This document shows positions 1-64,000 of a DNA stretch of 64,000 nt, in pieces. This stretch comes from Paracoccaceae bacterium (GTDB lineage: Bacteria > Pseudomonadota > Alphaproteobacteria > Rhodobacterales > Rhodobacteraceae). The stretch lies in assembly GCA_021775315.1 (NCBI GenBank), contig JAJFIC010000012.1:1-64000 (forward strand), given 5' to 3'. Under the pieces are notes generated by a model that saw only the letters and a program-made list of their open reading frames with translations, was not told the origin of the DNA and searched no databases. The translations under genes were made by a program, and so were the position numbers. Positions within the stretch are counted from its first letter, which is position 1. Every line of letters begins with the position of its first letter.

Positions 1-284
1 GCTTTGTCTGGCTGATGGGGGCGGATAATCTGGCGCAGTTTCATCAATGGGACAACTGGCGCACAATTCTGGATAGCGTGCCCGTTGGCATCCTCGCGCG
101 GCCAGGCGAAGTGGTGCAGGCCGGATTGTCGCCAGCGGCGCAAAGCTATCGCCGGTATCGTCTGCCTTCAGCGCAAGCTGCGGCTTTGGTGCATCACACG
201 CCACCCTGTTGGTCGCTGGTGACCGGCCCGACGGTTGATATTTCGTCAACGGAAATTAGAGGTAATGGTGGTTGGGTACGCTAA
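1..284 (+). CDS. nadD: Nicotinate-nucleotide adenylyltransferase, C-terminal part (cut by window edge)
   Basis: Adenylates nicotinate mononucleotide to deamido-NAD in cytoplasmic NAD synthesis. The frame is open from base 3 to the TAA at 282-284 and gives the last 93 residues. Two blocks identify it: a GADNLAQFHQW stretch at the start, typical of the family's GxDN...FxxW region, and ISSTEIR close to the end, the conserved nucleotide-binding ISSTxIR motif. The N-terminal nucleotidyltransferase motif lies outside the window. A gap of 88 bases separates it from the downstream carboxypeptidase, so co-transcription is possible but not shown. The identification rests on motifs and I consider it secure. 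Confidence 0.9.
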   Translation, partial: FVWLMGADNLAQFHQWDNWRTILDSVPVGILARPGEVVQAGLSPAAQSYRRYRLPSAQAAALVHHTPPCWSLVTGPTVDISSTEIRGNGGWVR

Positions 285-372
285 AGCGTGCGGCGACGAT
301 ATTGTGATCCAATAGGAAATCGAAGTACTTTAAGTTGGTTAAAGAATTCTGGGGGCGGCAACGCGGTTTTTA

Positions 373-1878
373 ATGTCTGCGAACAATAACAAATTTTGGC
401 TTTCACGTCGTCAGCTTCTGGCGGGCCTGCTTGTGTCGACCGCCAGCGGGGCGTTTGCCGGGGCGCCCTTGCGCTCCATCCGGCCAGAACCACGCACCAG
501 CGCGATCAAACTGACTGCAGCCGGGCCAGCCGATAAAATTATCGAGGCGGCGCAGTTGTCCGGCAAGGTCGGTTTTGTGGTTGCCGATGCTACAACCGGT
601 GAAGTTCTGGAGGGCCACAAGCCGTTATTGACCCTGCCACCTGCCAGTGTCGCCAAATCCGTGACGACTGTGTACGGGCTTGCCGCACTCGGCAGTAAAC
701 ACCGTTTTAGAACCCGCCTTGTGGCCACAGGGCCGATCGAAAACGGCAAGTTGAGTGGTGATTTGTATTTGGTTGGCGGCGGTGACCCGACCCTTGACAC
801 AGACGCGCTGGGCGATCTGGCGCGTCAGTTGAAAGAGGCCGGTCTGCGCGAGATTACCGGTAAAACCTATGTCCATTCGCAGGCGCTGCCATATCAGAAT
901 TCGATTGATCCCGGGCAGCCGGAATATCTGGGTTACAATCCGTCCCTGTCGGGCCTGAACCTGAATTATAATCGGGTGTTTTTTGAATGGAAACGGCAGG
1001 CCGAAGGCTATGCCATTACCATGGACGCACGAGCGATCAAGTTCCGCCCAAGGGTGGCAATGGCGTCAATGAAGGTGGTTGACCGCAAATCACCAGTTTT
1101 CAGCCTGAAAACCACGCGAAACGCCGATCAATGGACCGTCGCCAAACGCGCGCTGGGCAAAAAGGGCGGGCGCTGGTTGCCGGTGCGACGTCCGGAGTTT
1201 TACGCAGCCGAAGTTTTCCACACAATTTCAAGGTCGTATGGTATCACGTTGCCGACTTTTGTTGCTGCAAAGGGTGCGGTTGATGGCACCGTGCTGGCCG
1301 AATGGAAAAGCGACGAGTTGGCGACCATACTGCGCCATATGATGAAGTTTTCGACCAACCTGACGGCCGAAGCGATCGGTCTGTCCGCCAGCAAGAAACG
1401 CGGTGGCAAGCCTTCGACGCTTAAGGCTTCAGGGCGGATGATGTCGGACTGGCTGAAAGCAGAAACCGGGGCCAAACACACAAAATTCGTCGACCATTCA
1501 GGGCTCGGCGACGGCAGCCGGGTTTCTGCAAGTGACATGGCCAAAGTGTTAGTCAAACAAGGCTGGAACGGGCCGTTGCGCGCTTTGATGAAAGAGGTAC
1601 CGCTGAGGGATGCCAAAGGCAAACCGGTCAAGGACCACCCTATTCAGGTGCGCGCCAAAACCGGCACGTTGAATTTTGTCAGCGCGCTGGCGGGCTATGT
1701 TCAAGCGCCGGGTGGGCGGCAATTGGTGTTCGCAATTTTTTCCGCTGATCTGGCGCGCCGTGGCAAGATCAAAAAGGCAGACAAGGAACGCCCAAAAGGC
1801 GCGCGGTCGTGGAACAAGCGTTCAAAAATCATGCAACAGAAATTGATCGAACGCTGGGCGAGTACCTTTGATCGCTAA
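373..1878 (+). CDS. dacB: D-alanyl-D-alanine carboxypeptidase / endopeptidase, PBP4 type (peptidase S13)
   Basis: Periplasmic penicillin-binding protein that trims or cleaves peptidoglycan peptides. The 501-residue length fits the family. The three catalytic motifs are visible: SVAK (Ser92, Lys95), STN (327-329) and KTG (429-431), plus the conserved DHSGLGDGSR block near residue 374. The N-terminus has SRRQLL followed by a hydrophobic stretch ending in an Ala-rich cleavage region, so export is likely; the paired arginines resemble a Tat signal, but a Sec signal cannot be excluded. A purine-rich GGGGGCGG lies rather far (about 16 bases) from the ATG, so the start is probable rather than certain. 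It converges on the DUF2330 gene, only 17 bases away. Confidence 0.92.
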   Translation: MSANNNKFWLSRRQLLAGLLVSTASGAFAGAPLRSIRPEPRTSAIKLTAAGPADKIIEAAQLSGKVGFVVADATTGEVLEGHKPLLTLPPASVAKSVTTVYGLAALGSKHRFRTRLVATGPIENGKLSGDLYLVGGGDPTLDTDALGDLARQLKEAGLREITGKTYVHSQALPYQNSIDPGQPEYLGYNPSLSGLNLNYNRVFFEWKRQAEGYAITMDARAIKFRPRVAMASMKVVDRKSPVFSLKTTRNADQWTVAKRALGKKGGRWLPVRRPEFYAAEVFHTISRSYGITLPTFVAAKGAVDGTVLAEWKSDELATILRHMMKFSTNLTAEAIGLSASKKRGGKPSTLKASGRMMSDWLKAETGAKHTKFVDHSGLGDGSRVSASDMAKVLVKQGWNGPLRALMKEVPLRDAKGKPVKDHPIQVRAKTGTLNFVSALAGYVQAPGGRQLVFAIFSADLARRGKIKKADKERPKGARSWNKRSKIMQQKLIERWASTFDR

Positions 1879-1895
1879 GGCTGCGCCCCGCCGGT

Positions 1896-3194
1896 TCACC
1901 AATAAGATTTTGGCACAGTCGCGCGAATTTGCTGTTCGATTTTCCGTGGTGCCCAGCCCGTGATTTTGGCCAATTCTACAGCTTCTTCGCGAAGTCGGCG
2001 ACGGATGGCTTGCACGTATTGGCGACCCTCCTCGCACTGAATGTTGCCTTTGAACGGGTGGTTCATAATGTAACGCCCCTGAAAATTGCTTTTGTCATTG
2101 GTGACACGAAATTTCAGATCCCGTTCGAAATTGTCCTTGCTGTATCTTGCATGCAGACGGGTTACAAAAACCTCTTGCCCGGGGTTTTCATCATTCTTCT
2201 TTAACCAGAAAACGCCCAACTCTTGCAGCTCTTTGCGGGTCAAAGGGTCCGCGGCACAAGGATCGCACCACGCCATATCCCATGCATATTCCATGACAAT
2301 TCCGCCCCATTGGCCAACAGTCCGGTCAAAAACAGCACGGTAAAAGCTTGGGAATTTTTTCTTGACGAAAGTTGGAACATTCAAATCTGTGGGCAGGCTC
2401 TGCATGTCATAATTCACAGTCTCGACCCTGCCTCTGCGGGTCAGGGTCATGATCAGCAAATCCTGCGGACCCTTGGCGTTGAGTTTTCCCAGCTGAATCG
2501 GCAGCATGAAATTTGTCGACCGGAACGAGATTTGCAAGGGCGGCAAGTCCCGGGTTTTTCCGGCGCTAAACCGTTTGAGGTTCACACGCGCCACAAAGAA
2601 TTTCATGCGCGCTTTGATATAGCGTTGCAAAACCTCGCTTGCGCCTTCCGGTATGTTGTAGCCCTCTGATTTCAAGAATGTTTCAAGCCCGTCAGATTGC
2701 TTTGCGGCAAGAATCAGGATGTCGTAATCGCCCACCGCGTATTGTGCCTTGATTTTGACGCCAAGCGCATCCGCGCGCTGATAGATTGGTTTTTGAGCGG
2801 GACAGCCTACAGTGGCGCATGTCACTTCCGGCATCATCATCGGTTGCATCAATGGCTCTGGATTGCAGGGATCCTCGTCGAAATATTCCACCAGACGGGG
2901 TGCCGAATAATTGTCGAGATGGGTGATGGTTTCGGGTTTCACTGTGCGAACCTGATCGCGCTTTAGCACTTTTGGTGTCGGCACGATCATGGCAAATTCT
3001 TTGGCCGGGCCGGTGTAGTCTGATGACATCGTGATGACAGATTCCTGGCCGTCCCGGACAAAAACAACCTTGGACGCCTCGTTATAAAGGCTGCCATCGG
3101 CGCGCGCGACGTAAAAGCCGCAAAACGCCTGTGCGCTGGCGGTATAGGCGAAAAAAATAAGGACTGGCAGGATGTTGCGAAGAAACTTGACCAT
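1896..3194 (-). CDS. DUF2330 domain-containing exported protein
   Basis: A 432-residue protein with a clear N-terminal signal peptide (hydrophobic run from residue 7 to about 20, then AQAFCGFYVA). The mature start FCGFYVARAD and the DYTGPAKEFAMIVPTP block are hallmarks of DUF2330, a family of unknown function found as secreted or envelope proteins. Several cysteines (for example CNPEP, CATVGC, CDPCA) suggest disulfides in the periplasm. Upstream lies the terminator of the TerB gene, so it is probably transcribed from its own promoter in the roughly 90 bases before the start. Family assignment is by recognised pattern; no biochemical role is known to me. Confidence 0.85.
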   Translation of the reverse strand: MVKFLRNILPVLIFFAYTASAQAFCGFYVARADGSLYNEASKVVFVRDGQESVITMSSDYTGPAKEFAMIVPTPKVLKRDQVRTVKPETITHLDNYSAPRLVEYFDEDPCNPEPLMQPMMMPEVTCATVGCPAQKPIYQRADALGVKIKAQYAVGDYDILILAAKQSDGLETFLKSEGYNIPEGASEVLQRYIKARMKFFVARVNLKRFSAGKTRDLPPLQISFRSTNFMLPIQLGKLNAKGPQDLLIMTLTRRGRVETVNYDMQSLPTDLNVPTFVKKKFPSFYRAVFDRTVGQWGGIVMEYAWDMAWCDPCAADPLTRKELQELGVFWLKKNDENPGQEVFVTRLHARYSKDNFERDLKFRVTNDKSNFQGRYIMNHPFKGNIQCEEGRQYVQAIRRRLREEAVELAKITGWAPRKIEQQIRATVPKSYW

Positions 3195-3248
3195 TCTAAA
3201 CCCCTGAAAATATCAACTCAGGGCCAGTGTAATTCATTCATGGCAATA

Positions 3249-3283
3249 TAAAAACCGGTCCGATGCCGCAGACCGGTTCTTTT
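3249..3283 (-). terminator. Rho-independent terminator of the TerB-like gene
   Basis: Perfect 8-base stem AACCGGTC / GACCGGTT (3253-3260 with 3271-3278) and a 10-base loop. Read on the minus strand the stem is followed by TTTTTATAT, so it should end transcription of the TerB-like gene before the DUF2330 gene. Confidence 0.8.
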
Positions 3284-3314
3284 TCTCAATGTTTGGCCAA
3301 GTGGCGGTGCCCGA

Positions 3315-3749
3315 TCAGACCGTCAAATGACGCGCGCGCGCGCCGCGTTCAATCGCGGCACCATGCAGGCGGTCAATATTCAGCTCGTACCGGGTTTCTT
3401 CCAAAAACCGCAATTCGGTTTCCTGAAGGCGTCCGTCAGCGGCAGCTACGTCACAAGCCAGCGCATAAGCGGTTTCATACAGTCGTTCAGGCAGGGCATC
3501 ACGAACAAGGCCGAACAGGGCGTCCAGACCGTCCTCTTCCTCCATCAGGTCAAAAACCATTTGCGAGGTGGATTTCAGGCGATCTGAATCATATTCGGCG
3601 AAGACAGGCAAATGATTGACGATACGCTCAATTGTCACCAGCTCGCTGGTTTTGATCGACTCATCCGACACAGAAACCGCAACCATGATTGCGATAAGGG
3701 CATCCTGTTCAGTCAATGACGGGGGGAGTGTGTCCGGGTTGCTCACCAT
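3315..3749 (-). CDS. TerB family (tellurite-resistance TerB-like) protein
   Basis: An all-helical, acidic 144-residue protein. The pattern of a helix with ALIAIMVAVSVSDE, the segment ACDVAAADGRL and a closing ETELRFLEETRYELN matches TerB/DjlA-type domains, which bind metal or act in tellurite and phage/colicin stress systems. I start it at the ATG at 3749 because AAAGGAC sits 5 bases upstream; an in-frame extension to 3806 lacks such a site and has proline-rich sequence. It stands alone here, about 11 kb from the TerC/TelA cluster at 14-20 kb. Exact substrate or partner is unknown. Confidence 0.8.
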   Translation of the reverse strand: MVSNPDTLPPSLTEQDALIAIMVAVSVSDESIKTSELVTIERIVNHLPVFAEYDSDRLKSTSQMVFDLMEEEDGLDALFGLVRDALPERLYETAYALACDVAAADGRLQETELRFLEETRYELNIDRLHGAAIERGARARHLTV

Positions 3750-3867
3750 AAAGTCCTTTGGGTTGGTATTTGGGGGCAGATTATTGACGCGGGCGGGCAG
3801 GGGCAATAGGAAGCTCGCGCAATCACCACCATAGTTGGTGTTTACTCCGGTAAGAATGGAAATTCCG

Positions 3868-5451
3868 ATGTCCGATCTGCGCGACGCTGCAATGAATTCA
3901 AAAGCTTGGCCCTTTGAAGAGGCGCGAAAGCTGGTGAAACGATATCAAAAGGCGGCACCGGAAAAAGGCTATGTGCTGTTTGAAACCGGCTATGGCCCGT
4001 CGGGGTTGCCCCATATCGGGACATTTGGCGAGGTTGCACGCACAACGATGGTGCGGCAGGCGTTTGAGGTTCTGAGCGATATTCCGACAAAATTGATCTG
4101 TTTTTCCGACGATATGGATGGCCTGCGCACGGTGCCGGGAAATGTCCCAAATCAGGCACAAATGACCGAAGATCTTAATCTGCCGCTAACCGTGGTACGT
4201 GACCCTTTTGGCACCCATGACAGTTTTGGGGCGCATAACAATGCGCGACTAAACGCGTTTTTGGATGATTTCGGCTTTGATTATGAATTTGCCAGCTCGA
4301 CCGAGTATTACAAATCAGGTCGGTTTGATGAAATGCTGTTGGTGGCGCTTGAACGGTTTGACAAGATTCTGGAAATCATGCTGCCAACCCTTGGGCCTGA
4401 ACGCCGCGCCACCTATTCGCCGTTTCTGCCGGTCAGCCCCAAAACCGGGCATGTCTTGCAGGTGCCAACGCTTGAACGCAATATCGCGGCAGGCACGATC
4501 ATCTATGAAGAACCCGATGGTGAACGTGTTAAAGTCCCGGTCACTGGCGGCAATGTGAAAATGCAGTGGAAACCTGATTGGGCAATGCGTTGGGCGGCAC
4601 TTGGGGTTGATTATGAAATGTCCGGCAAGGATCTGATTGACAGCGTCACACAAGCCACAAAAATCTGTCGCGCTTTGGGCAAGCCACAGCCTGAAACACT
4701 GACCTATGAATTGTTCAATGACGAGGACGGCCAGAAGATTTCGAAATCCAAGGGAAATGGGTTGTCGATGGAAGATTGGTTGACCTACGCGGCACCAGAA
4801 AGCCTGTCGATGTTCATGTTCCAAAAGCCAAAAACAGCGAAGCGGCTGCATTTTGACGTGATCCCTAAGGCGGTTGACGAGTATCATCAACATTTGCGCG
4901 GTTTCGCCGGGCTGGATGAAATGCAAAGGCTGAACAATCCGGTCTGGCATGTTCACGGCGGCACTCCACCTGCGTCAAACATGGTGGTGCCGTTCGCAAT
5001 GCTGCTTAATCTGGCGTCGGTTTCTGCGGCAACAGACAAGGCGGGATTGTGGGGCTTTATCAAACGCTACGCCCCGGAAGCGTCGCCAGAAACCCATCCT
5101 GATCTGGATGCGGCGGCTGGTTTCGCTGTGCGCTATTTCCACGATTTCGTAGCGCCCAAGCGGCAGTTCCGTCTGCCGGATGCGCGCGAGGCGGCAGCCC
5201 TTACCGATCTGGCCGAACAACTTCGCCAATGGGATGGCGGGCAGGACGGCGACGCATTGCAATCGCTTGTGTTTGCAGTTGGCAAGGCGCACGGGTTTGA
5301 TCCGCTGCGCGATTGGTTCAAAGCGCTTTACGAGGTTCTGTTGGGGGCGTCCCAAGGCCCCCGGTTCGGTGGTTTTGTCGCCCTTTACGGGGTTTCGGAA
5401 ACTGTGGCGTTGATCGAAAAAGGTCTGGCGGGCGGTTTGCTGAAAGCCTGA
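3868..5451 (+). CDS. lysS: Lysine--tRNA ligase, class I
   Basis: Charges tRNA(Lys) with lysine. This is the class I enzyme that alphaproteobacteria share with archaea, not the class II enzyme of most bacteria. The HIGH-type signature is PSGLPHIGTFGE near residue 45 and the KMSKS-type loop is KISKSKGNG. With the ATG at 3868 the protein has 527 residues, close to family members, and begins MSDLRDAAMNSKAWPFEEA, which is the usual Rhodobacteraceae N-terminus. In-frame upstream starts (TTG 3835, ATG 3856) would add only a few non-conserved residues and the ribosome site is weak for all of them. Neighbouring genes give no functional clue. Confidence 0.95.
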   Translation: MSDLRDAAMNSKAWPFEEARKLVKRYQKAAPEKGYVLFETGYGPSGLPHIGTFGEVARTTMVRQAFEVLSDIPTKLICFSDDMDGLRTVPGNVPNQAQMTEDLNLPLTVVRDPFGTHDSFGAHNNARLNAFLDDFGFDYEFASSTEYYKSGRFDEMLLVALERFDKILEIMLPTLGPERRATYSPFLPVSPKTGHVLQVPTLERNIAAGTIIYEEPDGERVKVPVTGGNVKMQWKPDWAMRWAALGVDYEMSGKDLIDSVTQATKICRALGKPQPETLTYELFNDEDGQKISKSKGNGLSMEDWLTYAAPESLSMFMFQKPKTAKRLHFDVIPKAVDEYHQHLRGFAGLDEMQRLNNPVWHVHGGTPPASNMVVPFAMLLNLASVSAATDKAGLWGFIKRYAPEASPETHPDLDAAAGFAVRYFHDFVAPKRQFRLPDAREAAALTDLAEQLRQWDGGQDGDALQSLVFAVGKAHGFDPLRDWFKALYEVLLGASQGPRFGGFVALYGVSETVALIEKGLAGGLLKA

Positions 5452-5549
5452 AATCGGTGTGGCGAAACGCCCGGCGCCCCTTTGACTGACTGATTTGTGA
5501 TTTGATCGGAGCCGTTTTCCGCTTACCTTTCTTAGAGGAGGGTAAAGCA

Positions 5550-5957
5550 ATGAAAACTGTACTTGCACTTGTGTTGGCGCTCGGATTGGCAGTACCCGCA
5601 CTGTCCGAAGAGCCACGAAACCCGGCAATAGAAGAGACGATATCGTCCCAAATGCGGGCATTTCAGGCGGATGATCTAACGACTGCGTTTAACTTTGCGG
5701 CCCCGGGTTTGAAAAGGATGTTTCAGACGCCAGAACGGTTCGCAACCATGGTGCGCAAAGGCTATCCAATGGTTTGGCGCCCCTCGCGGGTCGAGTTTCT
5801 GACACTTGAAAACTTTCAGGGTCAGTTGGTTCAGCGCGTGCTGATCGAGGACGAACAGGGCGGCTATTTCGTGGCGGAGTACGCCATGATTGAAACGCCG
5901 GATGGCTGGCAAATCCGCGCTGTCCGTATTCAGCGAGCCGCTGAAATGTCGGTCTGA
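5550..5957 (+). CDS. DUF4864 domain-containing exported protein
   Basis: A 135-residue protein with a typical signal peptide (MKTVLALVLALGLAVPALSE). The mature part has the DUF4864 pattern: IEETISSQMRAFQADDLTTA, then a FNFAAPGLKRMFQTPERF segment, and a C-terminal beta-rich half containing YAMIETPDGWQIRAV. Such proteins resemble the NTF2/SnoaL-like fold but no activity is known. A strong AGAGGAGG at 5534-5541 fixes the ATG at 5550; the longer open frame upstream is not needed. It follows lysS by 98 bases and may be read from its own promoter. Confidence 0.85.
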   Translation: MKTVLALVLALGLAVPALSEEPRNPAIEETISSQMRAFQADDLTTAFNFAAPGLKRMFQTPERFATMVRKGYPMVWRPSRVEFLTLENFQGQLVQRVLIEDEQGGYFVAEYAMIETPDGWQIRAVRIQRAAEMSV

Positions 5958-5964
5958 ATCCGGT

Positions 5965-6159
5965 TCAGGTGAACAGGATCACAGCGGTCGTAATGGCGCA
6001 TAGCGACATCAATGTGCCGATCAGCCCGGCGTGTTTGGCACTGGCCGCACGTTTGCCAAGCACAAGATTTTCCACACCTATCCCAACGCCTGTGCTCATC
6101 GCGAGAAAATGGATGGTTTTTAAAACTTCGCGCAGGATTTCCCGCTTCTCATGCTGCAC
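5965..6159 (-). CDS. Possible small membrane protein, 64 residues (uncertain)
   Basis: Minus-strand frame opened by a GTG at 6159 and preceded by an in-frame stop, with no alternative ATG near the beginning. The product begins with a charged amphipathic stretch (EKREILREVLKTI), followed by a glycine-rich segment and a C-terminal hydrophobic helix (GLIGTLMSLCAITTAVILF). That layout, charge then membrane helix, is protein-like, while the overlapping plus-strand frames are not. An AGGGG is present but very close to the GTG. I do not recognise a family. It is the only coding candidate in the 438-base stretch between the DUF4864 and beta-helix genes; the remaining bases (6160-6395) show only the ribosome site of the next gene. 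Confidence 0.4.
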   Translation of the reverse strand: MQHEKREILREVLKTIHFLAMSTGVGIGVENLVLGKRAASAKHAGLIGTLMSLCAITTAVILFT

Positions 6160-6395
6160 GCACCCCTGCTGGCGCCGCCCGCAAAGTCATTTCTGTAGCC
6201 ATCCTTACCCCGGTTCGCCCCAATCCCGGCAAGATTAACCGAAAATTAGGCAAGAAAGCGTAAAAGCCTGCTGATCGGTTTTGGTGGGCCGGTTTTTTCA
6301 ACGCGAGTATTTTATCAGATGCCCCCATTTTGGGGCGCTTTGGTCCGTTTTCGGGGCCTCTGCCTCTGACTGATTTGACCTGAAAGGATTTATTA

Positions 6396-8690
6396 ATGAA
6401 TAAGGCAATTACCGAAGGTGCGGACCTTACCCCCCCTCAGTTTAACGAAGGGTTGCAGTTCTGGTCGGATCAGGACGGCACCCCTGGCTCTACAACTTAT
6501 GCCACAGCCGGAACCGCGGTGATCGTTCCTGCTGACAGCGATTTCGGTGACTGTATCGAAATCCTGAAAACTAATACCGTCCAAAAGCTGCGCTATACCG
6601 GGGAAATTCCGGTTCTATCCGGTTGCTATCTGCGGATCACTGCACGCGTAAAAGCGATGTCCGGCAATCTGCCATCGGTTCGCATTGCTGGTTGGGCGGG
6701 GGCGCTTGGGGGCGCACATGTCACTGGTATTTCCGAAGCAGGGCCCAGCACGGCACTGACCGCTTACGGTGAGATCGTCGAGATTTCGGCCATCATCGGC
6801 GCAGGCAACCGCAGCGGCGTCGACATGGTTTGGGGCACGTCTCCGGTGTATGGCCATTTCGGGTTGGATATGACTGGCTCCAGCGGCGGCGTGGTGCGGG
6901 TTGAAAGCATCGTTATCGAGGATGCAACCCACGTCTTTCATCGCAACATGATGGATTGGGTCGATGTGCGGGATTTCGGGGCAATTGGCGACGGTGTGAC
7001 CGATGACAGTACAGCGTTTGAGGCGGCTGACCTTGCCGCAGGCGGGCGGACGGTTTTGGTGTCTGGCGGCAGTTATTTTCTGGCCAATCACGTGACGTTT
7101 GAATCCAAAGTGCGGTTTGAAGGCACCGTTGTGATGCCGGACAATATCCGTCTGGCCCTGATCCAGAACTATGACCTGCCCAGTTACGTCGAGGCGTTTG
7201 GCGACGAAGAACTGGCCCTGAAAAAAGCAATGCAGGCCCTGATGAATTTCACGGACCACGAATCTTTGGATATGTGCGGTCGCCGGATCAAGCTGACCGA
7301 ACCGCTGGACGTTCATGCAGTCGTCGAAAACCAAGACACTTTTGCCAACCGGCGCGTGCTGCGCAATGGCCAGTTGGAAAGCGACGGTAGCCCCAGTTGG
7401 GACACCGAGGTTTTTACAGCCCTTGCCACCTATAGCAGCGCTGCCACCACGACGCTGAGCAATGTCGCCGGGATCTCGCAAATTCCGGTTGGCTCGTTGG
7501 TTGAAGGCACCGGTGTGGGGCGCGAGGTCTATGTGCGCGCCAAGAATGTGGCCGCTGGCACGATCACCCTCAGCCTGCCACTATACGCGGCACCGGGGCA
7601 GCAAACCTATACCTTCAGGCGGTTCAAGTATTTGCTCGACTTCAGTGGCTTCACTTTCCTTCAGCGGTTCAACATCGCGGATGTGGAGTTTCTGTGCCAG
7701 GGGAAATGCAGCGCGTTGATGTTGCCCGATGACGGTTTGGCCTTTCAGGTCAGGGATTGTTATATCACTTCGCCGCTTGATCGTGGTGTCACCTCGACCG
7801 GGCATGGCTGTTCCGGCCTGCAACTGGATCGTAACCAGTTTTTGTCAAACGAGCAGTCGCAGAACGTTGCCAATCGCCATACAATCGCTTTCAATGTGAA
7901 TGCCAATGATTGCAAAATACGCGACAATCGCGCTGTGCGGTTCAAGCATTTTGGGGTGATCCACGGCACCGGGCATATGGTTCAGTCGAACCATTTCTTT
8001 CAGGGCGACGCGGCCCAGACGGATCAGCGGACTGCCGGCATTGTCCTTAGCGCCAGTCACAGCCTGACGATCGTCAACGGCAATTATATCGACAATTGCT
8101 ATATCGAATGGACCAACGAACATGATGCCACGCCTGACAACGTCACTGGGTTCTCGTTCAGCGCGCTAACGGTGCAAAGCAACGTTTTCTATGCCAGCCA
8201 CGCGCCCGCATGGTTTCGGTTTATCTGGCTGAAACCCCATGGAACAGGCCATTATATCAATGGCTTGAACGTGTCGGGCAATACATTCCGACATAGTGGC
8301 GGTGGAACAATCACGCGGGTGGAAGAGGTTGATACCTCGATCGCAACCCTCAATCTGAATGCTTTTCGCAACATCACCATCGGGGGCAATTCGTTCAACA
8401 ATATCGACGACCACATGTTCAACCCGGCGATCGTTGAAATGACGGAAACTGCCGCAACCAATGTCTGGCAGGCCGACATGGCCAAATATCTGGCCTTTGG
8501 CGGTAAATCGCGCCGGGTCACCAGCGTTGTCGCGCATTCGCATATTTCAGACAGCTCGGGCAACAAGATTTACACCATGCCCTACGCAGTGCCGAGCCTT
8601 GGAGCGGACGGCACCGAGATAAAAGTCTATTGGTCCGAGCCGGTGAAAGGTCGGGTGCACACGACCGTCAGGATTGATAATCCGGTCTAG
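6396..8690 (+). CDS. Right-handed parallel beta-helix (pectate-lyase-3 / GH28-like) protein
   Basis: A 764-residue protein. Residues about 190-203 read VRDFGAIGDGVTDD, the signature that opens pectate-lyase-3 or GH28-related beta-helices and phage tail spikes. After it come many short repeating strands rich in N, G and hydrophobic residues (for example HTIAFNVNANDCKIRDNRAV), as in a beta-helix. The first 180 residues form a separate beta-rich domain that could bind carbohydrate or anchor the protein. There is no signal peptide, which is unusual for a secreted polysaccharide lyase and more like a spike or autotransported protein. AAAGGAT lies 7 bases before the ATG. No phage genes surround it. 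Substrate is unknown. Confidence 0.75.
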   Translation: MNKAITEGADLTPPQFNEGLQFWSDQDGTPGSTTYATAGTAVIVPADSDFGDCIEILKTNTVQKLRYTGEIPVLSGCYLRITARVKAMSGNLPSVRIAGWAGALGGAHVTGISEAGPSTALTAYGEIVEISAIIGAGNRSGVDMVWGTSPVYGHFGLDMTGSSGGVVRVESIVIEDATHVFHRNMMDWVDVRDFGAIGDGVTDDSTAFEAADLAAGGRTVLVSGGSYFLANHVTFESKVRFEGTVVMPDNIRLALIQNYDLPSYVEAFGDEELALKKAMQALMNFTDHESLDMCGRRIKLTEPLDVHAVVENQDTFANRRVLRNGQLESDGSPSWDTEVFTALATYSSAATTTLSNVAGISQIPVGSLVEGTGVGREVYVRAKNVAAGTITLSLPLYAAPGQQTYTFRRFKYLLDFSGFTFLQRFNIADVEFLCQGKCSALMLPDDGLAFQVRDCYITSPLDRGVTSTGHGCSGLQLDRNQFLSNEQSQNVANRHTIAFNVNANDCKIRDNRAVRFKHFGVIHGTGHMVQSNHFFQGDAAQTDQRTAGIVLSASHSLTIVNGNYIDNCYIEWTNEHDATPDNVTGFSFSALTVQSNVFYASHAPAWFRFIWLKPHGTGHYINGLNVSGNTFRHSGGGTITRVEEVDTSIATLNLNAFRNITIGGNSFNNIDDHMFNPAIVEMTETAATNVWQADMAKYLAFGGKSRRVTSVVAHSHISDSSGNKIYTMPYAVPSLGADGTEIKVYWSEPVKGRVHTTVRIDNPV

Positions 8691-8717
8691 GCACAGCGGT
8701 ATTAGAACATGAAAATG

Positions 8718-8748
8718 GGCGCGGCGGCTTTGGCGGTCGCGCCTTTTT
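8718..8748 (+). terminator. Rho-independent terminator of the beta-helix gene
   Basis: GGCGCG...CGCGCC stem (8718-8723 with 8738-8743, extended by a wobble pair) followed directly by TTTTT at 8744-8748, starting 27 bases after the stop codon of the beta-helix gene. Confidence 0.75.
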
Positions 8749-8817
8749 GCGTTTGAGGGGCGCCGCTACTAACGGGCCGATGACAGGGCGAGCGGCGAAA
8801 AAGGGATGCATGATGGC

Positions 8818-8831
8818 TTGATTTGGATCAT
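8818..8831. promoter_or_regulatory. FNR/FnrL-type box upstream of the universal stress protein
   Basis: TTGAT-TTGG-ATCAT matches the established FNR consensus TTGAT-N4-ATCAA at nine of ten positions. It is centred about 65 bases before the start of the universal stress protein gene, a sensible place for an activator site. FNR-family control of stress proteins under low oxygen is established in proteobacteria; its use here is inference. Confidence 0.55.
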
Positions 8832-8889
8832 GGTAGCCTTGGGTCGTTTTACGCAGGCTTGTCTACGAACAACAGATTGGAGGACCGTC

Positions 8890-9297
8890 ATGTACAAGAA
8901 TATCCTGGTTCCGGTGGCGCTTGACCACGAGCAAAGCACCGGAAGTGCTCTTGAAACCGCGCGAAGGTTGCTGGTCAAAGGCGGCAAGATCACACTGTTG
9001 AACGTGATCGAACAAGTCCCGTCCTATATCGCGCAATATTTGCCCCACGGACAGATCGCCAAGAATATCGCCAATGCCGAGGCCAGCCTAGCAGCCGAGG
9101 CCGGTGGATTAAGCGATGTTTCGTCGGTTGTCGTGTCGGGCAATGCCGGTATTACGATCACCGAATACGCCGAAGAAAATGGGATGGATCTGATTGTCAT
9201 CACTTCGCACCGACCGGGCCTGCAGGATTATTTTCTGGGCTCGACCGCGTCACGAGTGGTGCGACACGCGGTTTGCGCCGTGCATGTGCTGCGTTAA
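8890..9297 (+). CDS. Universal stress protein (UspA family)
   Basis: A single-domain 135-residue Usp. It opens with [16 protein letters not shown], has the central [12 protein letters not shown] strand, and ends with the nucleotide-loop region [25 protein letters not shown] in outline (the GS-T-S...V..VLR pattern); the upstream glycine motif is altered to [12 protein letters not shown], so ATP binding is likely but not certain. GGAGGA 5 bases before the ATG at 8890 decides the start over an in-frame ATG at 8806. An FNR-like box lies in the leader, which would link it to oxygen limitation. Cytoplasmic; role presumably survival under respiratory stress. Confidence 0.9.
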
Positions 9298-9355
9298 AAA
9301 CGGGGTTAAAACCGTCGTTAACCAAAAATAAACCATTTCACGGCCTGATGGAGGG

Positions 9356-9661
9356 ATGAATAAATTCTTTACCCTTTGGGCTTGTGGCGCAACCGTTGCG
9401 CTGTTGACGGCCTGTGCCTCACCGTCGCCCGAATATATGCGTGCCCCACGTCAGGAACTGGTCGTCGGGCCGCACGAAATCACGGTCTTTTACCTGCCCG
9501 ACAGGGCGCAGGCTGTGCGCACCAGCTTTGCCGGAAAAGCCGAAAAGAAAACCGCCATCGCGGCGATGGTCGTGGCAATCGAACAAGTCAGCCGCTGCAA
9601 AGTCAGACGCAATTCCGTCAAGGGCGACGTTTCACTGATCAATGTTCGGTTGAAATGTTAA
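9356..9661 (+). CDS. Small lipoprotein of unknown function
   Basis: A 101-residue protein with a short signal sequence ending in the lipobox LLTAC, so Cys20 should be lipidated and the protein anchored in the envelope. Two further cysteines near the C-terminus (SRCKVR and the final LKC) could form a disulfide. I recognise no family. The GGAGGG ends only one base before the ATG, an unusually short spacing, and no alternative start preserves the signal peptide, so initiation may be weak. The gene converges on the monooxygenase-like gene with a shared hairpin between them. Confidence 0.75.
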   Translation: MNKFFTLWACGATVALLTACASPSPEYMRAPRQELVVGPHEITVFYLPDRAQAVRTSFAGKAEKKTAIAAMVVAIEQVSRCKVRRNSVKGDVSLINVRLKC

Positions 9662-9662
9662 A

Positions 9663-9688
9663 GGTGGGCGCGCTGTGTGCCGCCCACC
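9663..9688. terminator. Hairpin between convergent genes, probable bidirectional terminator
   Basis: Perfect 8-base stem GGTGGGCG / CGCCCACC with a 10-base loop, lying between the stop codons of the lipoprotein and monooxygenase-like genes. The T tract is short on both strands. Confidence 0.6.
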
Positions 9689-9696
9689 CATACTCA

Positions 9697-9993
9697 TCAG
9701 CGGGTGGTCGCGATGGCAGTAATGTCTGTGGTTTGTGGTGGGTTTGCAAATGTCGGACCGACCCGTTCTTTATAGGTGGCAAAGGCGGCTGAGCCCATGA
9801 ACGCCGCTTTGGCGGTATCATCGGCGAATTCCAACACTCCGACGAATTCGACCGGGTTATCGGTGGCAAAGCAGCTGTAATTAAGCCCCGGAATCGCGGC
9901 GGCCTTCAGGTCGGCCACGAACGCCTCCATCGCGCTGATCTGGCCGTCATGGTGTTTGGCGTCGTTGAGGGTGTAGCGGACAAGCAGGCTCAT
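9697..9993 (-). CDS. Antibiotic-biosynthesis-monooxygenase-like (dimeric alpha/beta barrel) protein
   Basis: A 98-residue protein of the ferredoxin-like ABM fold. It starts with the strand MSLLVRYTL, has a helix HDGQISAMEAFVADLKA, then LNYSCFATDNPVEFVGVLEF and a second helix with AKAAFMGSAAFATYKERVG, the order expected for these small dimeric enzymes or binding proteins. Members include quinol and heme-degrading monooxygenases, but substrate cannot be told from sequence. AAAGGAAC precedes the ATG. The 197 bases upstream (9994-10190), between it and the TIR gene, hold no gene I can support. Confidence 0.7.
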   Translation of the reverse strand: MSLLVRYTLNDAKHHDGQISAMEAFVADLKAAAIPGLNYSCFATDNPVEFVGVLEFADDTAKAAFMGSAAFATYKERVGPTFANPPQTTDITAIATTR

Positions 9994-10190
9994 GTTTTTC
10001 GTTCCTTTGATTGGGTCCGCCGATTAAGCCCTTGAACCTTGCCCGAAGGCAAGAGGCGGGCTGGCACGAAATTGTGATGAGAGGCTGTCGAATATCTGGA
10101 AGCGATATACGCCACCACGAGGGACGCGCCCTGCGGGCGGAGTCCCGGAATGGTCGTGCGCTCAACAAGCGGTGCAAATCTTTCAATTTT

Positions 10191-10988
10191 TCACTTGTCT
10201 TCATTAGCTTTCTTAAAGGGAATTGATCGAAACTCGTGTAACGCCTTTTGATGCAGCACGCGCTGGACGCTGAGTTCCCTTTCAGTTTTGTTTATGATTT
10301 TTATCCTTAGAGGTATTGTTGGAGTAATCGCTCCACCCATGGTGCCGATATTGAAACTGGAACAGAACGTTCCATTAGTCATTTTCAAGCTCTTATTATA
10401 ACCTGTTTTCGCCATCCCGTGGTCGGGCAGTGATACATTCAGTTCCGTTTCTTCAAATGGAGCTAAGATTGCAAAAAGTGCATTAGGTTCCATAAAGTGT
10501 GACGCTGAAATTGTAAGCACCTGCTCATTTTCACTAGCGCGTTCCACGCTCCAAGACAAATTCGAGAATCCGATATGTTGTGGTGTGAAACTGCTCATTC
10601 CCTCCACGACACCCACTATTTGTGCTATGCTTGCTTCTATACCTATCGAATACATGTCGATATAAAGGTTTTGTAGAAGCACCGGTGGCATTTCCGCACT
10701 GTCGACTCTTATTGGGATAATTCTACATTTTCCCTTTGTTGCCTTAAAAAGCGCATTCTGCCACTCTAACTCAACCATTTTGCTTGCAAGACTTGCGTGC
10801 GAGACAAAAAAGAAAACAAACTCGGGTGACGTTAGTCCCTCGTTCATTTTCTGCACAATTCCATCACCAAGCTTGATTGACCAAGAATCGTAGAAAACTT
10901 CGTTCTCACCAAAGATTTCCCGAAGGCGAAGCGCTACAGGTTCAACAACGGGTTTGTCTTCGTGGTTATGACTAAGGAAAATTTTCAA
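10191..10988 (-). CDS. TIR-domain protein with an all-beta C-terminal domain, coupled to uvrB
   Basis: A 265-residue protein. Residues 2-115 are a TIR-2 domain: [11 protein letters not shown] (strand A and box 1), [15 protein letters not shown] (BB loop), and [12 protein letters not shown], where Glu75 aligns with the catalytic glutamate of NAD-cleaving TIR domains such as SARM1. Residues about 140-265 look beta-rich and match nothing I know; they may sense a ligand. It starts with TTG at 10988, which overlaps the uvrB stop as TTGA, and an AGGAAGGGG inside the last uvrB codons serves as ribosome site. The gene is much richer in AT than uvrB (23 of 60 bases G/C in one typical line against 43 of 60). 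Foreign origin and a defence role are inference. Confidence 0.82.
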
Positions 10989-13165
10989 AACGACCCCTTC
11001 CTCTGCGTCTTCCCTCTATAAACCGTCGTCCCGGCCTTGCCCGCCGTGCTCCGCCCTTTGCGGGCCACGGCCCCCTCCACGGCTGCATCTACTGCCGATT
11101 GGCGCGCCAGTGGGTCATCCGCCACGGCCAGCTCGACAGCTTCCAGTCGTTTGACCTCGTCCCTGATCCTTGCCGCTTCTTCAAACTCAAGGTTCTCAGC
11201 CGCTTTTAGCATTTCGCTGCGCAGGCCTTCCAGATGGGCCGCCAGATTGGCCCCGACAAGTGGTTTGGAAACCTTGGCCGTGATGCGCGATTGATCGGTG
11301 TCGCCTTTATAGAGGCCTGACAAAACATCCTCGACATTCTTTTGCACGGTTGCGGGCGTAATCCCATGCAGCACGTTATAGGCCGCCTGTTTTTCACGCC
11401 GCCGGTCGGTTTCGCCGATCGCGCGCTCCATGCTGCCGGTGATCCGGTCGGCATACATGATGACCCGGCCATCGACGTTACGCGCTGCGCGTCCGATGGT
11501 CTGCACCAACGAGGTTTCGCTGCGCAAGAACCCTTCTTTATCCGCGTCAAGGATCGCCACCAGCCCGCATTCCGGGATATCCAGACCCTCGCGCAACAGG
11601 TTGATGCCGATCAGCACGTCAAACGCCCCAAGCCTGAGGTCGCGTAGGATTTCGATGCGTTCCAGCGTGTCGATATCGCTGTGCATATAGCGCACGCGGA
11701 TGCCCTGTTCGTGCATGTATTCCGTCAGATCCTCGGCCATGCGCTTGGTCAGGGTGGTGACCAGCGTACGCATACCGTTCAGGGCGACCTTGCGCACCTC
11801 GTCGAGCAAATCATCGACCTGCATGTCGACAGGGCGGATTTCGATTTGCGGGTCCAACAGGCCGGTGGGGCGAATGATCTGTTCGGCAAATACGCCGCCC
11901 GATTGTTCCAGTTCCCATTTTTGCGGTGTTGCCGACACGAACACCGATTGCGGGCGCATGGCATCCCATTCCTCGAATTTCAGCGGGCGATTATCCATGC
12001 AAGACGGCAGGCGAAACCCGTGTTCGGCCAGTGTGAATTTCCGGCGGAAGTCACCCTTATACATGCCGCCGATCTGCGGCACGGACACATGGCTTTCATC
12101 GGCGAAAACGATGGCGTTATCCGGGATATATTCAAACAATGTCGGCGGTGGCTCGCCCGGTGCGCGGCCCGTCAGATAGCGCGAATAGTTTTCGATGCCG
12201 GAACAAAAACCTGACGCCTCTAACATTTCCAGATCGAACCTCGTGCGTTGCTCCAGCCGCTGAGCCTCAAGCAGTTTGCCGTCTGCCTCAAGCTGTTTCA
12301 GGCGCAGTTCCAGTTCCTTTTTGATCTCTTTGATGGCTTGGTTGAGGGTTGGCTTTGGCGTCACGTAATGCGAATTTGCATAGACCCGCACCTTTTCAAG
12401 CTCACCGGTTTTGGCCCCGGTCAGCGTGTCAAATTCGGTGATCGCCTCAAGCTCATTGCCGAAAAACGACAGCCGCCAACCGCGATCATCAAGGTGCGCG
12501 GGCCAGATTTCCAGACTGTCACCCCGCACACGAAAACTGCCGCGCGCAAACGCATTGTCATTGCGTTTATACTGCTGGGCGACCAGATCCTGCATGACGG
12601 TGCGTTGGTCATATTCCGTCCCCACGGCCAAATCGACCGTCATCGCGCCGTAGGTTTCAACCGAACCGATGCCGTAAATGCACGAGACCGAGGCGACAAT
12701 GATCACGTCATCACGTTCCAGCAAGGCACGGGTCGCGGAATGGCGCATCCGGTCGATCTGTTCGTTTATCTGGCTTTCTTTTTCGATATAGGTGTCAGAG
12801 CGGGCGACATAAGCCTCGGGTTGGTAGTAATCATAAAAGCTGACGAAATATTCCACGGCGTTTTCCGGGAAAAAGTTTTTGAATTCGCCGTATAGCTGCG
12901 CCGCCAGCGTCTTGTTTGGTGCCAGAATGATAGCGGGGCGTTGGGTCGCCTCAATAACTTTGGCCATAGTGAATGTTTTGCCGGTGCCCGTCGCGCCCAG
13001 CAAAACCTGATTTTGATCGCCGTCATTGATGCCGCCGACCAGTTCTTTGATCGCAGTTGGCTGATCGCCTGCGGGTTCAAACGGTGTGTGCAGCACCAGA
13101 CGTTTGCCACCTTCCAGCTTGTCGCGCGGCGGATTGGGTTTGCTGATTTCGGCAAGTTCATTCAT
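10985..13165 (-). CDS. uvrB: Excinuclease ABC subunit B
   Basis: Damage-verifying helicase-like subunit of nucleotide excision repair; works with UvrA and UvrC on DNA. The 726-residue protein has the Walker A GATGTGKT (57-64), the YDYYQPEAY beta-hairpin region that inserts behind lesions, the helicase motif [16 protein letters not shown] in outline, and a C-terminal UVR domain ([17 protein letters not shown]) that binds UvrC. The C-terminus carries an extra basic tail of about 40 residues. AAAGGAA precedes the ATG at 13165. Its last codons contain the ribosome site for the TIR gene, so both are probably on one mRNA, which could tie the TIR gene to DNA-damage expression. Confidence 0.98.
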
Positions 13166-13289
13166 CGGTGATTCCTTTGGCGGTCTCCTAAGATTGTATC
13201 CTTTTTGTTCTTATGCAAGGGGCAGGCGGGATTGCTTGTTATTTGCGTGCCTTGCGGACATGCTGAGGTGATCAAAGAAAGAGGGCGAA

Positions 13290-13967
13290 ATGACACAAAA
13301 AGCAACGATGGAACAGTTTCAGGGCCTGTTGGGTGCGCGCCAGTCCTGCCGGGGTTTTTTGCCTGATCCGGTGGCTGACAGTCTGATCGCAAAGATTGTC
13401 AGCACAGCCCAGATGGTGCCGTCTTGGTGCAACGCCCAGCCTTGGCAGATGGTGATCACGCGGGGCGATGAAACCACCCGATTTGTCGAGGCGATGCAGG
13501 ATGTTGCGATGTCAGCCCCCAGCAATTCCGATCTGCCATTTCCGGCGCGCTATACTGGTATCTATCAGGATCGCCGCAGCACTTGTGGCTGGCAATTATA
13601 CGATGCTGTTGGTGTCACCAAAGGCGACCGAGTGGCGTCAGCCCGTCAGATGATGCAGAATTACTGCCTGTTTGGCGCGCCGCATCTGGCCGTGGTCACG
13701 ACAGAGGCTGATTTGGGGGTCTACGGTGCGGTAGATTGCGGGGCCTTTGTGACCGGCTTCATGCTGGCCGCGGAATCTGTTGGTGTGGCCAGCATCGCGC
13801 AAGCGGCGATTGCGGCCTATTCAAACGAGGTCAGTGCGCATTTTGACATTCCGCCAAACCGGCAGATCGTGTGCGGCATTTCGTTTGGCTATAAGGACGT
13901 TACCCACAAGGCAAACGGGTTTCGAACGGCGCGTGCCAGTTCAGATCAGGTGATAGACTGGCGGTAG
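13290..13967 (+). CDS. Nitroreductase family protein
   Basis: A 225-residue FMN-dependent oxidoreductase of the nitroreductase fold. The opening RQSCRGFLPDPVADSLI is the usual FMN-phosphate-binding R-S-x-R-x-F region, followed by MVPSWCNAQPWQMVI, the conserved substrate and flavin loop (P-S-x-x-N-x-Q-P-W), and ISFGYKD near the end for the second phosphate contact. Substrate is not predictable; members reduce quinones, nitroaromatics or flavins. AGAGGGCG precedes the ATG. It is divergent from uvrB, the two sharing a 124-base promoter region. A degenerate copy of the intergenic repeat follows the stop. Confidence 0.88.
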   Translation: MTQKATMEQFQGLLGARQSCRGFLPDPVADSLIAKIVSTAQMVPSWCNAQPWQMVITRGDETTRFVEAMQDVAMSAPSNSDLPFPARYTGIYQDRRSTCGWQLYDAVGVTKGDRVASARQMMQNYCLFGAPHLAVVTTEADLGVYGAVDCGAFVTGFMLAAESVGVASIAQAAIAAYSNEVSAHFDIPPNRQIVCGISFGYKDVTHKANGFRTARASSDQVIDWR

Positions 13968-13969
13968 GA

Positions 13970-14000
13970 TTTGAGTATTTCAGCAATAAAGAAACTGAGT
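13970..14000 (+). repeat. Intergenic repeat copy 1 (degenerate, tail only)
   Basis: Begins three bases after the nitroreductase stop. GAGTATTTCAGCAATAAAGAA matches the GGAGTATTTATGGCAATAAAGAA of the copy at 24140. The GC-rich hairpin seen in other copies is absent here. Confidence 0.55.
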
Positions 14001-14005
14001 AATAC

Positions 14006-15112
14006 CTAGCCGTTCTGGGCCAGGAAATAGCCAGCAACACCGGCGATAATCAGGCCAAGCACAACCGCGATGGTGATTTTCATCGCGGAATAGGGCCGTT
14101 CGCCCTGCACGGCACCTGTGCGGCCATTGACGACAAAGCGGTAAGTTTTGCCGCGGTATTTATAAGCCGCCAGCCAGACCGGCAGCAGGATATGTTTGAA
14201 TGTAACGTCCTTGACCGCAGTTTTAACCTGATCGACCTGTTGGCGGTCACCGCCGATGTCAAAGCGCACATCGCGATCAATCATCCGGTCCATATAGGCG
14301 CGCGCCTCGGTATATCCGTCCTCAAGTTCAACGGTGTAGCCTTCGGCGCGAAAACCGGCCAGATATTCCGGGCGATAAGGCTCAAGCGCCTCTAGGTCCC
14401 AAGGCTCCAGCGCGTCGGTATTTGACTTTGGCAGGCTTTTTGAGCCGAGCACCAGAACATCGTCGAAAAACCGCGCGACCCGGCCAGAGGCCGCAGACCA
14501 GCGGATTTTCTGCACTTGTTCCTGTCGGGTTTCCATTTTCCCGTCAACTTCAACCCGGACATTGCGGGTTTCATAATAGATCGTGCCGCGTTTGCCTTTG
14601 TACTGGCTTTTGGTGTCAGCGTCATAGGTCCAGAACGGCACATAGATGCCCTGCATCGCGCGTCCTTTGCGGGCGTATTGTTGCAAGCCATTCGGTGCAA
14701 ACCAAAGCCGGCCCAGCCATTTGGTCATGGCTTGGCGGGCCTGTTTTTCCGACTTGGCAAAGGGCAGCAGGGCGGCGGGTTTTATGCGCCGATGGGTGCC
14801 GGTATCGGTGACGATGGGGGTGGCGCAAAACGCACATTCCGTGGCGTGGATTTCCTCGGAAAACTCAATCTGGGCGCCGCAGTTTTCGCATTTGGAAAAC
14901 CGGGTTTCCTCAATATCACTGTCGGGCAATTCCGATTTCAGCGCCGCTTTGAAATCAAGTTCTTCGATTGCTGTCGCCGGGCGGCGTTTGTTGCCCAACT
15001 CTTGGCTTGCCCCGCAATGATCGCAGGTTAATTGATCCGAGCCGGGTTCGAACCGCAAGTCCGAACCACATGTGCCACAGGGGAATTTATGTGGGTTTTC
15101 GTCGTTGCCCAT
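14006..15112 (-). CDS. Zinc-ribbon membrane protein (YdjG-like)
   Basis: A 368-residue protein with two zinc ribbons at the N-terminus: CGTCG...CDHCG (about residues 13-34) and CENCG...CAFC (about 75-96). The middle, with YVPFWTYDADTKSQYKG and YRGKTYRFVVNG, is a conserved region of unknown fold often misannotated as primosomal or helicase-related. The last 20 residues form one membrane helix, so the ribbons face the cytoplasm. In Bacillus subtilis a zinc-ribbon membrane protein of this kind (YdjG) works with a PspA homologue and an SPFH protein (YdjI) in membrane stress. Here it is the last gene of the unit and follows the SPFH gene by 15 bases, supporting the same partnership. Confidence 0.75.
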   Translation of the reverse strand: MGNDENPHKFPCGTCGSDLRFEPGSDQLTCDHCGASQELGNKRRPATAIEELDFKAALKSELPDSDIEETRFSKCENCGAQIEFSEEIHATECAFCATPIVTDTGTHRRIKPAALLPFAKSEKQARQAMTKWLGRLWFAPNGLQQYARKGRAMQGIYVPFWTYDADTKSQYKGKRGTIYYETRNVRVEVDGKMETRQEQVQKIRWSAASGRVARFFDDVLVLGSKSLPKSNTDALEPWDLEALEPYRPEYLAGFRAEGYTVELEDGYTEARAYMDRMIDRDVRFDIGGDRQQVDQVKTAVKDVTFKHILLPVWLAAYKYRGKTYRFVVNGRTGAVQGERPYSAMKITIAVVLGLIIAGVAGYFLAQNG

Positions 15113-15127
15113 CAGTATCTGGTCCGA

Positions 15128-16249
15128 TCAAGTGGAAGGCAGGGGTGGTGGCAGGATGGTGAACAACGTCGCCAGTTCGGCCACGTCACCCGCAGCTATC
15201 CAGCCGTCCTGACCAGCGGTCCAGACCAATGTTTTGCGATCAAGGCTGCCCTCGGTCGCCATACGTCCCATGGCCGCACGCGAATACGGCCCTTTGGTCT
15301 GGCCGTTATCAGCCACATGCCAGACATGTTCTACAGGCGGCGGAGGCGGAGGTGGGGCCGCAACAGGTGCAGCCGGACTTGCGCCCCAAGGGCCGGGTTG
15401 TTGCCCCGCCATCTGTTGCGCCATTGCCAAGCCCATACCGGCACCCATTCCGGCGGCCATACCGCCACCGGCAGGGTTGTTCGCAGCCGCAGTGATCGCT
15501 TCAGCGGCTGAAAACTGGGTATATTTGCCCAGATCGCCAGCGATGCCCATTGAGGTGCGTTTGTCCAAAACCTCTTCCACTGCGGGCGGCAGCGAGATGT
15601 TTTCGATCATCAGCGCGGGCATCGACAGGCCATATTCCGCCAGATCCGGCGCGATTTTGGCCGCCAGCATTTTGCTGAGATCCAATGTATTGGCCGCCAT
15701 ATCAAGCACCGGAATGCCGGATCCTGCGATGGCCGCGGAAAACTTGGACACGATGATGTTTCGGATCTGATAGCTGATTTCATCCATGGTAAATTCACCA
15801 TCGGTGCCAACGATTTCGGTCAGGAAACGCGCGGCATCAGACACCCGGATCGAATAGGTGCCGAACGCGCGCAGGCGCACCGGGCCGAATTCAGGATCGC
15901 GGCACATGATCGGGTTCTTTGTGCCCCATTTCAGGTCCTGAAAGCGGGTGGTGTTGACGAAATAAATCTCGGATTTGAACGGGCTTTCAAAACCATGATC
16001 CCAATGCTGAAGCGTCGTCATGATCGGCATGTTGTTGGTTTCAAGCAAATAAAGGCCGGGCGTGAACACATCCGCCAACTGGCCTTCGTGGATAAAGACG
16101 GCCGCTTGTCCTTCGCGCACCGTCAGTTTGGCACCATATTTGATCTCGTGCGCTTCACGTTCAAACCGCCAGACCATGGTGTCGCGTGTGTCATCGGTCC
16201 AGTGGATAACGTCGATGAACTCGCCCGTCAGAAAGTCAAAAATTCCCAT
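15128..16249 (-). CDS. SPFH-domain protein with C-terminal GYF_2 domain (YdjI-like)
   Basis: A 373-residue protein. Residues about 25-240 form an SPFH/band-7-type domain of the YdjI or virion-core-like group (LTVREGQAAVFIHEGQLADV, then FGTYSIRVSDAARFL). A glycine, alanine and methionine-rich linker and a run of seven prolines follow. The last 55 residues (HVWHVADNGQTKGPYSR...LVWTAGQDGWIAAGDV) are a GYF_2 domain, a module that binds proline-rich peptides. No transmembrane helix is evident, so it probably assembles on the inner face of the membrane through partners. It sits between the DUF2927 lipoprotein and the zinc-ribbon protein with short gaps. Role in membrane integrity is inference from YdjI. 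Confidence 0.82.
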   Translation of the reverse strand: MGIFDFLTGEFIDVIHWTDDTRDTMVWRFEREAHEIKYGAKLTVREGQAAVFIHEGQLADVFTPGLYLLETNNMPIMTTLQHWDHGFESPFKSEIYFVNTTRFQDLKWGTKNPIMCRDPEFGPVRLRAFGTYSIRVSDAARFLTEIVGTDGEFTMDEISYQIRNIIVSKFSAAIAGSGIPVLDMAANTLDLSKMLAAKIAPDLAEYGLSMPALMIENISLPPAVEEVLDKRTSMGIAGDLGKYTQFSAAEAITAAANNPAGGGMAAGMGAGMGLAMAQQMAGQQPGPWGASPAAPVAAPPPPPPPVEHVWHVADNGQTKGPYSRAAMGRMATEGSLDRKTLVWTAGQDGWIAAGDVAELATLFTILPPPLPST

Positions 16250-16285
16250 GATGATGCTCCTACAAGAATAAGTTTTACTGGTCTG

Positions 16286-17230
16286 CTAACCGCTGCCACT
16301 TAACATTTCAGCCGCGATTTTGGGCAGCAAAGGGCGGGCGGTTTTGGCTGTCATGCCGATTTTCAGCCGCTTGTCATACAGCATACGCAAAAGCAATTCG
16401 TCATGCCGGGTCAGCAGCGCAAATTCTTCGTCGTCATTGAAAATCGAGGGCCGCACATTCGGGTTGTCATTGGCCAGACCCAGGGCTTGCGCCATTTCTT
16501 CGTGAATACAGGACAGGCGCATCAGATCGGCATGTTCGGCTTTGACCAGAATGATGGCCGAATTATAGGCATTCACATTTGTCTGGTCCGAAAAAGCATA
16601 AGCCACGCAAAACGTGTTGCGCGGGCTGTTGGCGATTTCGCTGATGACCACCGGGTTAAGGCGCGGAATACGCGCCCTTAGCAGGGGGCCGACGGTTTTC
16701 TGCTCGTCGCGATGTAAAAACAGCACGTGGAAATTCGGATTATTATCAGTGACACGAATATCAAGGCCGCTTAGACGCGCCAGCCGGCGGGCATACGCGG
16801 TGACATTGGCGCGATCACGGGCGCGGGTTTTTTCCGGCACCAATTCACCAAACACCAGCCCGATGCGCACAGGTTGCTGCCAACGTCTGAGCGCGCTTGG
16901 CGTTTGCTGGGCGACGAACTGGCCGCCGCGTATGGTATATTCGTCATAAAGCGCGATACGCTCAAAATCCTCAGCCAGCGTCCGGGCGGAAAACGGCGCG
17001 TCTGATCCGCCGCTATCGGTTCGCAACAGGCCTTGGGCCTGCAATCGCGTCTGAACGCCGGTATAATATTGCTGCAACCGCAGGCTTTCTTCCGAACGGA
17101 TCAATTTCGCGTCAGGGTCCGGAATGCGGCTGACCGCCGGGGTGACATCACAGGCCGACAGGCCAATCAGGCCGCCGATCAGCAGGGAAATCAATCCCGG
17201 TCGAAGCAGGTTTTTCACTGAATAGCCCAT
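16286..17230 (-). CDS. DUF2927 lipoprotein with HEExxQ motif
   Basis: A 314-residue protein. The signal sequence ends in LIGLSAC, a lipobox, so it is an envelope lipoprotein. The C-terminal half has the DUF2927 signature SCIHEEMAQALGLANDNP and later FNDDEEFALLTRHDELLL. The HEEMAQ resembles the HExxH zinc motif of metallopeptidases but lacks the second histidine, so proteolysis is only a suggestion. I start at the ATG at 17230 because the longer frame (to 17329) runs into telA and would bury the signal peptide; the ribosome site AAAGAA is weak. It lies 19 bases after telA within the stress unit, adding a periplasmic member to an otherwise cytoplasmic and inner-membrane set. Confidence 0.8.
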   Translation of the reverse strand: MGYSVKNLLRPGLISLLIGGLIGLSACDVTPAVSRIPDPDAKLIRSEESLRLQQYYTGVQTRLQAQGLLRTDSGGSDAPFSARTLAEDFERIALYDEYTIRGGQFVAQQTPSALRRWQQPVRIGLVFGELVPEKTRARDRANVTAYARRLARLSGLDIRVTDNNPNFHVLFLHRDEQKTVGPLLRARIPRLNPVVISEIANSPRNTFCVAYAFSDQTNVNAYNSAIILVKAEHADLMRLSCIHEEMAQALGLANDNPNVRPSIFNDDEEFALLTRHDELLLRMLYDKRLKIGMTAKTARPLLPKIAAEMLSGSG

Positions 17231-17249
17231 CAAAATTGCGTTCTTTTTG

Positions 17250-18446
17250 TCATTTTGCTGCCGGTACGCTGTCGCCGATGGCGTGACCCATCGCGGTGCC
17301 GCTTGCCTTTGCCGCACTGAGCGTGTCACGCAAATCGCTTTCCATTTTCTTCAACTCCACTTCCGCCGCTGAGCGACGCGCTTTGCCCTGATCGGCAATG
17401 GCCAGCGATTCTTCAATCGTTGCAATCAGATCACGATTGGCGGTCTTTATGGCCTCGATGTCAAACACCCCACGCTCGACCTCTTCTCGGATGGCGCGGT
17501 TTGCCACTTTCAGGTTGGCCGCATTGGCCTTAAGCAGCTCATTCGTCAGGTCACTGGCCTCTTTAACCACTTTCGCAGCTTCAGCCGAGCGTTGGATCGT
17601 GATCGCCTGCGCCAACTGGCTTTCCCAAAGCGGGATGGTGTTGACCAGCGTTGAGTTGATCTTGGTCACCAGCGATTTGTCATTTTCCTGCACCAGTCGG
17701 ATCGACGGCATGGATTGCATGGTGACTTGGCGCGTCAGTTTCAAATCATGCACCCGGCGTTCCAGATCGTCGCGGGCTGAGCGTAAATCGCGCAATTCCT
17801 GTGCGACTTTCACTTGCTGGTCTTCCGGTGCGGCGGCAAGTGCCGCATCTTTCGCCGGGATATCCGTCGCGTCCAGTTCTTTAACGACCTCTTCACCGGC
17901 GGCGATATAAAGCCCCAATTCGTCGTAAAACTCTAGTGTCCGTTCATAAAGATTATCCAGTGATCGGATATCTTTCATCAAAGTATGTTCATGCTCCAGC
18001 AACTCGCCGGTGATCTTGTCGATCTGCAATTCCACAGTTTCATAGCGCGCCATGAACTTGACAAAGGGCGCCGCGCGCCCGGTGATCCATTCAAAAAAGC
18101 TGCGCTTTTTGCGGGTATCAAGTTCTGAGATTTCAAAGCCACGGATCGAGGTGACCATATTGGCCAGCGCCTCGCCCGCCGGGCCGACATCTTTGTTGCG
18201 AACGCCGTCCAGCATGTTCTGGCTGATCTGTTGCAAACCCGCCTGCGCGCGTGATCCGAACGACACGATGGATTGCGTGTTGTCGATTTCGATCTCGCCC
18301 ATGCGTTGTTTGATTTGCGCCTTCAAATCGCCCTTGGCGTCGCCAAGCGGCACGATGAGCGCGTTGGGTTCAACCAGCACGACGGCATTCACCTTTTCAA
18401 CCAGCTTGGTTGCTTTGGCGGCACTTGCAGTTCTGTCGTCGACCAT
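17250..18446 (-). CDS. telA: Toxic anion resistance protein, TelA family
   Basis: A 398-residue, almost entirely helical and acidic protein of the TelA/YceH family. Recognisable stretches are KKRSFFEWITGRAAPFVKFMA, LLEHEHTLMKDIRSLDNLYE and QSMPSIRLVQENDKSLVTKI, all typical of the family. Members are linked to tellurite, nisin and envelope-stress tolerance but the molecular act is not known. The start at 18446 has AAGGGGAG 5 bases upstream; an in-frame extension to 18509 overlaps the previous gene and is Cys/Lys-rich, unlike the family. TelA and XpaC-like genes are adjacent in many bacteria, as here with a 16-base gap, which supports joint function. Confidence 0.9.
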   Translation of the reverse strand: MVDDRTASAAKATKLVEKVNAVVLVEPNALIVPLGDAKGDLKAQIKQRMGEIEIDNTQSIVSFGSRAQAGLQQISQNMLDGVRNKDVGPAGEALANMVTSIRGFEISELDTRKKRSFFEWITGRAAPFVKFMARYETVELQIDKITGELLEHEHTLMKDIRSLDNLYERTLEFYDELGLYIAAGEEVVKELDATDIPAKDAALAAAPEDQQVKVAQELRDLRSARDDLERRVHDLKLTRQVTMQSMPSIRLVQENDKSLVTKINSTLVNTIPLWESQLAQAITIQRSAEAAKVVKEASDLTNELLKANAANLKVANRAIREEVERGVFDIEAIKTANRDLIATIEESLAIADQGKARRSAAEVELKKMESDLRDTLSAAKASGTAMGHAIGDSVPAAK

Positions 18447-18462
18447 AACACTCCCCTTATTT

Positions 18463-19353
18463 TCAGGCTTCAACGCCTTCGTGGCGCAATCTTTCGCGTA
18501 ACACTTCAATCTCTACATCAAGATCGCTGCGATCATCCAGCAGCATTTCGGCCCGCTGTGCATCGAAATTCTTTTCCAAATCGGCCAAAAGGGCCTCGTA
18601 ATCGGCCCGAACGCTGGCGTCTTGTGTCTTTTCATAAAGATCAACAAACTTGACCGTCGCGTCACTGGCGCCCATCAAATAGACGCTCAGATATTTGCGC
18701 GCACCGGTCAGATCACGCGGATCTTCTTCGATGGCGCGAAACATGGCGCGCGCTGAGGCGATGAAATTGTCCAGCCGTTTTCTAAGCATCCGATCACGCA
18801 GGCGATCCATCGCGCTCGACATTGTCGCGACCTGTTCCTCAGCCGCGTCAATGGCGCGTGCAACCCGTTTGCCGGGAAAAGCATCAAACCCGTCGACGCC
18901 TTTGTTTTTCAAAGGATCAATGCCAAAGGCCACCAGATGCAGCAAGGTCGCAAGGATGCCAACAACCACTGGCAGAATAAAACCTGCCCCACCCAAGACG
19001 GCCACGGCAACGCCAATGCCGCACAGGCTTGCCGCGATAATTTTGCGCGGCAGGGCAGGTCGGTTGGCGCGGCTGCGGGCGTCAAACGCGGCCTCGGCCT
19101 TTTGGCCTTCGCTTAGCATGAAGGCTGCAAATATCAGGATAACAAACGCCCCGAAATTCTGAATGATCCCAGCCGGATTGCCTGCCGTGATTGCGCCAAA
19201 GCCGGTGAACACCAAAGGCAGCGGCGCAAAGAACATCAACCGCGCCCGCAAACGCGCTTTGGATTTTGGACTTGCGGTATTTGCTTTTGGAACCGCCGAG
19301 GCGTTTTCAGATTTCGGGTTTGGGCTGAACTTGCCACCAAATTCCTGCGCCAT
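18463..19353 (-). CDS. XpaC-like membrane protein (5-bromo-4-chloroindolyl phosphate hydrolysis family)
   Basis: A 296-residue protein. Residues 1-35 are hydrophilic, 36-150 hold about four membrane helices (LMFFAPLPLVFTGFGAITAG, then FGAFVILIFAAFML and a long pair near 110-150), and the C-terminal 140 residues are a cytoplasmic coiled-coil-like helical domain (EEQVATMSSAMDRLRDRMLR and later DLDVEIEVLRERLRHEGV). This is the layout of XpaC, whose name comes from an indirect phenotype; it is not a proven hydrolase. Its ATG at 19353 shares a base with the TAA of the 30-residue upstream gene, and GGGGGG 8 bases before provides the ribosome site, so translation is probably coupled. Confidence 0.82.
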   Translation of the reverse strand: MAQEFGGKFSPNPKSENASAVPKANTASPKSKARLRARLMFFAPLPLVFTGFGAITAGNPAGIIQNFGAFVILIFAAFMLSEGQKAEAAFDARSRANRPALPRKIIAASLCGIGVAVAVLGGAGFILPVVVGILATLLHLVAFGIDPLKNKGVDGFDAFPGKRVARAIDAAEEQVATMSSAMDRLRDRMLRKRLDNFIASARAMFRAIEEDPRDLTGARKYLSVYLMGASDATVKFVDLYEKTQDASVRADYEALLADLEKNFDAQRAEMLLDDRSDLDVEIEVLRERLRHEGVEA

Positions 19354-19445
19354 TAATTGCCCCCCGGAACAAGGCCGGAACTGACCGCCAGAACCAACGC
19401 GAACAGAACCAGATAAGCAATCCACTGAAGCGTCGAATACGACAT
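19353..19445 (-). CDS. 30-residue membrane peptide coupled to the XpaC-like gene
   Basis: A frame too short for standard gene calls. It starts with ATG at 19445 behind an AAAGGG 6 bases upstream, and encodes about 30 residues: a short polar start MSYSTLQW, one hydrophobic helix (IAYLVLFALVLAV), and a tail SSGLVPGGN. The TAA overlaps the ATG of the XpaC-like gene (TAATG). A ribosome site, a membrane helix and exact stop-start overlap in one short frame are hard to get by chance. It lies between TerC and XpaC-like genes. I know no family; a regulatory or assembly subunit for the membrane proteins around it is a guess. Confidence 0.7.
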   Translation of the reverse strand: MSYSTLQWIAYLVLFALVLAVSSGLVPGGN

Positions 19446-19529
19446 CAAGACCCTTTGTTTACCACCGAAAATCAAATGTTTGGCCAGATATAACAGCCCC
19501 GCCAAACAATTGCCACTCTGCGTCCAGCA

Positions 19530-20345
19530 TCAATGCGATGCGTGTTCACGCTCGACCGCAAGTTTGCGCTGATACCCGGTTTGCACGATCTCAACCAATA
19601 CCAGAACCACAACGGAAAAATAGAAGGTCGATTTGGACATCGGCAGCAAGGGGTGATCAAACAGCATGATCTGTAACCCATCGTCATGCATCGCATGCGC
19701 CGCAGCAGGGCCAGCCTCGCCCAGCAGGACCACACCGACAATCAACAGGATAAACAGGCCAAGCACCTCATACATCCGGTTTCTTTTCAAAAACTCGGTG
19801 ACAGTATCGGCCAGCGCCAGCATGGCGACCCCGGACGCCAGAATTGCAATCGCTAAGATCACAAACACCTTGGTGATCGCGATGGCTGACAGAATGGAAT
19901 CAAAGCTGAAGATCAGGTTCATCATCACGATCATCAAAACCACCTGAAACGCTGATTTGCGGCTGGTATTGCCCATGGAATGTTCCAGCATATCAACCGA
20001 TAACATATGCGAGATTTCGCGCACCGCCGTATACATGATGAACACGCCGCCCAGCAAAAACACCGCAGTCGAAAAATTGACGCCGCCTGTAATTATACCG
20101 GGCATATCAAACACATAGAATGGTGTTTTCAGCATATCCAGCAGTTGGACCATCACAAAAAGCAGAACAATCCGCAGCACGACCGCGATGATAATCCCCC
20201 AGAATCGCACCGACCGCTGGTTTTCTTTCGGGGCGCGTTGCGATTCAATTGAGATGTATAAAAGGTTGTCAAACCCAAGAACCGCTTGCAGGAATATCAA
20301 CACCACAAGGTCGCTCAGGTTTGCAAAAGTCAGCAGGTCAGCCAT
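19530..20345 (-). CDS. TerC family integral membrane protein
   Basis: A 271-residue inner-membrane protein with about seven helices. The family's intramembrane acidic motifs are present: LGFDNLLYI (Asp26) and FSFDSILSAI, which are thought to line a metal-ion path. TerC-family proteins are tied to tellurite resistance and, in several bacteria, to manganese export that loads secreted enzymes. The ribosome site AGAAAG is weak. It is the first gene of the minus-strand unit, 84 bases ahead of the 30-residue peptide, and is divergent from the cold-shock gene across a 277-base region (20346-20622) where both promoters must lie; I see no clear operator there. Confidence 0.9.
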   Translation of the reverse strand: MADLLTFANLSDLVVLIFLQAVLGFDNLLYISIESQRAPKENQRSVRFWGIIIAVVLRIVLLFVMVQLLDMLKTPFYVFDMPGIITGGVNFSTAVFLLGGVFIMYTAVREISHMLSVDMLEHSMGNTSRKSAFQVVLMIVMMNLIFSFDSILSAIAITKVFVILAIAILASGVAMLALADTVTEFLKRNRMYEVLGLFILLIVGVVLLGEAGPAAAHAMHDDGLQIMLFDHPLLPMSKSTFYFSVVVLVLVEIVQTGYQRKLAVEREHASH

Positions 20346-20622
20346 GGTTCGCGCTTTCTGTCAGGTCATAAAATCGCCCGGCCCGTCTGGCCGATTTCGC
20401 CAATGTAATGGGTTTTTTGGCTGCGGTGAATTGCATATTCCGAATAACCGCAATTCGTCCAAATCTGAAATATTTGTTTTTTTGTGCAATTGCGTTAAAC
20501 TGCGCCCACGAAGTTACGACTGCTGACACTAAACCTTGGCTTTGGGCCGTTTTCGTGTAGCGCGCGACGACGTTGAAGGCGAACGCAAAGGCGCGGTCGC
20601 TCATCTCGGGGAGAATAAAGAG

Positions 20623-20829
20623 ATGGCCAAAGGTATAGTCAAATGGTTCAATTCCGCTAAAGGCTTCGGCTTTATCCAGCCGGAAGAAGGCGAAGGCGAT
20701 GTGTTTGTGCATATCACCGCCGTGCAAGAGGCCGGATTGACCGGGCTTGAGGACAATCAGGCAATTGAATACGAATTAGTCGACGGACGCGACGGGCGCA
20801 AAAGTGCCGGCAACCTGAAAGTCAGTTAA
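20623..20829 (+). CDS. Cold-shock protein (CspA family)
   Basis: A 68-residue single cold-shock domain that binds single-stranded RNA and DNA. RNP1 is KGFGFI (13-18) and RNP2 is VFVHI (27-31), with the aromatic residues in place. The start MAKGIVKWFNSAKGFGF is canonical; a frame extending upstream to 20536 is non-conserved. GGGGAG followed by AAAGAG lies before the ATG. The leader of about 100 bases or more could fold as a thermosensor as in other csp genes, but I cannot show it. Two tandem hairpins follow the stop. Confidence 0.95.
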   Translation: MAKGIVKWFNSAKGFGFIQPEEGEGDVFVHITAVQEAGLTGLEDNQAIEYELVDGRDGRKSAGNLKVS

Positions 20830-20831
20830 AA

Positions 20832-20866
20832 CCTGCGGTAATGCGCAGGCTGACCTGAAAACAGGT
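20832..20866. terminator. Tandem hairpins between cold-shock and rluB genes
   Basis: CCTGCG-GTAATG-CGCAGG (20832-20849) followed by ACCTG-AAAA-CAGGT (20853-20866). They fill the space between two convergent stop codons. No long T run follows, so termination strength is uncertain. Confidence 0.5.
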
Positions 20867-20870
20867 GTGT

Positions 20871-21728
20871 TTACCGTTTTGGACGACGCAGGGATTTTGA
20901 CGGATCACCTGCGCGCGCGCGAGGTGTGTGCCGACTTTTCGGGCCGGAACGCTTGGGTTTTGGTGCGGCGGTGCCGATATCCAGATCGGTACCCAACACA
21001 TCCTCGCCCAATTGATCCTGCAAGACTTTGGACTTCACAGGTTCGACCTTGCCGGGCACAAGATCACCCAGTTGAAACGGCCCGTAAGACACCCTGATCA
21101 ACCGGTTGACCTTTAGGTTCACCACGTCCATTGCCCGGCGGATTTCACGGTTCTTGCCTTCGCGCAGGCCAATCGTCAGCCAGGCGTTGGCCCCCTGCTG
21201 GCGATCAATAGTGACCGCCATCGGCTGAAATCGTTCGCCTTCAACCACAATGCCTTTGCGCAATGGCTCTAGCTGGGCATCGCCGGGTACACCGTTGACC
21301 CGGACGCGGTATTTGCGAACCCAGCCAGTTGAAGGCAATTCCAGACGGCGTTTCAACCCGCCATCATTGGTCAGCAAAAGCAACCCTTCGGAATTGATAT
21401 CAAGCCGACCAACGCTCATCACCCGCGGCAGATCATCGGGCAGGGTTTCAAAAACCGTGCGGCGGCCTTTTTCATCGCGCTCGCTGGTGACCAGCCCAAT
21501 CGGTTTATAATACCGCCACAGCCGCGCTGGTTCCGCCGCCGCGATCGGCTTGCCGTCAACCAGCACCCGATCAGATGCGGTGATGTTCAGCGCCGGGCTG
21601 TCAATGACTGCGCCATTTACCACGACCCGGCCAGCGGTGATCATGCGTTCAGCCTCGCGGCGCGAAGCAACGCCAGCCCGAGACAGCACTTTGGCGATGC
21701 GATCGCCCTTTGGGGGTTCTTGTTCCAT
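20871..21728 (-). CDS. rluB: 23S rRNA pseudouridine synthase, RsuA/RluB family
   Basis: Isomerises a uridine in ribosomal RNA. The 285-residue protein has an N-terminal S4 RNA-binding domain (RIAKVLSRAGVASRREAERMI) and the RsuA-type catalytic core with GRLDINSEGLLLLTNDG, where Asp110 is the catalytic aspartate, and later GKNREIRRAM. A basic tail after residue 245 (rich in K, R, P) extends beyond the core. Target assignment to position 2605 of 23S rRNA is by resemblance to RluB, and RluE/RsuA-type targets cannot be excluded. The ATG at 21728 gives the usual N-terminus; no good ribosome site is visible for it or for 21764. Divergent from tadA. Confidence 0.85.
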   Translation of the reverse strand: MEQEPPKGDRIAKVLSRAGVASRREAERMITAGRVVVNGAVIDSPALNITASDRVLVDGKPIAAAEPARLWRYYKPIGLVTSERDEKGRRTVFETLPDDLPRVMSVGRLDINSEGLLLLTNDGGLKRRLELPSTGWVRKYRVRVNGVPGDAQLEPLRKGIVVEGERFQPMAVTIDRQQGANAWLTIGLREGKNREIRRAMDVVNLKVNRLIRVSYGPFQLGDLVPGKVEPVKSKVLQDQLGEDVLGTDLDIGTAAPKPKRSGPKSRHTPRARAGDPSKSLRRPKR

Positions 21729-21811
21729 GTGGGCCGCTATAGAGTGCGGCGCGCGCCACTCCAAGCGAAAGATTGCTTGTGTAGGGGCAGAACAGCAGGC
21801 ATTTGAACCGG

Positions 21812-22264
21812 ATGAGCGACTTTACCAGCTATATGGATGCCGCATTGGCCCAAGCCCACGCCGCCGCCGCGCGTGGCGAGGTGCCGGTCGGGGCGGTGAT
21901 TGTCGGCCCGGACGGCGGTATCGTGGCAAGTTCCGGCAACCGAACCCGCGAATTAAGTGATCCTTCGGCCCATGCTGAAATGCTGGTGATCCGCGAGGCC
22001 TGTCGTCTAAAACAAACGGAGCGTCTGACCGGCCACAGCCTGTATGTAACGCTGGAACCTTGCCCAATGTGCGCTGCCGCCATTTCACTGGCGCGAATAG
22101 CACGGCTGTACTACGGCGCGGCAGACCCGAAATCCGGCGGCGTGGCGCAAGGCGCGCGGGTGTTTGACCGACCGCAATGCCACCACAAACCCGAGGTCTA
22201 TTCCGGCATTGCAGAAACAGAATGCAGTCAGGTTTTGACGGATTTTTTCGTTACCCGTCGCTGA
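21812..22264 (+). CDS. tadA: tRNA-specific adenosine deaminase
   Basis: Converts adenosine 34 of tRNA(Arg) ACG to inosine, an essential step in decoding. The 150-residue protein has the zinc deaminase motifs HAE (His54, Glu56 as proton shuttle) and PCPMC (Cys84, Cys87), and the family's GAVIV strand near residue 27. The ATG at 21812 is preferred over a TTG three codons earlier. The ribosome site is poor. Its last 14 bases overlap the end of cobT on the other strand, so the two converge without space for a separate terminator. Confidence 0.95.
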
Positions 22265-23267
22265 CCCCGGCTTCGGTGAATGTGGCCATGCCGGAATGAC
22301 AGGCCAGCGCGCCTTTCAGCACGCCAATCGCCAGCGCCGCACCTGATCCTTCGCCAAGGCGCAGACCCAGCGACAACAACGGCGCTTTGCCAAGCAGTTC
22401 CAACATCTTGCCGTGTGCCGCTTCGGCAGAAACATGGCCCGCGACGCAATGATCAAGCGCGCCTTGCTGGCTCCGCTCAAGGGTTGCGGCGGCAGCGGTG
22501 CAGATGAACCCATCCAAAATGACCGGAATGCCAAGCACCCGCGCGTGGGTAATCGCCCCGGCCATAGCGGCCAGTTCACGCCCACCAAGGCAGCGCAAGA
22601 CCGCAATCGGATCGGCCAGCATGTCGGCATGTGTGGCCAAACCCTGCCGCACAACCCGCGCTTTAAGGGCAAGCCCAGCGTCATCAACCCCGGTGCCGCG
22701 ACCCACCCAATCCTCGGCCGCGCCACCAAAAACGGCGTTGGCGACGGCAGCGGCAGACGTGGTGTTGCCAATGCCCATTTCCCCGGTCACCAGCAAATCA
22801 GCCATTGGATCGACCGCATCCCAGCCCGCCGCCAACGCTGCGACAAAGGCGGTCTCATCCATCGCCGGTGCGCGGGTGAAATCAGCCGTCGGTTGGTCAA
22901 GCTCAAGCGCCTGAACGGTCATTGTCGCACCAAAACAAGCGGATAATTGGTTGATCGCTGCGCCCCCGGCCTGAAAATTCAAAACCATCTGTTCGGTGAC
23001 TTCGGCAGGAAAAGCCGAAACGCCTTGGGCGGCAATACCGTGATTTGCGGCAAAAATAACCACCTGAGGTGCGGTGATCATCGGTGCGGCCTGGCCGCGC
23101 CAACCGGCATACCAGATCGCAAGATCCTCAAGCCGACCAAGGGCTGCGGGCGGTTTCGTCAATTGACCGTTGCGCGCAATCGCGGCCTCAGTCGCGGCCT
23201 GATCTGGTTTGGGCAGATCGGCAAGAATGGATTTAAACTCAGCAGAGGTCGAAAAGGGGGCGGTCAT
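22251..23267 (-). CDS. cobT: Nicotinate-nucleotide--dimethylbenzimidazole phosphoribosyltransferase
   Basis: Makes alpha-ribazole phosphate for the lower ligand of cobalamin. At 338 residues it has the usual length. Conserved parts visible are [13 protein letters not shown] near the start, [30 protein letters not shown] (phosphate-binding), and [12 protein letters not shown], in which Glu306 corresponds to the catalytic glutamate of the family. It is divergent from cobS with 87 bases between starts, so the two nucleotide-loop genes share a control region; I find no cobalamin riboswitch there. Confidence 0.96.
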
Positions 23268-23354
23268 TGGCGGCTCGTGGTTTGGAATTGAATTTGCATC
23301 TGTTTAGCGTCATTCATTGCGATGAAAAGGTCAAAACACGCTGGGATAAGCAAT

Positions 23355-24140
23355 ATGAACGACCGAGGTGACACTGCGGGCGATAAGGCCGGGTTTCAGG
23401 GCCATGACATCGCGGCGGCGTTCAGCCTGCTGACGCGCCTGCCGGTGCCGGTTGACCATGCGCGGGCAGGGTCGCGCGCGGCGGTGGCCAGTTGGGCCTA
23501 TCCGCTGGTTGGGGCCGCGCTGGGCGCAATGGTGGCGGTTTTGACCAACATCATGCTGGCGATCGGGCTGCCTGCGGGCATTGCTGCGGCAATGGTGCTT
23601 GGGCTTTTGGCGCTTGGCACCGGGGCGATGCACGAGGACGGTCTGGCCGATACCGCAGACGGATTGGTCGGTGGGCAGGACATCGCTGGCCGCCTTTTGA
23701 TCATGAAAGACAGCCGGATCGGCGCGTTCGGGGCGGTCGCGCTTGGCATCTTTTTGCTGGCCCGCTGGTCTGGGGTCGAGGCGTTGATCCTTGGCGGGCA
23801 ATTGTTTTGGCCAATGGTCGCAATCGGTGCGGTTTCGCGTTTGCCGATGGTGTTGGTGATGTTTTTTGTCGCCCCTGCGCGCAAAGACGGGCTGTCGGCG
23901 GGTGTTGGTTTGCCGCCGCCGCCGTCCATCGCGGTTGCGGTGGGCATAACCTTGGTTGTTTGTCTGCTGGCGCTCGGCTGGACGGCGTTTCCGGTGATAT
24001 TCTGGGCCTTGATTGTGCCCGTGCCTTTGTTGATTTTGGCGCAGAAAAAGATTGGTGGTCAAACCGGCGATATTCTGGGTGCGTGCCAGCAAATGGCAGA
24101 AGTCGCAGCCCTTGCAGTCTGTGTCGCCAGTCTGGGTTAG
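23355..24140 (+). CDS. cobS: Adenosylcobinamide-GDP ribazoletransferase (cobalamin synthase)
   Basis: Integral inner-membrane enzyme that joins adenosylcobinamide-GDP and alpha-ribazole in the last stage of cobalamin synthesis, using the product of the neighbouring cobT pathway. The 261-residue protein has an N-terminal FSLLTRLPVP motif, the acidic metal-binding block HEDGLADTADG, and MKDSRIGAFG, all diagnostic, with six or seven membrane helices. The ATG at 23355 follows GGGATAAG; an earlier ATG at 23322 adds non-conserved residues. The stop is followed at once by a copy of the intergenic hairpin repeat and then by a strong terminator. Confidence 0.95.
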   Translation: MNDRGDTAGDKAGFQGHDIAAAFSLLTRLPVPVDHARAGSRAAVASWAYPLVGAALGAMVAVLTNIMLAIGLPAGIAAAMVLGLLALGTGAMHEDGLADTADGLVGGQDIAGRLLIMKDSRIGAFGAVALGIFLLARWSGVEALILGGQLFWPMVAIGAVSRLPMVLVMFFVAPARKDGLSAGVGLPPPPSIAVAVGITLVVCLLALGWTAFPVIFWALIVPVPLLILAQKKIGGQTGDILGACQQMAEVAALAVCVASLG

Positions 24141-24202
24141 GGGGCGCTGCCCCCTCGGTGCAAAGCACCTCACCCCCGGAGTATTTATGGCAATAAAGAA
24201 GG
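24140..24202 (+). repeat. Intergenic repeat copy 2 (complete)
   Basis: Starts on the last base of the cobS stop. Parts in order: GGGGGC-GCT-GCCCCC hairpin (24140-24154), GGTGC-AAA-GCACC hairpin (24157-24169), then CCCCCGGAGTATTT, a short spacer and CAATAAAGAAGG. Best matched by the copy at 39458. Confidence 0.7.
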
Positions 24203-24221
24203 CGGGGCAGGGCACGTCAAA

Positions 24222-24255
24222 GAAAAGCCGCGGCATCGTTGATGCGCGGCTTTTC
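24222..24255. terminator. Strong bidirectional terminator between cobS and carD
   Basis: Perfect 11-base stem GAAAAGCCGCG (24222-24232) with CGCGGCTTTTC (24245-24255). The arms begin with A and end with T runs, so it works in both directions for the convergent cobS and carD genes. Confidence 0.88.
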
Positions 24256-24333
24256 AAGTGGAAACGGTCAACTTGCAAAAATTAAACCGTTATTTGCGGT
24301 CCTGAGGCAAATCTTTCCCGCAAATGGCTGTGA

Positions 24334-24855
24334 TCAGGCGGCCGCCGGGGCACGAGACAACAAGACGTCGCCAACCCGCTGTTGGGCGTTGACATCGCCA
24401 TCGCCGTCGACGGCGGCGACTTCGCGGGTCAGGCGTTCAAGGGCTGCTTCATAAAGCTGGCGTTCAGAATAGGATTGCTCGCGCTGTTCATCGTTGCGAT
24501 GCAGATCACGCACGACTTCGGCGATGGAAATCAAATCGCCCGAATTGATCTTTTGCTCGTATTCCTGAGCGCGACGCGACCACATGGCACGTTTCACCCG
24601 CGCGCGGCCCTTTAGGGTTTCCATGGCGCGATCAATCACCGCCGGGCTGGACAGGCCGCGCATGCCGACCGAAGTCGCCTTGGCTGTCGGCACCCTGAGG
24701 GTCATTTTGTCTTTTTCAAAGGAAATCACGAACAGTTCCATGTGAAAGCCAGCAATTTCCTGTTCTTCAATTGACACGATCTTGCCGACCCCATGCGAAG
24801 GATAGACCACGAATTCGTTGGGGTGGAAATCTGCATTCTTTTGCGATTTTGACAT
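24334..24855 (-). CDS. carD: CarD family transcriptional regulator (CdnL type)
   Basis: A 173-residue RNA-polymerase-binding activator that stabilises open complexes, notably at rRNA promoters. Residues about 10-60 form the RNAP-interaction domain (EFVVYPSHGVGKIVSIEEQEI); the helical C-terminal domain binds upstream promoter DNA and contains the conserved tryptophan in RAMWSRRAQEYEQKI. In Rhodobacter sphaeroides CarD compensates for promoters lacking T at -7. AAAGGAT lies upstream of the ATG. It is preceded by a 323-base region without genes and by fdxA on the same strand, an order common in Rhodobacteraceae. Confidence 0.95.
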   Translation of the reverse strand: MSKSQKNADFHPNEFVVYPSHGVGKIVSIEEQEIAGFHMELFVISFEKDKMTLRVPTAKATSVGMRGLSSPAVIDRAMETLKGRARVKRAMWSRRAQEYEQKINSGDLISIAEVVRDLHRNDEQREQSYSERQLYEAALERLTREVAAVDGDGDVNAQQRVGDVLLSRAPAAA

Positions 24856-25178
24856 GTCTTATGTATCCTTTACTTAACCTTTTCACGGGTCGGTCTGTTC
24901 AAGTTTGTCGCGGACAAAACCGCCCCAGGCCCAGAACATGGGTCCAAAGCGGCAGAGACTTTGAAAATTATTCAGTGTTGCGCGAGCTGCGGCACATATT
25001 TGGAATTTGGTTTTTCCTATCTTGCTGAAGCCTACCATATCACAAAAATCGCCCCTTTCAAAGTGCTGCGGCGCAGCAACAGAGGTTCACATCTTTATTT
25101 CAAAGGCTTAGACGGCGCGTAACTGGCGAAAAATGGCCCAAACCGCCCGATTTCGGCGGTAATAGGCCGAATCAGCAA
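24856..25178. other. Non-coding region between fdxA and carD (323 bases)
   Basis: No convincing reading frame. It holds the carD ribosome site, a small GCTGC-GGC-GCAGC palindrome at 25065-25077, and a weak terminator after fdxA. The rest is moderately AT-rich and presumably carries the carD promoter. Confidence 0.5.
25142..25160 (-). terminator. Weak hairpin after fdxA
   Basis: ACCGCC / GGCGGT stem (25155-25160 with 25142-25147) with a 7-base loop, 19 bases beyond the fdxA stop. Read on the minus strand, ATTTTT follows only after several other bases, so termination is uncertain. Confidence 0.4.
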
Positions 25179-25517
25179 TCAGCCGCCTTCGCCCGGTGCT
25201 TCGGAGAAGTATTTCTCAAGCTTGCCGTCTTCGCCTTCGCGTTTGGCGGCATCCGGCAATTCGTCTTTCTTGGTGACGATGACCGGCCACATTTCTGAAT
25301 ATTTGCGATTGAACTCGACCCATTTTTCCATGTCAGGTTCGGTGTCCGGGCGGATCGCATCGGCCGGGCATTCAGGTTCGCAGACGCCGCAGTCGATACA
25401 TTCATCGGGGTGAATAACCAGCATGTTTTCACCCTCGTAAAAACAGTCCACAGGGCACACTTCGACACAATCGGTGTATTTGCAGGCGATGCAGGCGTCG
25501 TTGACGATATAGGTCAT
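25179..25517 (-). CDS. fdxA: Seven-iron ferredoxin FdxA
   Basis: A 112-residue electron carrier with one [3Fe-4S] and one [4Fe-4S] cluster. Cysteines lie at 9, 12, 17, 21, 25 and 40, 43, 46, 50, giving the paired CxxC...CP arrangement; the acidic C-terminal half (residues 60-112) is typical of FdxA rather than small clostridial ferredoxins. The start [13 protein letters not shown] at 25517 is canonical; the longer frame to 25592 is not conserved. GAGAG is the nearest ribosome site. It lies between the isomerase and carD on the same strand. Confidence 0.95.
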
Positions 25518-25613
25518 GCGGGAACTCTCTAAGCTGACAAATGGGCCGGTCTTTGTTTTGCCACCGCTATCCATTTTTTTAAGCGGCGTCAATCGACCGG
25601 GGCGGATACGCGA

Positions 25614-26255
25614 TCAGGTTTTCGCAACACCTTTGCGATCAAGGGTCCAGCGCAGCAACTCGACGCGGTCCTGACCGAAAAACGGCTCGTCCTTAAAAAC
25701 GAAAGTTGGCACGCCCCAATGGCCGCATGCGTCAAGCGCGCCTTGGTTGGCCTCGATCTCTGCCAGATGGCTGCCGATTTCGGTGGCCGCTTCCATTTCG
25801 GCCAGATCAAGGCCGGCGCGGGTCACCGCCTGTTCAAGATGCGTTCCCAGATGCCAGTCGCGTGTGCCGCCAAAGATCAGGCGCGATACCTCAAACGCAA
25901 AGGCAGGCCCAGAGCCCTGACGTTGGGCCTGTACCCCCAGTTTGGTCAGGCGATAGATGTAAGGCTGATCCTTGGCGATCACAAATGTGGTCAGGTCCTG
26001 AACGATTGGATCGGGGCTTGGCCATTGATGCGGCAAGCCCAGAAAATCAGCGCGGCGTTCCCAATCAAGCTGGATATAGCGCGCCCAGCGGATATTGGCG
26101 GGGCGAAAGAAATCAGACGAGCGCACGGCAATCGGCAGGACCGGTCTGAGGTTGACGTTAACGTCGTAATCCCGCCCCAGTGCTACGATGTCGGGGCTGG
26201 CCAGATAAGAATAGGGGCTGCGAAACGAATAATAGACGTCGATCTGTTCAGTCAT
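25614..26255 (-). CDS. 2-hydroxychromene-2-carboxylate isomerase family protein (DsbA-like fold)
   Basis: A 213-residue glutathione-dependent isomerase of the thioredoxin/DsbA superfamily. The N-terminal YYSFRSPYSYLASPD places a serine where DsbA has its first cysteine, as in NahD-type isomerases, and GVPTFVFKDEPFFGQDRVELLRW is the cis-proline region and C-terminal signature. Such enzymes act in naphthalene-like degradation, but in bacteria without that pathway the true substrate is unknown. The ATG at 26255 has AAGGAAAG upstream and overlaps the end of the S4 gene by 8 bases, so the two are translated from one mRNA. Confidence 0.88.
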   Translation of the reverse strand: MTEQIDVYYSFRSPYSYLASPDIVALGRDYDVNVNLRPVLPIAVRSSDFFRPANIRWARYIQLDWERRADFLGLPHQWPSPDPIVQDLTTFVIAKDQPYIYRLTKLGVQAQRQGSGPAFAFEVSRLIFGGTRDWHLGTHLEQAVTRAGLDLAEMEAATEIGSHLAEIEANQGALDACGHWGVPTFVFKDEPFFGQDRVELLRWTLDRKGVAKT

Positions 26256-26622
26256 TGGCACTTTCCTTAAGCTGGATGATGCGGCGGCGATCCTGTTTGG
26301 TGGGGCGCCCGCTGCGCGGTGCAAGTGGCGCTGGGGTGTCCTGCTTTTCAATCGGGCTAAGATCGTCGTAAAGTTCGCACGCCTCAGGTGCCGGGCCGCG
26401 CCGTTTGCCGATGTCTAAAATGCGCACAACCCGGATATGGTTGCCCTGCGCAAAAGTCAGGGTATCGCCGACGCCAACCAGCGCCGCCGCTTTCAGCACT
26501 TTTTCGGAATTCACCCGCACATGGCCACCAGTTACAGTCTTGGCGCTGAGCGTGCGGGTTTTAAAGAACCGGGCGAAATAGAGCCATTTATCAAGGCGAA
26601 TGCTGCTTGATGGCGCACTCAC
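26248..26622 (-). CDS. S4-domain RNA-binding protein (Hsp15-like)
   Basis: A 124-residue protein. Residues 8-70 are an S4 domain (IRLDKWLYFARFFKTRTLSAK, then GGHVRVNSEKV), followed by a basic, proline-containing tail (RSGRPTKQDRRRI). It resembles Hsp15, which binds stalled 50S subunits with nascent chains and recycles them. The gene lies 2 bases after the SUV3-like helicase gene and overlaps the isomerase gene, so the three form one unit; an RNA or ribosome role fits the helicase neighbour. Confidence 0.88.
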   Translation of the reverse strand: MSAPSSSIRLDKWLYFARFFKTRTLSAKTVTGGHVRVNSEKVLKAAALVGVGDTLTFAQGNHIRVVRILDIGKRRGPAPEACELYDDLSPIEKQDTPAPLAPRSGRPTKQDRRRIIQLKESAND

Positions 26623-26624
26623 CC

Positions 26625-29447
26625 CTAGTCTTTCCCTTTCAACGCCATCAGGGCGGCAAATGGGTTGTCCGGGTCGATCGGTTTTTCGACCTTGGGTGGG
26701 CGCGCGGTCGTTTTGCGTGCGGCCGCCTGATCCCGTTGCTGTCCTTTGCCTTTGCCCTGCGCATTGGCGCGGCGTGGCTTGCCTTTGGGTTTGTCATTGC
26801 GGGTGTGATCCGGGCGTTTTTTGACCGGGGCCCAGGTGAAGGTAAAAAACGATTCAACTTCTGGCTCAGCTTCTGTGACCGGCGCATTTGCGTCATCGGC
26901 TTCGGGCACAACTGGTTCTGCGGCGTCGCTGGCTGGCTCGGCGGTAGTTTCAGTCACCGCCTCAGGGGGCGGAGCGGTCTTGGCTTCTTCTGCCGCGTCC
27001 TCCGTTGCCACAACGGGTTCAGCCGCAGGTTCAGCCACTGGTTCCACGATTGGTTCAACCACAGCCTTGACCTTGGCGCGCTCACCTTTTTCCGCCTTAT
27101 AGCCCAGTCCACCCATCAGATCGGCAAATTGATCCAGCGTCATGCCGGTGATTGACAACATATCCGCCGTCGCTTCAAACCCACCGCGGCTGTCTTGGTT
27201 TCGGGTCATGTCAGCCAGACGTTCCAGCATGTCGATGCGAATGGCGCGGCTGCCTGCCAGACGATATCCGGCCTTTTCGTAATAACCTTCGGGGGCGCCT
27301 GTAATTGCAGGGACAGTAACCAAACCCGGAGGCGGCGCTTCGGGGAATTCATCCAGTTCCTGCATCAGCGACCACAACACCAGCCGCAGACGAGTCGGCG
27401 CGGGTTTTAGCATCAATTGCTGGAAAATCGTATACTGACCGAACCGGACGCCTTGTTTGCGCAAAAGACCCCGGGCCTCCTGATCCAGTCCTTTGACGTC
27501 ATCTGCTACGACGGAACGCGGCAACACGCCCAGTTCTTCGACAATGCGAAACGCAACGCCGCGCGCCATACCGGTGACCGCCTCGTCATTTTTCAGTGCC
27601 AAAAGCGGCTCAAACAAAGCAGCGATTTTGCGTTCAACAAAATGGCTTAGCCTGCGGCGGACTTTTTCCGCGACATCGGCCCCGGCTTCTTCATCCACAA
27701 ACACTTCGATTGCAGGTGTCAAGGCATCCGCGCCTTTGACCAGCTTGCCAACGGCGTGTTCGCCCCACATCAATCCACCCTGTTCGGTGAAATCAATTTC
27801 GGTGTCCGGAGCATTATAGAACCGGTCAGAGCGCAGGTTGAATTCCGGCGTCAAAGCCGCAAGTCCGGCTGCGCGCAGGGTCTTGGCCTCGTCCGGCGTC
27901 GCGTTGCTGTCTTGCTGAAAACGAAATCCGCTCAACTTGCCAACAAACTGGCCTTCGACCTCGACTTCACCCTTGTCATTCACTTTAGCCACCAGGCTCT
28001 CCTTCTGTTTCAACCGCCGCAGCAGAACACTGGTGCGCCGGTCGACAAATCTTTGTGTCAAACGCTCGTGCAGGGCGTCTGACAACCGGTCCTCTACAGC
28101 GCGGGTAACGCCGCGCCAATGGGTTTCGTCTTGTACCCATGTTTTGCGCTGCGAAACATAGGTCCACGTGCGGATAAAGGCCAATCTTTTCGACAATGTG
28201 TCAATGTCGCCATCCATTCGGTCGATCTGGCGAATCTGTGTGGCCAGCCAATCATCCGGCACATGGCTACCATCCTGAATATAGCCAAACAGCCGCGCCA
28301 GCAAATTGGCATGCTCGCCGGATGAAATATTGCGAAAATCCGGCACCTGACAAATGTCCCACAACAGCCGCACTTCGCGCCCTGAAGTGATGCGATCCGC
28401 AATGTCAGGCATCGCGGTCAGGGTCTTTAACGCTTTCAGGTCATCGGCTTCACGCGCCCGCATCAACCATTCATTGTCACTGGGTCGTTCAAGCGATGAA
28501 ACCAGTGCGTCGACCGTGCCAAATTCCAACTGATTGCTGCGCCATTGCAGCTTTTTCATCGGCGTGAAGCGGTGGTTTTCAATCGCATCGATGACTTCTG
28601 ACGACAAATCCCCGGCCTCGCCAGTGACGCCAAAGCTGCCGGGTTGCAAATACCGCCCGGCACGCCCGGCGATCTGGGCCAGCTCGTTCGGCGCAAGGGC
28701 GCGCATCCGGCGGCCATCAAATTTTGACAGCCCGGCAAAGGCCACGTGGTCGATATCAAGGTTCAGACCCATGCCAATGGCATCGGTGGCCACCAGATGA
28801 TCGACATCGCCGTTTTGATACAATTCGACCTGCGCATTGCGCGTTCGCGGGCTAAGTGCGCCCAACACCACCGCAGCCCCGCCTTTTTGCCGACGCAACA
28901 ATTCAGCCGTTGCATAAACGTTATCGACCGAGAACCCGACAATGGCCGAGCGCCCCGGTATACGTGAGATTTTTCGCGGCCCGGAATAGCTCAGCACAGA
29001 AAACCGTTCCCGGTGCATGAAACTGACCTTGGGAACCAGCGCGTTAATAGCACCGCGCATGGTATCGCTGCCCATAAACAGCGTCTCGTGCGTGCCACGC
29101 GCGTTCAGCAGACGATCAGTAAACACATGGCCGCGCTCAGGATCGCCACACAACTGGATTTCATCCACCGCCAGAAAGTCAGGGCCGATCCCGGTTGGCA
29201 TCGCCTCGACCGTTGCAACCCAATATTGCGTTCTGGGCGGAATGATCCGTTCTTCACCGGTGACCAGCGCGACCACAGACGGCCCGCGTAACTGCACGAT
29301 CTTGTCGTAAACCTCGCGCGCGAGCAGGCGCAACGGCAGGCCGATCACCCCGGTGCGATAGCCCAACATGCGCTCAATGGCGTAATGTGTTTTGCCGGTA
29401 TTTGTCGGCCCCAGCACCGCTGTGACCTTTCCCCGTGATTGGCTCAT
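26625..29447 (-). CDS. SUV3-like DEAD/DExH-box RNA helicase
   Basis: A 940-residue superfamily II helicase related to the mitochondrial degradosome helicase Suv3, as is common in alphaproteobacteria. Walker A is GPTNTGKT (13-20), the Walker B box is DEIQ near residue 94, and the second RecA domain has VATDAIGMGLNLDIDHVAF and QIAGRAGRY (motifs V and VI). A long helical region follows. After about residue 780 the protein turns into an Ala, Glu, Pro and Val repeat (many EPV/EPA units), then a basic KGKPRRANAQGKGKGQQR stretch and a conserved-looking end NPFAALMALKGKD. The tail may bind RNA or partners. Role in RNA turnover is inference. Confidence 0.92.
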   Translation of the reverse strand: MSQSRGKVTAVLGPTNTGKTHYAIERMLGYRTGVIGLPLRLLAREVYDKIVQLRGPSVVALVTGEERIIPPRTQYWVATVEAMPTGIGPDFLAVDEIQLCGDPERGHVFTDRLLNARGTHETLFMGSDTMRGAINALVPKVSFMHRERFSVLSYSGPRKISRIPGRSAIVGFSVDNVYATAELLRRQKGGAAVVLGALSPRTRNAQVELYQNGDVDHLVATDAIGMGLNLDIDHVAFAGLSKFDGRRMRALAPNELAQIAGRAGRYLQPGSFGVTGEAGDLSSEVIDAIENHRFTPMKKLQWRSNQLEFGTVDALVSSLERPSDNEWLMRAREADDLKALKTLTAMPDIADRITSGREVRLLWDICQVPDFRNISSGEHANLLARLFGYIQDGSHVPDDWLATQIRQIDRMDGDIDTLSKRLAFIRTWTYVSQRKTWVQDETHWRGVTRAVEDRLSDALHERLTQRFVDRRTSVLLRRLKQKESLVAKVNDKGEVEVEGQFVGKLSGFRFQQDSNATPDEAKTLRAAGLAALTPEFNLRSDRFYNAPDTEIDFTEQGGLMWGEHAVGKLVKGADALTPAIEVFVDEEAGADVAEKVRRRLSHFVERKIAALFEPLLALKNDEAVTGMARGVAFRIVEELGVLPRSVVADDVKGLDQEARGLLRKQGVRFGQYTIFQQLMLKPAPTRLRLVLWSLMQELDEFPEAPPPGLVTVPAITGAPEGYYEKAGYRLAGSRAIRIDMLERLADMTRNQDSRGGFEATADMLSITGMTLDQFADLMGGLGYKAEKGERAKVKAVVEPIVEPVAEPAAEPVVATEDAAEEAKTAPPPEAVTETTAEPASDAAEPVVPEADDANAPVTEAEPEVESFFTFTWAPVKKRPDHTRNDKPKGKPRRANAQGKGKGQQRDQAAARKTTARPPKVEKPIDPDNPFAALMALKGKD

Positions 29448-29506
29448 TCGCCGTCTGCCCCGAATTCGATCCTGTATTCAGCCCTGAAATCCACCCGCCT
29501 GTGAGC

Positions 29507-30088
29507 CTATAAAGAGGTGCCTTCGGTCTTTTCTTCCAGTCTTTTGATCGCTTTCTGTAGGTCGGGGCGAAAAGGATGTACAGCCCCCGCCGCGCGAAAC
29601 GCATCCAGCGCGTATTGCGGCTCGTCCAGTTGCTCCATGATCATGCCCAGCCCGGACATCGCACCAAAATGGCGCGGGTTCAGCGCCAGCGTTGTCTGGA
29701 TATCAGCAATCGAAAGGCCATACTCTTCCATCAGGAAAAACGCCGTGGCGCGGGCGTTCCAGCCTTCGGCAAAACCTGGCGCGTGATCCGTCAACGCGGT
29801 CAGATGCTCGATCGCTTTGGGATAGTCGCCGGCCTCCATCGCCTGCCTGCCACGCTCAAGCAACAGGTCCATCGCGTCTGAGCCGGATGCAGACCACAGT
29901 TTCTGAATACGCTTTTCAACATCTTCCCAATTGCCATCAACCGGGGTCAGCAATTGTTCAAATAACGCATCCAATTCCTCGGCTTTGGCCTCCGATTGGG
30001 CGCTTGCCACCGCAGGCACGCAAAAAACCGCCATGAAAAGCCAGATTGCCGTAAGGAAAGGGGTGATATTTTGGTTCAGGGGGCGCAT
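29507..30088 (-). CDS. Exported tetratricopeptide-repeat protein
   Basis: A 193-residue protein with a signal peptide (hydrophobic stretch 11-30 ending AVASAQ). From residue about 75 it has three or four TPR units, for example GRQAMEAGDYPKAIEHLTAL, AFFLMEEYGLSIADIQTTLALNPRH and DEPQYALDAFRAAGAVHPF. It probably works in the periplasm as a protein-binding scaffold; the partner is unknown. The 59-base gap to the helicase suggests it heads that operon. Its start is clear, with the signal peptide starting at the first ATG. Confidence 0.85.
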   Translation of the reverse strand: MRPLNQNITPFLTAIWLFMAVFCVPAVASAQSEAKAEELDALFEQLLTPVDGNWEDVEKRIQKLWSASGSDAMDLLLERGRQAMEAGDYPKAIEHLTALTDHAPGFAEGWNARATAFFLMEEYGLSIADIQTTLALNPRHFGAMSGLGMIMEQLDEPQYALDAFRAAGAVHPFRPDLQKAIKRLEEKTEGTSL

Positions 30089-30159
30089 ATCGGTTTTAAT
30101 GGTAACCTATTGGGCGTAGAATGCGAGCGAAACTCGCGTCCAAAATCGGAGGATAACGC

Positions 30160-30450
30160 ATGAGTGATATTATCAACGGGGCAGTAGAAGCCTTGCAAGC
30201 GAAACTCGGCGACGGTGGATTTGACAGCTCTGTCAAGTTTTCAATCACCGGCGAAGGTTCGGTCATTGTCGATGATGCAGGCGCACGCGCCAGCGAAGAC
30301 GACGCAGATTGCACCCTGACCGCAGATGCCGACACATTTCAGGCCATGATGGATGGCAGCCTGAACCCAACCGCTGCCTTTATGACCGGTAAACTGTCGG
30401 TTGACGGTGACATGGGTGTGGCCATGAAACTGGGCGCATTGCTTGCCTGA
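30160..30450 (+). CDS. SCP2 sterol-binding-domain protein
   Basis: A 96-residue protein made of one SCP2 domain. Typical parts are VKFSITGEGSVIVDD, then DADCTLTADADTFQAMMDGSLNPTAAFMTGKLSVDGDMGVAMKL, which is the strongly conserved C-terminal half. SCP2 domains bind lipids or acyl chains in a hydrophobic tunnel. AATCGGAGGATAA provides the ribosome site. The hydrolase gene follows after 15 bases, so a lipid-handling pair is plausible. Confidence 0.92.
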   Translation: MSDIINGAVEALQAKLGDGGFDSSVKFSITGEGSVIVDDAGARASEDDADCTLTADADTFQAMMDGSLNPTAAFMTGKLSVDGDMGVAMKLGALLA

Positions 30451-30465
30451 TAAAGCCTGACGATT

Positions 30466-31392
30466 ATGAATACCGCCCCCCTTTATGATGACATTGCACA
30501 GGCAGCACCCGGTGGCGCTGCCTGTTGGGTCGAAACCGCTGACGGCGTGCGCTTGCGCGTAGCGTTTTGGGGTAAGGGCGAAAAAGGCACGGTTCTGATC
30601 TTTCCGGGCCGGACGGAATTTATTGAAAAATACGGCCGCACCACACAGGATTTCGCCAACCGCGGCTATGCCACGGCGGTGATCGACTGGCGCGGCCAAG
30701 GCCTGTCAGACCGCCTTGCCCCGAACCGCAAACTTGGCCATGTTGAGCATTTCACTGATTTTCAACTGGATGTTGACGCGATGGTGAACCTGCTCAAAAC
30801 CAAAGGCCTGCCAGAACCTTATTACCTTTGCGCCCACTCGATGGGGGGGACCATCGGTCTTAGGTCGCTGCAAAACGGGCTTGCGGTCAAACGGTCGGTA
30901 TTTTCCGCGCCAATGTGGGGCCTGACGATTGATCCGGTGTGGCGGCCCTTGGTGCAAGCCATGGCCGCAGGCAGCAAAACCGTCGGTCTGGGGCAAGAAT
31001 TCGCACCTGGCACCGGCCCGCTTAACTACCTGCAATCCCACGATTTTGAAGATAATTCACTGACCTCAAGTCAGGATAGCTGGGATTATCTGGTCGGTCT
31101 GGTCAACGTCCATCCGGGTCTTGAAATCGGCGGGCCAAGCATTCAATGGCTTTACGAGGCGCTGACCGAAACCAAGGAACTCGCGGGCATCGCCGCCCCA
31201 GAGCACGAGCTGCTGTGCCTGATTGGCAGCGACGAAAAAGTCGTCGATCGGCGGGATGTTCTGGCCTATATGGAAAAATGGCCAAACGGTCAGGTCGGCA
31301 TCGTCACCGGAGCGCGGCACGAAATTCTGATGGAAACGCCCGAGATCAGAAAGCGCGCCCATGACATGATGGACGCATTCTTTTCCGGCTGA
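30466..31392 (+). CDS. Alpha/beta hydrolase, lysophospholipase (PldB) type
   Basis: A 308-residue serine hydrolase. The nucleophile elbow is AHSMGG with Ser125, preceded by the oxyanion strand VLIFPGRTEF and the IDWRGQGLSDR block characteristic of monoacylglycerol lipase or PldB relatives; the catalytic histidine is in GARHEILMETPEIR near the end and an aspartate in IGSDEKVVDRRD. No signal peptide, so cytoplasmic or membrane-associated. It lies 15 bases after the SCP2-domain gene. Lysophospholipid or monoacylglycerol cleavage is inference from the family. Confidence 0.9.
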   Translation: MNTAPLYDDIAQAAPGGAACWVETADGVRLRVAFWGKGEKGTVLIFPGRTEFIEKYGRTTQDFANRGYATAVIDWRGQGLSDRLAPNRKLGHVEHFTDFQLDVDAMVNLLKTKGLPEPYYLCAHSMGGTIGLRSLQNGLAVKRSVFSAPMWGLTIDPVWRPLVQAMAAGSKTVGLGQEFAPGTGPLNYLQSHDFEDNSLTSSQDSWDYLVGLVNVHPGLEIGGPSIQWLYEALTETKELAGIAAPEHELLCLIGSDEKVVDRRDVLAYMEKWPNGQVGIVTGARHEILMETPEIRKRAHDMMDAFFSG

Positions 31393-31407
31393 CGCCGCAA
31401 TCCCCGT

Positions 31408-31465
31408 CCTTCTTTTTTGCATAAATACTCCCGCCTGAGGCCCCGCTGCGCAGTCATGCGCAGCT
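31408..31465 (-). repeat. Intergenic repeat copy 3 (minus orientation)
   Basis: Read on the minus strand: hairpin GCTGCGC-ATGACT-GCGCAGC (31464 to 31445), then GGCGGGAGTATTTATG and AAAAAAGAAGG (ending near 31408). It lies downstream of the IMPase-family gene. A second small hairpin (TGTCGC-GCA-GCGACA, about 31474-31488) stands next to it. Confidence 0.65.
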
Positions 31466-31511
31466 TATGGGAATGTCGCGCAGCGACACCATTTAATTCC
31501 TCTAAGCGATC

Positions 31512-32321
31512 TCAGCCATGCACCTGCGCCAAAATAGCCAGCGCGGCCGCGTGTAATTCCACCGTCGCCGCCGCCAAAACCTGCCCACCATCATGCACCG
31601 GGTTGCCGCGCCAGTCGGTCACAATACCGCCCGCCGCCTCGATCACTGCAATCGGCCCCTGAACGTCAAAAGCGTTCAACCCGGCCTCAATCACCAGATC
31701 AATCTGCCCCGCCGCCAGCAACGCATAAGCATAACAATCCGTGCCGTATCTTGTCAGTTTGACCTTGGCAGAAACAGCGCGAAAAGCCTCGCCCTCGGCT
31801 GGCGTGCCGACCTCAGGAAAGGTGGTGAACAAAGTTGCCTCGGCCAACGAACGCCCTTGCCGCACCGACAAATCCTTGCGCCCCAGTGGGCCGTCAACAT
31901 AAGCCGCGCCAAAACCACCGAAAAACCGTTCGCCAATATAGGGCTGGTCGATCAGGCCGCAAACAGGCCCGGCCCCGGCATTGACCGCAACCAAAACCCC
32001 CCAAGTGGGCGTGCCGCTGATATAGCTGCGGGTGCCGTCAATCGGGTCAAGCACCCAGGTGAAACCGCTGCGACTGGCCACCGGTTCAAACTCTTCACCT
32101 AAAATACCGTCATCCGGTCGCCGCTCTGCCAGAACAGCGCGCATCGCCGCCTCGGCCCCCCGATCGGCAATCGTTACCGGGTCAAATCCACCAGCGGCCT
32201 TGTTGTCCGCCTGCATTGCCGGATCGCGGAAATGGGCCAGCGTCACCGGGCGCGCCGCATCGGCCAATGCATGCGCGGTGGCGATCAGTTCAGCTTGCAG
32301 TGTTTCGGTGATGTCTTGCAT
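31512..32321 (-). CDS. Inositol-monophosphatase-family phosphatase (HisN-like)
   Basis: A 269-residue Mg-dependent phosphatase. The metal-binding motifs are GILGEEFE and DPIDGTRSYISG, with a third aspartate in GLNAFDVQGPIAVIEAAGG. In Rhodobacteraceae such proteins are often annotated as histidinol-phosphatase HisN, but inositol phosphate or PAP hydrolysis are equally possible by sequence. Start at 32321 because CGGAGAC lies 8 bases upstream; the 17 extra residues of a longer frame are basic and unconserved. It stands alone, with an intergenic repeat after its stop. Confidence 0.88.
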   Translation of the reverse strand: MQDITETLQAELIATAHALADAARPVTLAHFRDPAMQADNKAAGGFDPVTIADRGAEAAMRAVLAERRPDDGILGEEFEPVASRSGFTWVLDPIDGTRSYISGTPTWGVLVAVNAGAGPVCGLIDQPYIGERFFGGFGAAYVDGPLGRKDLSVRQGRSLAEATLFTTFPEVGTPAEGEAFRAVSAKVKLTRYGTDCYAYALLAAGQIDLVIEAGLNAFDVQGPIAVIEAAGGIVTDWRGNPVHDGGQVLAAATVELHAAALAILAQVHG

Positions 32322-32489
32322 GTGATGTCTCCGTCGGCGCGGTGAGTGGCCGTTCCAACGGAGAGATTTCACATCATGGTTGACCCGTCAATCGGTCTCG
32401 TTGCCGGAAACGATAGGCGCAACAGAAACTTTCCCCGGATAATGGCGGCGGTCATTCGATTTGACGCCATAAAACATTCTTTAGTCGTA

Positions 32490-32861
32490 TCAGGCCGCGT
32501 CACTTAGCACGCGGGCCAGATCAAACAATCGTCGGCGCTGGTTTTCAGGGATCGCATAATAGGACCTGACCAGTTCCAGTGCTTCTTTGTCTTCCAGCAG
32601 ATCGCCTTTGGGGCCGACTTGCGCCGCCGCCTCTGCACTTTCGCCTTCCAGCCCTTCAAAGAAAAAGCTGATTGGCACATCCATTGCGTGGGCAATGTCC
32701 CAAAGCCGCGAGGCGCTGACACGATTCATGCCCGTCTCGTATTTTTGGATTTGTTGAAATTTGATGCCAACTGCTTCGCCTAACTGTTGCTGGGTCATGC
32801 CCACCATCCAGCGACGATGGCGAACGCGTTTGCCAACATGTACATCTACAGGGTGCTTCAT
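32490..32861 (-). CDS. XRE-family transcriptional regulator
   Basis: A 123-residue DNA-binding protein. Residues 8-65 form a helix-turn-helix of the Cro/CI type (GKRVRHRRWMVGMTQQQLGEAV, then QIQKYETGMNRVSASRLWDIA). The remainder is an acidic helical extension (EDKEALELVRSYYAIPENQRRRLFDLARVL). This chromosomal alphaproteobacterial type is not a phage repressor by context: no phage genes are near. Its target is unknown. Upstream (32862-33097) is an AT-rich region with an inverted repeat near its far end. Confidence 0.9.
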   Translation of the reverse strand: MKHPVDVHVGKRVRHRRWMVGMTQQQLGEAVGIKFQQIQKYETGMNRVSASRLWDIAHAMDVPISFFFEGLEGESAEAAAQVGPKGDLLEDKEALELVRSYYAIPENQRRRLFDLARVLSDAA

Positions 32862-33051
32862 TACTCTACTCCTTAGTTCCCTCAGAGTATACTAAGCAAT
32901 ATTCGTGCCAATTCATGGTTAATTATTGGCCGACCCCAAAAAACTTACCAAAATAGTATGTAAGATGTTGTAATGGTTTTGAATTATTAAATTTCACGGT
33001 TTCGTGATGCCACAATACAGAGTTTATTACCCGAGTCTGTATGACAATCTA

Positions 33052-33092
33052 AGGGTGTATTGCAAAATGCAATGCAAAATGCAATACACCCT
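33052..33092 (-). terminator. Inverted repeat with internal 12-base tandem duplication, after typA
   Basis: Perfect 13-base arms AGGGTGTATTGCA (33052-33064) and TGCAATACACCCT (33080-33092). The centre contains two tandem copies of TGCAAAATGCAA (33061-33072, 33073-33084). It begins 6 bases after the typA stop on the minus strand. No T tract follows, so it may protect the mRNA 3' end or end transcription poorly. Confidence 0.6.
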
Positions 33093-33097
33093 GTGGG

Positions 33098-34918
33098 TTA
33101 CTCTCCCATTTTGCGAGATTCCCGCTTGCGCTCATGTGTGTCCAAATGACGTTTGCGTAGACGAATGGCGTTTGGCGTGACTTCAACCAATTCATCATTG
33201 TCGATATAGGCAATCGCTTCTTCCAGTGAAAACCGGATCGGCGTGGTCAGTCGAACGGCCTCGTCGGTGCCACTGGCCCGCACGTTGGTCAGCTTTTTGC
33301 CTTTCAGCGGATTGACCTCAAGATCATTGCCGCGTGAATGTTCGCCAATTATCATGCCCTGGTAAACCTGAACCTGCGCGCCGATGAACATCTTGCCGCG
33401 ATCTTCAAGGTTAAACAGTGCGAAAGGCACTGATGCCCCGGATTCCATCGAAATCAGCACCCCAGCCCGACGGCCCGGAATGGCGCCTTTGAACGGTGCC
33501 CATTCGTGAAACACCCGGTTCAGAACACCGGTGCCGCGTGTATCCGTCAGAAACTCACCATGATAACCGATCAGACCGCGCGACGGCACATGGGCGATAA
33601 TGCGGGTCTTGCCAACACCTGCAGGCCGCATTCCGGTCATTTCACCTTTGCGCAAGGCCAGTTTTTCGATCACCGCACCGGAATATTCGTCGTCAACGTC
33701 AATGGTGACTTCTTCGATGGGTTCCAGGCGGGTGTCACCATCATATTGAAACAACACCTGCGGGCGGGAAATCGACAGCTCAAAGCCCTCGCGGCGCATG
33801 TTTTCGATCAGAACGCCCATCTGCAATTCGCCGCGACCGGCAACTTCAAACGCATCACCACCGGCAGCGTCGGTGACTTTAATCGCGACGTTGCTTTCGG
33901 CCTCTTTCATCAGACGGGCACGGATCACCCGGCTTTGCACCTTGTCACCATCACGACCGGCAAGCGGGCTGTCGTTGATGCCAAAGGTAACGGTGATGGT
34001 TGGCGGGTCGATCGGCTGGGCCGGGATCGCCTCGCTCACAGATTGGGCGCACAATGTGTCAGCAACCGTGGCCTTAGTCATGCCTGCCACCGAAACGATG
34101 TCGCCAGCTTCGGCCAGATCAATAGCGGTTTGGGTCAGGCCGCGAAACGCCATGATCTTGGTGACGCGAAAATTCTCGATCAAGGTGCCATCACGCGACA
34201 TCGATTTGATGGTTTCCCCGGCTTTCAGTGTCCCGGCTTCGACCCGACCTGTCAGGATGCGGCCAAGATAGGCGTCGCCACCCAATGTTGTCGCCAGCAT
34301 ACGAAACGGTTCTTCCCGATGGGCGATTTGCGCCGGGGCATGAACATGTTCAACGATCAGATCAAACAGCGCCGACAAATCCTTGCGCGGCCCGTCAAGT
34401 TCCGCATCGGCCCAACCAGCACGACCCGAGGCATATAGATGCGGAAAGTCCAGCTGTTCATCTGTGGCATCAAGATTGCCAAACAAATCAAAACATTCAT
34501 CCAGCGCGCGATCAGGCTCGCCATCCGGTTTGTCGACTTTGTTCACCACAACAATCGGGCGCAATCCCAGCGCCAGCGCTTTGGAGGTGACGAATTTTGT
34601 TTGCGGCATCGGGCCTTCGGCAGCATCGACCAGCAGAACAACGCCGTCGACCATCGACAGGATGCGCTCAACCTCGCCACCGAAATCGGCGTGGCCGGGG
34701 GTGTCCACGATATTGATGCGCGTGCCATTCCAAACAACCGAGGTCGCCTTGGCAAGGATGGTGATCCCGCGCTCGCGCTCAAGATCATTACTGTCCATGG
34801 CGCGTTCAACCGTGGCCTCGTTGTCGCGGTAGATGCCCGATTGCTTGAGCATCTCGTCAACGAGTGTCGTTTTGCCATGATCCACGTGCGCGATGATCGC
34901 GATATTGCGAAGGTCCAT
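33098..34918 (-). CDS. typA: Translational GTPase TypA/BipA
   Basis: Ribosome-associated GTPase needed for 50S assembly and growth under stress. The 606-residue protein has G1 AHVDHGKT (10-17), G2 RGITI, G3 DTPGHADF and G4 NKVDKP, followed by domains II, III and V as in EF-G and the C-terminal domain unique to BipA (KKLTNVRASGTDEAVRL, then RKRHLDTHERKRESRK). Start at 34918 with AAAGGG about 9 bases upstream. It is divergent from the oxidoreductase gene over a 256-base region (34919-35174), in which I see no specific operator. Confidence 0.97.
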   Translation of the reverse strand: MDLRNIAIIAHVDHGKTTLVDEMLKQSGIYRDNEATVERAMDSNDLERERGITILAKATSVVWNGTRINIVDTPGHADFGGEVERILSMVDGVVLLVDAAEGPMPQTKFVTSKALALGLRPIVVVNKVDKPDGEPDRALDECFDLFGNLDATDEQLDFPHLYASGRAGWADAELDGPRKDLSALFDLIVEHVHAPAQIAHREEPFRMLATTLGGDAYLGRILTGRVEAGTLKAGETIKSMSRDGTLIENFRVTKIMAFRGLTQTAIDLAEAGDIVSVAGMTKATVADTLCAQSVSEAIPAQPIDPPTITVTFGINDSPLAGRDGDKVQSRVIRARLMKEAESNVAIKVTDAAGGDAFEVAGRGELQMGVLIENMRREGFELSISRPQVLFQYDGDTRLEPIEEVTIDVDDEYSGAVIEKLALRKGEMTGMRPAGVGKTRIIAHVPSRGLIGYHGEFLTDTRGTGVLNRVFHEWAPFKGAIPGRRAGVLISMESGASVPFALFNLEDRGKMFIGAQVQVYQGMIIGEHSRGNDLEVNPLKGKKLTNVRASGTDEAVRLTTPIRFSLEEAIAYIDNDELVEVTPNAIRLRKRHLDTHERKRESRKMGE

Positions 34919-35174
34919 CTGTCCGACCCTTTGTCTGTTAAGGAGGTTTCGCGCGGCATTACATCAGGGCGCATCGTTTGGCTAGCGCCAAATGCGCCCG
35001 GCGCGCAATCAGGGCGGCTTGCCGCCGGTTCCGTTGCTGGTTCCCAACGGTATCGGCAGGGCCAGAAAATCCGCCGCACCTGCCCGGTTCAGGCGCATCA
35101 ACCGGCCAGCCCCTCTTGTCTCAGTGCCGCCAACCTGCGAAACCCCTGACGACAGAAATAAAAGGACATCGCCC

Positions 35175-36134
35175 ATGCGCGCCATGCAAGTCACCGAATA
35201 CGGCCAGCAACTTGAATTGCGGGACATTGAAACCCCCAAACCGGCCAAAGGCGAAGTTTTGCTGCGCATCCACGCGGTCGGTATGAATTTCGGTGACATC
35301 CTGCTGATCAAAGGCACCTATCAGGAAAAACCACCGCTGCCGTTTACATTGGGTATGGAAATCTGCGGCACGATTGAAGGTCTGGGCGACGGCGTCAGCC
35401 ATTTGTCGACAGGCCAGCGGGTCGCGGTTTTTGCAGGCTCCGGCGGATTGGCGGAATATGGCTGTTTTGATGCCCGCACCTGCGTGCCCATTCCAGACGG
35501 CATGTCTGACGAACACGCCGCCGCGTTTCTGATCGCTTACGGCACGTCGCATGTGGCGCTGGACTATAAGGCGCATTTGCAACCTGGCGAACGCCTGTTG
35601 GTATTGGGTGCCTCTGGCGGTATTGGCCTGACGGCGGTTGAGCTTGGCAAGCTGATGGGGGCCGAGGTGATCGCCTGCGCCCGTGGTGCGGACAAGCTGG
35701 CAATCGCCAAACAGGCCGGTGCGGACCATTTGATTGACAGCGACACTGACGACATCCGCGACGTGGTCAAATCCCTTGGTGGTGCTGATGTGGTTTATGA
35801 TCCTATCGGCGGTGATCAGTTCAAAGCCGCCCTGCGCGCCTGTAACCCTGAGGCGCGTTTGATCCCGCTGGGTTTTGCCAGCGGAGACGTGCCCCAGATC
35901 CCGGCCAATATCATTCTGGTCAAAAACCTGACCATCCTCGGGCTTTACTGGGGGGGATATGCACGGCTTAGGCCATCTGTGCTGACCGACAGCTTCACCC
36001 AGTTGTTTAACTGGTACGCTGAGGGCAAACTTAAACCGCATGTCAGCCACGCGGTGCCGCTGGAACAAGCCAACGAGGCGATTGAGCTGCTGCGCAGTCG
36101 AAAATCCACCGGCAAGGTCGTGGTCACCATCTGA
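35175..36134 (+). CDS. NADPH:quinone oxidoreductase-type MDR dehydrogenase
   Basis: A 319-residue zinc-free medium-chain dehydrogenase/reductase. The N-terminal catalytic fold includes VGMNFGDILLIKGTYQ and FTLGMEICGTIEGLG; the Rossmann motif is GASGGIGLTAVELG (145-158). No zinc-binding cysteines are present, which fits the quinone or enone reductase class (QorA, or 2-haloacrylate reductase-like). AAAGGAC 7 bases before the ATG fixes the start; the open frame further upstream lies in leader sequence. Its TGA is followed directly by the ATG of the sulfotransferase-like gene, so both are on one mRNA. Confidence 0.9.
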   Translation: MRAMQVTEYGQQLELRDIETPKPAKGEVLLRIHAVGMNFGDILLIKGTYQEKPPLPFTLGMEICGTIEGLGDGVSHLSTGQRVAVFAGSGGLAEYGCFDARTCVPIPDGMSDEHAAAFLIAYGTSHVALDYKAHLQPGERLLVLGASGGIGLTAVELGKLMGAEVIACARGADKLAIAKQAGADHLIDSDTDDIRDVVKSLGGADVVYDPIGGDQFKAALRACNPEARLIPLGFASGDVPQIPANIILVKNLTILGLYWGGYARLRPSVLTDSFTQLFNWYAEGKLKPHVSHAVPLEQANEAIELLRSRKSTGKVVVTI

Positions 36135-36920
36135 ATGCGACACCTGCGCCGAAACCGGGTGCTGCGCCGCCAGCTTTTGCGTTGGCTGCAACCGCGCCCG
36201 ACGACCCGGCGCATTGTTTTGCATATCGGGCCGCATAAAACCGGCTCGACCTATATTCAGCGCACGATCGAGGCGAACAGGCCAAACCTGCCAGCCAATT
36301 TTGAAACTGTGTCGCGCCATGACCGGCGTTTGCAGCGGTTGAAAACCCTGACTTCGGACGCGCGCAATGCGCGTGACGCGGCACGCATCGCGCCGCAATT
36401 GACAAAAATCGCCAATGGCTTGGCCCGTCGTTTCGGTCGGGTTGAACACTTGTTGATCTCGCACGAGGATCTGTGCGGCCCGATGCCGGGGCGGGCGGGA
36501 ATACTTGGTCTCTATCCGCTGGCGCATCTGATGATTCCGGCCATCGTCAAGGGTTTGGCCCAAAGCGGGGCGCAAGTGCAGTTGGTGTTTTACAAGCGCG
36601 AATTTTCTGACTGGCGGACCTCGCTTTATCGGTATTTGTTTCGCGACAATCCCGAACGCGGCTATCATCCCCGCCGCTTTGCCGAACGTGTCGGTTTGCC
36701 GCCGGGCTGGCCTGAATTCATCAAAGCCCTCAGGCTGGCCTTGCCAGAGGATACCCTGAATGTGGTGTCCTACGAGGAAGACCGCGAGAGTGGGTTACTG
36801 GGCCGCGCCCTGTTCGCGCGTTTGGGTCTGACCGACGCGGAAATTGAGGCTTTGCACCGCCTACCGCCGCAAAACGTTTCGCGCCCGGAAACCCTGCACG
36901 ACCATCAGTTCCGGCAATAA
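36135..36920 (+). CDS. Sulfotransferase-like P-loop protein
   Basis: A 261-residue protein. Residues 27-40 (IVLHIGPHKTGSTY) are the 5'-phosphosulfate-binding loop seen in sulfotransferases; a second region HLLISHEDLCG and LVFYKREFSDWRTSLYRY could form the 3'-phosphate site. The first 25 residues are strongly basic. Acceptor unknown; related proteins modify polysaccharides or lipids, but some family members lack activity. Translation starts directly after the stop of the dehydrogenase (TGA-ATG), suggesting re-initiation. The end overlaps the convergent LysR gene by 16 bases. Confidence 0.75.
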   Translation: MRHLRRNRVLRRQLLRWLQPRPTTRRIVLHIGPHKTGSTYIQRTIEANRPNLPANFETVSRHDRRLQRLKTLTSDARNARDAARIAPQLTKIANGLARRFGRVEHLLISHEDLCGPMPGRAGILGLYPLAHLMIPAIVKGLAQSGAQVQLVFYKREFSDWRTSLYRYLFRDNPERGYHPRRFAERVGLPPGWPEFIKALRLALPEDTLNVVSYEEDRESGLLGRALFARLGLTDAEIEALHRLPPQNVSRPETLHDHQFRQ

Positions 36921-37759
36921 GCCTGACGCACCAGTTCGGCAAGTTCTGCCGCCAGTGGGGTTTTAGCGTGATCGGCCAGATACATATTGATGTGGATTTT
37001 CGCCAAATCCGGCAAATGCCCACCATGGTCAATCTCAATCACATGGTTCGGCAAAGACCCGGACACACAGGCATGCACCGCCAGATCAGCCGTGACACTG
37101 GCCTCGACCGTGCGGGTGCTGTCGCTTTCAACGGCCATTTCCCAGGCAATACCGGCCTCGTCCAACGCCGCCTGAACACCGGTGCGAAACAGGCAGGCAT
37201 ATTCAAAGGCCAACCTTAGGGGCCGCGATTTCCAGGCGGATCCGTTTTGCGAGCCGACCCAGACCAAAGGCAAAGTCGCCAGGGTTTCCGCACTTTCGCC
37301 TGCGCCGGTTTCCGTCGTCAGAATCAGATCACATTCACCACGGGCAAATTGCCGTTTCAGGCGGTTGGTATAAGACGAGATCAACTGGACTTTCACGCGC
37401 GGATATTTCGCCGCAAAGCGTTTCAGCACATCTGGGATATGCGGATAAACAATGTCTGATGGCACCCCAAGGGTCAGTTCCCCCTCAAAAGACTGATCGG
37501 TCAGGCGGGTATAAACCTCGTCATTCAGCGCCAGAATGCGCCGGCCATAGCCCAGCAATTGTTCGCCCTGCGCCGTCAGACCGATTTGCCGCGCCGACCG
37601 GTCAAGCAGGGTCTGGCCCAGACTTTCCTCCAGCCGTTTTAGCTGCATAGATACGGCGGATTGCGTCAGGTTCAGAAAACCAGCGGCACGGGTGACGCCG
37701 CCCGCCTCGGCCACCGCCACAAACGAACGCAGGGTGGTCATGTCGAGATTTCGCGGCAT
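36905..37759 (-). CDS. LysR-family transcriptional regulator
   Basis: A 284-residue regulator with the N-terminal winged helix-turn-helix (MTTLRSFVAVAEAGGVTRAAGFLNLTQS region, residues 6-65) and the periplasmic-binding-like effector domain. The N-terminus MPRNLDMTTLRSFVAV is usual. It is divergent from the DUF1127 gene; the 123-base gap contains ATATGG-N11-CCATAT (37802-37824) with an inner GGAA-CACA-TTCC, which could be an operator, but I rate that as weak. Effector and regulon cannot be told from sequence. Confidence 0.92.
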   Translation of the reverse strand: MPRNLDMTTLRSFVAVAEAGGVTRAAGFLNLTQSAVSMQLKRLEESLGQTLLDRSARQIGLTAQGEQLLGYGRRILALNDEVYTRLTDQSFEGELTLGVPSDIVYPHIPDVLKRFAAKYPRVKVQLISSYTNRLKRQFARGECDLILTTETGAGESAETLATLPLVWVGSQNGSAWKSRPLRLAFEYACLFRTGVQAALDEAGIAWEMAVESDSTRTVEASVTADLAVHACVSGSLPNHVIEIDHGGHLPDLAKIHINMYLADHAKTPLAAELAELVRQAYCRN

Positions 37760-37882
37760 ATCACAAATCCTTATGGTTCACGCAATAAACATTCATTTTC
37801 AATATGGAACACATTCCCCCATATAGATCAAGTAAATTGATGGAACGTTAGAATCACATCAGCAAATCGAAAGGATCGAAAG

Positions 37883-38098
37883 ATGGCAATGATCGCAACT
37901 GAAGCACGCTCTCACACAGTATTTGGCGCACCTGCGCTGTTAACCGCAATCGTCTCGGCCTTTGAGGTCCGCAAACAGCGCGCTGCGCTGAAAACGCTGG
38001 ACGCTGGTCGGTTGGCTGATCTGGGACTGACCCACGACCAAGCCGCAGCCGAAGCGCGCCGCCCATCCTGGGATGCGCCGGCCCATTGGAAGCGCTAA
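37883..38098 (+). CDS. DUF1127 domain-containing small protein
   Basis: A 71-residue basic protein. The C-terminal half RKQRAALKTLDAGRLADLGLTHDQAAAEARRP is the DUF1127 (YjiS-like) pattern, with an arginine-rich helix followed by LADIGL-type core. Such small proteins bind RNA or regulators in Agrobacterium and are stress-induced in Rhodobacter. AAAGGATCGAAAG precedes the ATG. The gene is followed by a very strong terminator, so it is probably monocistronic and highly expressed. Divergent from LysR, which may regulate it. Confidence 0.88.
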   Translation: MAMIATEARSHTVFGAPALLTAIVSAFEVRKQRAALKTLDAGRLADLGLTHDQAAAEARRPSWDAPAHWKR

Positions 38099-38120
38099 AA
38101 GCACAAAAGCCTGTCAAATT

Positions 38121-38163
38121 CGCCTGATTTTCAAGTCAACAGTCTTGAAAATCGGGCGTTTTT
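38121..38163 (+). terminator. Strong terminator of the DUF1127 gene
   Basis: Fifteen-base stem CGCCTGATTTTCAAG (38121-38135) with CTTGAAAATCGGGCG (38144-38158), one G-U pair, 8-base loop and TTTTT immediately after. One of the strongest stems in the window. Confidence 0.92.
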
Positions 38164-38244
38164 GCCCAATATACCCCCAGAACGCATTGTAAACAGGCAG
38201 TGCAGAAGCCGCATAATGCGTGTTTCACAGTTAAGGAGGGTCTA

Positions 38245-38967
38245 ATGGCCGAATTCGAGACGATCCGGCGCACAGGTGCCGGTGTCCAAGACGCCGCGAT
38301 CGACGTAGGTCTGCGCGCGCATATGAACAAGGTCTATGGCCTGATGTCCGTGGCCATGCTGATCACGGGCGCTGTCGCGTTTCTGGTTGGCACCAATGAC
38401 GCCCTGCTGGGCATGATCTTTGGCTCGCCCCTTCGCTGGGTCGTGATGTTTGCCCCTCTGGCAGTTGTGTTTGGCATGAGTGCCATGATCAGCCGGATGA
38501 GCATGGCAACCGCGCAGTTGGTTTTCTGGGCGTTTTCCGGCCTGATGGGATTGTCGATTTCCTATATTTTCGCAATCTATACCGGCGTTTCGATCGCGCA
38601 GACCTTTTTGGTCACCGCAATCGCATTTGCCGGGCTTAGCCTCTATGGCTACACCACGAAAAAGGATCTGTCGGGTTTCGGCACTTTCCTGATTATGGGT
38701 GTGATTGGCCTGATCGTCGCCTCGATCGTGAATATCTTTTTGCAATCCGGCGCGGTGGCTTTTGCCATTTCATCGCTGGGTGTGCTGATCTTTGCTGGTC
38801 TGACCGCCTATGACACACAAAAGATCAAAACCACCTATCTGGCCCACGCCCATCACGGCGACACGGAATGGTTGGGCAAAGCCGCGATTATGGGTGCGCT
38901 TAGCCTTTATCTCGACTTCCTGAACATGTTTATGTTCCTGCTCAGCTTTTTGGGCAACCGGAACTAA
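38245..38967 (+). CDS. BAX inhibitor-1 / YccA family membrane protein
   Basis: A 240-residue inner-membrane protein with seven predicted helices. The N-terminal RAHMNKVYGLMSVAMLITG and the C-terminal GLTAYDTQKIKTTYL and ALSLYLDFLNMFMFLLSFLG match the family; the two aspartates in TAYDTQ and LYLDF correspond to the conserved pair implicated in pH-sensitive calcium leak in bacterial BsYetJ. YccA relatives modulate the FtsH protease. AAGGAGGG upstream fixes the start at 38245. A terminator follows. Confidence 0.93.
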   Translation: MAEFETIRRTGAGVQDAAIDVGLRAHMNKVYGLMSVAMLITGAVAFLVGTNDALLGMIFGSPLRWVVMFAPLAVVFGMSAMISRMSMATAQLVFWAFSGLMGLSISYIFAIYTGVSIAQTFLVTAIAFAGLSLYGYTTKKDLSGFGTFLIMGVIGLIVASIVNIFLQSGAVAFAISSLGVLIFAGLTAYDTQKIKTTYLAHAHHGDTEWLGKAAIMGALSLYLDFLNMFMFLLSFLGNRN

Positions 38968-38992
38968 TCACAGGTAATTCTGGACATTAAGA

Positions 38993-39028
38993 GGCCGGGC
39001 AGGGAAACTTGCCCGGTCTTTTTGTTTT
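38993..39028 (+). terminator. Terminator of the BAX inhibitor-1 gene
   Basis: GGCCGGGCA (38993-39001) pairs with TGCCCGGTC (39010-39018, one G-U pair), followed by TTTTTG. Confidence 0.85.
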
Positions 39029-39042
39029 GTCGGGGTGCCTAA

Positions 39043-39444
39043 ATGGATTTCACGCTTTATCTGCCAGCCACAACCTTTGCCGCTGTTTGGTGTGGCGCGC
39101 TCTTGTGGTTGATGACCGCCGGGATCGGGGTGATCCGCAACCGGCGTCAGATTTCTTACGGCGACGCCGGGGACGCGCGCTTTGCCAAGCGTCAGCGTGG
39201 CCATTCCAATGGGGTTGAGCAAATACCGATCACCCTGATCCTGCTGACACTGGCCGAGGTGCAGGGCGCATCCGGTTGGCTGGTTTGGGGTGCATGTGGC
39301 GGGTTGATTCTTGGGCGTAGCAGCCACGCGATCCAGTTCTGGTTTCAAGGTGCGCCGTTTGTCATGCGGCCCTTCGGCGTTGTGGTCACGCTGTTGGCGC
39401 AGTTGGGGGTGCTGGTCTGGCTGATTGGTCGTGTGGTGTTTTAG
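39043..39444 (+). CDS. MAPEG family membrane protein
   Basis: A 133-residue protein with four membrane helices. The segment GDAGDARFAKRQRGHSNGVEQIPITLILLTLAE is the MAPEG signature in outline (R-x-x-R-x-x-x-N-x-x-E-x-x-P), the loop that binds glutathione in eukaryotic relatives. Bacterial members include glutathione transferases and proteins of unknown function. It starts at an ATG behind CGGGGTG, shortly after a terminator, so it has its own promoter or readthrough. The stop is followed by a copy of the intergenic repeat. Confidence 0.88.
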   Translation: MDFTLYLPATTFAAVWCGALLWLMTAGIGVIRNRRQISYGDAGDARFAKRQRGHSNGVEQIPITLILLTLAEVQGASGWLVWGACGGLILGRSSHAIQFWFQGAPFVMRPFGVVVTLLAQLGVLVWLIGRVVF

Positions 39445-39457
39445 GCAAGTGGTGTTT

Positions 39458-39516
39458 GGGGGCGCTGCCCCCGGCGCAAGTGCGCCTCCCCCGGAGTATT
39501 TAGGGCAATAAAGAAG
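39458..39516 (+). repeat. Intergenic repeat copy 4 (complete)
   Basis: GGGGGC-GCT-GCCCCC hairpin (39458-39472), GGCGCA-AG-TGCGCC hairpin (39473-39486), then CCCCCGGAGTATTT, spacer and CAATAAAGAAG. The second hairpin differs from that of copy 2 yet keeps pairing. It starts 13 bases after the MAPEG stop. Confidence 0.7.
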
Positions 39517-39553
39517 TCGGTAGGGGAGGTCGTGGTCTCTGGTGTCTGCAACG

Positions 39554-39580
39554 AAAAAACGGCCCCGAATGGAGCCGTTC
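39554..39580 (-). terminator. Terminator of rpmG
   Basis: Minus-strand stem ACGGCTCC / GGGGCCGT with one wobble pair, followed by TTTTTT; 26 bases past the rpmG stop. Confidence 0.8.
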
Positions 39581-39605
39581 ATTGTTCGTTAAAGAGGCCG
39601 CGATC

Positions 39606-39773
39606 TTACTTGATCTTGCCTTCTTTGTATTCAACATGCTTGCGCACAACCGGGTCATATTTTTTGACGACCATTTTTTCGGTCATGGTGCGGGCGTTTT
39701 TCTTTGCCACGTAGAAGTGGCCGGTATCCGCGGTCGAGTTCAGGCGGATTTTGATCGTGGTTGGCTTAGCCAT
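39606..39773 (-). CDS. rpmG: 50S ribosomal protein L33
   Basis: A 55-residue ribosomal protein, shorter than many gene-finder limits. The product begins [20 protein letters not shown], continues with [13 protein letters not shown] and ends [17 protein letters not shown], which is the full L33 sequence of alphaproteobacteria. It lacks the paired cysteines of zinc-type L33, so it is the zinc-free form. AGGAGAC 7 bases before the ATG is a good ribosome site. It is transcribed from the minus strand just downstream of RNase P RNA and has its own terminator. Confidence 0.97.
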
Positions 39774-39880
39774 TTAAAGTCTCCTGTCGCGGGGGCCGCG
39801 CGTGTTGGCGACTCAAATGGCCACCTAGAAATCTGAACTTGCCTTTTATACGTGTCTGGGCGGCAGTCAAGGCCAGAAAG

Positions 39881-40272
39881 ATGCGCGGATGGCCTATAAG
39901 CCGGATTCTGTCCACAGGGGCACGCCCCCGCTGGATGACCATTCCTCTGGTCCTGCTGTTGCCAACAGGATCAAGCTGCCGACCCGGACCTCCGGGCTGA
40001 AGAAACCGTGGCGTTACACCGCGAGGTCCCTATTTGGCATTGCTCCGGGTGGGGCTTGCCATGCGGGGTCTGTTGCCAGCCCCCCGGTGGGCTCTTACCC
40101 CACCTTTTCACCGTTACCCCGGATTTGCGCCGGGGCAGTCTGTTCTCTGTGGCGCTTTCCCTCGGGTTGCCCCGGCCGGGCGTTACCCGGCACCCTATCT
40201 TCATGGAGTCCGGACTTTCCTCGCGGGCCTTGCGGCCCACGCGATCATCCAGCCATCCGCGCAACTTGCATC
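39881..40272 (-). ncRNA. rnpB: RNase P RNA, bacterial class A
   Basis: Catalytic RNA that matures tRNA 5' ends. On the minus strand the 5' part contains GAGGAAAGTCCGGACTCC, the universal conserved region, the middle has the P10/P11 segment with GGTAACGGTGAAAAGGTG, and the 3' part has CAGAATCCGGCTTATAGGCC. The first and last parts pair as helix P1: GCGCGGATGGC near 40260 with GCCATCCGCGC near 39885. Ends are approximate. The 5' end lies at the amidase stop codon, so its promoter must be inside the amidase coding sequence, or it is processed from a longer transcript. Confidence 0.96.
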
Positions 40273-40976
40273 TAGGGCCTGCTGGCCGCCCGGTCAACGG
40301 GGAAGCGTGTGGCAAGGTCGTGTATCATGGCGCGATCAGTCGCGTCAGTTGGGCCGATTGCGCCGGGGCGAAATCTAAGCCGGAACGCGGCCAATACCTG
40401 CGCCTCGCCTTTGGCGCCACTTTCCGGCAGGCAATAGCCAAACCGCTGGGCGTCAGCGGTGAAATCTGAGTCCGGGGCGGATATGGTGTTTGGCCAGACT
40501 GATAAGCCGCCAAGCGCCAGCCGCCGCCAATCAAATTTAGCACCGGGATCAAACTTGCGCGTCGGTGCCATGTCGGAATGCGCGATAATATTCTGAGCCG
40601 GGATGTTGTGGCGTGTCATTAGTCCCGTCAGCAGATCTTCAAGAGCGGCCATTTGCGGTGCTGGAAAGGGCGGAAATCCGGCAAGGGGGCCGGGATTGGC
40701 CAGCTCAATGCCGATGGAATGGGAATTGAGATCCGTGATCGCCCCCCAAGCCCCGGCACCGGCATGCCATGCCCGCATGGCCTCATCAACCAACTGGATG
40801 ATTTCGCCGTTTTCAGCGATGACATAATGGGCGGAGACTTCAAATTCCGGGGCGCATAAACGCGCCACGGCGGCGGCGCAATCTTGCATGGCTGTGTGAT
40901 GCAAAATCACCATATCCGGCCCCAACCCATGTCGGCGCGGCCCGAAATTCGGTGAAGGGACTGAGGTGATCTTCAC
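40272..40976 (-). CDS. N-acetylmuramoyl-L-alanine amidase (Amidase_2)
   Basis: A 234-residue zinc amidase that cleaves the muramic acid to L-alanine bond. His26 in ILHHTAM, His133 in AHSDMAPTRKFDPG and the aspartate at 143 are the likely zinc ligands, and SIGIELANPG holds the conserved glutamate region. It resembles AmiD or AmpD; no signal peptide is seen, so cytoplasmic recycling of anhydromuropeptides (AmpD role) is more likely. It follows the Glu-rich lipoprotein by 12 bases and abuts rnpB. Confidence 0.9.
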   Translation of the reverse strand: MKITSVPSPNFGPRRHGLGPDMVILHHTAMQDCAAAVARLCAPEFEVSAHYVIAENGEIIQLVDEAMRAWHAGAGAWGAITDLNSHSIGIELANPGPLAGFPPFPAPQMAALEDLLTGLMTRHNIPAQNIIAHSDMAPTRKFDPGAKFDWRRLALGGLSVWPNTISAPDSDFTADAQRFGYCLPESGAKGEAQVLAAFRLRFRPGAIGPTDATDRAMIHDLATRFPVDRAASRP

Positions 40977-40988
40977 CCCGTTACCCGC

Positions 40989-41588
40989 TCACTGCAAAAG
41001 TTTGCGATAAGTATCGGGTGTCCAGGCGCAGGCAAAACCGTCGCCATCCGGATCAAGGTTTTTGTTGTCGCGCTTGGGGCCACCTGCGCCAAGGAACGCG
41101 GCCTGTGCGTCATCCGGCAGGCGGTATTGCTGGCAGTTGCGCTTGGCCAGTGCTTTGCCCAAAGGATTGGATCGGGAATAGATCTTTTCGCCGACTTTGT
41201 TGGTGGATTTGAGCGCATATTCTACCACATTGGCCGCATTGCCCTTGCGCGAGGGCAGGGCGGTCGGGGCGATCACTTTGAATTTGTCGCGCTGGGCCTT
41301 CAAAAGCGCTTTGTCGTCTTCGATGGTGACCCGTTCGGTCAGCGCACCAAAATCCTGCGTGTCCGAGATTTCCGGATTGTCGTTGCTGATGACGACGATT
41401 TTGGCTTCTTCCTGCTCTTCGGTTTTTTCGCCGTCTTCTTCTTCTTCTTCTTCGGTGGTTTTTTCAGCTTCTTCCAGCGGCACGTCGTCATTGACCTGCA
41501 TGCGTTCAACCACGGCACCATCATCCGGTGTTACATGGTTGCAGGCTGCAAGCGCCAGAAGTGCCAGTAATGTCAGAGCCAGTCGCAT
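40989..41588 (-). CDS. Glu-rich lipoprotein with excalibur-like C-terminus
   Basis: A 199-residue protein. The signal ends in LALAAC, a lipobox. A run of glutamates (residues about 40-60, encoded by repeated GAA/GAG) follows. The last 25 residues, LDPDGDGFACAWTPDTYRK, resemble the excalibur calcium-binding motif (D-x-D-x-D-G-x-x-C), with Cys in the usual place and another Cys in KRNCQQYRLP. This points to extracytoplasmic calcium binding. I know no name for the whole protein. It lies between gatA and the amidase on the same strand and may act with the latter at the cell wall. Confidence 0.72.
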   Translation of the reverse strand: MRLALTLLALLALAACNHVTPDDGAVVERMQVNDDVPLEEAEKTTEEEEEEDGEKTEEQEEAKIVVISNDNPEISDTQDFGALTERVTIEDDKALLKAQRDKFKVIAPTALPSRKGNAANVVEYALKSTNKVGEKIYSRSNPLGKALAKRNCQQYRLPDDAQAAFLGAGGPKRDNKNLDPDGDGFACAWTPDTYRKLLQ

Positions 41589-41626
41589 ATCAGTACCTAA
41601 CCGAAAGAATTCCTGTTTTCAGTCTC

Positions 41627-43114
41627 TTACCACCATTTTTCAGGTTTTGAAACAAACCCGGCGGCTTGTTCCAGCGCATAGGCGGAATTCAGCATGTCCG
41701 CCTCTTGCCAGGGGCGGCCAATCAGTTGCAGGGCCAACGGCAAACCGTCCTTGTCGATACCGGTTGGCACAGCGACGCCGGGCAGGCCCGCAAGGTTCAC
41801 AGTGACGGTGAAAACGTCGTTCAGATACATCTCGATCGGGTCGACATCCTGCATCGCGCCCAGACCAAAAGCAGCCGAAGGTGTGGCCGGGGTCAGGATC
41901 ATATCAACGCCATCGTTGAACACCGTTTCAAAATCCTGCTTGATCAGCGTGCGCACGCGCTGGGCGCGGCGGTAATAAGCGTCGTAAAATCCGGCAGACA
42001 GAACATAAGTGCCGATCATCACGCGGCGCTGCACCTCTGGGCCAAAGCCTTCGGCGCGGGTGCGTTCATACATTTGCGTGATGCCGTCGCCTTTTTGCGG
42101 CGTCGCACGATGGCCATAGCGAACGCCATCATAACGCGCCAGATTTGACGACGCTTCGGCAGGCGCGATGACGTAATAGGCAGGCAAGGCGTATTTGGTG
42201 TGCGGCAGGGTCACATCCACGATTTCGGCCCCGGCATCGCGCAGCATATCCGCCCCGTTAAGCCATAGTTTTTCAATTTCTTCGGGCATTGCATCCAGAC
42301 GGTATTCTTTTGGAATACCGATCTTTTTGCCGCGAATATCACCGCTTAGTGCGGCCTCAAAATTCGGCACCACCAGATCAGCCGAGGTGCTGTCTTTGGC
42401 GTCATGGCCGCACATCGCTTCCAGCATAATCGCGCCGTCCCGCACGGTTTTGGTCATCGGCCCGGCCTGATCGAGAGACGAGGCAAAAGCAACAATGCCC
42501 CAGCGCGAGCAACGACCATAGGTCGGCTTGATCCCGACAATGCCGGTAAAAGCGGCTGGCTGGCGGATGGACCCACCGGTATCGGTGCCGGTCGCGCCCA
42601 GACATAAATCGGCAGACACGGCCGCGGCTGAACCGCCGGACGAACCACCGGGCGTCAGGTCCATGTTGGACCCTGACTTGCGCCACGGGCTGACAACCGG
42701 CCCATAGGTCGAGGTTTCGTTAGACGAACCCATGGCGAATTCATCCATGTTCAGCTTGCCCAACATCACCGCACCACGGTCCCACAGGCCTTGGGTGATC
42801 GTGCTTTCATATTCCGGTTTGAACCCGGTCAGGATTTTTGAACCCGCCTGTGATGCAACGCCTTTGGTGCAGAACAAATCCTTGATGCCAAGGGGGATGC
42901 CGCACATATCCGGCGCGCCGCCTGCGGAAATTCGCGTGTCTGCCGCTTTGGCCTGATCGCGCGCGATGTCAAAGCTGTCGGCGCAAAAAGCGTTGAGGGC
43001 GTTAGAGCCTTCGATGGCTTTGATGCAATCATCCGTGATCTCGGTTGATCGCAAATCCCCGGCGCGCATTTTATCACGGGCCTCGGCAATGGTCAGTTTG
43101 CTAAACTCGCTCAT
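41627..43114 (-). CDS. gatA: Glutamyl-tRNA(Gln)/aspartyl-tRNA(Asn) amidotransferase subunit A
   Basis: Hydrolyses glutamine and delivers ammonia to mischarged tRNA. The 495-residue protein has the amidase-signature catalytic set: Lys in [12 protein letters not shown], and the two serines in [13 protein letters not shown] and [13 protein letters not shown]. Length is standard. It starts 3 bases after the gatC stop. No gatB is present in the window, so the complex is completed elsewhere on the chromosome, as usual in Rhodobacteraceae. Confidence 0.97.
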
Positions 43115-43117
43115 GAT

Positions 43118-43405
43118 CTATTCCACAACTTTCGGCACCGCGAAAAAGCCTTCGCGGGCGTCCGGCGCATTGGCCAGAATTTTGTCCTGATACCCACCGT
43201 CGGTGACAATATCCGCGCGGCACTTAAGCGCCATCGGCGTGACCGAGGTCATAGGCTCCACCCCGTCAACATCAACCTCGTTCAATTGTTCCATGAACCC
43301 AAGGATATTGCTAAGCTCGCCCGCCAAAGTATCAAGCGCGTCTTCCGCCACTTCGATCCGCGCCAGATGGGCCACCTTGCGGGCTGTTTCCTTGTCAATC
43401 GACAT
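43118..43405 (-). CDS. gatC: Glutamyl-tRNA(Gln)/aspartyl-tRNA(Asn) amidotransferase subunit C
   Basis: A 95-residue subunit that bridges GatA and GatB. The pattern [28 protein letters not shown] with [16 protein letters not shown] is the whole GatC signature. AAAGGAAA before the ATG at 43405 decides against a start ten codons upstream. It heads the gatC-gatA unit, which continues into the lipoprotein, amidase and possibly rnpB. Confidence 0.95.
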
Positions 43406-43514
43406 GGGGTTTCCTTTTGTTTTGTCAGGCACGGTTTAGCGTCGGTTGCGCCGCTCTGCAAGCAGGGCCAGACCAGAAATCAGGCGCGGCTTTGACGGGC
43501 TGAATAGTGAAGAT

Positions 43515-43548
43515 GCCTTCGGCGAGGATATTTTAGAAAAGAAGAAGG
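43515..43548 (+). repeat. Intergenic repeat copy 5 (short)
   Basis: GCC-TTC-GGC mini hairpin (43515-43523), then GAGGATATTTTAG and AAAAGAAGAAGG. It is the only copy not placed after a gene of the same orientation; it precedes the metallo-hydrolase gene. Confidence 0.55.
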
Positions 43549-43601
43549 CACGTCGTGGCGTTTGGGTTTAAACTGGTGTGAACCCATTGACGGAGAATCA
43601 C

Positions 43602-44294
43602 ATGAAAATCATCTGGCTTGGCCATTCCGGCTTTCGCATTGAAATTGGCAATCAGGTGTTGCTGGTTGATCCTTGGCTGCAAGGTAACCCGATGTTCCCC
43701 GAAGATCGGCAGGCCGAGGCAAAAGCCGGTGCAACCCATGTGCTGGTATCCCACGGGCACGGCGATCATTCATCCGGTGGCATCGAGATCGCGCGGGAAT
43801 TGGGCATTCCGGCGGTTGGTACCTATGATTTGATGAGCTGGTGGCAAGCCTCTGAAGGCATTGAAACCGTCGGTTTCAACAAAGGGGGCACGGTTGCGCT
43901 AGGGGATGTCAATGTAACGCTGGTAAATGCGGTGCATTCCTCGTCCATTGGCGGAGACAATGGCCCGGTCTATGCCGGGGCTGAGGCCGGGTTCATGATC
44001 GAACATGCCGGGCGCACCATTTATTTTTCCGGCGACACCGATGTGATGGCCGATATGGCGTGGTTTCAGGAATTGCATAGCCCCGAGATTGGTATTTTAT
44101 GTGCTGGCGGGCATTTCACCATGGATATGAAGCGCGCCGCGTTTGCCGCGCGCAAGTTCTTTGATTTCAAGACCGTGATCCCGTGCCATTACCGCACCTT
44201 CCCGATCCTTGAGCAATCCGCCGCAGCAATGGCCGCCGCCCTGCCAAGTGTTGATGTGATTGAGCCACAAGTGTTAGAGGCGCTAGACCTTTAA
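43602..44294 (+). CDS. Metal-dependent hydrolase, UPF0173-type metallo-beta-lactamase fold
   Basis: A 230-residue metallo-beta-lactamase-fold protein. The metal motif is HGHGDH (51-56), with IYFSGDTDV and CAGGHFTMD supplying further ligands and a final histidine in IPCHYRTFP. The start MKIIWLGHSGFRIEIG is typical of UPF0173 proteins. Substrate unknown; relatives act on cyclic nucleotides or N-acyl compounds. GGAGAA 5 bases before the ATG at 43602. The gene ends within the 3' end of the convergent AidB-like gene (12-base overlap). Confidence 0.9.
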   Translation: MKIIWLGHSGFRIEIGNQVLLVDPWLQGNPMFPEDRQAEAKAGATHVLVSHGHGDHSSGGIEIARELGIPAVGTYDLMSWWQASEGIETVGFNKGGTVALGDVNVTLVNAVHSSSIGGDNGPVYAGAEAGFMIEHAGRTIYFSGDTDVMADMAWFQELHSPEIGILCAGGHFTMDMKRAAFAARKFFDFKTVIPCHYRTFPILEQSAAAMAAALPSVDVIEPQVLEALDL

Positions 44295-45920
44295 GCGCCC
44301 AAGTATCACACGGCTGTCGGCATAACTGGCGGATCCAATAACATCACCACGATCGCCAGCCACGCGGGTGGCGACAAAGGCTTGTGCGATCGCGTCAGGC
44401 GCATGTTGCAACAGCGTGGCACCCTGCAACAGCACCGCCAGCCTTTCGGTGTACCAACGGGCCTCGGCCTCAGGCGGGATAGACGGCCAGCGGGTTTTGA
44501 AATCTTTGAGGGCCAGATCAAATTGCCGGTCAGCGCCGGTTGCCGCGTCGAGTTCGGCAAACAGAACCTCGCCTGCCAATGGTTCGCGCGCCAATGTGCG
44601 CAGGATATCAAGGCAGATCACGTTGCCGGACCCTTCCCAGATCGAATTAAGCGGTGCCTCGCGGTACAATAACGGCATCGGGCTTTCTTCGACATAGCCG
44701 ACGCCACCAAGGCATTCCATCGCCTCGTATATGAAATTCGGGCAGCGTTTGTTTGCGATGAATTTGGCCAAGGCGACGCTGATCCGGGCAAAGGCGCGGT
44801 CTGGTTCGCTATCGGCATCATAGGCTTTGGCCACACGCAGCCCCAGCGCGGTTGCGGCCTCAAGCTCGACCACCATATCAGCCAGAACCGATTGCATCAG
44901 CGGTTGATCAATCAGGCGACGCTGAAAGGCCGAGCGGCCCTTGACCCACCAATGTGCCTCGGCCAAGGCCGCGCGCATCAGCCCAGCCGGGGCCATTGCG
45001 GTGTCGAGCCTTGTGTGATGCACCATTTCAACGATGGTTTTGACGCCCTTGCCTTCATCCCCCAACCGCCATGCAAACGCATCGTGGTATTCGATTTCCG
45101 AACTGGCATTGGCGCGGTTGCCGAGCTTGTCTTTCAGCCGCATCACCTGAATGCCATTGCGTTCGCCATCCGGTGTCCAGCGCGGCACAAGAAAACACGT
45201 CAGCCCGCCCGCCGCCTGCGCCAACGTCAAAAAACCGTCGCACATCGGGGCGGAGCAGAACCATTTATGGCCACGCAACCGGTATTCGTCGCCACCTGTC
45301 GCACCGTCCGGTGTGGCCACGGTCGAGTTGGCACGCACGTCAGAGCCGCCCTGTTTTTCCGTCATTGCCATGCCCAGCGTCGCACCGGATTTTTCCCAGA
45401 CGGGGCGCGAGGCCGGATCATAACGCCGGGACATCAGGCGCGGGGTCCAGTCCGCAGCAATCGCGGCATTTGCTTTCAGCGACGGAACGGCGGCATAGGT
45501 CATGGTCATCGGGCAGGACACGCCGGGTTCGACCCCGGCCATCATGTAAACCATCGCGGCGTGGGTGGTATGGCCGCCGGTTTTGTCCTCCCACGGGCGG
45601 GCGGCATATCCGGCCTCTAGCCCCGCCTGCATCAGGTCGTGATAGGCCGGGTGAAATGTCACCTCGTCGATCCGCCTGCCAGCCCGGTCAAACACCTGCA
45701 ATTCCGGCGTTATCCGGTTTGCAACGCGCCCGGCCTCGCGCAAGTCCTCATGGCCCATAAGCCGACCGAAGCTCGCAAGATCACCCTGATCTGCCCCCAT
45801 CCGGCTGGCGTAGTGGCGCAGTATCACATCGTCCTGCCACAGATCGCCGCCTTCGCGCGCACTTGGCTGGTTCTGCACTTCGTGGGTTTCAAGGTCTGTT
45901 CTGGGTCGAATAGGGGGCAT
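44283..45920 (-). CDS. Acyl-CoA-dehydrogenase-like flavoprotein, AidB type
   Basis: A 545-residue member of the acyl-CoA dehydrogenase family. The N-terminal ETHEVQNQP and LWQDD segment is particular to AidB; the flavin region GMAMTEKQGGSDVRANST and the substrate region ECLGGVGYVEESPMPLLYREAPLNSIWEGSGNV in outline (containing the E-x-x-x-x-S-x-W-E-G-S motif) are clear. E. coli AidB is part of the Ada alkylation response and binds DNA through its C-terminus; whether this one does is unknown. Start chosen at the ATG at 45920 behind AAAGG; a GTG three codons earlier is possible. No ada or alkB gene lies nearby. Confidence 0.88.
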   Translation of the reverse strand: MPPIRPRTDLETHEVQNQPSAREGGDLWQDDVILRHYASRMGADQGDLASFGRLMGHEDLREAGRVANRITPELQVFDRAGRRIDEVTFHPAYHDLMQAGLEAGYAARPWEDKTGGHTTHAAMVYMMAGVEPGVSCPMTMTYAAVPSLKANAAIAADWTPRLMSRRYDPASRPVWEKSGATLGMAMTEKQGGSDVRANSTVATPDGATGGDEYRLRGHKWFCSAPMCDGFLTLAQAAGGLTCFLVPRWTPDGERNGIQVMRLKDKLGNRANASSEIEYHDAFAWRLGDEGKGVKTIVEMVHHTRLDTAMAPAGLMRAALAEAHWWVKGRSAFQRRLIDQPLMQSVLADMVVELEAATALGLRVAKAYDADSEPDRAFARISVALAKFIANKRCPNFIYEAMECLGGVGYVEESPMPLLYREAPLNSIWEGSGNVICLDILRTLAREPLAGEVLFAELDAATGADRQFDLALKDFKTRWPSIPPEAEARWYTERLAVLLQGATLLQHAPDAIAQAFVATRVAGDRGDVIGSASYADSRVILGRLKV

Positions 45921-46007
45921 GGCGCGCACCTTTGTTGCTTTCTCGACCCGAAGATAGCACAGATATTGGCCCGGAATGCTGCGGCATCGGAAATTGACGT
46001 AACGTCC

Positions 46008-47870
46008 CTATTCCTGCGACTGGTCCTCATTCTTGCCGTTCTTCAGACTGCGTTGGCTGAACGAGATGACAAGTTGGCTGTTCAATTCACGCGCACGGGC
46101 AATGAACGCTTTATTCTTAGCAATCGGCACATCGGGATCCCATAGATTGGCCATTTCTTTCAGCAGATCCCGATCAAGATCATAGAAATCCGAGGCTGAT
46201 TGTTCCACCTCGAACGCCGGAATACCGCAGTTTTTCAAAACATATTTCCCGGCCCGGATCGAGCTGTCAAAAGTTTCCCGCACGATTTGATCGGCCCCGG
46301 CCTGATAAAGCCGATACACCCCCTCGCGGTCATGGGCGCGGGCGATGATATGCAGATCGGGCCGCTCGCGCCGGGCATGTTCCGTCAGCTTGATCGCGGC
46401 TGCTGGGTCATTGATCGCCACCACCAGCACGCTGGCTTGCATCAGCCCCGCCGCATGCATCAGTTCCGGGCGCGTCGGGTCGCCGTAAAAGCCTTTGACG
46501 CCAAAGGCGCGCTGCTGTTCGATGGTTTGGATATTGTGATCCAGAACTGTGGTTTTCAACCCGTTCATCACCAGCAAGCGGTTCACCACCTGCCCGAAAC
46601 GGCCCACACCGGCGATGATGATCGGCGATTGCTGGTCAATGGCGTCAGCCTCACGCGTTGGGTCCTTGTCCTGATGCCATTTCGACAGCAAGTCATAAAG
46701 GATGAACAACGCCGGGGTCAGCAGCATCGACAAGGCAATAACCAGCAACAGGATGCTGGACAATTCCAGTGGCAAAACATTGGTCTGCACGGTGAAACCA
46801 AGCAACACAAAGCCAAACTCGCCCGCTTGGGCAAGGCTGAGCGTGAACAGCCATTGATCGCGGCCCCGGATTTTGAACAGGCGCGCCAGTGCCAGCAACA
46901 CCACCACCTTGATCGCCATCACCCCCAGCGTGACGCCAATCACCGTCGACAGGTTTTCCAGTAGCATGTCAAAATCAATACCCGCCCCCACGGTGATGAA
47001 AAACAGCCCCAGCAGCAGGCCTTTGAACGGCTCAATATCGCTTTGCAGTTCGTGGCGGAATTCCGAATTGGCCAGAACCACACCGGCCAGAAACGTCCCA
47101 AGGGCCGGGGACAGCCCGACCAAAGACATCAACAACGCGATGCCGATTACCAAAAGCAGGGTGGCTGCGGTGAACATTTCGCGCAGATGGGCGCCAGCGA
47201 TGAACCGAAACAGCGGGCGCGTCAGAAAATGCCCGCCAAGGATCACCGCCGCAACCGCGCTTAACGTGACAAGGGCCACGCCCCAGCCCGGCAGCCCCTC
47301 GATCAGTGACATGGCCGCATGGGCCTCGCCGTGACTGACGGCCTCGTTGTGATAGCCTTGCACAGCCAAAAGCGGGATCAGGGCCAGCATCGGGATGACG
47401 GCAATGTCCTGTGTCAGCAAAACCGAAAAACTGCTGCGCCCGCCTGAGGTATGCATCAGGCCCTTTTCGGTCAGGGTCTGCAACACGATCGCTGTGGAAG
47501 ACAGCGCAAAGACCAACCCGATTGTGATGCTAACGCTTGCGGGTAAACCCAACAGGATTGCACAACCCGCGATCACCGCAGTCGTCAACGAAATCTGCAA
47601 CCCGCCCAGCCCAATCAACCGATGGCGCATGGCCCACAGGGCGCGTGGCTCCATTTCTAGTCCAATGACGAACAACATCATCACCACGCCAAATTCGGCA
47701 AAATTTTGCAGGTTTTGGGTTTCTGAACCGGCTTGCTCGATCACCGGGCCAACCAACACCCCGGCGATCAGATAGCCCAGAACAGACCCAAGGCCCAACC
47801 GTTTTGCGATCGGCACCGCCAGCACGGCGGCCCCCAGATAGATCGTGGCCTGAAACAGAAAAGTGTCCAT
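46008..47870 (-). CDS. Monovalent cation:proton antiporter with TrkA-N domain (Kef type)
   Basis: A 620-residue inner-membrane transporter. The first 390 residues contain about 12 helices of the CPA2 exchanger fold (LGYLIAGVLVGP and SPALGTFLAGVVLANSEF). Residues about 405-520 are a TrkA-N/RCK domain with the nucleotide motif IAGVGRFGQVVNRLLV and a LDHN acidic end. Kef systems release potassium and acidify the cell during electrophile stress under glutathione control. GAGGAA is the ribosome site for the ATG at 47870. It follows the Lrp gene by 7 bases. A regulatory KefF/KefG subunit is not seen nearby. Confidence 0.93.
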   Translation of the reverse strand: MDTFLFQATIYLGAAVLAVPIAKRLGLGSVLGYLIAGVLVGPVIEQAGSETQNLQNFAEFGVVMMLFVIGLEMEPRALWAMRHRLIGLGGLQISLTTAVIAGCAILLGLPASVSITIGLVFALSSTAIVLQTLTEKGLMHTSGGRSSFSVLLTQDIAVIPMLALIPLLAVQGYHNEAVSHGEAHAAMSLIEGLPGWGVALVTLSAVAAVILGGHFLTRPLFRFIAGAHLREMFTAATLLLVIGIALLMSLVGLSPALGTFLAGVVLANSEFRHELQSDIEPFKGLLLGLFFITVGAGIDFDMLLENLSTVIGVTLGVMAIKVVVLLALARLFKIRGRDQWLFTLSLAQAGEFGFVLLGFTVQTNVLPLELSSILLLVIALSMLLTPALFILYDLLSKWHQDKDPTREADAIDQQSPIIIAGVGRFGQVVNRLLVMNGLKTTVLDHNIQTIEQQRAFGVKGFYGDPTRPELMHAAGLMQASVLVVAINDPAAAIKLTEHARRERPDLHIIARAHDREGVYRLYQAGADQIVRETFDSSIRAGKYVLKNCGIPAFEVEQSASDFYDLDRDLLKEMANLWDPDVPIAKNKAFIARARELNSQLVISFSQRSLKNGKNEDQSQE

Positions 47871-47877
47871 AAATTCC

Positions 47878-48333
47878 TCAGATCGGTAACGCCGCATCGG
47901 GCTTGGTCTGGTCCATTACAATTTGGCTTTGCACCCGCGCCACCGCCGAATGCGGCAGGAAAACTTCGTGCACCAGATGGTTCAATTCCCCCAGATCAGC
48001 GCAATAAACCCGCAGCAAATAATCAGCCTCCCCGGTCAATGTCCATGCTGACACCACTTCGGGGCGGGTGCGGATCAGGGTCTGAAACGACTGCGCCGCC
48101 TGCGGTGAGTGCGTCACCATCGACACCTGAATAAACGCCTGCACATTCAGCCCCAGCCGCACCGCATCAAGACGTGCATGAAACCCGGTGATATATCCCT
48201 CTTGCTCCAACCGTTGCCGCCGCCGCCCGGCCTGCGAGGGCGACAGGTTCAGGATATCACCCAGTTCATTGGCGGTCAGATGGGCGTTTTGTTGCAACGC
48301 CTTCAAAAGCTGAGAATCAGTAGAGTCAAGCAT
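47878..48333 (-). CDS. Lrp/AsnC-family transcriptional regulator
   Basis: A 151-residue regulator with an N-terminal HTH (LLKALQQNAHLTANELGDILNLS and QAGRRRQRLE) and a C-terminal RAM domain that binds amino acids. Start at ATG 48333 gives the usual MLDSTDSQLLKAL; an ATG at 48354 is equally possible since neither has a strong ribosome site. It is divergent from the 4-hydroxyphenylpyruvate dioxygenase gene and precedes a cation antiporter. Control of tyrosine catabolism by this Lrp, perhaps with phenylalanine or tyrosine as ligand, is a reasonable inference from the arrangement. Confidence 0.9.
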   Translation of the reverse strand: MLDSTDSQLLKALQQNAHLTANELGDILNLSPSQAGRRRQRLEQEGYITGFHARLDAVRLGLNVQAFIQVSMVTHSPQAAQSFQTLIRTRPEVVSAWTLTGEADYLLRVYCADLGELNHLVHEVFLPHSAVARVQSQIVMDQTKPDAALPI

Positions 48334-48473
48334 GTTCACGCTCAATTTTTGCATGGATACCCGTGATTACATCAAAACACCGCGAAAATAAAGCCATCTA
48401 TGCACAAGTTTGCGCAAACACCGCATCTGATAGCGATCATATTGCGCGGACAGTTTCAAAAAGAGGGAAGAAC

Positions 48474-49577
48474 ATGGGACCGTTTCCACATAATGCCGAT
48501 GCATCAGTGATCAGCGAAGAGAACCCCACCGGCACCGATGGGATGGAATTCGTCGAATTCGCCCACGAAAACCCGGACGCTTTGCGCGACCTGTTCGCCA
48601 GCATGGGATTTGAAAAGACCGCCAACCACAAAACCAAAGCGATCGAACTGTGGCAGCAGGGCGACATCACCTATGTGCTGAATGCCCATGCAGGCTCAAT
48701 GGGTATGCGGTTCGTTGCCGATCACGGCCCCTGCGCACCGTCCATGGCTTGGCGGGTTGTGGACGCCGATCACGCCTATGCCCGCGCGCTTGAAAAAGGC
48801 GCGCAAGCTTATGACGCTGACGACAAGGTTCTGGACGTGCCCGCGATTTACGGCATTGGCGGCTCGTTGATCTATTTCGTTGACACATATGGTGCCAAAG
48901 GTGCGGCCTATGACGCGGAATATGACTGGATCAACCCCGGTGCTGCCAAACCTCAGGGTGTTGGTTTTTATTACCTCGATCACCTGACGAATAACGTCAA
49001 GCGCGGCAATATGGAAAAGTGGTTCAACTTTTACGCCGACATTTTCAATTTCAAACAAATCCGGTTCTTTGACATCAAAGGCAAGTCCACGGGCCTGTTT
49101 TCACGCGCGCTGACCTCGCCTTGCGGCCGTATCCGCATTCCGATCAACGAAAGTGCCGATGCAAACAGCCAGATCGAAGAATACCTGCGCGACTATAACG
49201 GCGAAGGCATCCAGCATGTCGCCGTTGGATGTGACGACATCTATGGCTGCACCGATGCGATTTCGGACCGGGGAATGGCCTTCATGCCAGCCCCGCCGGA
49301 CATGTATTATAAGATGAGCACAAAGCGCGTTGTTGGACATGAAGAACCACTTGATGCACTGATGAAAAACGGCATCCTGATTGACGGCGAAGGTGTTGTA
49401 GATGGCGGCGAGACCCGTATTCTGCTGCAAATCTTTTCCAAAACCGTGATCGGGCCGATCTTTTTTGAGTTCATCCAACGCAAGGGTGACGACGGCTTTG
49501 GCGAGGGCAATTTCAAAGCTCTGTTTGAAAGCATCGAACGCGATCAGATCGAGCGCGGCGTTATCGTCGCCGAATAA
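48474..49577 (+). CDS. hpd: 4-hydroxyphenylpyruvate dioxygenase
   Basis: Converts 4-hydroxyphenylpyruvate to homogentisate in tyrosine breakdown using non-heme iron. The 367-residue protein shows the three iron ligands: His170 in YYLDHLTNNV, His248 in GIQHVAVG and Glu332 in IFFEFIQRKG, matching the established ligand spacing of the family. AGAGGGAAG just before the ATG at 48474 fixes the start; an in-frame extension to 48363 is poorly conserved. Followed by a Rieske protein (12-base gap) and a 2-hydroxyacid dehydrogenase on the same strand. Homogentisate dioxygenase is not in the window. Confidence 0.97.
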   Translation: MGPFPHNADASVISEENPTGTDGMEFVEFAHENPDALRDLFASMGFEKTANHKTKAIELWQQGDITYVLNAHAGSMGMRFVADHGPCAPSMAWRVVDADHAYARALEKGAQAYDADDKVLDVPAIYGIGGSLIYFVDTYGAKGAAYDAEYDWINPGAAKPQGVGFYYLDHLTNNVKRGNMEKWFNFYADIFNFKQIRFFDIKGKSTGLFSRALTSPCGRIRIPINESADANSQIEEYLRDYNGEGIQHVAVGCDDIYGCTDAISDRGMAFMPAPPDMYYKMSTKRVVGHEEPLDALMKNGILIDGEGVVDGGETRILLQIFSKTVIGPIFFEFIQRKGDDGFGEGNFKALFESIERDQIERGVIVAE

Positions 49578-49589
49578 GGCAGCAGATTA

Positions 49590-49949
49590 ATGCATCTCGA
49601 TTGGACCGACTTTCCGGACGCGCCCGAACGGGGCGCGTTCCTGTGTGATTTGGCAGACATCCCTGACAATGGTGTGCTGTCAAAGGATCTGGGCGGCTAT
49701 CCGATTTTGGTTTTACTGGTCGACGGCGCGCCGCGCGCCTATGTCAACGCTTGCCCGCACCAATTCCTGCCGCTTGATCAACGCAGCAATAAGCTGCGCA
49801 GCGCTGATGGTCTGCATCTGTTATGTTCCAACCACACCGCAATTTTTCGCGCCGATGATGGCATGGGTACAGCGGGCGAGGGCGAAGGTTGTCAGCTAAG
49901 CCTGATCCCGACCACCGTGATCGACGGGGCGGTGCATATCTCTACTTAA
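49590..49949 (+). CDS. Rieske [2Fe-2S] protein
   Basis: A 119-residue soluble ferredoxin-like protein. The Rieske ligands are Cys55 and His57 in NACPHQFLPL and Cys79 and His82 in LLCSNHTAIF; the spacing of 21 residues between the pairs is longer than in most ferredoxin components. No signal peptide, so cytoplasmic. Located between hpd and the dehydrogenase gene. HPPD itself needs no ferredoxin, so its role here (electron supply to another oxygenase, or sensing) is open. Confidence 0.88.
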   Translation: MHLDWTDFPDAPERGAFLCDLADIPDNGVLSKDLGGYPILVLLVDGAPRAYVNACPHQFLPLDQRSNKLRSADGLHLLCSNHTAIFRADDGMGTAGEGEGCQLSLIPTTVIDGAVHIST

Positions 49950-50018
49950 GACGGCGTTCTTTGGGCTTGGCGCGGGATGTTTTCCACGCCATTGTCAGCC
50001 AAAAGAAAGGCCCGTTCT

Positions 50019-50954
50019 ATGACCCTGTTGATTGACATCCGCGCACCTCAATGGATGGCCGACCAAGATCTGCACGATCTGCTGGCGCCGCATTTACCCG
50101 GCGTCGAAATCCTGTGTGGTCCACCGACGCAAACCTTACCAACGGTGCTGGTCCTTGCCACCAACCAATTGCAGCCCGACATGGCGGGGTTTTTACCAAA
50201 CCTTAAGCTGGTGCAAAAGCTGGGCGCCGGGGTCGAAACCATGCTGACCGATCCCAACCTGCCGCAAAACGTGCGCATCGCCCGGCTGGAACCCAGCGTT
50301 CAGGCCGACGAGATCGCTGAATACTGTCTGGCGGAACTGCTGGCCGAATTGCGCAACATCCGGGGCTATCTGCACGACCAAAAGGCCCGCCTGTGGAACG
50401 GTGTGGCCCCGCGCCGCGCCGCTGAAACCTCGGTTTTGGTGTTAGGCCTTGGCCATATTGGTGCCCGCGTGGCCGCGCGGCTGGCCGAGAATGGATTTCA
50501 AACCTCAGGGTGGAGCCGCACGCAAAAATCCTTGCCCGCAATCACTTGTTACAGTGGCGAGGCTGATCTGAAACAAGCATTGGGCCAGTCAGATTTTGTG
50601 ATTTCGGTGCTGCCATCAACCGCCAAAACCCGTGGCTTTGCCAATGCCGATCTGTTTGGCGCGATGAAACAGGGGGCGGTTTTTCTGAACGTTGGTCGTG
50701 GTGATCTGGTGGTTGATGGCGATCTGATCAAGTCCCTGAATTCGGGCCATCTTGGCGGCGCAGCCCTTGATGTGTTTCACACCGAACCCTTGGAACAGGA
50801 CCACCCGTTCTGGGATCACGCCAAAATCGCCATCACCCCGCATGTGTCCGGCTGGAGCCTGGGCGAAGGCTTGCTTGACGTTGCTGAAAACTACAAACGC
50901 CTGATCGCGGGGCAGCCTTTGCTGCGGGAAATCGACCGGAAAACCGGATATTAA
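50019..50954 (+). CDS. D-isomer-specific 2-hydroxyacid dehydrogenase (GhrA/hydroxypyruvate-reductase-like)
   Basis: A 311-residue NAD(P)-dependent dehydrogenase. The Rossmann motif is VLGLGHIGARVAARL, and the catalytic set is Arg in LNVGRGDLVVDG, Glu in FHTEPLEQDHPFW and His in AITPHVSGWSLG. This is the GhrA-like group acting on glyoxylate or hydroxypyruvate; reduction of 4-hydroxyphenylpyruvate to its lactate is an alternative suggested by the hpd neighbour. Start at 50019 behind AAAGG; an upstream ATG at 49977 lacks a site. Confidence 0.88.
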   Translation: MTLLIDIRAPQWMADQDLHDLLAPHLPGVEILCGPPTQTLPTVLVLATNQLQPDMAGFLPNLKLVQKLGAGVETMLTDPNLPQNVRIARLEPSVQADEIAEYCLAELLAELRNIRGYLHDQKARLWNGVAPRRAAETSVLVLGLGHIGARVAARLAENGFQTSGWSRTQKSLPAITCYSGEADLKQALGQSDFVISVLPSTAKTRGFANADLFGAMKQGAVFLNVGRGDLVVDGDLIKSLNSGHLGGAALDVFHTEPLEQDHPFWDHAKIAITPHVSGWSLGEGLLDVAENYKRLIAGQPLLREIDRKTGY

Positions 50955-50966
50955 AACTTCGCGATT

Positions 50967-51890
50967 TCAGTCTGACTTACCAGCGCCATCCGCAATCGCC
51001 GTCAGGTTCAACCGATGCGCCAGCCCGGCAATCGCGCCCTCCAGATGGCCCGCAAAGGCTTGCGCCACGGGCGACAAGGATTGGCCTTTGCGCATGATCA
51101 ACCCGACCACCCGTTCAGAGCCGCGAAAATCAATGTCGCGCGCCGTGATCCCTGCTGGCAGGTTGGTCGTGGCAAGGGCGGGCAGCAACGTCACCCCCAT
51201 GCCCGTCTGCACCAGCGCCAACAGCGACGTGACATTGCGCACGATCAGGTTGGCGGCGAAATATTGTTCGCGCAGTTCCGGCAGCTCAATCGCGTCTGAC
51301 GCCTCGTTGCGGATGAAAACCTGATCCGCCAGATCGTGCCAGACCAGCGGTCGGCGCAAGGATGACAGGCTTGTGCCGGGGCCAAAAACCACCCGAAACC
51401 GATCGCTGAACAGCGGCGTAAACGACAGGCGCGCCGCCTCGGTCGGGCGACCGGCAATGCCAAGCTCGGTAATACCAGTATCAACCATTCGCGCCACGCT
51501 GCGGCTGTCGGCATCCAGTATTTCAACCTCAACACCGGGTCTGCTGGCCAGAAAATCCGGCAACACCGCCGGTATCAGATTGCTGGCCACGGACGGCACC
51601 GAGGTGATGGACAAGCGCCCGATATTGTTGGCCGCAAAAGCCCGAATAGCCTTAACCGCCGCATCATAGCCCTGGATCTGCACTTGCGCTGTCTCCAGCG
51701 TAAATCGGCCAAGCGCGGTCAGGGCGTTCTTGCGGTCGCTTTCAAACAACGCGCCACCGATCGCCAGTTCGACCTGTTTCAGGCTCATCGAAACCGCCGA
51801 CGGTGTGCGGTTCAAAATCGCCGCCGCGTCGGCAATGTTGCCGGCATTGGCCACGGTCACGAAACTGCGCAGGTTTTCCAATTTCAACAT
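50967..51890 (-). CDS. LysR-family transcriptional regulator of the divergent catabolic operon
   Basis: A 307-residue regulator. The helix-turn-helix is in residues 5-60 (LENLRSFVTVANAGNIADAA, then TPSAVSMSLKQVE). The effector domain follows. It is divergent from the aldehyde dehydrogenase operon with 100 bases between the starts, and a palindrome with 7-base arms lies next to its start codon, the usual place for autoregulation. This is strong context for control of the operon by a pathway intermediate; which one is unknown. Confidence 0.92.
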   Translation of the reverse strand: MLKLENLRSFVTVANAGNIADAAAILNRTPSAVSMSLKQVELAIGGALFESDRKNALTALGRFTLETAQVQIQGYDAAVKAIRAFAANNIGRLSITSVPSVASNLIPAVLPDFLASRPGVEVEILDADSRSVARMVDTGITELGIAGRPTEAARLSFTPLFSDRFRVVFGPGTSLSSLRRPLVWHDLADQVFIRNEASDAIELPELREQYFAANLIVRNVTSLLALVQTGMGVTLLPALATTNLPAGITARDIDFRGSERVVGLIMRKGQSLSPVAQAFAGHLEGAIAGLAHRLNLTAIADGAGKSD

Positions 51891-51898
51891 GCATTCCT

Positions 51899-51919
51899 TA
51901 TTTCAGAAAAATTGAAATA
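51899..51919. promoter_or_regulatory. Candidate LysR operator
   Basis: TATTTCA-GAAAAAT-TGAAATA, perfect 7-base arms with a 7-base spacer, 9 bases upstream of the lysR start and about 72 bases upstream of the aldehyde dehydrogenase start. It fits the T-N11-A layout of LysR sites (T at 51903, A at 51915). Confidence 0.55.
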
Positions 51920-51990
51920 CACAACAAAAATATCCGTTTGATTTAAGTCGCTGAAACGGGCCATCTTGCCAAAAGTGTGTGGAGGACAAA

Positions 51991-53442
51991 ATGAACGCTG
52001 AATTCAAAAACTATCTTGCGGGCGAATGGGTCGATGGACCCAGCACCGTCGAAAACATCAACCCATCAGACCTAAGCGACGTGATCGGTACATTCGCGCA
52101 GGCCGATGCGGCCCAGTTGGATGATGCAGTCGCAGCGGCGCGCGCAGCACAGGTTATCTGGCGCAACACCGGGCTAGAGGCGCGCCAAACAGCGCTTGAT
52201 TTCATTGGCCGCGAGCTGATGGCGCGGGCTGATGAACTTGGCACATTGCTCAGCCGGGAAGAGGGTAAACCGCAGGCCGAAGGCAAAGGCGAGGTGTATC
52301 GCGCCGGTCAGTTTTTCACCTATTACGCCGCTGAAACCCTGCGTCAGCTTGGCGAAAACGCCGATTCCACCCGTCCGGGCATTGAAATTGACGTGCGCCG
52401 CGAACCGATGGGCGTGATCGCGGTGATCTCGCCGTGGAATTTCCCGACGGCCACCGCCAGCTGGAAAATCGCCCCGGCGCTGGCTTACGGCAATGCCGTG
52501 ATCTGGAAACCCGCGAACCAGACCCCGGCCTCTGCCGTGGCGCTGGCTGAGATTATTTCGCGTGCCGGACTGCCCGAAGGCACGTTTCAGTTGCTGATGG
52601 GGGCCGGTGGCAAGATCGGCAATGCGCTGTCTGGCCACCCGCATGTCAACGGCGTGACCTTCACTGGCTCTTACGGTGTTGGCAAGCAGGTTGCGGCATC
52701 GGCGGCCCAGAATCTAACCAAATATCAGTTGGAACTGGGCTCAAAGAACGCCCTGCTGGTGATGGATGACGCGGATCTTGACCTTGCTGTCGCGGCGTCC
52801 GTTGCTGGCGGATATTCCGGCACCGGGCAGAAATGCACCGCCTCATCGCGTTTGCTGGTGCATGCATCAGTACATGACACTTTCGTCGCCAAATTGATGA
52901 CCGCACTTGAGGCGATCAAGGTTGGTCATGCGCTGGCCGAGGGCACCCAGATGGGCCCGGTGGTCAGCGAAGGGCAGTTGAACGAAAACCTTGCTTGGAT
53001 GGATAATGCCCGCGAGGTTGGGGCCGAAGTGGCCACAGGCGGCGTGCGTCTGACAATGGAAACCGACGGCCATTACATGTCGCCGGGTCTGCTGGTCGGC
53101 ACCACAAACGACATGGCGCTTAACCGTCTCGAAATGTTCGCCCCGATTGCCGCTGTGCAGAAAATCGACAGCTACGAACAGGGTCTGACGATTGCCAATG
53201 ACACCGAATTTGGCCTTGTTGGCGGCATCTTTACCAACTCGCTGGCCCGCGCCACCCATTTCAGGCGCAACATCGAAACCGGCTGCGTAACTGTCAACCT
53301 GCCCACCGCAGGCACGGATTATCACGTGCCGTTTGGCGGGCGCAAAAACTCAAGCTCTGGTCCGCGCGAACAGGGCCGAGGTGCTGCTGAGTTTTATACG
53401 CAGGTCAAAACCGCCTATATTCGTTCTGGCGAGCCGGAGTAG
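51991..53442 (+). CDS. NAD(P)-dependent aldehyde dehydrogenase
   Basis: A 483-residue enzyme that oxidises an aldehyde to the acid. The oxyanion asparagine is in SPWNFP (Asn150), the general base Glu248 in LELGSKN, and the catalytic Cys282 in GQKCTASSRLLV. Subgroup features resemble 2,5-dioxovalerate or succinate-semialdehyde dehydrogenases, but the substrate is not fixed. GGAGGA 6 bases before the ATG decides for 51991 over a GTG four codons upstream. First gene of the LysR-controlled operon; only 5 bases separate it from the dipeptidase gene. Confidence 0.93.
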   Translation: MNAEFKNYLAGEWVDGPSTVENINPSDLSDVIGTFAQADAAQLDDAVAAARAAQVIWRNTGLEARQTALDFIGRELMARADELGTLLSREEGKPQAEGKGEVYRAGQFFTYYAAETLRQLGENADSTRPGIEIDVRREPMGVIAVISPWNFPTATASWKIAPALAYGNAVIWKPANQTPASAVALAEIISRAGLPEGTFQLLMGAGGKIGNALSGHPHVNGVTFTGSYGVGKQVAASAAQNLTKYQLELGSKNALLVMDDADLDLAVAASVAGGYSGTGQKCTASSRLLVHASVHDTFVAKLMTALEAIKVGHALAEGTQMGPVVSEGQLNENLAWMDNAREVGAEVATGGVRLTMETDGHYMSPGLLVGTTNDMALNRLEMFAPIAAVQKIDSYEQGLTIANDTEFGLVGGIFTNSLARATHFRRNIETGCVTVNLPTAGTDYHVPFGGRKNSSSGPREQGRGAAEFYTQVKTAYIRSGEPE

Positions 53443-53447
53443 AGGCC

Positions 53448-54431
53448 ATGAAAACCCCCAGAATTGACAACCTGCAATACGCCAACTGGTCGGAAAAGGT
53501 GTTTCGCCAAATGCGCGAGGGCGGCGTTGATGCCGTCCACGTCACCATCGCCTATCACGAAAACTTTCGCGAAACCGTGCTGAATGTCGAGGCCTTCAAC
53601 CGCTGGTTTGAACAATACCCCGACCTGATTTTTCAGGGCAAATATGCAAGCGATGTGAAACTGGCGCAGGAAACCGGCCGCACCGCGATCTTCTTTGGCT
53701 TTCAGAACCCGTCCCCGATTGAAGATGACATCGGGCTGGTGGAAATCTGGCACACGCTGGGCGCACGGTTCATGCAACTGACCTATAACAACCAATCCCT
53801 GCTGGCGACCGGCTGTTATGAAGCGACCGATAGTGGCATCACCCGAATGGGCCGCGAAGTCGTGTCCGAAATGAACCGCGTCGGCATGGTCATCGACATG
53901 AGCCATTCCGGCGAACGCTCAACCATGGACGCCATTGAAATATCCCGCCGACCCATCGCCATCACCCACGCCAACCCATCGTTCTGGCATCCTGCTTTGC
54001 GCAATAAATCCGATACGGTTCTGAAAGCGCTTGGCGAAACCGGCGGCATGCTGGGCTTTTCGATGTATCCGCATCACCTAAAGGATGGCTCGGATTGCAC
54101 GGTTGAAAGCTTCGCCCAGGCAATTGCGAAAACCGCCGATTTGATGGGGGCTGAAAACCTTGGTATCGGCAGCGATCTTTGTCAGGATCAGCCCGACAGT
54201 GTGGTCACATGGATGCGCAACGGGCGCTGGACCAAGACCATAGATTACGGCGAAGGTTCAGCCAGTGCTGCGGGTTTCCCGGATCAGCCCAGTTGGTTCC
54301 ATGACAGCCGTGATTTTGGCAATATCGAAGCAGCGCTTCACAAAGTCGGGTTTTCCGACAGCGAAGTTGGCGGCATCATGGGCGGCAATTGGCTGCGTTT
54401 TTATGACAGAAGTTTTAAACCGGAGGGGTGA
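53448..54431 (+). CDS. Membrane-dipeptidase-family (M19) protein with degenerate metal site
   Basis: A 327-residue protein of the renal dipeptidase family. Conserved parts are DMSHSGERSTMDAI (His153), PIAITHANPSFW (His174) and GIGSDL (Asp243). The usual HxD ligand pair near the start is absent: the region that should read D-G-H-N-D is IDNLQYANW (residues 6-14), with Leu and Tyr in place of His and Asp. The bridging glutamate seems to be Gln86 in GFQNPS. The gene has no earlier start to supply the motif. It may be a specialised or single-metal amidohydrolase, or lack peptidase activity. It is embedded in the catabolic operon and probably acts on a small pathway amide. Confidence 0.8.
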   Translation: MKTPRIDNLQYANWSEKVFRQMREGGVDAVHVTIAYHENFRETVLNVEAFNRWFEQYPDLIFQGKYASDVKLAQETGRTAIFFGFQNPSPIEDDIGLVEIWHTLGARFMQLTYNNQSLLATGCYEATDSGITRMGREVVSEMNRVGMVIDMSHSGERSTMDAIEISRRPIAITHANPSFWHPALRNKSDTVLKALGETGGMLGFSMYPHHLKDGSDCTVESFAQAIAKTADLMGAENLGIGSDLCQDQPDSVVTWMRNGRWTKTIDYGEGSASAAGFPDQPSWFHDSRDFGNIEAALHKVGFSDSEVGGIMGGNWLRFYDRSFKPEG

Positions 54432-54433
54432 TT

Positions 54434-56134
54434 ATGACGACAATCGCGATCAACAAAGGCGGTTTTGCAGAGGCCACGCGCCGCGCGCCCGAACACGTGA
54501 TGCGGCTTGAACGCATGGGCGCGGCCTATCCCAATCGCCTTAGCTTTATGCGCAGCCTTATTCGCAGATTGTCAGCAGAAAACGCCGTCGTCACCCGCCC
54601 GGTGTGGGAAATTAACGATCAGGGCTATGGCCGCGCGGTCTATTCCGTGCCTTTGGGTGGCGACATCTACAGCCTTGTGGCCTTTGCCCAACCGCTTGCG
54701 CCTGAAAACCGCTCCGACCGGGTGATTGCCGAAGCTTGGGACGCAACTTATGCGCTGTTTGACGGCGTGCCGACGACCCAAGACCTTGACCGGCTGGAAG
54801 CAAACGCACCCAAACAAGAGGCCGGGCGCTACGAGGCGACGGAACTATCGCTGTCACGCTCAAACAAATCCGTGCGGTTTTTTCAGCATGTGGTGGATCG
54901 CCTGTCACAAGGCCAGCAGCCAGACCCGGAACTGGTCAACTCGGTTGGTTATCTGATGCGCACAACGGCGGTTTACGGCAATGGCAAGCTTGGCTTTGGC
55001 GACCGCGCCATCATTGAAAAACGCCCGGCGATGCGTGGCTCATTTCAGGTTGAAATGCTGAATGTCTGGCTGATACGGGGCTTTACCCTTGATCTGGTCG
55101 AACATGTAGCGCGGGCAAAGAATCCCGAAAAATTCACCCCGATGAACGCCCAAACCCGGCGCAGCCTTGGCATTGGCAACTCGACCGGGCTGGGGCTTGC
55201 GCCTTTTTTGGTCAACCATTGTGTGTTGTTAAACAATTGGATGGAGGTGCGCGAGGTCGCCTTGGCCCGCGTCCGCGCCGTTGAAACCGCCGATGCGTCT
55301 GCCATTGCGCAAATTCAAACGCTGATGACGCGCGCCGCCCGGCATCTGGACCAGTGGAACGTTGCCGATGAACGCCAGATGGCGCGGATCATTGAATTGC
55401 GGCGCGAATGGCCCGAGATTATCAGCCTCGCCAGCGCTGATTGGCTGGCGCAGGTCCATCCCTGGGATCGGCTGATGCAGGCCGGTGCCGGATATTCCGT
55501 GGAATGTCAGGAATTGATCGCGGCCTTAGTATTGGAACCCTACGGCGATTTGGTGGATGATCTGTGTGACGAACTGGCCGCAGATGTGAAGCCAACGCTT
55601 GAACCGATGATGCGGGTTGGCCAACTGGCGGATCTGTTGGACGGCAATTACAAATTTGCGCTTGATGTGGATTTTAGCGCGGCTGAGGCACAACATTTCT
55701 TTTGGTATGTGTCTGAGGCCAAGTTGGAACCGCGCCTTGGCAAGCGGTTTGAAGAAGACGGCGCCGAAAAGGAATCCCCGCTGGATATCGCGCGTCGCGC
55801 ACAGGCCCTGGCCCATGATCTTGATGGTGTGGACGAGGCGCAGACCGTTGCGGAATTTCTGATGGCGCATCCCGAACATCGCTATGTGGCGCGGCGGGTT
55901 CAGACCTCGCAACACCACCCTTATTGCGAGATACATGACAACCTGCTGGCCGCCGATTGTCTGCCGATTGATATGCTGCGCTATAAACTGGCCTTGTTCG
56001 GGGCCTCAAAATTTGACCCGAAATCCGACCTGTGGACCCGGATTAACATGTTTCAGGGCGCGCCTTTGTTTGAGGATATCGCCGCCAAGGACGCTGACGA
56101 CTGGTGGTTGCCGGTTTTAGGAGAGAACGCATGA
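54434..56134 (+). CDS. Conserved protein of unknown function in the catabolic operon
   Basis: A 566-residue cytoplasmic protein without signal peptide or membrane helices. I do not recognise the family. It is rich in helical, charged sequence and has His/Cys-containing stretches such as TSQHHPYCEIHDNLL near residue 490 and a Trp-rich end (DADDWWLPVLG). GGAGGGG directly before the start at 54434 is strong; a GTG two codons upstream is possible. The dipeptidase stop overlaps this region and the DUF3726 start overlaps its own stop (ATGA), so it is translated as part of a tight operon. An enzyme of the same pathway is likely, but its chemistry is unknown. Confidence 0.75.
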   Translation: MTTIAINKGGFAEATRRAPEHVMRLERMGAAYPNRLSFMRSLIRRLSAENAVVTRPVWEINDQGYGRAVYSVPLGGDIYSLVAFAQPLAPENRSDRVIAEAWDATYALFDGVPTTQDLDRLEANAPKQEAGRYEATELSLSRSNKSVRFFQHVVDRLSQGQQPDPELVNSVGYLMRTTAVYGNGKLGFGDRAIIEKRPAMRGSFQVEMLNVWLIRGFTLDLVEHVARAKNPEKFTPMNAQTRRSLGIGNSTGLGLAPFLVNHCVLLNNWMEVREVALARVRAVETADASAIAQIQTLMTRAARHLDQWNVADERQMARIIELRREWPEIISLASADWLAQVHPWDRLMQAGAGYSVECQELIAALVLEPYGDLVDDLCDELAADVKPTLEPMMRVGQLADLLDGNYKFALDVDFSAAEAQHFFWYVSEAKLEPRLGKRFEEDGAEKESPLDIARRAQALAHDLDGVDEAQTVAEFLMAHPEHRYVARRVQTSQHHPYCEIHDNLLAADCLPIDMLRYKLALFGASKFDPKSDLWTRINMFQGAPLFEDIAAKDADDWWLPVLGENA

Positions 56135-56751
56135 GACATTCCCTGAACGAGATTGAAGTGACCCTGCGCAAAGCCACAATCGGCGCGGGCATCCCGGTTG
56201 GACTGGCGCAGGATATTGGTCAGGCGGCGGCATGGCTGGCGGCGTGTGGCATGGACGGGGCCGGGGCCGGATTGGCGGCGATAACGGGTAAATCTGCCGC
56301 AGCAATCGGGCAGGTCGCGGACGGTGGGGCAATGACGTTCACCGATGCCAGCGTCGCTTATGCCGGACCGTCGGCCATGGATTTTCTGGCCGCAGGTCAT
56401 GCGGTTCAACTGACCGGCATGGATGCACCTTTATTGCTGGTCGGGCTGGCCGGGGTCGCGGCAACGACTTACGATCTTGATATTGCATGTGATTTTGGCG
56501 CAGCGGGCGTTGTTTCTGTCACGCCGGATGGCCTGTCAGGTGATTTGCCTGCCGCGCTTGGCCGCGATGTAAACCTTACGGCAAGCCCTGCAACATCAGT
56601 CGCCAATGACACAAAAGCCAGCGCTGCGGGGATTGAAGTCGCTGATGCTGTGTGGAACAACATCGTGGAACTGGCCGGTAAAACCTATGTGCCGGAAAGC
56701 GAAGCATCCCGCCTGTTAGGGGCCGGGGCCGGATTGACCGATAACGATTAA
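56131..56751 (+). CDS. DUF3726 protein
   Basis: A 206-residue protein of the DUF3726 family, of unknown function. It opens with RHSLNEIEVTLRKATIGAGIPVGLAQDIGQA and is rich in Ala and Gly, with GPSAMDFLAAGHAV in the middle. The ATG overlaps the previous stop as ATGA and AGGAG lies 7 bases before, so coupling is clear. Together with the dipeptidase and Ldh-family gene it may form a complex or a sequential path. I know no experimental data. Confidence 0.75.
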   Translation: MRHSLNEIEVTLRKATIGAGIPVGLAQDIGQAAAWLAACGMDGAGAGLAAITGKSAAAIGQVADGGAMTFTDASVAYAGPSAMDFLAAGHAVQLTGMDAPLLLVGLAGVAATTYDLDIACDFGAAGVVSVTPDGLSGDLPAALGRDVNLTASPATSVANDTKASAAGIEVADAVWNNIVELAGKTYVPESEASRLLGAGAGLTDND

Positions 56752-56764
56752 AAGGACGCACAAC

Positions 56765-57769
56765 ATGACCGAGACACTCGATTTGATTGGTGTGCAAAGA
56801 CTTGCGCAGGCGGCCCTTGAAGGGGCCGGGGCCGATCCGGCTGTGGCGGCATCTGTTGCCCGCTCGACCGTCAGGGCTGAACGCGATGGCATCCGCAGCC
56901 ACGGGCTGATGTATGTGCCGATCTACGCCGAACATGTTCAGTGCGGCAAGGTTGATGGCCACGCGGTTCCGGTTGTCGAAACGGTGCGGGCGGGTTCTGT
57001 CCGGGTCGATGCAAAAACCGGTTTTGCCCACCCGGCGATTGATGCTGGTTGGGCGGCGTTTACGGCAGCGGCACGCAAAAACGGTGTGGCGGTGATGACG
57101 CTGCACAATTCCTATAATTGCGGCGTTCTTGGCCACCACGCCGAACATCTGGCCGAAGAGGGTCTGCTGGGCTTGTGTTTCACCCATGCCCCGGCCTCGA
57201 TCGCGCCGACGGGCGGCAACACCCCCGTGGTTGGCACCAACCCGTTTTCACTGGCGGTGCCGGATGGAAATGGTGGGGCGTTGCTGGTGATTGATCAATC
57301 CGCCAGTGCAATCGCCAAGTCTGAGATTATGTTGCGCGCCCGGCAGGGCGAAGCCATCGAAGAAGGCTGGGCGTTTGATGAAAATGGTGCGCCAACGACG
57401 GATGCCGCCGCTGCTCTGAAAGGCTCTATGGCGCCTTCGGGTGGGCAAAAAGGCTTTGGTATCGGGCTGACGGTCGAGGTTCTGGCCTCGTGCCTTGCAG
57501 GTGCGGTGCTGAGCCGAGATGCAAGCCCGTTTTCCGGTGATAAAGGCGGGCCACCTATGACCGGCCAGTGTTTTATCGCCTTTGATCCGGCGGCTTTTTC
57601 CGGCGAGGCTTTTTTGCACCAAACCCGCGCCCTGGCCGAGGCCATCACATCGCAAGAAGGCGCGCGTCTGCCGGGTGCGCGCAGGCAAGGCAATCGCGAC
57701 CGCATCGCCGCTGATGGTATATCGGTTGACGAGGCATTGCTGGGCCGTATTCGGGCGTTTGTCGCTTAG
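56765..57769 (+). CDS. Ldh-family (malate/L-lactate dehydrogenase-like) oxidoreductase
   Basis: A 334-residue NAD(P)H-dependent 2-hydroxyacid or cyclic-imine dehydrogenase. Family markers are RDGIRSHGLMYVPIY (catalytic His with the SHG motif), NSYNCGVLGHHAEHLAE and TNPFSLAVPDGNGG. This fold includes malate, ureidoglycolate and sulfolactate dehydrogenases and delta-1-piperideine-2-carboxylate reductase, so substrate cannot be assigned. Starts 13 bases after the DUF3726 stop. Last gene of the operon; its stop is followed by a hairpin repeat copy at 57855. Confidence 0.88.
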   Translation: MTETLDLIGVQRLAQAALEGAGADPAVAASVARSTVRAERDGIRSHGLMYVPIYAEHVQCGKVDGHAVPVVETVRAGSVRVDAKTGFAHPAIDAGWAAFTAAARKNGVAVMTLHNSYNCGVLGHHAEHLAEEGLLGLCFTHAPASIAPTGGNTPVVGTNPFSLAVPDGNGGALLVIDQSASAIAKSEIMLRARQGEAIEEGWAFDENGAPTTDAAAALKGSMAPSGGQKGFGIGLTVEVLASCLAGAVLSRDASPFSGDKGGPPMTGQCFIAFDPAAFSGEAFLHQTRALAEAITSQEGARLPGARRQGNRDRIAADGISVDEALLGRIRAFVA

Positions 57770-57854
57770 GCGTCTGGGTTTTAGGCGCTGGAATAGGGAC
57801 AAAGGGGGGGCTCCCGCCCAAAATGCGATCTTTGAACGATTTTGCTTGGGCCGG

Positions 57855-57907
57855 GCACGCGCCATGCGCGTGCGGCCTCCGGCGGGGATATTTGTAAAAA
57901 GAAGAAG
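57855..57907 (+). repeat. Intergenic repeat copy 6 (complete)
   Basis: GCACGCGC-CAT-GCGCGTGC hairpin (57855-57873), then CCTCCGGCGGGGATATTTG and AAAAAGAAGAAG. It lies in the 260-base space (57770-58029) between the Ldh-family gene and the permease gene, in which I find nothing else. Confidence 0.7.
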
Positions 57908-58029
57908 ATACAGGCTGGGTGATCTGGTCTGCGCGGTTTGTTTGATGCAGATCATGGCCCTGCCTTGGCATCTGCCGGAAGTTTGGCCAAACTGGCGAAG
58001 ATGCCCAGTGATCTTTCCAAGGCCTGCAA

Positions 58030-59259
58030 ATGACTGATAATTCAAAGCAACCAGAACTACGCCGTGTGATCGGCCTGCCATTGTTAGTGCTCTATGGTCT
58101 TGGCATCACCATCGGCGCGGGCATTTATGTGCTGATCGGCGCGGCGGCGGAAACCGCCGGGATTTATGCACCGACTGCGTTTTTGTTTGCGGCCCTTGTG
58201 ATGGGCTTCAGCGCGCTGTCATTCGCGGAATTTTCCGGACGGATTCCCCAAAGTGCCGGCGAGGCTGTGTATGTCGATGCCGGGTTTGGCTGGAACTGGC
58301 TGACGCTGGTGACCGGTTTGCTGATCGTGTTTTCCGCAACCATAGCCGGGGCGGCGATCTCGTTGGGTTGTGCGGGTTATGTCGAGCAATTGTTGGATCT
58401 GCCGCGCCCGGTGATCGTGGCCATTATCGTTTTGCTGATGGGCGCACTTGCCGCCCAAGGCGTGCAGGAAAGCGTGATGTTTGCCGGGATTTTGACGGTG
58501 ATCGAGATTTTGGGCCTGCTGGTCATCATCGGTGCGGGGTTTCTGGCAGAGCCGGATATGATGCGGGATTTACCAGCGTCAGTACCTGCGCTGTCAGACA
58601 CCACGGCCCTGACGGGAGTGTTTGCCGCTGCCCTGATCGCGTTTTTTGCCTTTATCGGGTTTGATGATGTGGTCAATCTGGTTGAAGAAACGAAAAACCC
58701 AAGCCGAACCATGCCATGGGCAATCATGATATCGCTGGTGGCCGTCACGGTTATCTATTTCTTAGTGGTATATGTGGCAGTACGGGCGGTGCCGATTGAT
58801 GATCTGGCGGGCTCTGACGCGCCGGTGGGTCTATTGTTTGAGCGGCTGACCGGGTTATCACCGCTGTCCATCACGCTGGTGGCGATTGTGGCGACGCTAA
58901 ACGGGGTGGTGATCGAAATCATTATGGCCAGCCGGGTTGTTTATGGGCTGGGCCGCAAGGGTCGTGTGCCGAGCTGGTTTTCAGCGGTGAACGCGCGCAC
59001 ACGCACGCCGCTTAATGCCACCATCATCATCACCGGCGTTATGCTGGCGGCGGCGTTGTTTGTGCCACTGGATGCGCTGGTCGAGCTGACCTCGCAAATC
59101 ATTCTGTTCGTTTTTGCGCTGGTTAATCTGTCGCTGGTGGTGGTCAAATTGCGCGGCGATGTGCCGCCTGAAGGTGTGTTCACCATTCCGATTGTGGTGC
59201 CGATGATCGGGGTTGTGACCTGCCTGTTCCTGCTGATCGGGCCGTTGTTCATTGGATAA
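58030..59259 (+). CDS. APC-family amino-acid permease
   Basis: A 409-residue inner-membrane transporter with about 11 helices. The first helix has GLGITIGAGIYVLIGAAA (the G-x-G substrate-binding turn), and helix 6 has FFAFIGFDDVVNLVEETKNP, the APC signature for the unwound binding helix. Probable amino-acid or amine uptake or exchange; substrate unknown. Start at ATG 58030. Its stop overlaps the TTG start of the antiporter by 8 bases, so both form one unit. Nearby catabolic genes make supply of a nitrogen compound a possible role. Confidence 0.88.
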   Translation: MTDNSKQPELRRVIGLPLLVLYGLGITIGAGIYVLIGAAAETAGIYAPTAFLFAALVMGFSALSFAEFSGRIPQSAGEAVYVDAGFGWNWLTLVTGLLIVFSATIAGAAISLGCAGYVEQLLDLPRPVIVAIIVLLMGALAAQGVQESVMFAGILTVIEILGLLVIIGAGFLAEPDMMRDLPASVPALSDTTALTGVFAAALIAFFAFIGFDDVVNLVEETKNPSRTMPWAIMISLVAVTVIYFLVVYVAVRAVPIDDLAGSDAPVGLLFERLTGLSPLSITLVAIVATLNGVVIEIIMASRVVYGLGRKGRVPSWFSAVNARTRTPLNATIIITGVMLAAALFVPLDALVELTSQIILFVFALVNLSLVVVKLRGDVPPEGVFTIPIVVPMIGVVTCLFLLIGPLFIG

Positions 59260-60310
59260 CTTGATCGGTCCTCTGTCACTCAGCACCAATCTGGCGCTGT
59301 TTGCGTTGGCCACCGGGCTGATCTGGTGGGCGGGCAGCCGTCTGGTGGTGTTGGGCGACGCTCTTGCCACGCGGTTTGGCATGACGCGCGAGGTTCTGGG
59401 GCTGGTGTTTCTGGCCACCGTGACCTCGCTGCCGGAAATTGTGACCTCGCTGACAGCGGCGTCCGTGGGCAACGCGCCATTGGTTTTGGGCAATCTTTTC
59501 GGCGGCATCACCATGCAGACGGCAATTCTGGCGGTTGTTGATATTTTCTTTGTCCGCCAAGCCCTGACGTCTTGGCCACGAAAACCCACCCACGCGCTTG
59601 AGGCGGCGTTGATTGTGGTACTGCTAAACGCCCTGCTCGCGATCAGCTTTCTGGGTGAGGTTGAGCTGTTTTTGGGCATCGGTATCGGGGCGTTGTTCCT
59701 GACGCTGGTGTATCCAGCGGCAATTCTGGTGCTGCGCGCCTATGACGAGCGCAGTCCGTGGTTGCCGGTCGACCTGCCGGAAGCCGAAAAAACCGACGAG
59801 GTCATCCTGAAGCCGAAATCGGCCCAGACGGCCACGGATAAGAACCTGATGGCAATGACCCTTTTGGCCGTGCTGGTGGTGCTGGTGGCCGGATATGTCA
59901 CCGCTGACCGCGCGGGCGAAATCGCGCGCCAGACCGGCTTGCAATCCTCATTCGTTGGCATCGCGCTTTTGGCGGCCTCGACCTCGATGCCGGAAGTTTC
60001 GACAACGATCGCGGCGGCCCGGATGGGGGCCTACACCATGGCGATTGCCAACATTTTTGGCAGCAACCTGATCATGATTGCGCTGGTTCTGCCGTCTGAC
60101 ATTTTTTACCGCGAAGGGCCGATATTGGCCGAGCTTGACCGCGTCGTGCAGTTCAGCATCGTCTGCGGCATGTTGGTGACGTCGATTTATGTGGTCGGCC
60201 TGTTGATCCGCCGCACCCCGCGCTGGTTCGGGGCCGGGGTGGATTCCTGGCTGGTGCTGGCACTTTATGGCGCAACGCTAATCGGCTCTTACGTGCTGGC
60301 GCTTGGCTGA
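59252..60310 (+). CDS. Sodium/calcium-exchanger-family antiporter
   Basis: A 352-residue inner-membrane protein with two repeats of the Na/Ca exchanger fold. The alpha repeats are VTSLPEIVTSLTAASVGNAPLVLGNLFGG (first) and STSMPEVSTTIAAARMGAYTMAIANIFGSNL (second), given here in part, with the conserved glutamates in S-P-E and M-P-E. Ion selectivity is not predictable. The start is a TTG at 59252 inside the last codons of the permease gene; no ATG keeps the first helix. The end overlaps the convergent glutamate-synthase-like gene by 22 bases. Confidence 0.85.
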   Translation: MDNLIGPLSLSTNLALFALATGLIWWAGSRLVVLGDALATRFGMTREVLGLVFLATVTSLPEIVTSLTAASVGNAPLVLGNLFGGITMQTAILAVVDIFFVRQALTSWPRKPTHALEAALIVVLLNALLAISFLGEVELFLGIGIGALFLTLVYPAAILVLRAYDERSPWLPVDLPEAEKTDEVILKPKSAQTATDKNLMAMTLLAVLVVLVAGYVTADRAGEIARQTGLQSSFVGIALLAASTSMPEVSTTIAAARMGAYTMAIANIFGSNLIMIALVLPSDIFYREGPILAELDRVVQFSIVCGMLVTSIYVVGLLIRRTPRWFGAGVDSWLVLALYGATLIGSYVLALG

Positions 60311-61812
60311 TAGTCCGGCAGCGGCGTCGGCTCTGGGTAAAGATCACATAACGGCACCGAAAGCGCGCCTTGTTGGACGATCCTGCAATGGGTGCGGTTC
60401 AACGCACGTGGATGGGCCGCGCCGCAGGAATGGGAAATCAGGTTGGTGCCATAGCGGATTTTGCCGACAAAGTTTTTCACCCGCACCGATTTGACCTCGG
60501 GCACCAGCCCGTGTTGCAGATGTTCGTCATGGGTGGTGATCCCGGTCGGGCAGATGTTGCGATTGCATTTGAGCGCCTGAATACAGCCAAGCGCGAACAT
60601 AAATCCGCGCGCCGAGGTGACAAAATCAGCCCCCATCGAATAGGCCCAGGCGACCTCGGCCGGGGTGACCAGTTTGCCCGAGGCGATCACCCGCACCCGG
60701 TCGCGCAGGCCATAACGTGTCAGCGTGTCGACCACCATGGCCAGGGCTTCGCGCAGGGGCAGGCCGACATTGTCCATCAACGGCATGGGGGCCGCACCGG
60801 TGCCACCATCACCGCCATCTACGGTGATGAAATCAGGTGCATGATCAAGGCCACGGGCATGGATTTCCCGGCACAACACCTCCAGCCAATTGGCGTTGCT
60901 GACCACGGTCTTAAAACCAACCGGCAGGCCGGAAACGTCCCGTAGGTGGCTGATGAAATCAAGCAGTTCAGCCTCGTTCGCGGCTTCCGGATGGCGGTTG
61001 GGGGAAATCGAATCCTGCCCCGCCGGGATGCCACGGATTGCAGCGATTTCCGGTGTGACCTTGGCCCCTGGCAAAATCCCACCCTTACCGGGTTTGGCGC
61101 CCTGCGACAGTTTCAGTTCGATCATTTTGACCTGATCATGGGCCGCAACCGCGCGCAGTTTGTCGTCGTTCAGGCTGCCATCATCATTGCGAACGCCGTA
61201 TTTCGCGGTGCCGATCTGAAACACGATGTCGGCCCCACCTTCAAGGTGGTAGGGCGACAGGCCGCCTTCGCCGGTATTCATCCAGCACCCGGCCATTTTC
61301 GCCCCTGATGACAGGGCCAGAACGGCAGGTTTGGAAATCGCACCAAAGCTCATCGCGGAAATATTGAAGATTGAGCTGGTCACATAAGGCGTTCTGGCCG
61401 TCGGGCCGATCAGCAGTTCCGGCGGCTCTGTGACATGTTCATCCAGCGTTGGAAACGGGTGGTTTGTGAAAATCACCGAACCGGGGGCGGTCAGCGATTT
61501 GCTGGAGCCAAAAGCAACCGTATTGTCCCGCCCTTCGCTTGATAGCGTTATCCAATGCCTTTCGGCGCGGTTGAACGGCATTTCCTCGCGATCCATAGCG
61601 AAAAAATAGTGGCGGAAAAACTCGCCCAGCATTTTGAAAAGACTGCGAAACCGCCCAAGAACCGGGTAATTGCGGCGCACTGCATCGCGGCTTTGGCGCG
61701 CATCGATGATGTAAAACACGATCAGCGTCAAGATGACGATGCCAATGATAAAGACGAAAATGACCGACAAAAGGTCAGCCAGCGAATAGAGGGTGCTGTC
61801 GATGAATTCCAT
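60289..61812 (-). CDS. Membrane-anchored FMN-binding glutamate-synthase-domain protein
   Basis: A 507-residue protein. Residues about 12-37 form a membrane helix. The rest is the FMN/glutamate-synthase barrel: NISAMSFGAISKPAVLAL, GEGGLSPYHL, and ITVDGGDGGTGAAPMPLMD. The iron-sulfur motif CIQALKCNRNICPTG has the C-x5-C-x4-C spacing of the GltB [3Fe-4S] site. It lacks the amidotransferase domain, so it cannot make glutamate from glutamine by itself. Such stand-alone proteins occur widely and their reaction is not settled. Probably faces the cytoplasm. The next gene downstream on this strand is outside its reach; upstream is the sqr gene. Confidence 0.88.
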   Translation of the reverse strand: MEFIDSTLYSLADLLSVIFVFIIGIVILTLIVFYIIDARQSRDAVRRNYPVLGRFRSLFKMLGEFFRHYFFAMDREEMPFNRAERHWITLSSEGRDNTVAFGSSKSLTAPGSVIFTNHPFPTLDEHVTEPPELLIGPTARTPYVTSSIFNISAMSFGAISKPAVLALSSGAKMAGCWMNTGEGGLSPYHLEGGADIVFQIGTAKYGVRNDDGSLNDDKLRAVAAHDQVKMIELKLSQGAKPGKGGILPGAKVTPEIAAIRGIPAGQDSISPNRHPEAANEAELLDFISHLRDVSGLPVGFKTVVSNANWLEVLCREIHARGLDHAPDFITVDGGDGGTGAAPMPLMDNVGLPLREALAMVVDTLTRYGLRDRVRVIASGKLVTPAEVAWAYSMGADFVTSARGFMFALGCIQALKCNRNICPTGITTHDEHLQHGLVPEVKSVRVKNFVGKIRYGTNLISHSCGAAHPRALNRTHCRIVQQGALSVPLCDLYPEPTPLPDYQPSAST

Positions 61813-61933
61813 GCCGGCAGTTTTTCAGACGCAGGGATAATAGCAAGGGCGCAATGGCCGCATACGGCGCTAATCTATGTCAAACTCAGTGACAATCCTG
61901 TGACAGCCAAGGCGGCAGGCCAGGAGGCGTACA

Positions 61934-61960
61934 CAAAAGACCCGGCGCGCTGGCCGGGTC
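61934..61960 (-). terminator. Terminator of the sulfide:quinone oxidoreductase gene
   Basis: Perfect 8-base stem GACCCGGC / GCCGGGTC with a 6-base loop (61939-61960), followed on the minus strand by TTTTG, 35 bases past the stop. Confidence 0.85.
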
Positions 61961-61994
61961 ACTGTTTTCAAGGGTTTCAGAAGGCTAGATTTGC

Positions 61995-63263
61995 CTATTT
62001 CAGTCGGGTGACCTTGGTCAGTCCCATGATCATCTTTTCAAAATACGGCTCGGACTGGCCTTTGCGGACCTTGCGCATAAAGTATTTCTCGAACCCGATC
62101 TTGGCCCAATGCACCCATTTCCCCTCTGACGCCCAGTTAAGGTTGCGTGGCGGGTTTTGCGGCTGCGCCAGAAACGCAACGCCTTTGTCGCCAAAATCAG
62201 CCAGACAGAACGCGTTCCATGTGCCTTCATGGCTGGGTTCCTTGCCGTTCAGCAATTCACCGATATTTGCCGCCGCTGCTGCAACCATGCTTTCGATCAT
62301 ATACCCGGTTTTGGGCACGCCAACAGCCACCGGTGTCGCCTCAAGTGGGGCAATGGCGATGCACACGCCGACCGAGAAAATGTTCTGATACTTTGGATTG
62401 CGCTGGTGCTTGTCGACCACGATAAAGCCACGCGGATTGACCAGACCTTCGATGTCACGCACCGCCGGGATGCCGCGAAACGCGGGCAACATCATGGAAT
62501 ATTTGAAATCAAGGCTGTGCTCCTGCACCACCGCACCGCCAGCCGCAATTTCGCTGACCGCCATTTTGCCGTCTTCGACCTTGTCAACGCGGGCATTGGT
62601 GATCCAGTTGATGTGACGATTACGCATTTCGCTTTCCAGCAGGCCCTTGGTGTCACCGACACCGCCAAGCCCCAGATGGCCGATATAGGGTTCTGCGGTT
62701 ACGAATGTCATCGGCACCTTGTCGCGGATTTTGCGCTTTTTCAGCTCGGTATCCATGATCATCGCGTATTCATAGGCCGGGCCGTAACACGACGCGCCCT
62801 GTACCGCGCCAACCACAATCGGCCCCGGATCTTTGCAGAATTCCTCCCACGCCGAATAGGCATCAACCGCATGGTCGATTGAACAAACCGACTGCGTAAA
62901 GCCTTCAGGCCCCAGCCCTTCGATTTCGTCAAAGGCCAGTTCGGGTCCGGTGGCAATGACCAGATAGTCGTATGATACCTCGCGCCCGCTGGCCAAAATG
63001 ACCTTGTTTTCCTCTGGCACCAGTTTGGCCGCACCATCTGCGATAAATTCGATACCCTGCTTTTTCAACACCGGTTCCAGATCAATCGTGACGTCTTTTT
63101 TGGTGCGCCATCCGACACCGGCCCAGGGGTTTGACGGCGTGAACTGAAAATACGGGTTGTTTGAGATGACAGTTATGCTGTCCTCGCGACGCATTTCCTT
63201 CTTCATGTCATAGGCCATCGGCAAGCCACCGATGCCTGCGCCCAAAATAACGATTTCAGCCAT
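61995..63263 (-). CDS. sqr: Sulfide:quinone oxidoreductase
   Basis: Membrane-associated flavoprotein that oxidises sulfide to polysulfide or sulfane sulfur and passes electrons to quinone. The 422-residue protein has the FAD motif ILGAGIGGLPMA (7-18) and the SQR C-terminal block TPVAVGVPKTG. Cys127, Cys159 and Cys353 have the same spacing as the three catalytic and flavin-linked cysteines of the well-studied Aquifex enzyme (124, 156, 347), which argues for true SQR activity. The C-terminal region has the amphipathic helices thought to dip into the membrane. GGAGGG precedes the ATG at 63263. Confidence 0.85.
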   Translation of the reverse strand: MAEIVILGAGIGGLPMAYDMKKEMRREDSITVISNNPYFQFTPSNPWAGVGWRTKKDVTIDLEPVLKKQGIEFIADGAAKLVPEENKVILASGREVSYDYLVIATGPELAFDEIEGLGPEGFTQSVCSIDHAVDAYSAWEEFCKDPGPIVVGAVQGASCYGPAYEYAMIMDTELKKRKIRDKVPMTFVTAEPYIGHLGLGGVGDTKGLLESEMRNRHINWITNARVDKVEDGKMAVSEIAAGGAVVQEHSLDFKYSMMLPAFRGIPAVRDIEGLVNPRGFIVVDKHQRNPKYQNIFSVGVCIAIAPLEATPVAVGVPKTGYMIESMVAAAAANIGELLNGKEPSHEGTWNAFCLADFGDKGVAFLAQPQNPPRNLNWASEGKWVHWAKIGFEKYFMRKVRKGQSEPYFEKMIMGLTKVTRLK

Positions 63264-63493
63264 AATACCCTCCATAAATATAGCGGTCTCAAAGAGACAA
63301 AAACTCTCCGCGGCTAGTATGCAGGGTTTTGAATATTAAGATAGTGCAAGGCTGTCGCAGGGTCAAAGCAGCCTCAAAGACGACGCACGGGCAGGGTAGT
63401 GCACTGAAAACACGGGGTTTTACAGGGTCGGCTGCGGCGCGAGTGCGACATTCTCGTTTCAACCAACCACTTTGTCTGTCGCCACATCAAGTC

Positions 63494-64000
63494 CTATATG
63501 CGGTTCGCCCCAAGCGGCAGTTGTAAAATATCACGGGCCTGTTGCCACGTTGCGACTGGACGCCCGTAAGTGGCGCAAAGCTCAGCGGCCCGCACCACCA
63601 AAGCCGCGTTTGATGGCGCAAGACGGGATTTATCCAGCCGCACGTTATCCTCTAGCCCGGTGCGGGTATGCCCCCCGGCGGCGATCGACCATTCGTTCAG
63701 CAATATTTGCCCCGCACCAATGCCCGCGCCACACCAAGTGGCATCCGGCGCCAACCGCTTGACCGTTTCGACATAAAAGTCAAAAACCGCCTTGTCGACC
63801 GGCATGGCGTTTTTCACGCCCATGACAAACTGAATATGTAACGGGCCTTTCAGGCGGCCATCGTTTTGCATTTTAACAGCTTGAAATATATGCGCCAAAT
63901 CAAAGGCTTCTATCTCAGGCTTAATGTTATACTTCAACATCTCCTCTGCCAGCCAATCGACCAGATCAGGTGGGTTTTCATATACCCGCGACGGGAAATT
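63494..64000 (-). CDS. BKACE family beta-keto acid cleavage enzyme (partial, 5' end outside window)
   Basis: C-terminal 168 residues of a beta-keto acid cleavage enzyme (DUF849, 3-keto-5-aminohexanoate cleavage family), which splits a beta-keto acid with acetyl-CoA. Visible are YNIKPEIEAFDLAHIFQ, GPLHIQFVMGV, and CGAGIGAGQILLNEWSIAAGGHTRTGLEDN, with the conserved glutamate near LNEW. The frame is open to the last base of the window. Substrate varies within the family (KCE for lysine, carnitine-derived or other keto acids). It is separated from sqr by a 230-base region without a gene. Confidence 0.92.
   Translation of the reverse strand, partial: NFPSRVYENPPDLVDWLAEEMLKYNIKPEIEAFDLAHIFQAVKMQNDGRLKGPLHIQFVMGVKNAMPVDKAVFDFYVETVKRLAPDATWCGAGIGAGQILLNEWSIAAGGHTRTGLEDNVRLDKSRLAPSNAALVVRAAELCATYGRPVATWQQARDILQLPLGANRI

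Follow-up and report, generated by a model that had tools for sequence, protein, structure and literature searches.

The gene row and its widest gap

The window, by which is meant the whole 64,000-nucleotide stretch analysed from contig JAJFIC010000012.1 of a Paracoccaceae bacterium, carries on its minus strand a gene row that leads from an XpaC-like protein through a TelA family protein, a putative lipoprotein and an SPFH/Band 7 protein to a zinc-ribbon-like protein, with a TerC family membrane protein as an optional upstream neighbour (Table 1). A PF10112 gene is thereby followed by a PF05816 gene, the succession that marks an XpaC-TelA module. Most gaps in the row measure about 15-36 nt, whereas the interval between TerC and XpaC is the widest at 176 nt and holds a short reading frame, referred to here as the microprotein ORF. 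TerC lies 84 nt upstream of this ORF in the window and adjoins it in the window's genus too.

Two further features of the surroundings can be recorded. The SPFH/Band 7-GYF and zinc-ribbon-like proteins that close the TelA row (14006-16249) resemble a membrane-scaffold pair. A cold-shock (CspA-like) gene at 20623-20829 diverges from TerC; L086 and the genus loci L001-L005 share this layout.

Table 1. Features of the XpaC-TelA gene row, with window positions
Feature	Position	Strand	Basis
Zinc-ribbon-like protein, C-terminal hydrophobic segment, last of row	14006..15112	-	Sub-threshold domain hits only
SPFH/Band 7 + GYF_2 domain protein	15128..16249	-	Pfam
DUF2927 (PF11150) putative lipoprotein	16286..17230	-	Pfam E 7e-59
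TelA family protein (PF05816), next after XpaC	17250..18446	-	Pfam E 5e-104
XpaC-like protein, PF10112 (Halogen_Hydrol), 296 aa	18463..19353	-	Pfam E 6e-27; AlphaFold2 pLDDT 90
Microprotein ORF, 30 aa, MSYSTLQWIAYLVLFALVLAVSSGLVPGGN, stop TAA	19353..19445	-	Translation; profile match; dN/dS in related genus
GGGGGG, Shine-Dalgarno-like site of XpaC, within microprotein C-terminal Gly-Gly codons	19360..19365	-	Sequence
AAAGGG, Shine-Dalgarno-like, 5 nt before microprotein ATG	19451..19456	-	Sequence
TerC family membrane protein, upstream in some loci	19530..20345	-	Pfam E 1e-37

Read on the minus strand from 19445 to 19353, the window translates from ATG through 30 codons to TAA, and the product contains one hydrophobic helix at about residues 8-24. 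The stop codon (19355-19353) and the XpaC start codon (19353-19351) have one base in common, the last A of TAATG. An earlier note on this DNA had described an ORF with its own AAAGGG site, a single hydrophobic helix and a stop overlapping the next start, set in the only notable gap of the operon, and the sequence bears out each of these points. The pattern of ribosome sites extends to related genomes, with G-rich or AGG-type sites 5' of most microprotein homologues, and with the XpaC site likewise placed inside the microprotein C-terminal codons in most relatives. At 93 nt the window ORF is of borderline length for gene callers, and most homologues have 26-29 codons. Searches for other signals gave no Rfam match for a leader or riboswitch in 18900-21800 at E 0.5 and no consensus sigma-70-type promoter in 19300-20700.

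Selection on the microprotein

The synonymous-bias check that had been proposed for this frame gave a clear answer. Across 27 species of one related genus, which carry 29-aa versions, dN/dS is 0.107 in the proposed frame, whereas shifting the frame gives 0.86 in one case and 3.6 in the other; purifying selection acts on the microprotein amino-acid sequence, and in that frame only. The value for XpaC in the same 27 species is 0.124, so that constraint on the microprotein is as strict as that on its neighbour. Confined to microprotein codons 2-22, clear of the ribosome site of XpaC, the estimate is 0.123 (codon bootstrap, 95% CI 0.06-0.22). Placement of this site in the last Gly-Gly codons explains conservation of the microprotein C-terminus but not of its N-terminus. 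Variability at the three codon positions is 0.12/0.04/0.25; for the 120 nt preceding the ORF it is 0.42. In the window's own genus pN/pS is about 0.4-0.5, with pS near-saturated and divergence too high for a clean estimate.

A chance ORF without a product would be the simplest account of a frame of only 30 codons, given that hydrophobic frames are frequent in GC-rich DNA. The dN/dS test, the conservation of length, start and stop, and profile matches in other genera that reach E 3e-15 make that account scarcely credible. Because its sequence is kept as strictly as that of XpaC, the microprotein is considered a real protein, and it is practically certain that the ORF is a genuine gene under selection.

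Distribution and linkage to XpaC

XpaC homologues were drawn from a whole-genome set, in which they occur in 62 of 121 relatives and in 258 of 295 genomes (294 genera) across the host's bacterial family, and the DNA 5' of XpaC was read at each fetched locus. At 91 loci a like peptide is encoded by a frame whose stop falls at the XpaC start or shortly upstream of it. A family-wide profile was built from 44 peptides over 27 positions and used with a match cut-off of E <= 0.01; the window microprotein matches it at E 6e-11 in its own genome. Matches were found in 217 of the 295 family genomes, all 217 of which have XpaC, and in none of the 37 genomes that lack it (Fisher p 1.5e-25). In every placement compared (86/86) the match lies immediately upstream of XpaC on the same strand. 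The microprotein thus co-occurs obligately with XpaC and adjoins it in this bacterial family, and it displays the co-occurrence and shared operon expected of a small membrane subunit of the CydX or KdpF kind.

There remain 41 genomes with XpaC and no profile match. Ten of these were read: nine have a divergent microprotein copy and one, L164, a broken frame, with a stop inside the microprotein frame (L164:880-1000) and XpaC intact in a metagenome-assembled genome that is 89% complete and 4% contaminated. Apart from this exception, the frame is nearly always kept in relatives whose XpaC is intact, the point on which the earlier note had staked its proposal. dN/dS, profile and adjacency lend strong support to its central claim of a hidden membrane peptide with a single helix and coupling to the following gene.

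Among 289 genomes sampled across the class, strong matches came only from the same bacterial family, with two others marginal, and no convincing recognisable homologue was found 5' of XpaC outside it. Two alphaproteobacteria from outside the family (L066, L076) do have small hydrophobic ORFs that overlap the XpaC start or directly adjoin it; their sequence is unlike that of the microprotein, and they are possibly convergent.

The neighbourhood bears on which gene the peptide belongs with. Of 95 related loci, 93 have TelA directly downstream of XpaC, and the DUF2927 and SPFH genes come after it wherever the locus extends that far. TerC is recognised upstream in only 29 of the 95; at other loci an rRNA pseudouridine synthase gene often takes the upstream place. 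In six loci (L029, L031, L034, L045, L052, L055) the order is XpaC2 - microprotein - XpaC1 - TelA, the upstream XpaC2 or similar ORF being divergent (XpaC-like, 25-34% identical where measured).

Sequence anatomy and two-helix forms

Over the 91 loci the microprotein has the consensus MSxxGLQKxA[FY]xLLxxLxLYVxxxGGx. Its start codon is almost always at the same position, usually behind a G-rich ribosome site, and where the start of a one-helix form is recognised its length is 26-30 aa in almost every locus. L14 is invariant (89/89), and A/S10 and F/Y11 are nearly so. In 68 of 73 cases lysine or arginine stands next to the helix at its N-terminal end, as against 6 of 73 at the C-terminal end, a bias from which an N-in/C-out topology is predicted. 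The conserved positions A10, F/Y11, L14, position 18 and V21 fall along one side of the helix, which suggests a conserved face; the helical moment of conservation, a weak test, gave a permutation p of 0.04 for columns 9-23 and of 0.09-0.23 with other windows of columns.

At 20 of the 91 loci an upstream extension of the frame adds a second hydrophobic helix, giving a microprotein of about 65-75 aa; Sulfitobacter, Rubellimicrobium and Flavimaricola are among the carriers. In most of these loci the start of the one-helix form is retained, in frame, inside the longer ORF, and in L023 and L089 it is preceded by AAGGAGGAC, a strong ribosome site. Candidates for such nested genes, having two helices, an in-frame internal ATG and in some cases a ribosome-site-like sequence, are L087:2700-3000, L023, L089, L063, L094 and L120. 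Two-helix loci may possibly yield two nested products, to judge from these starts. Mapped on the XpaC tree, the most economical count is seven changes between one- and two-helix forms, three of them forced by well-supported branches; as to which form is ancestral, the tree gives no decision.

XpaC and the read-through model

The AlphaFold2 model of XpaC (pLDDT 90) has predicted membrane helices at residues 32-56, 60-92, 103-118 and 126-143, the membrane assignment being read from hydrophobicity, followed by four long helices in a predicted cytosolic bundle. No sequence relative of XpaC was found in the PDB, and fold searches (Foldseek, VIA-align) returned generic helical bundles only. Among the loci read there is no natural in-frame fusion of microprotein and XpaC. 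Since the two share a frame in some loci, with a stop between them, such pairs could be modelled as read-through. With 27 in-frame pairs and unpaired XpaC rows as input, AlphaFold2 rendered the microprotein as a helix at pLDDT of only about 70-76, a model from which no interface with XpaC is claimed.

Relation to known systems

Small membrane proteins with one helix are well known as modulators of larger membrane proteins, among them AcrZ with AcrB, KdpF with KdpABC, CydX with CydAB, MgtS and SgrT, and some, such as CydX and KdpF, are encoded in the operon of their partner. Proteins of this kind resemble the microprotein in having about 30-50 aa and one helix, but no sequence relation to it was found, and XpaC would be a new partner family for this kind. 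Envelope-stress systems likewise contain membrane partners of the PspB, PspC and LiaF type. These share with the microprotein small size, membrane location and, on the reading proposed below, a place in an envelope-stress module, a likeness that is one of analogy only, but they differ in operon and show no domain match.

The window microprotein matched nothing in Pfam, NCBIfam or PHROG, and its 44 homologues gave only scattered weak hits in these libraries (E >= 0.005). Because no sequence family matches, it was filed as a new microprotein family, which would probably work much as CydX, KdpF and AcrZ do in their membrane complexes. No paper on the microprotein was found in a partial coverage of the literature, so that "undescribed" is to be read as provisional.

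The same families, PF10112 and PF05816, make up gene pairs of Firmicutes (xpaC-yaaN, llmg_1115-1116, lmo1966-1967) for which an envelope-stress connection is on record. B. subtilis xpaC-yaaN belongs to the SigW core regulon of envelope stress (PMC3498285), and XpaC/TelA relatives belong to the CesSR envelope-stress regulon in L. lactis (PMC3139573) and to the LiaR envelope-stress regulon in E. faecium (PMC10269926). In L. monocytogenes lmo1966-1967 is induced by a bacteriocin (PMC12791056), and an lmo1967 mutant is cited in the same paper as having raised sensitivity to nisin and tellurite. A coupled microprotein is absent from this cited literature on the Firmicutes pair, whereas here it precedes XpaC throughout the bacterial family. 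We infer that the envelope-stress role may apply to this alphaproteobacterial family as well.

Proposed role and alternatives

The reading preferred here, with a probability of roughly 0.6, is that the microprotein, made by translation coupled to that of XpaC, binds XpaC as a subunit or as a partner in its assembly. The gene product would be a 26-30 aa single-pass membrane protein, predicted to lie N-in/C-out and dedicated to the four-helix XpaC. Ribosomes that have translated it would terminate at the TAATG or TGATG overlap, or a few bases short of the XpaC ATG, and would re-initiate on XpaC by way of the G-rich site in the last microprotein codons. Such coupling of termination and re-initiation, for which the overlap and site placement speak, would cause the two proteins to be made together at the membrane. 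The microprotein helix could then pack on the membrane helices of XpaC through A10, F/Y11, L14, position 18 and V21, and packing would either stabilise XpaC or tune its work with TelA in the envelope-stress module. Physical binding to XpaC, with an effect on XpaC-TelA, is what we infer from this arrangement. Against this reading stand the low pLDDT of the microprotein helix in the read-through model, the weak helical-face test, the intact XpaC beside a broken frame in L164, and XpaC proteins outside the bacterial family that have no recognisable homologue in front of them.

The partner might instead be sought elsewhere in the row. Regulation of the transporter encoded alongside, as the earlier note had suggested, would have to concern TerC, which is next door in the window and in the window's genus; given that TerC is beside the peptide in under a third of loci, that the peptide persists without it and that peptide presence follows XpaC without exception, TerC was ruled out as partner on its neighbourhood, and a TerC regulator is very improbable. 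From the same figures, together with the near-constant TelA, it was concluded that the peptide goes with XpaC; what survives of the suggestion is its other half, a role with the adjacent membrane protein, provided that this is XpaC. If the peptide worked not with XpaC alone but with the entire TelA-XpaC complex, or with the SPFH protein or DUF2927 lipoprotein, the constancy of TelA and of the genes after it would be accounted for, but adjacency and coupling point to XpaC. Of the XpaC-TelA pair, moreover, it is XpaC that is predicted to be a membrane protein with several helices, and such a wider role is rather improbable. XpaC, alone or with TelA, is probably the functional partner.

A different objection is that only the act of translation matters, the ORF serving as a cis-acting leader. 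Its translation would either provide coupling or, through an SRP signal-anchor, carry the mRNA to the membrane ahead of XpaC synthesis, and the peptide once released would do nothing itself. That the stop nearly everywhere overlaps the XpaC start or lies a short gap from it, and that the ORF contains the ribosome site of XpaC, would suit such a leader, as would a strongly hydrophobic N-terminal anchor suited to membrane targeting. A leader does not readily explain, however, why amino-acid identity beyond hydrophobicity is kept along the whole peptide (Q/R7, K8, A10, F/Y11, L14), why dN/dS is as low as that of XpaC even upstream of the ribosome site, or why two-helix versions occur; XpaC, moreover, carries its own G-rich ribosome site. 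We regard a leader as unlikely, and a bound XpaC partner as the better account.

Implications

XpaC and TelA are widespread and figure in studies of bacteriocin and antibiotic resistance, but we know of no biochemical activity for either. A third obligate component of 27-30 aa would explain how studies of XpaC only could mislead, and the microprotein offers a concrete handle on the XpaC complex. To the genomes of abundant marine bacteria is added a conserved microprotein family, encoded for the most part in less than 90 nt per gene. The most far-reaching version, an undescribed family whose members are an essential subunit of XpaC-TelA and in about one fifth of lineages use nested starts to give isoforms with one helix and with two, is offered tentatively and as doubtful in its entirety; if true, with nested isoforms of an essential subunit, the microprotein would be a tunable membrane component of the envelope-stress response.
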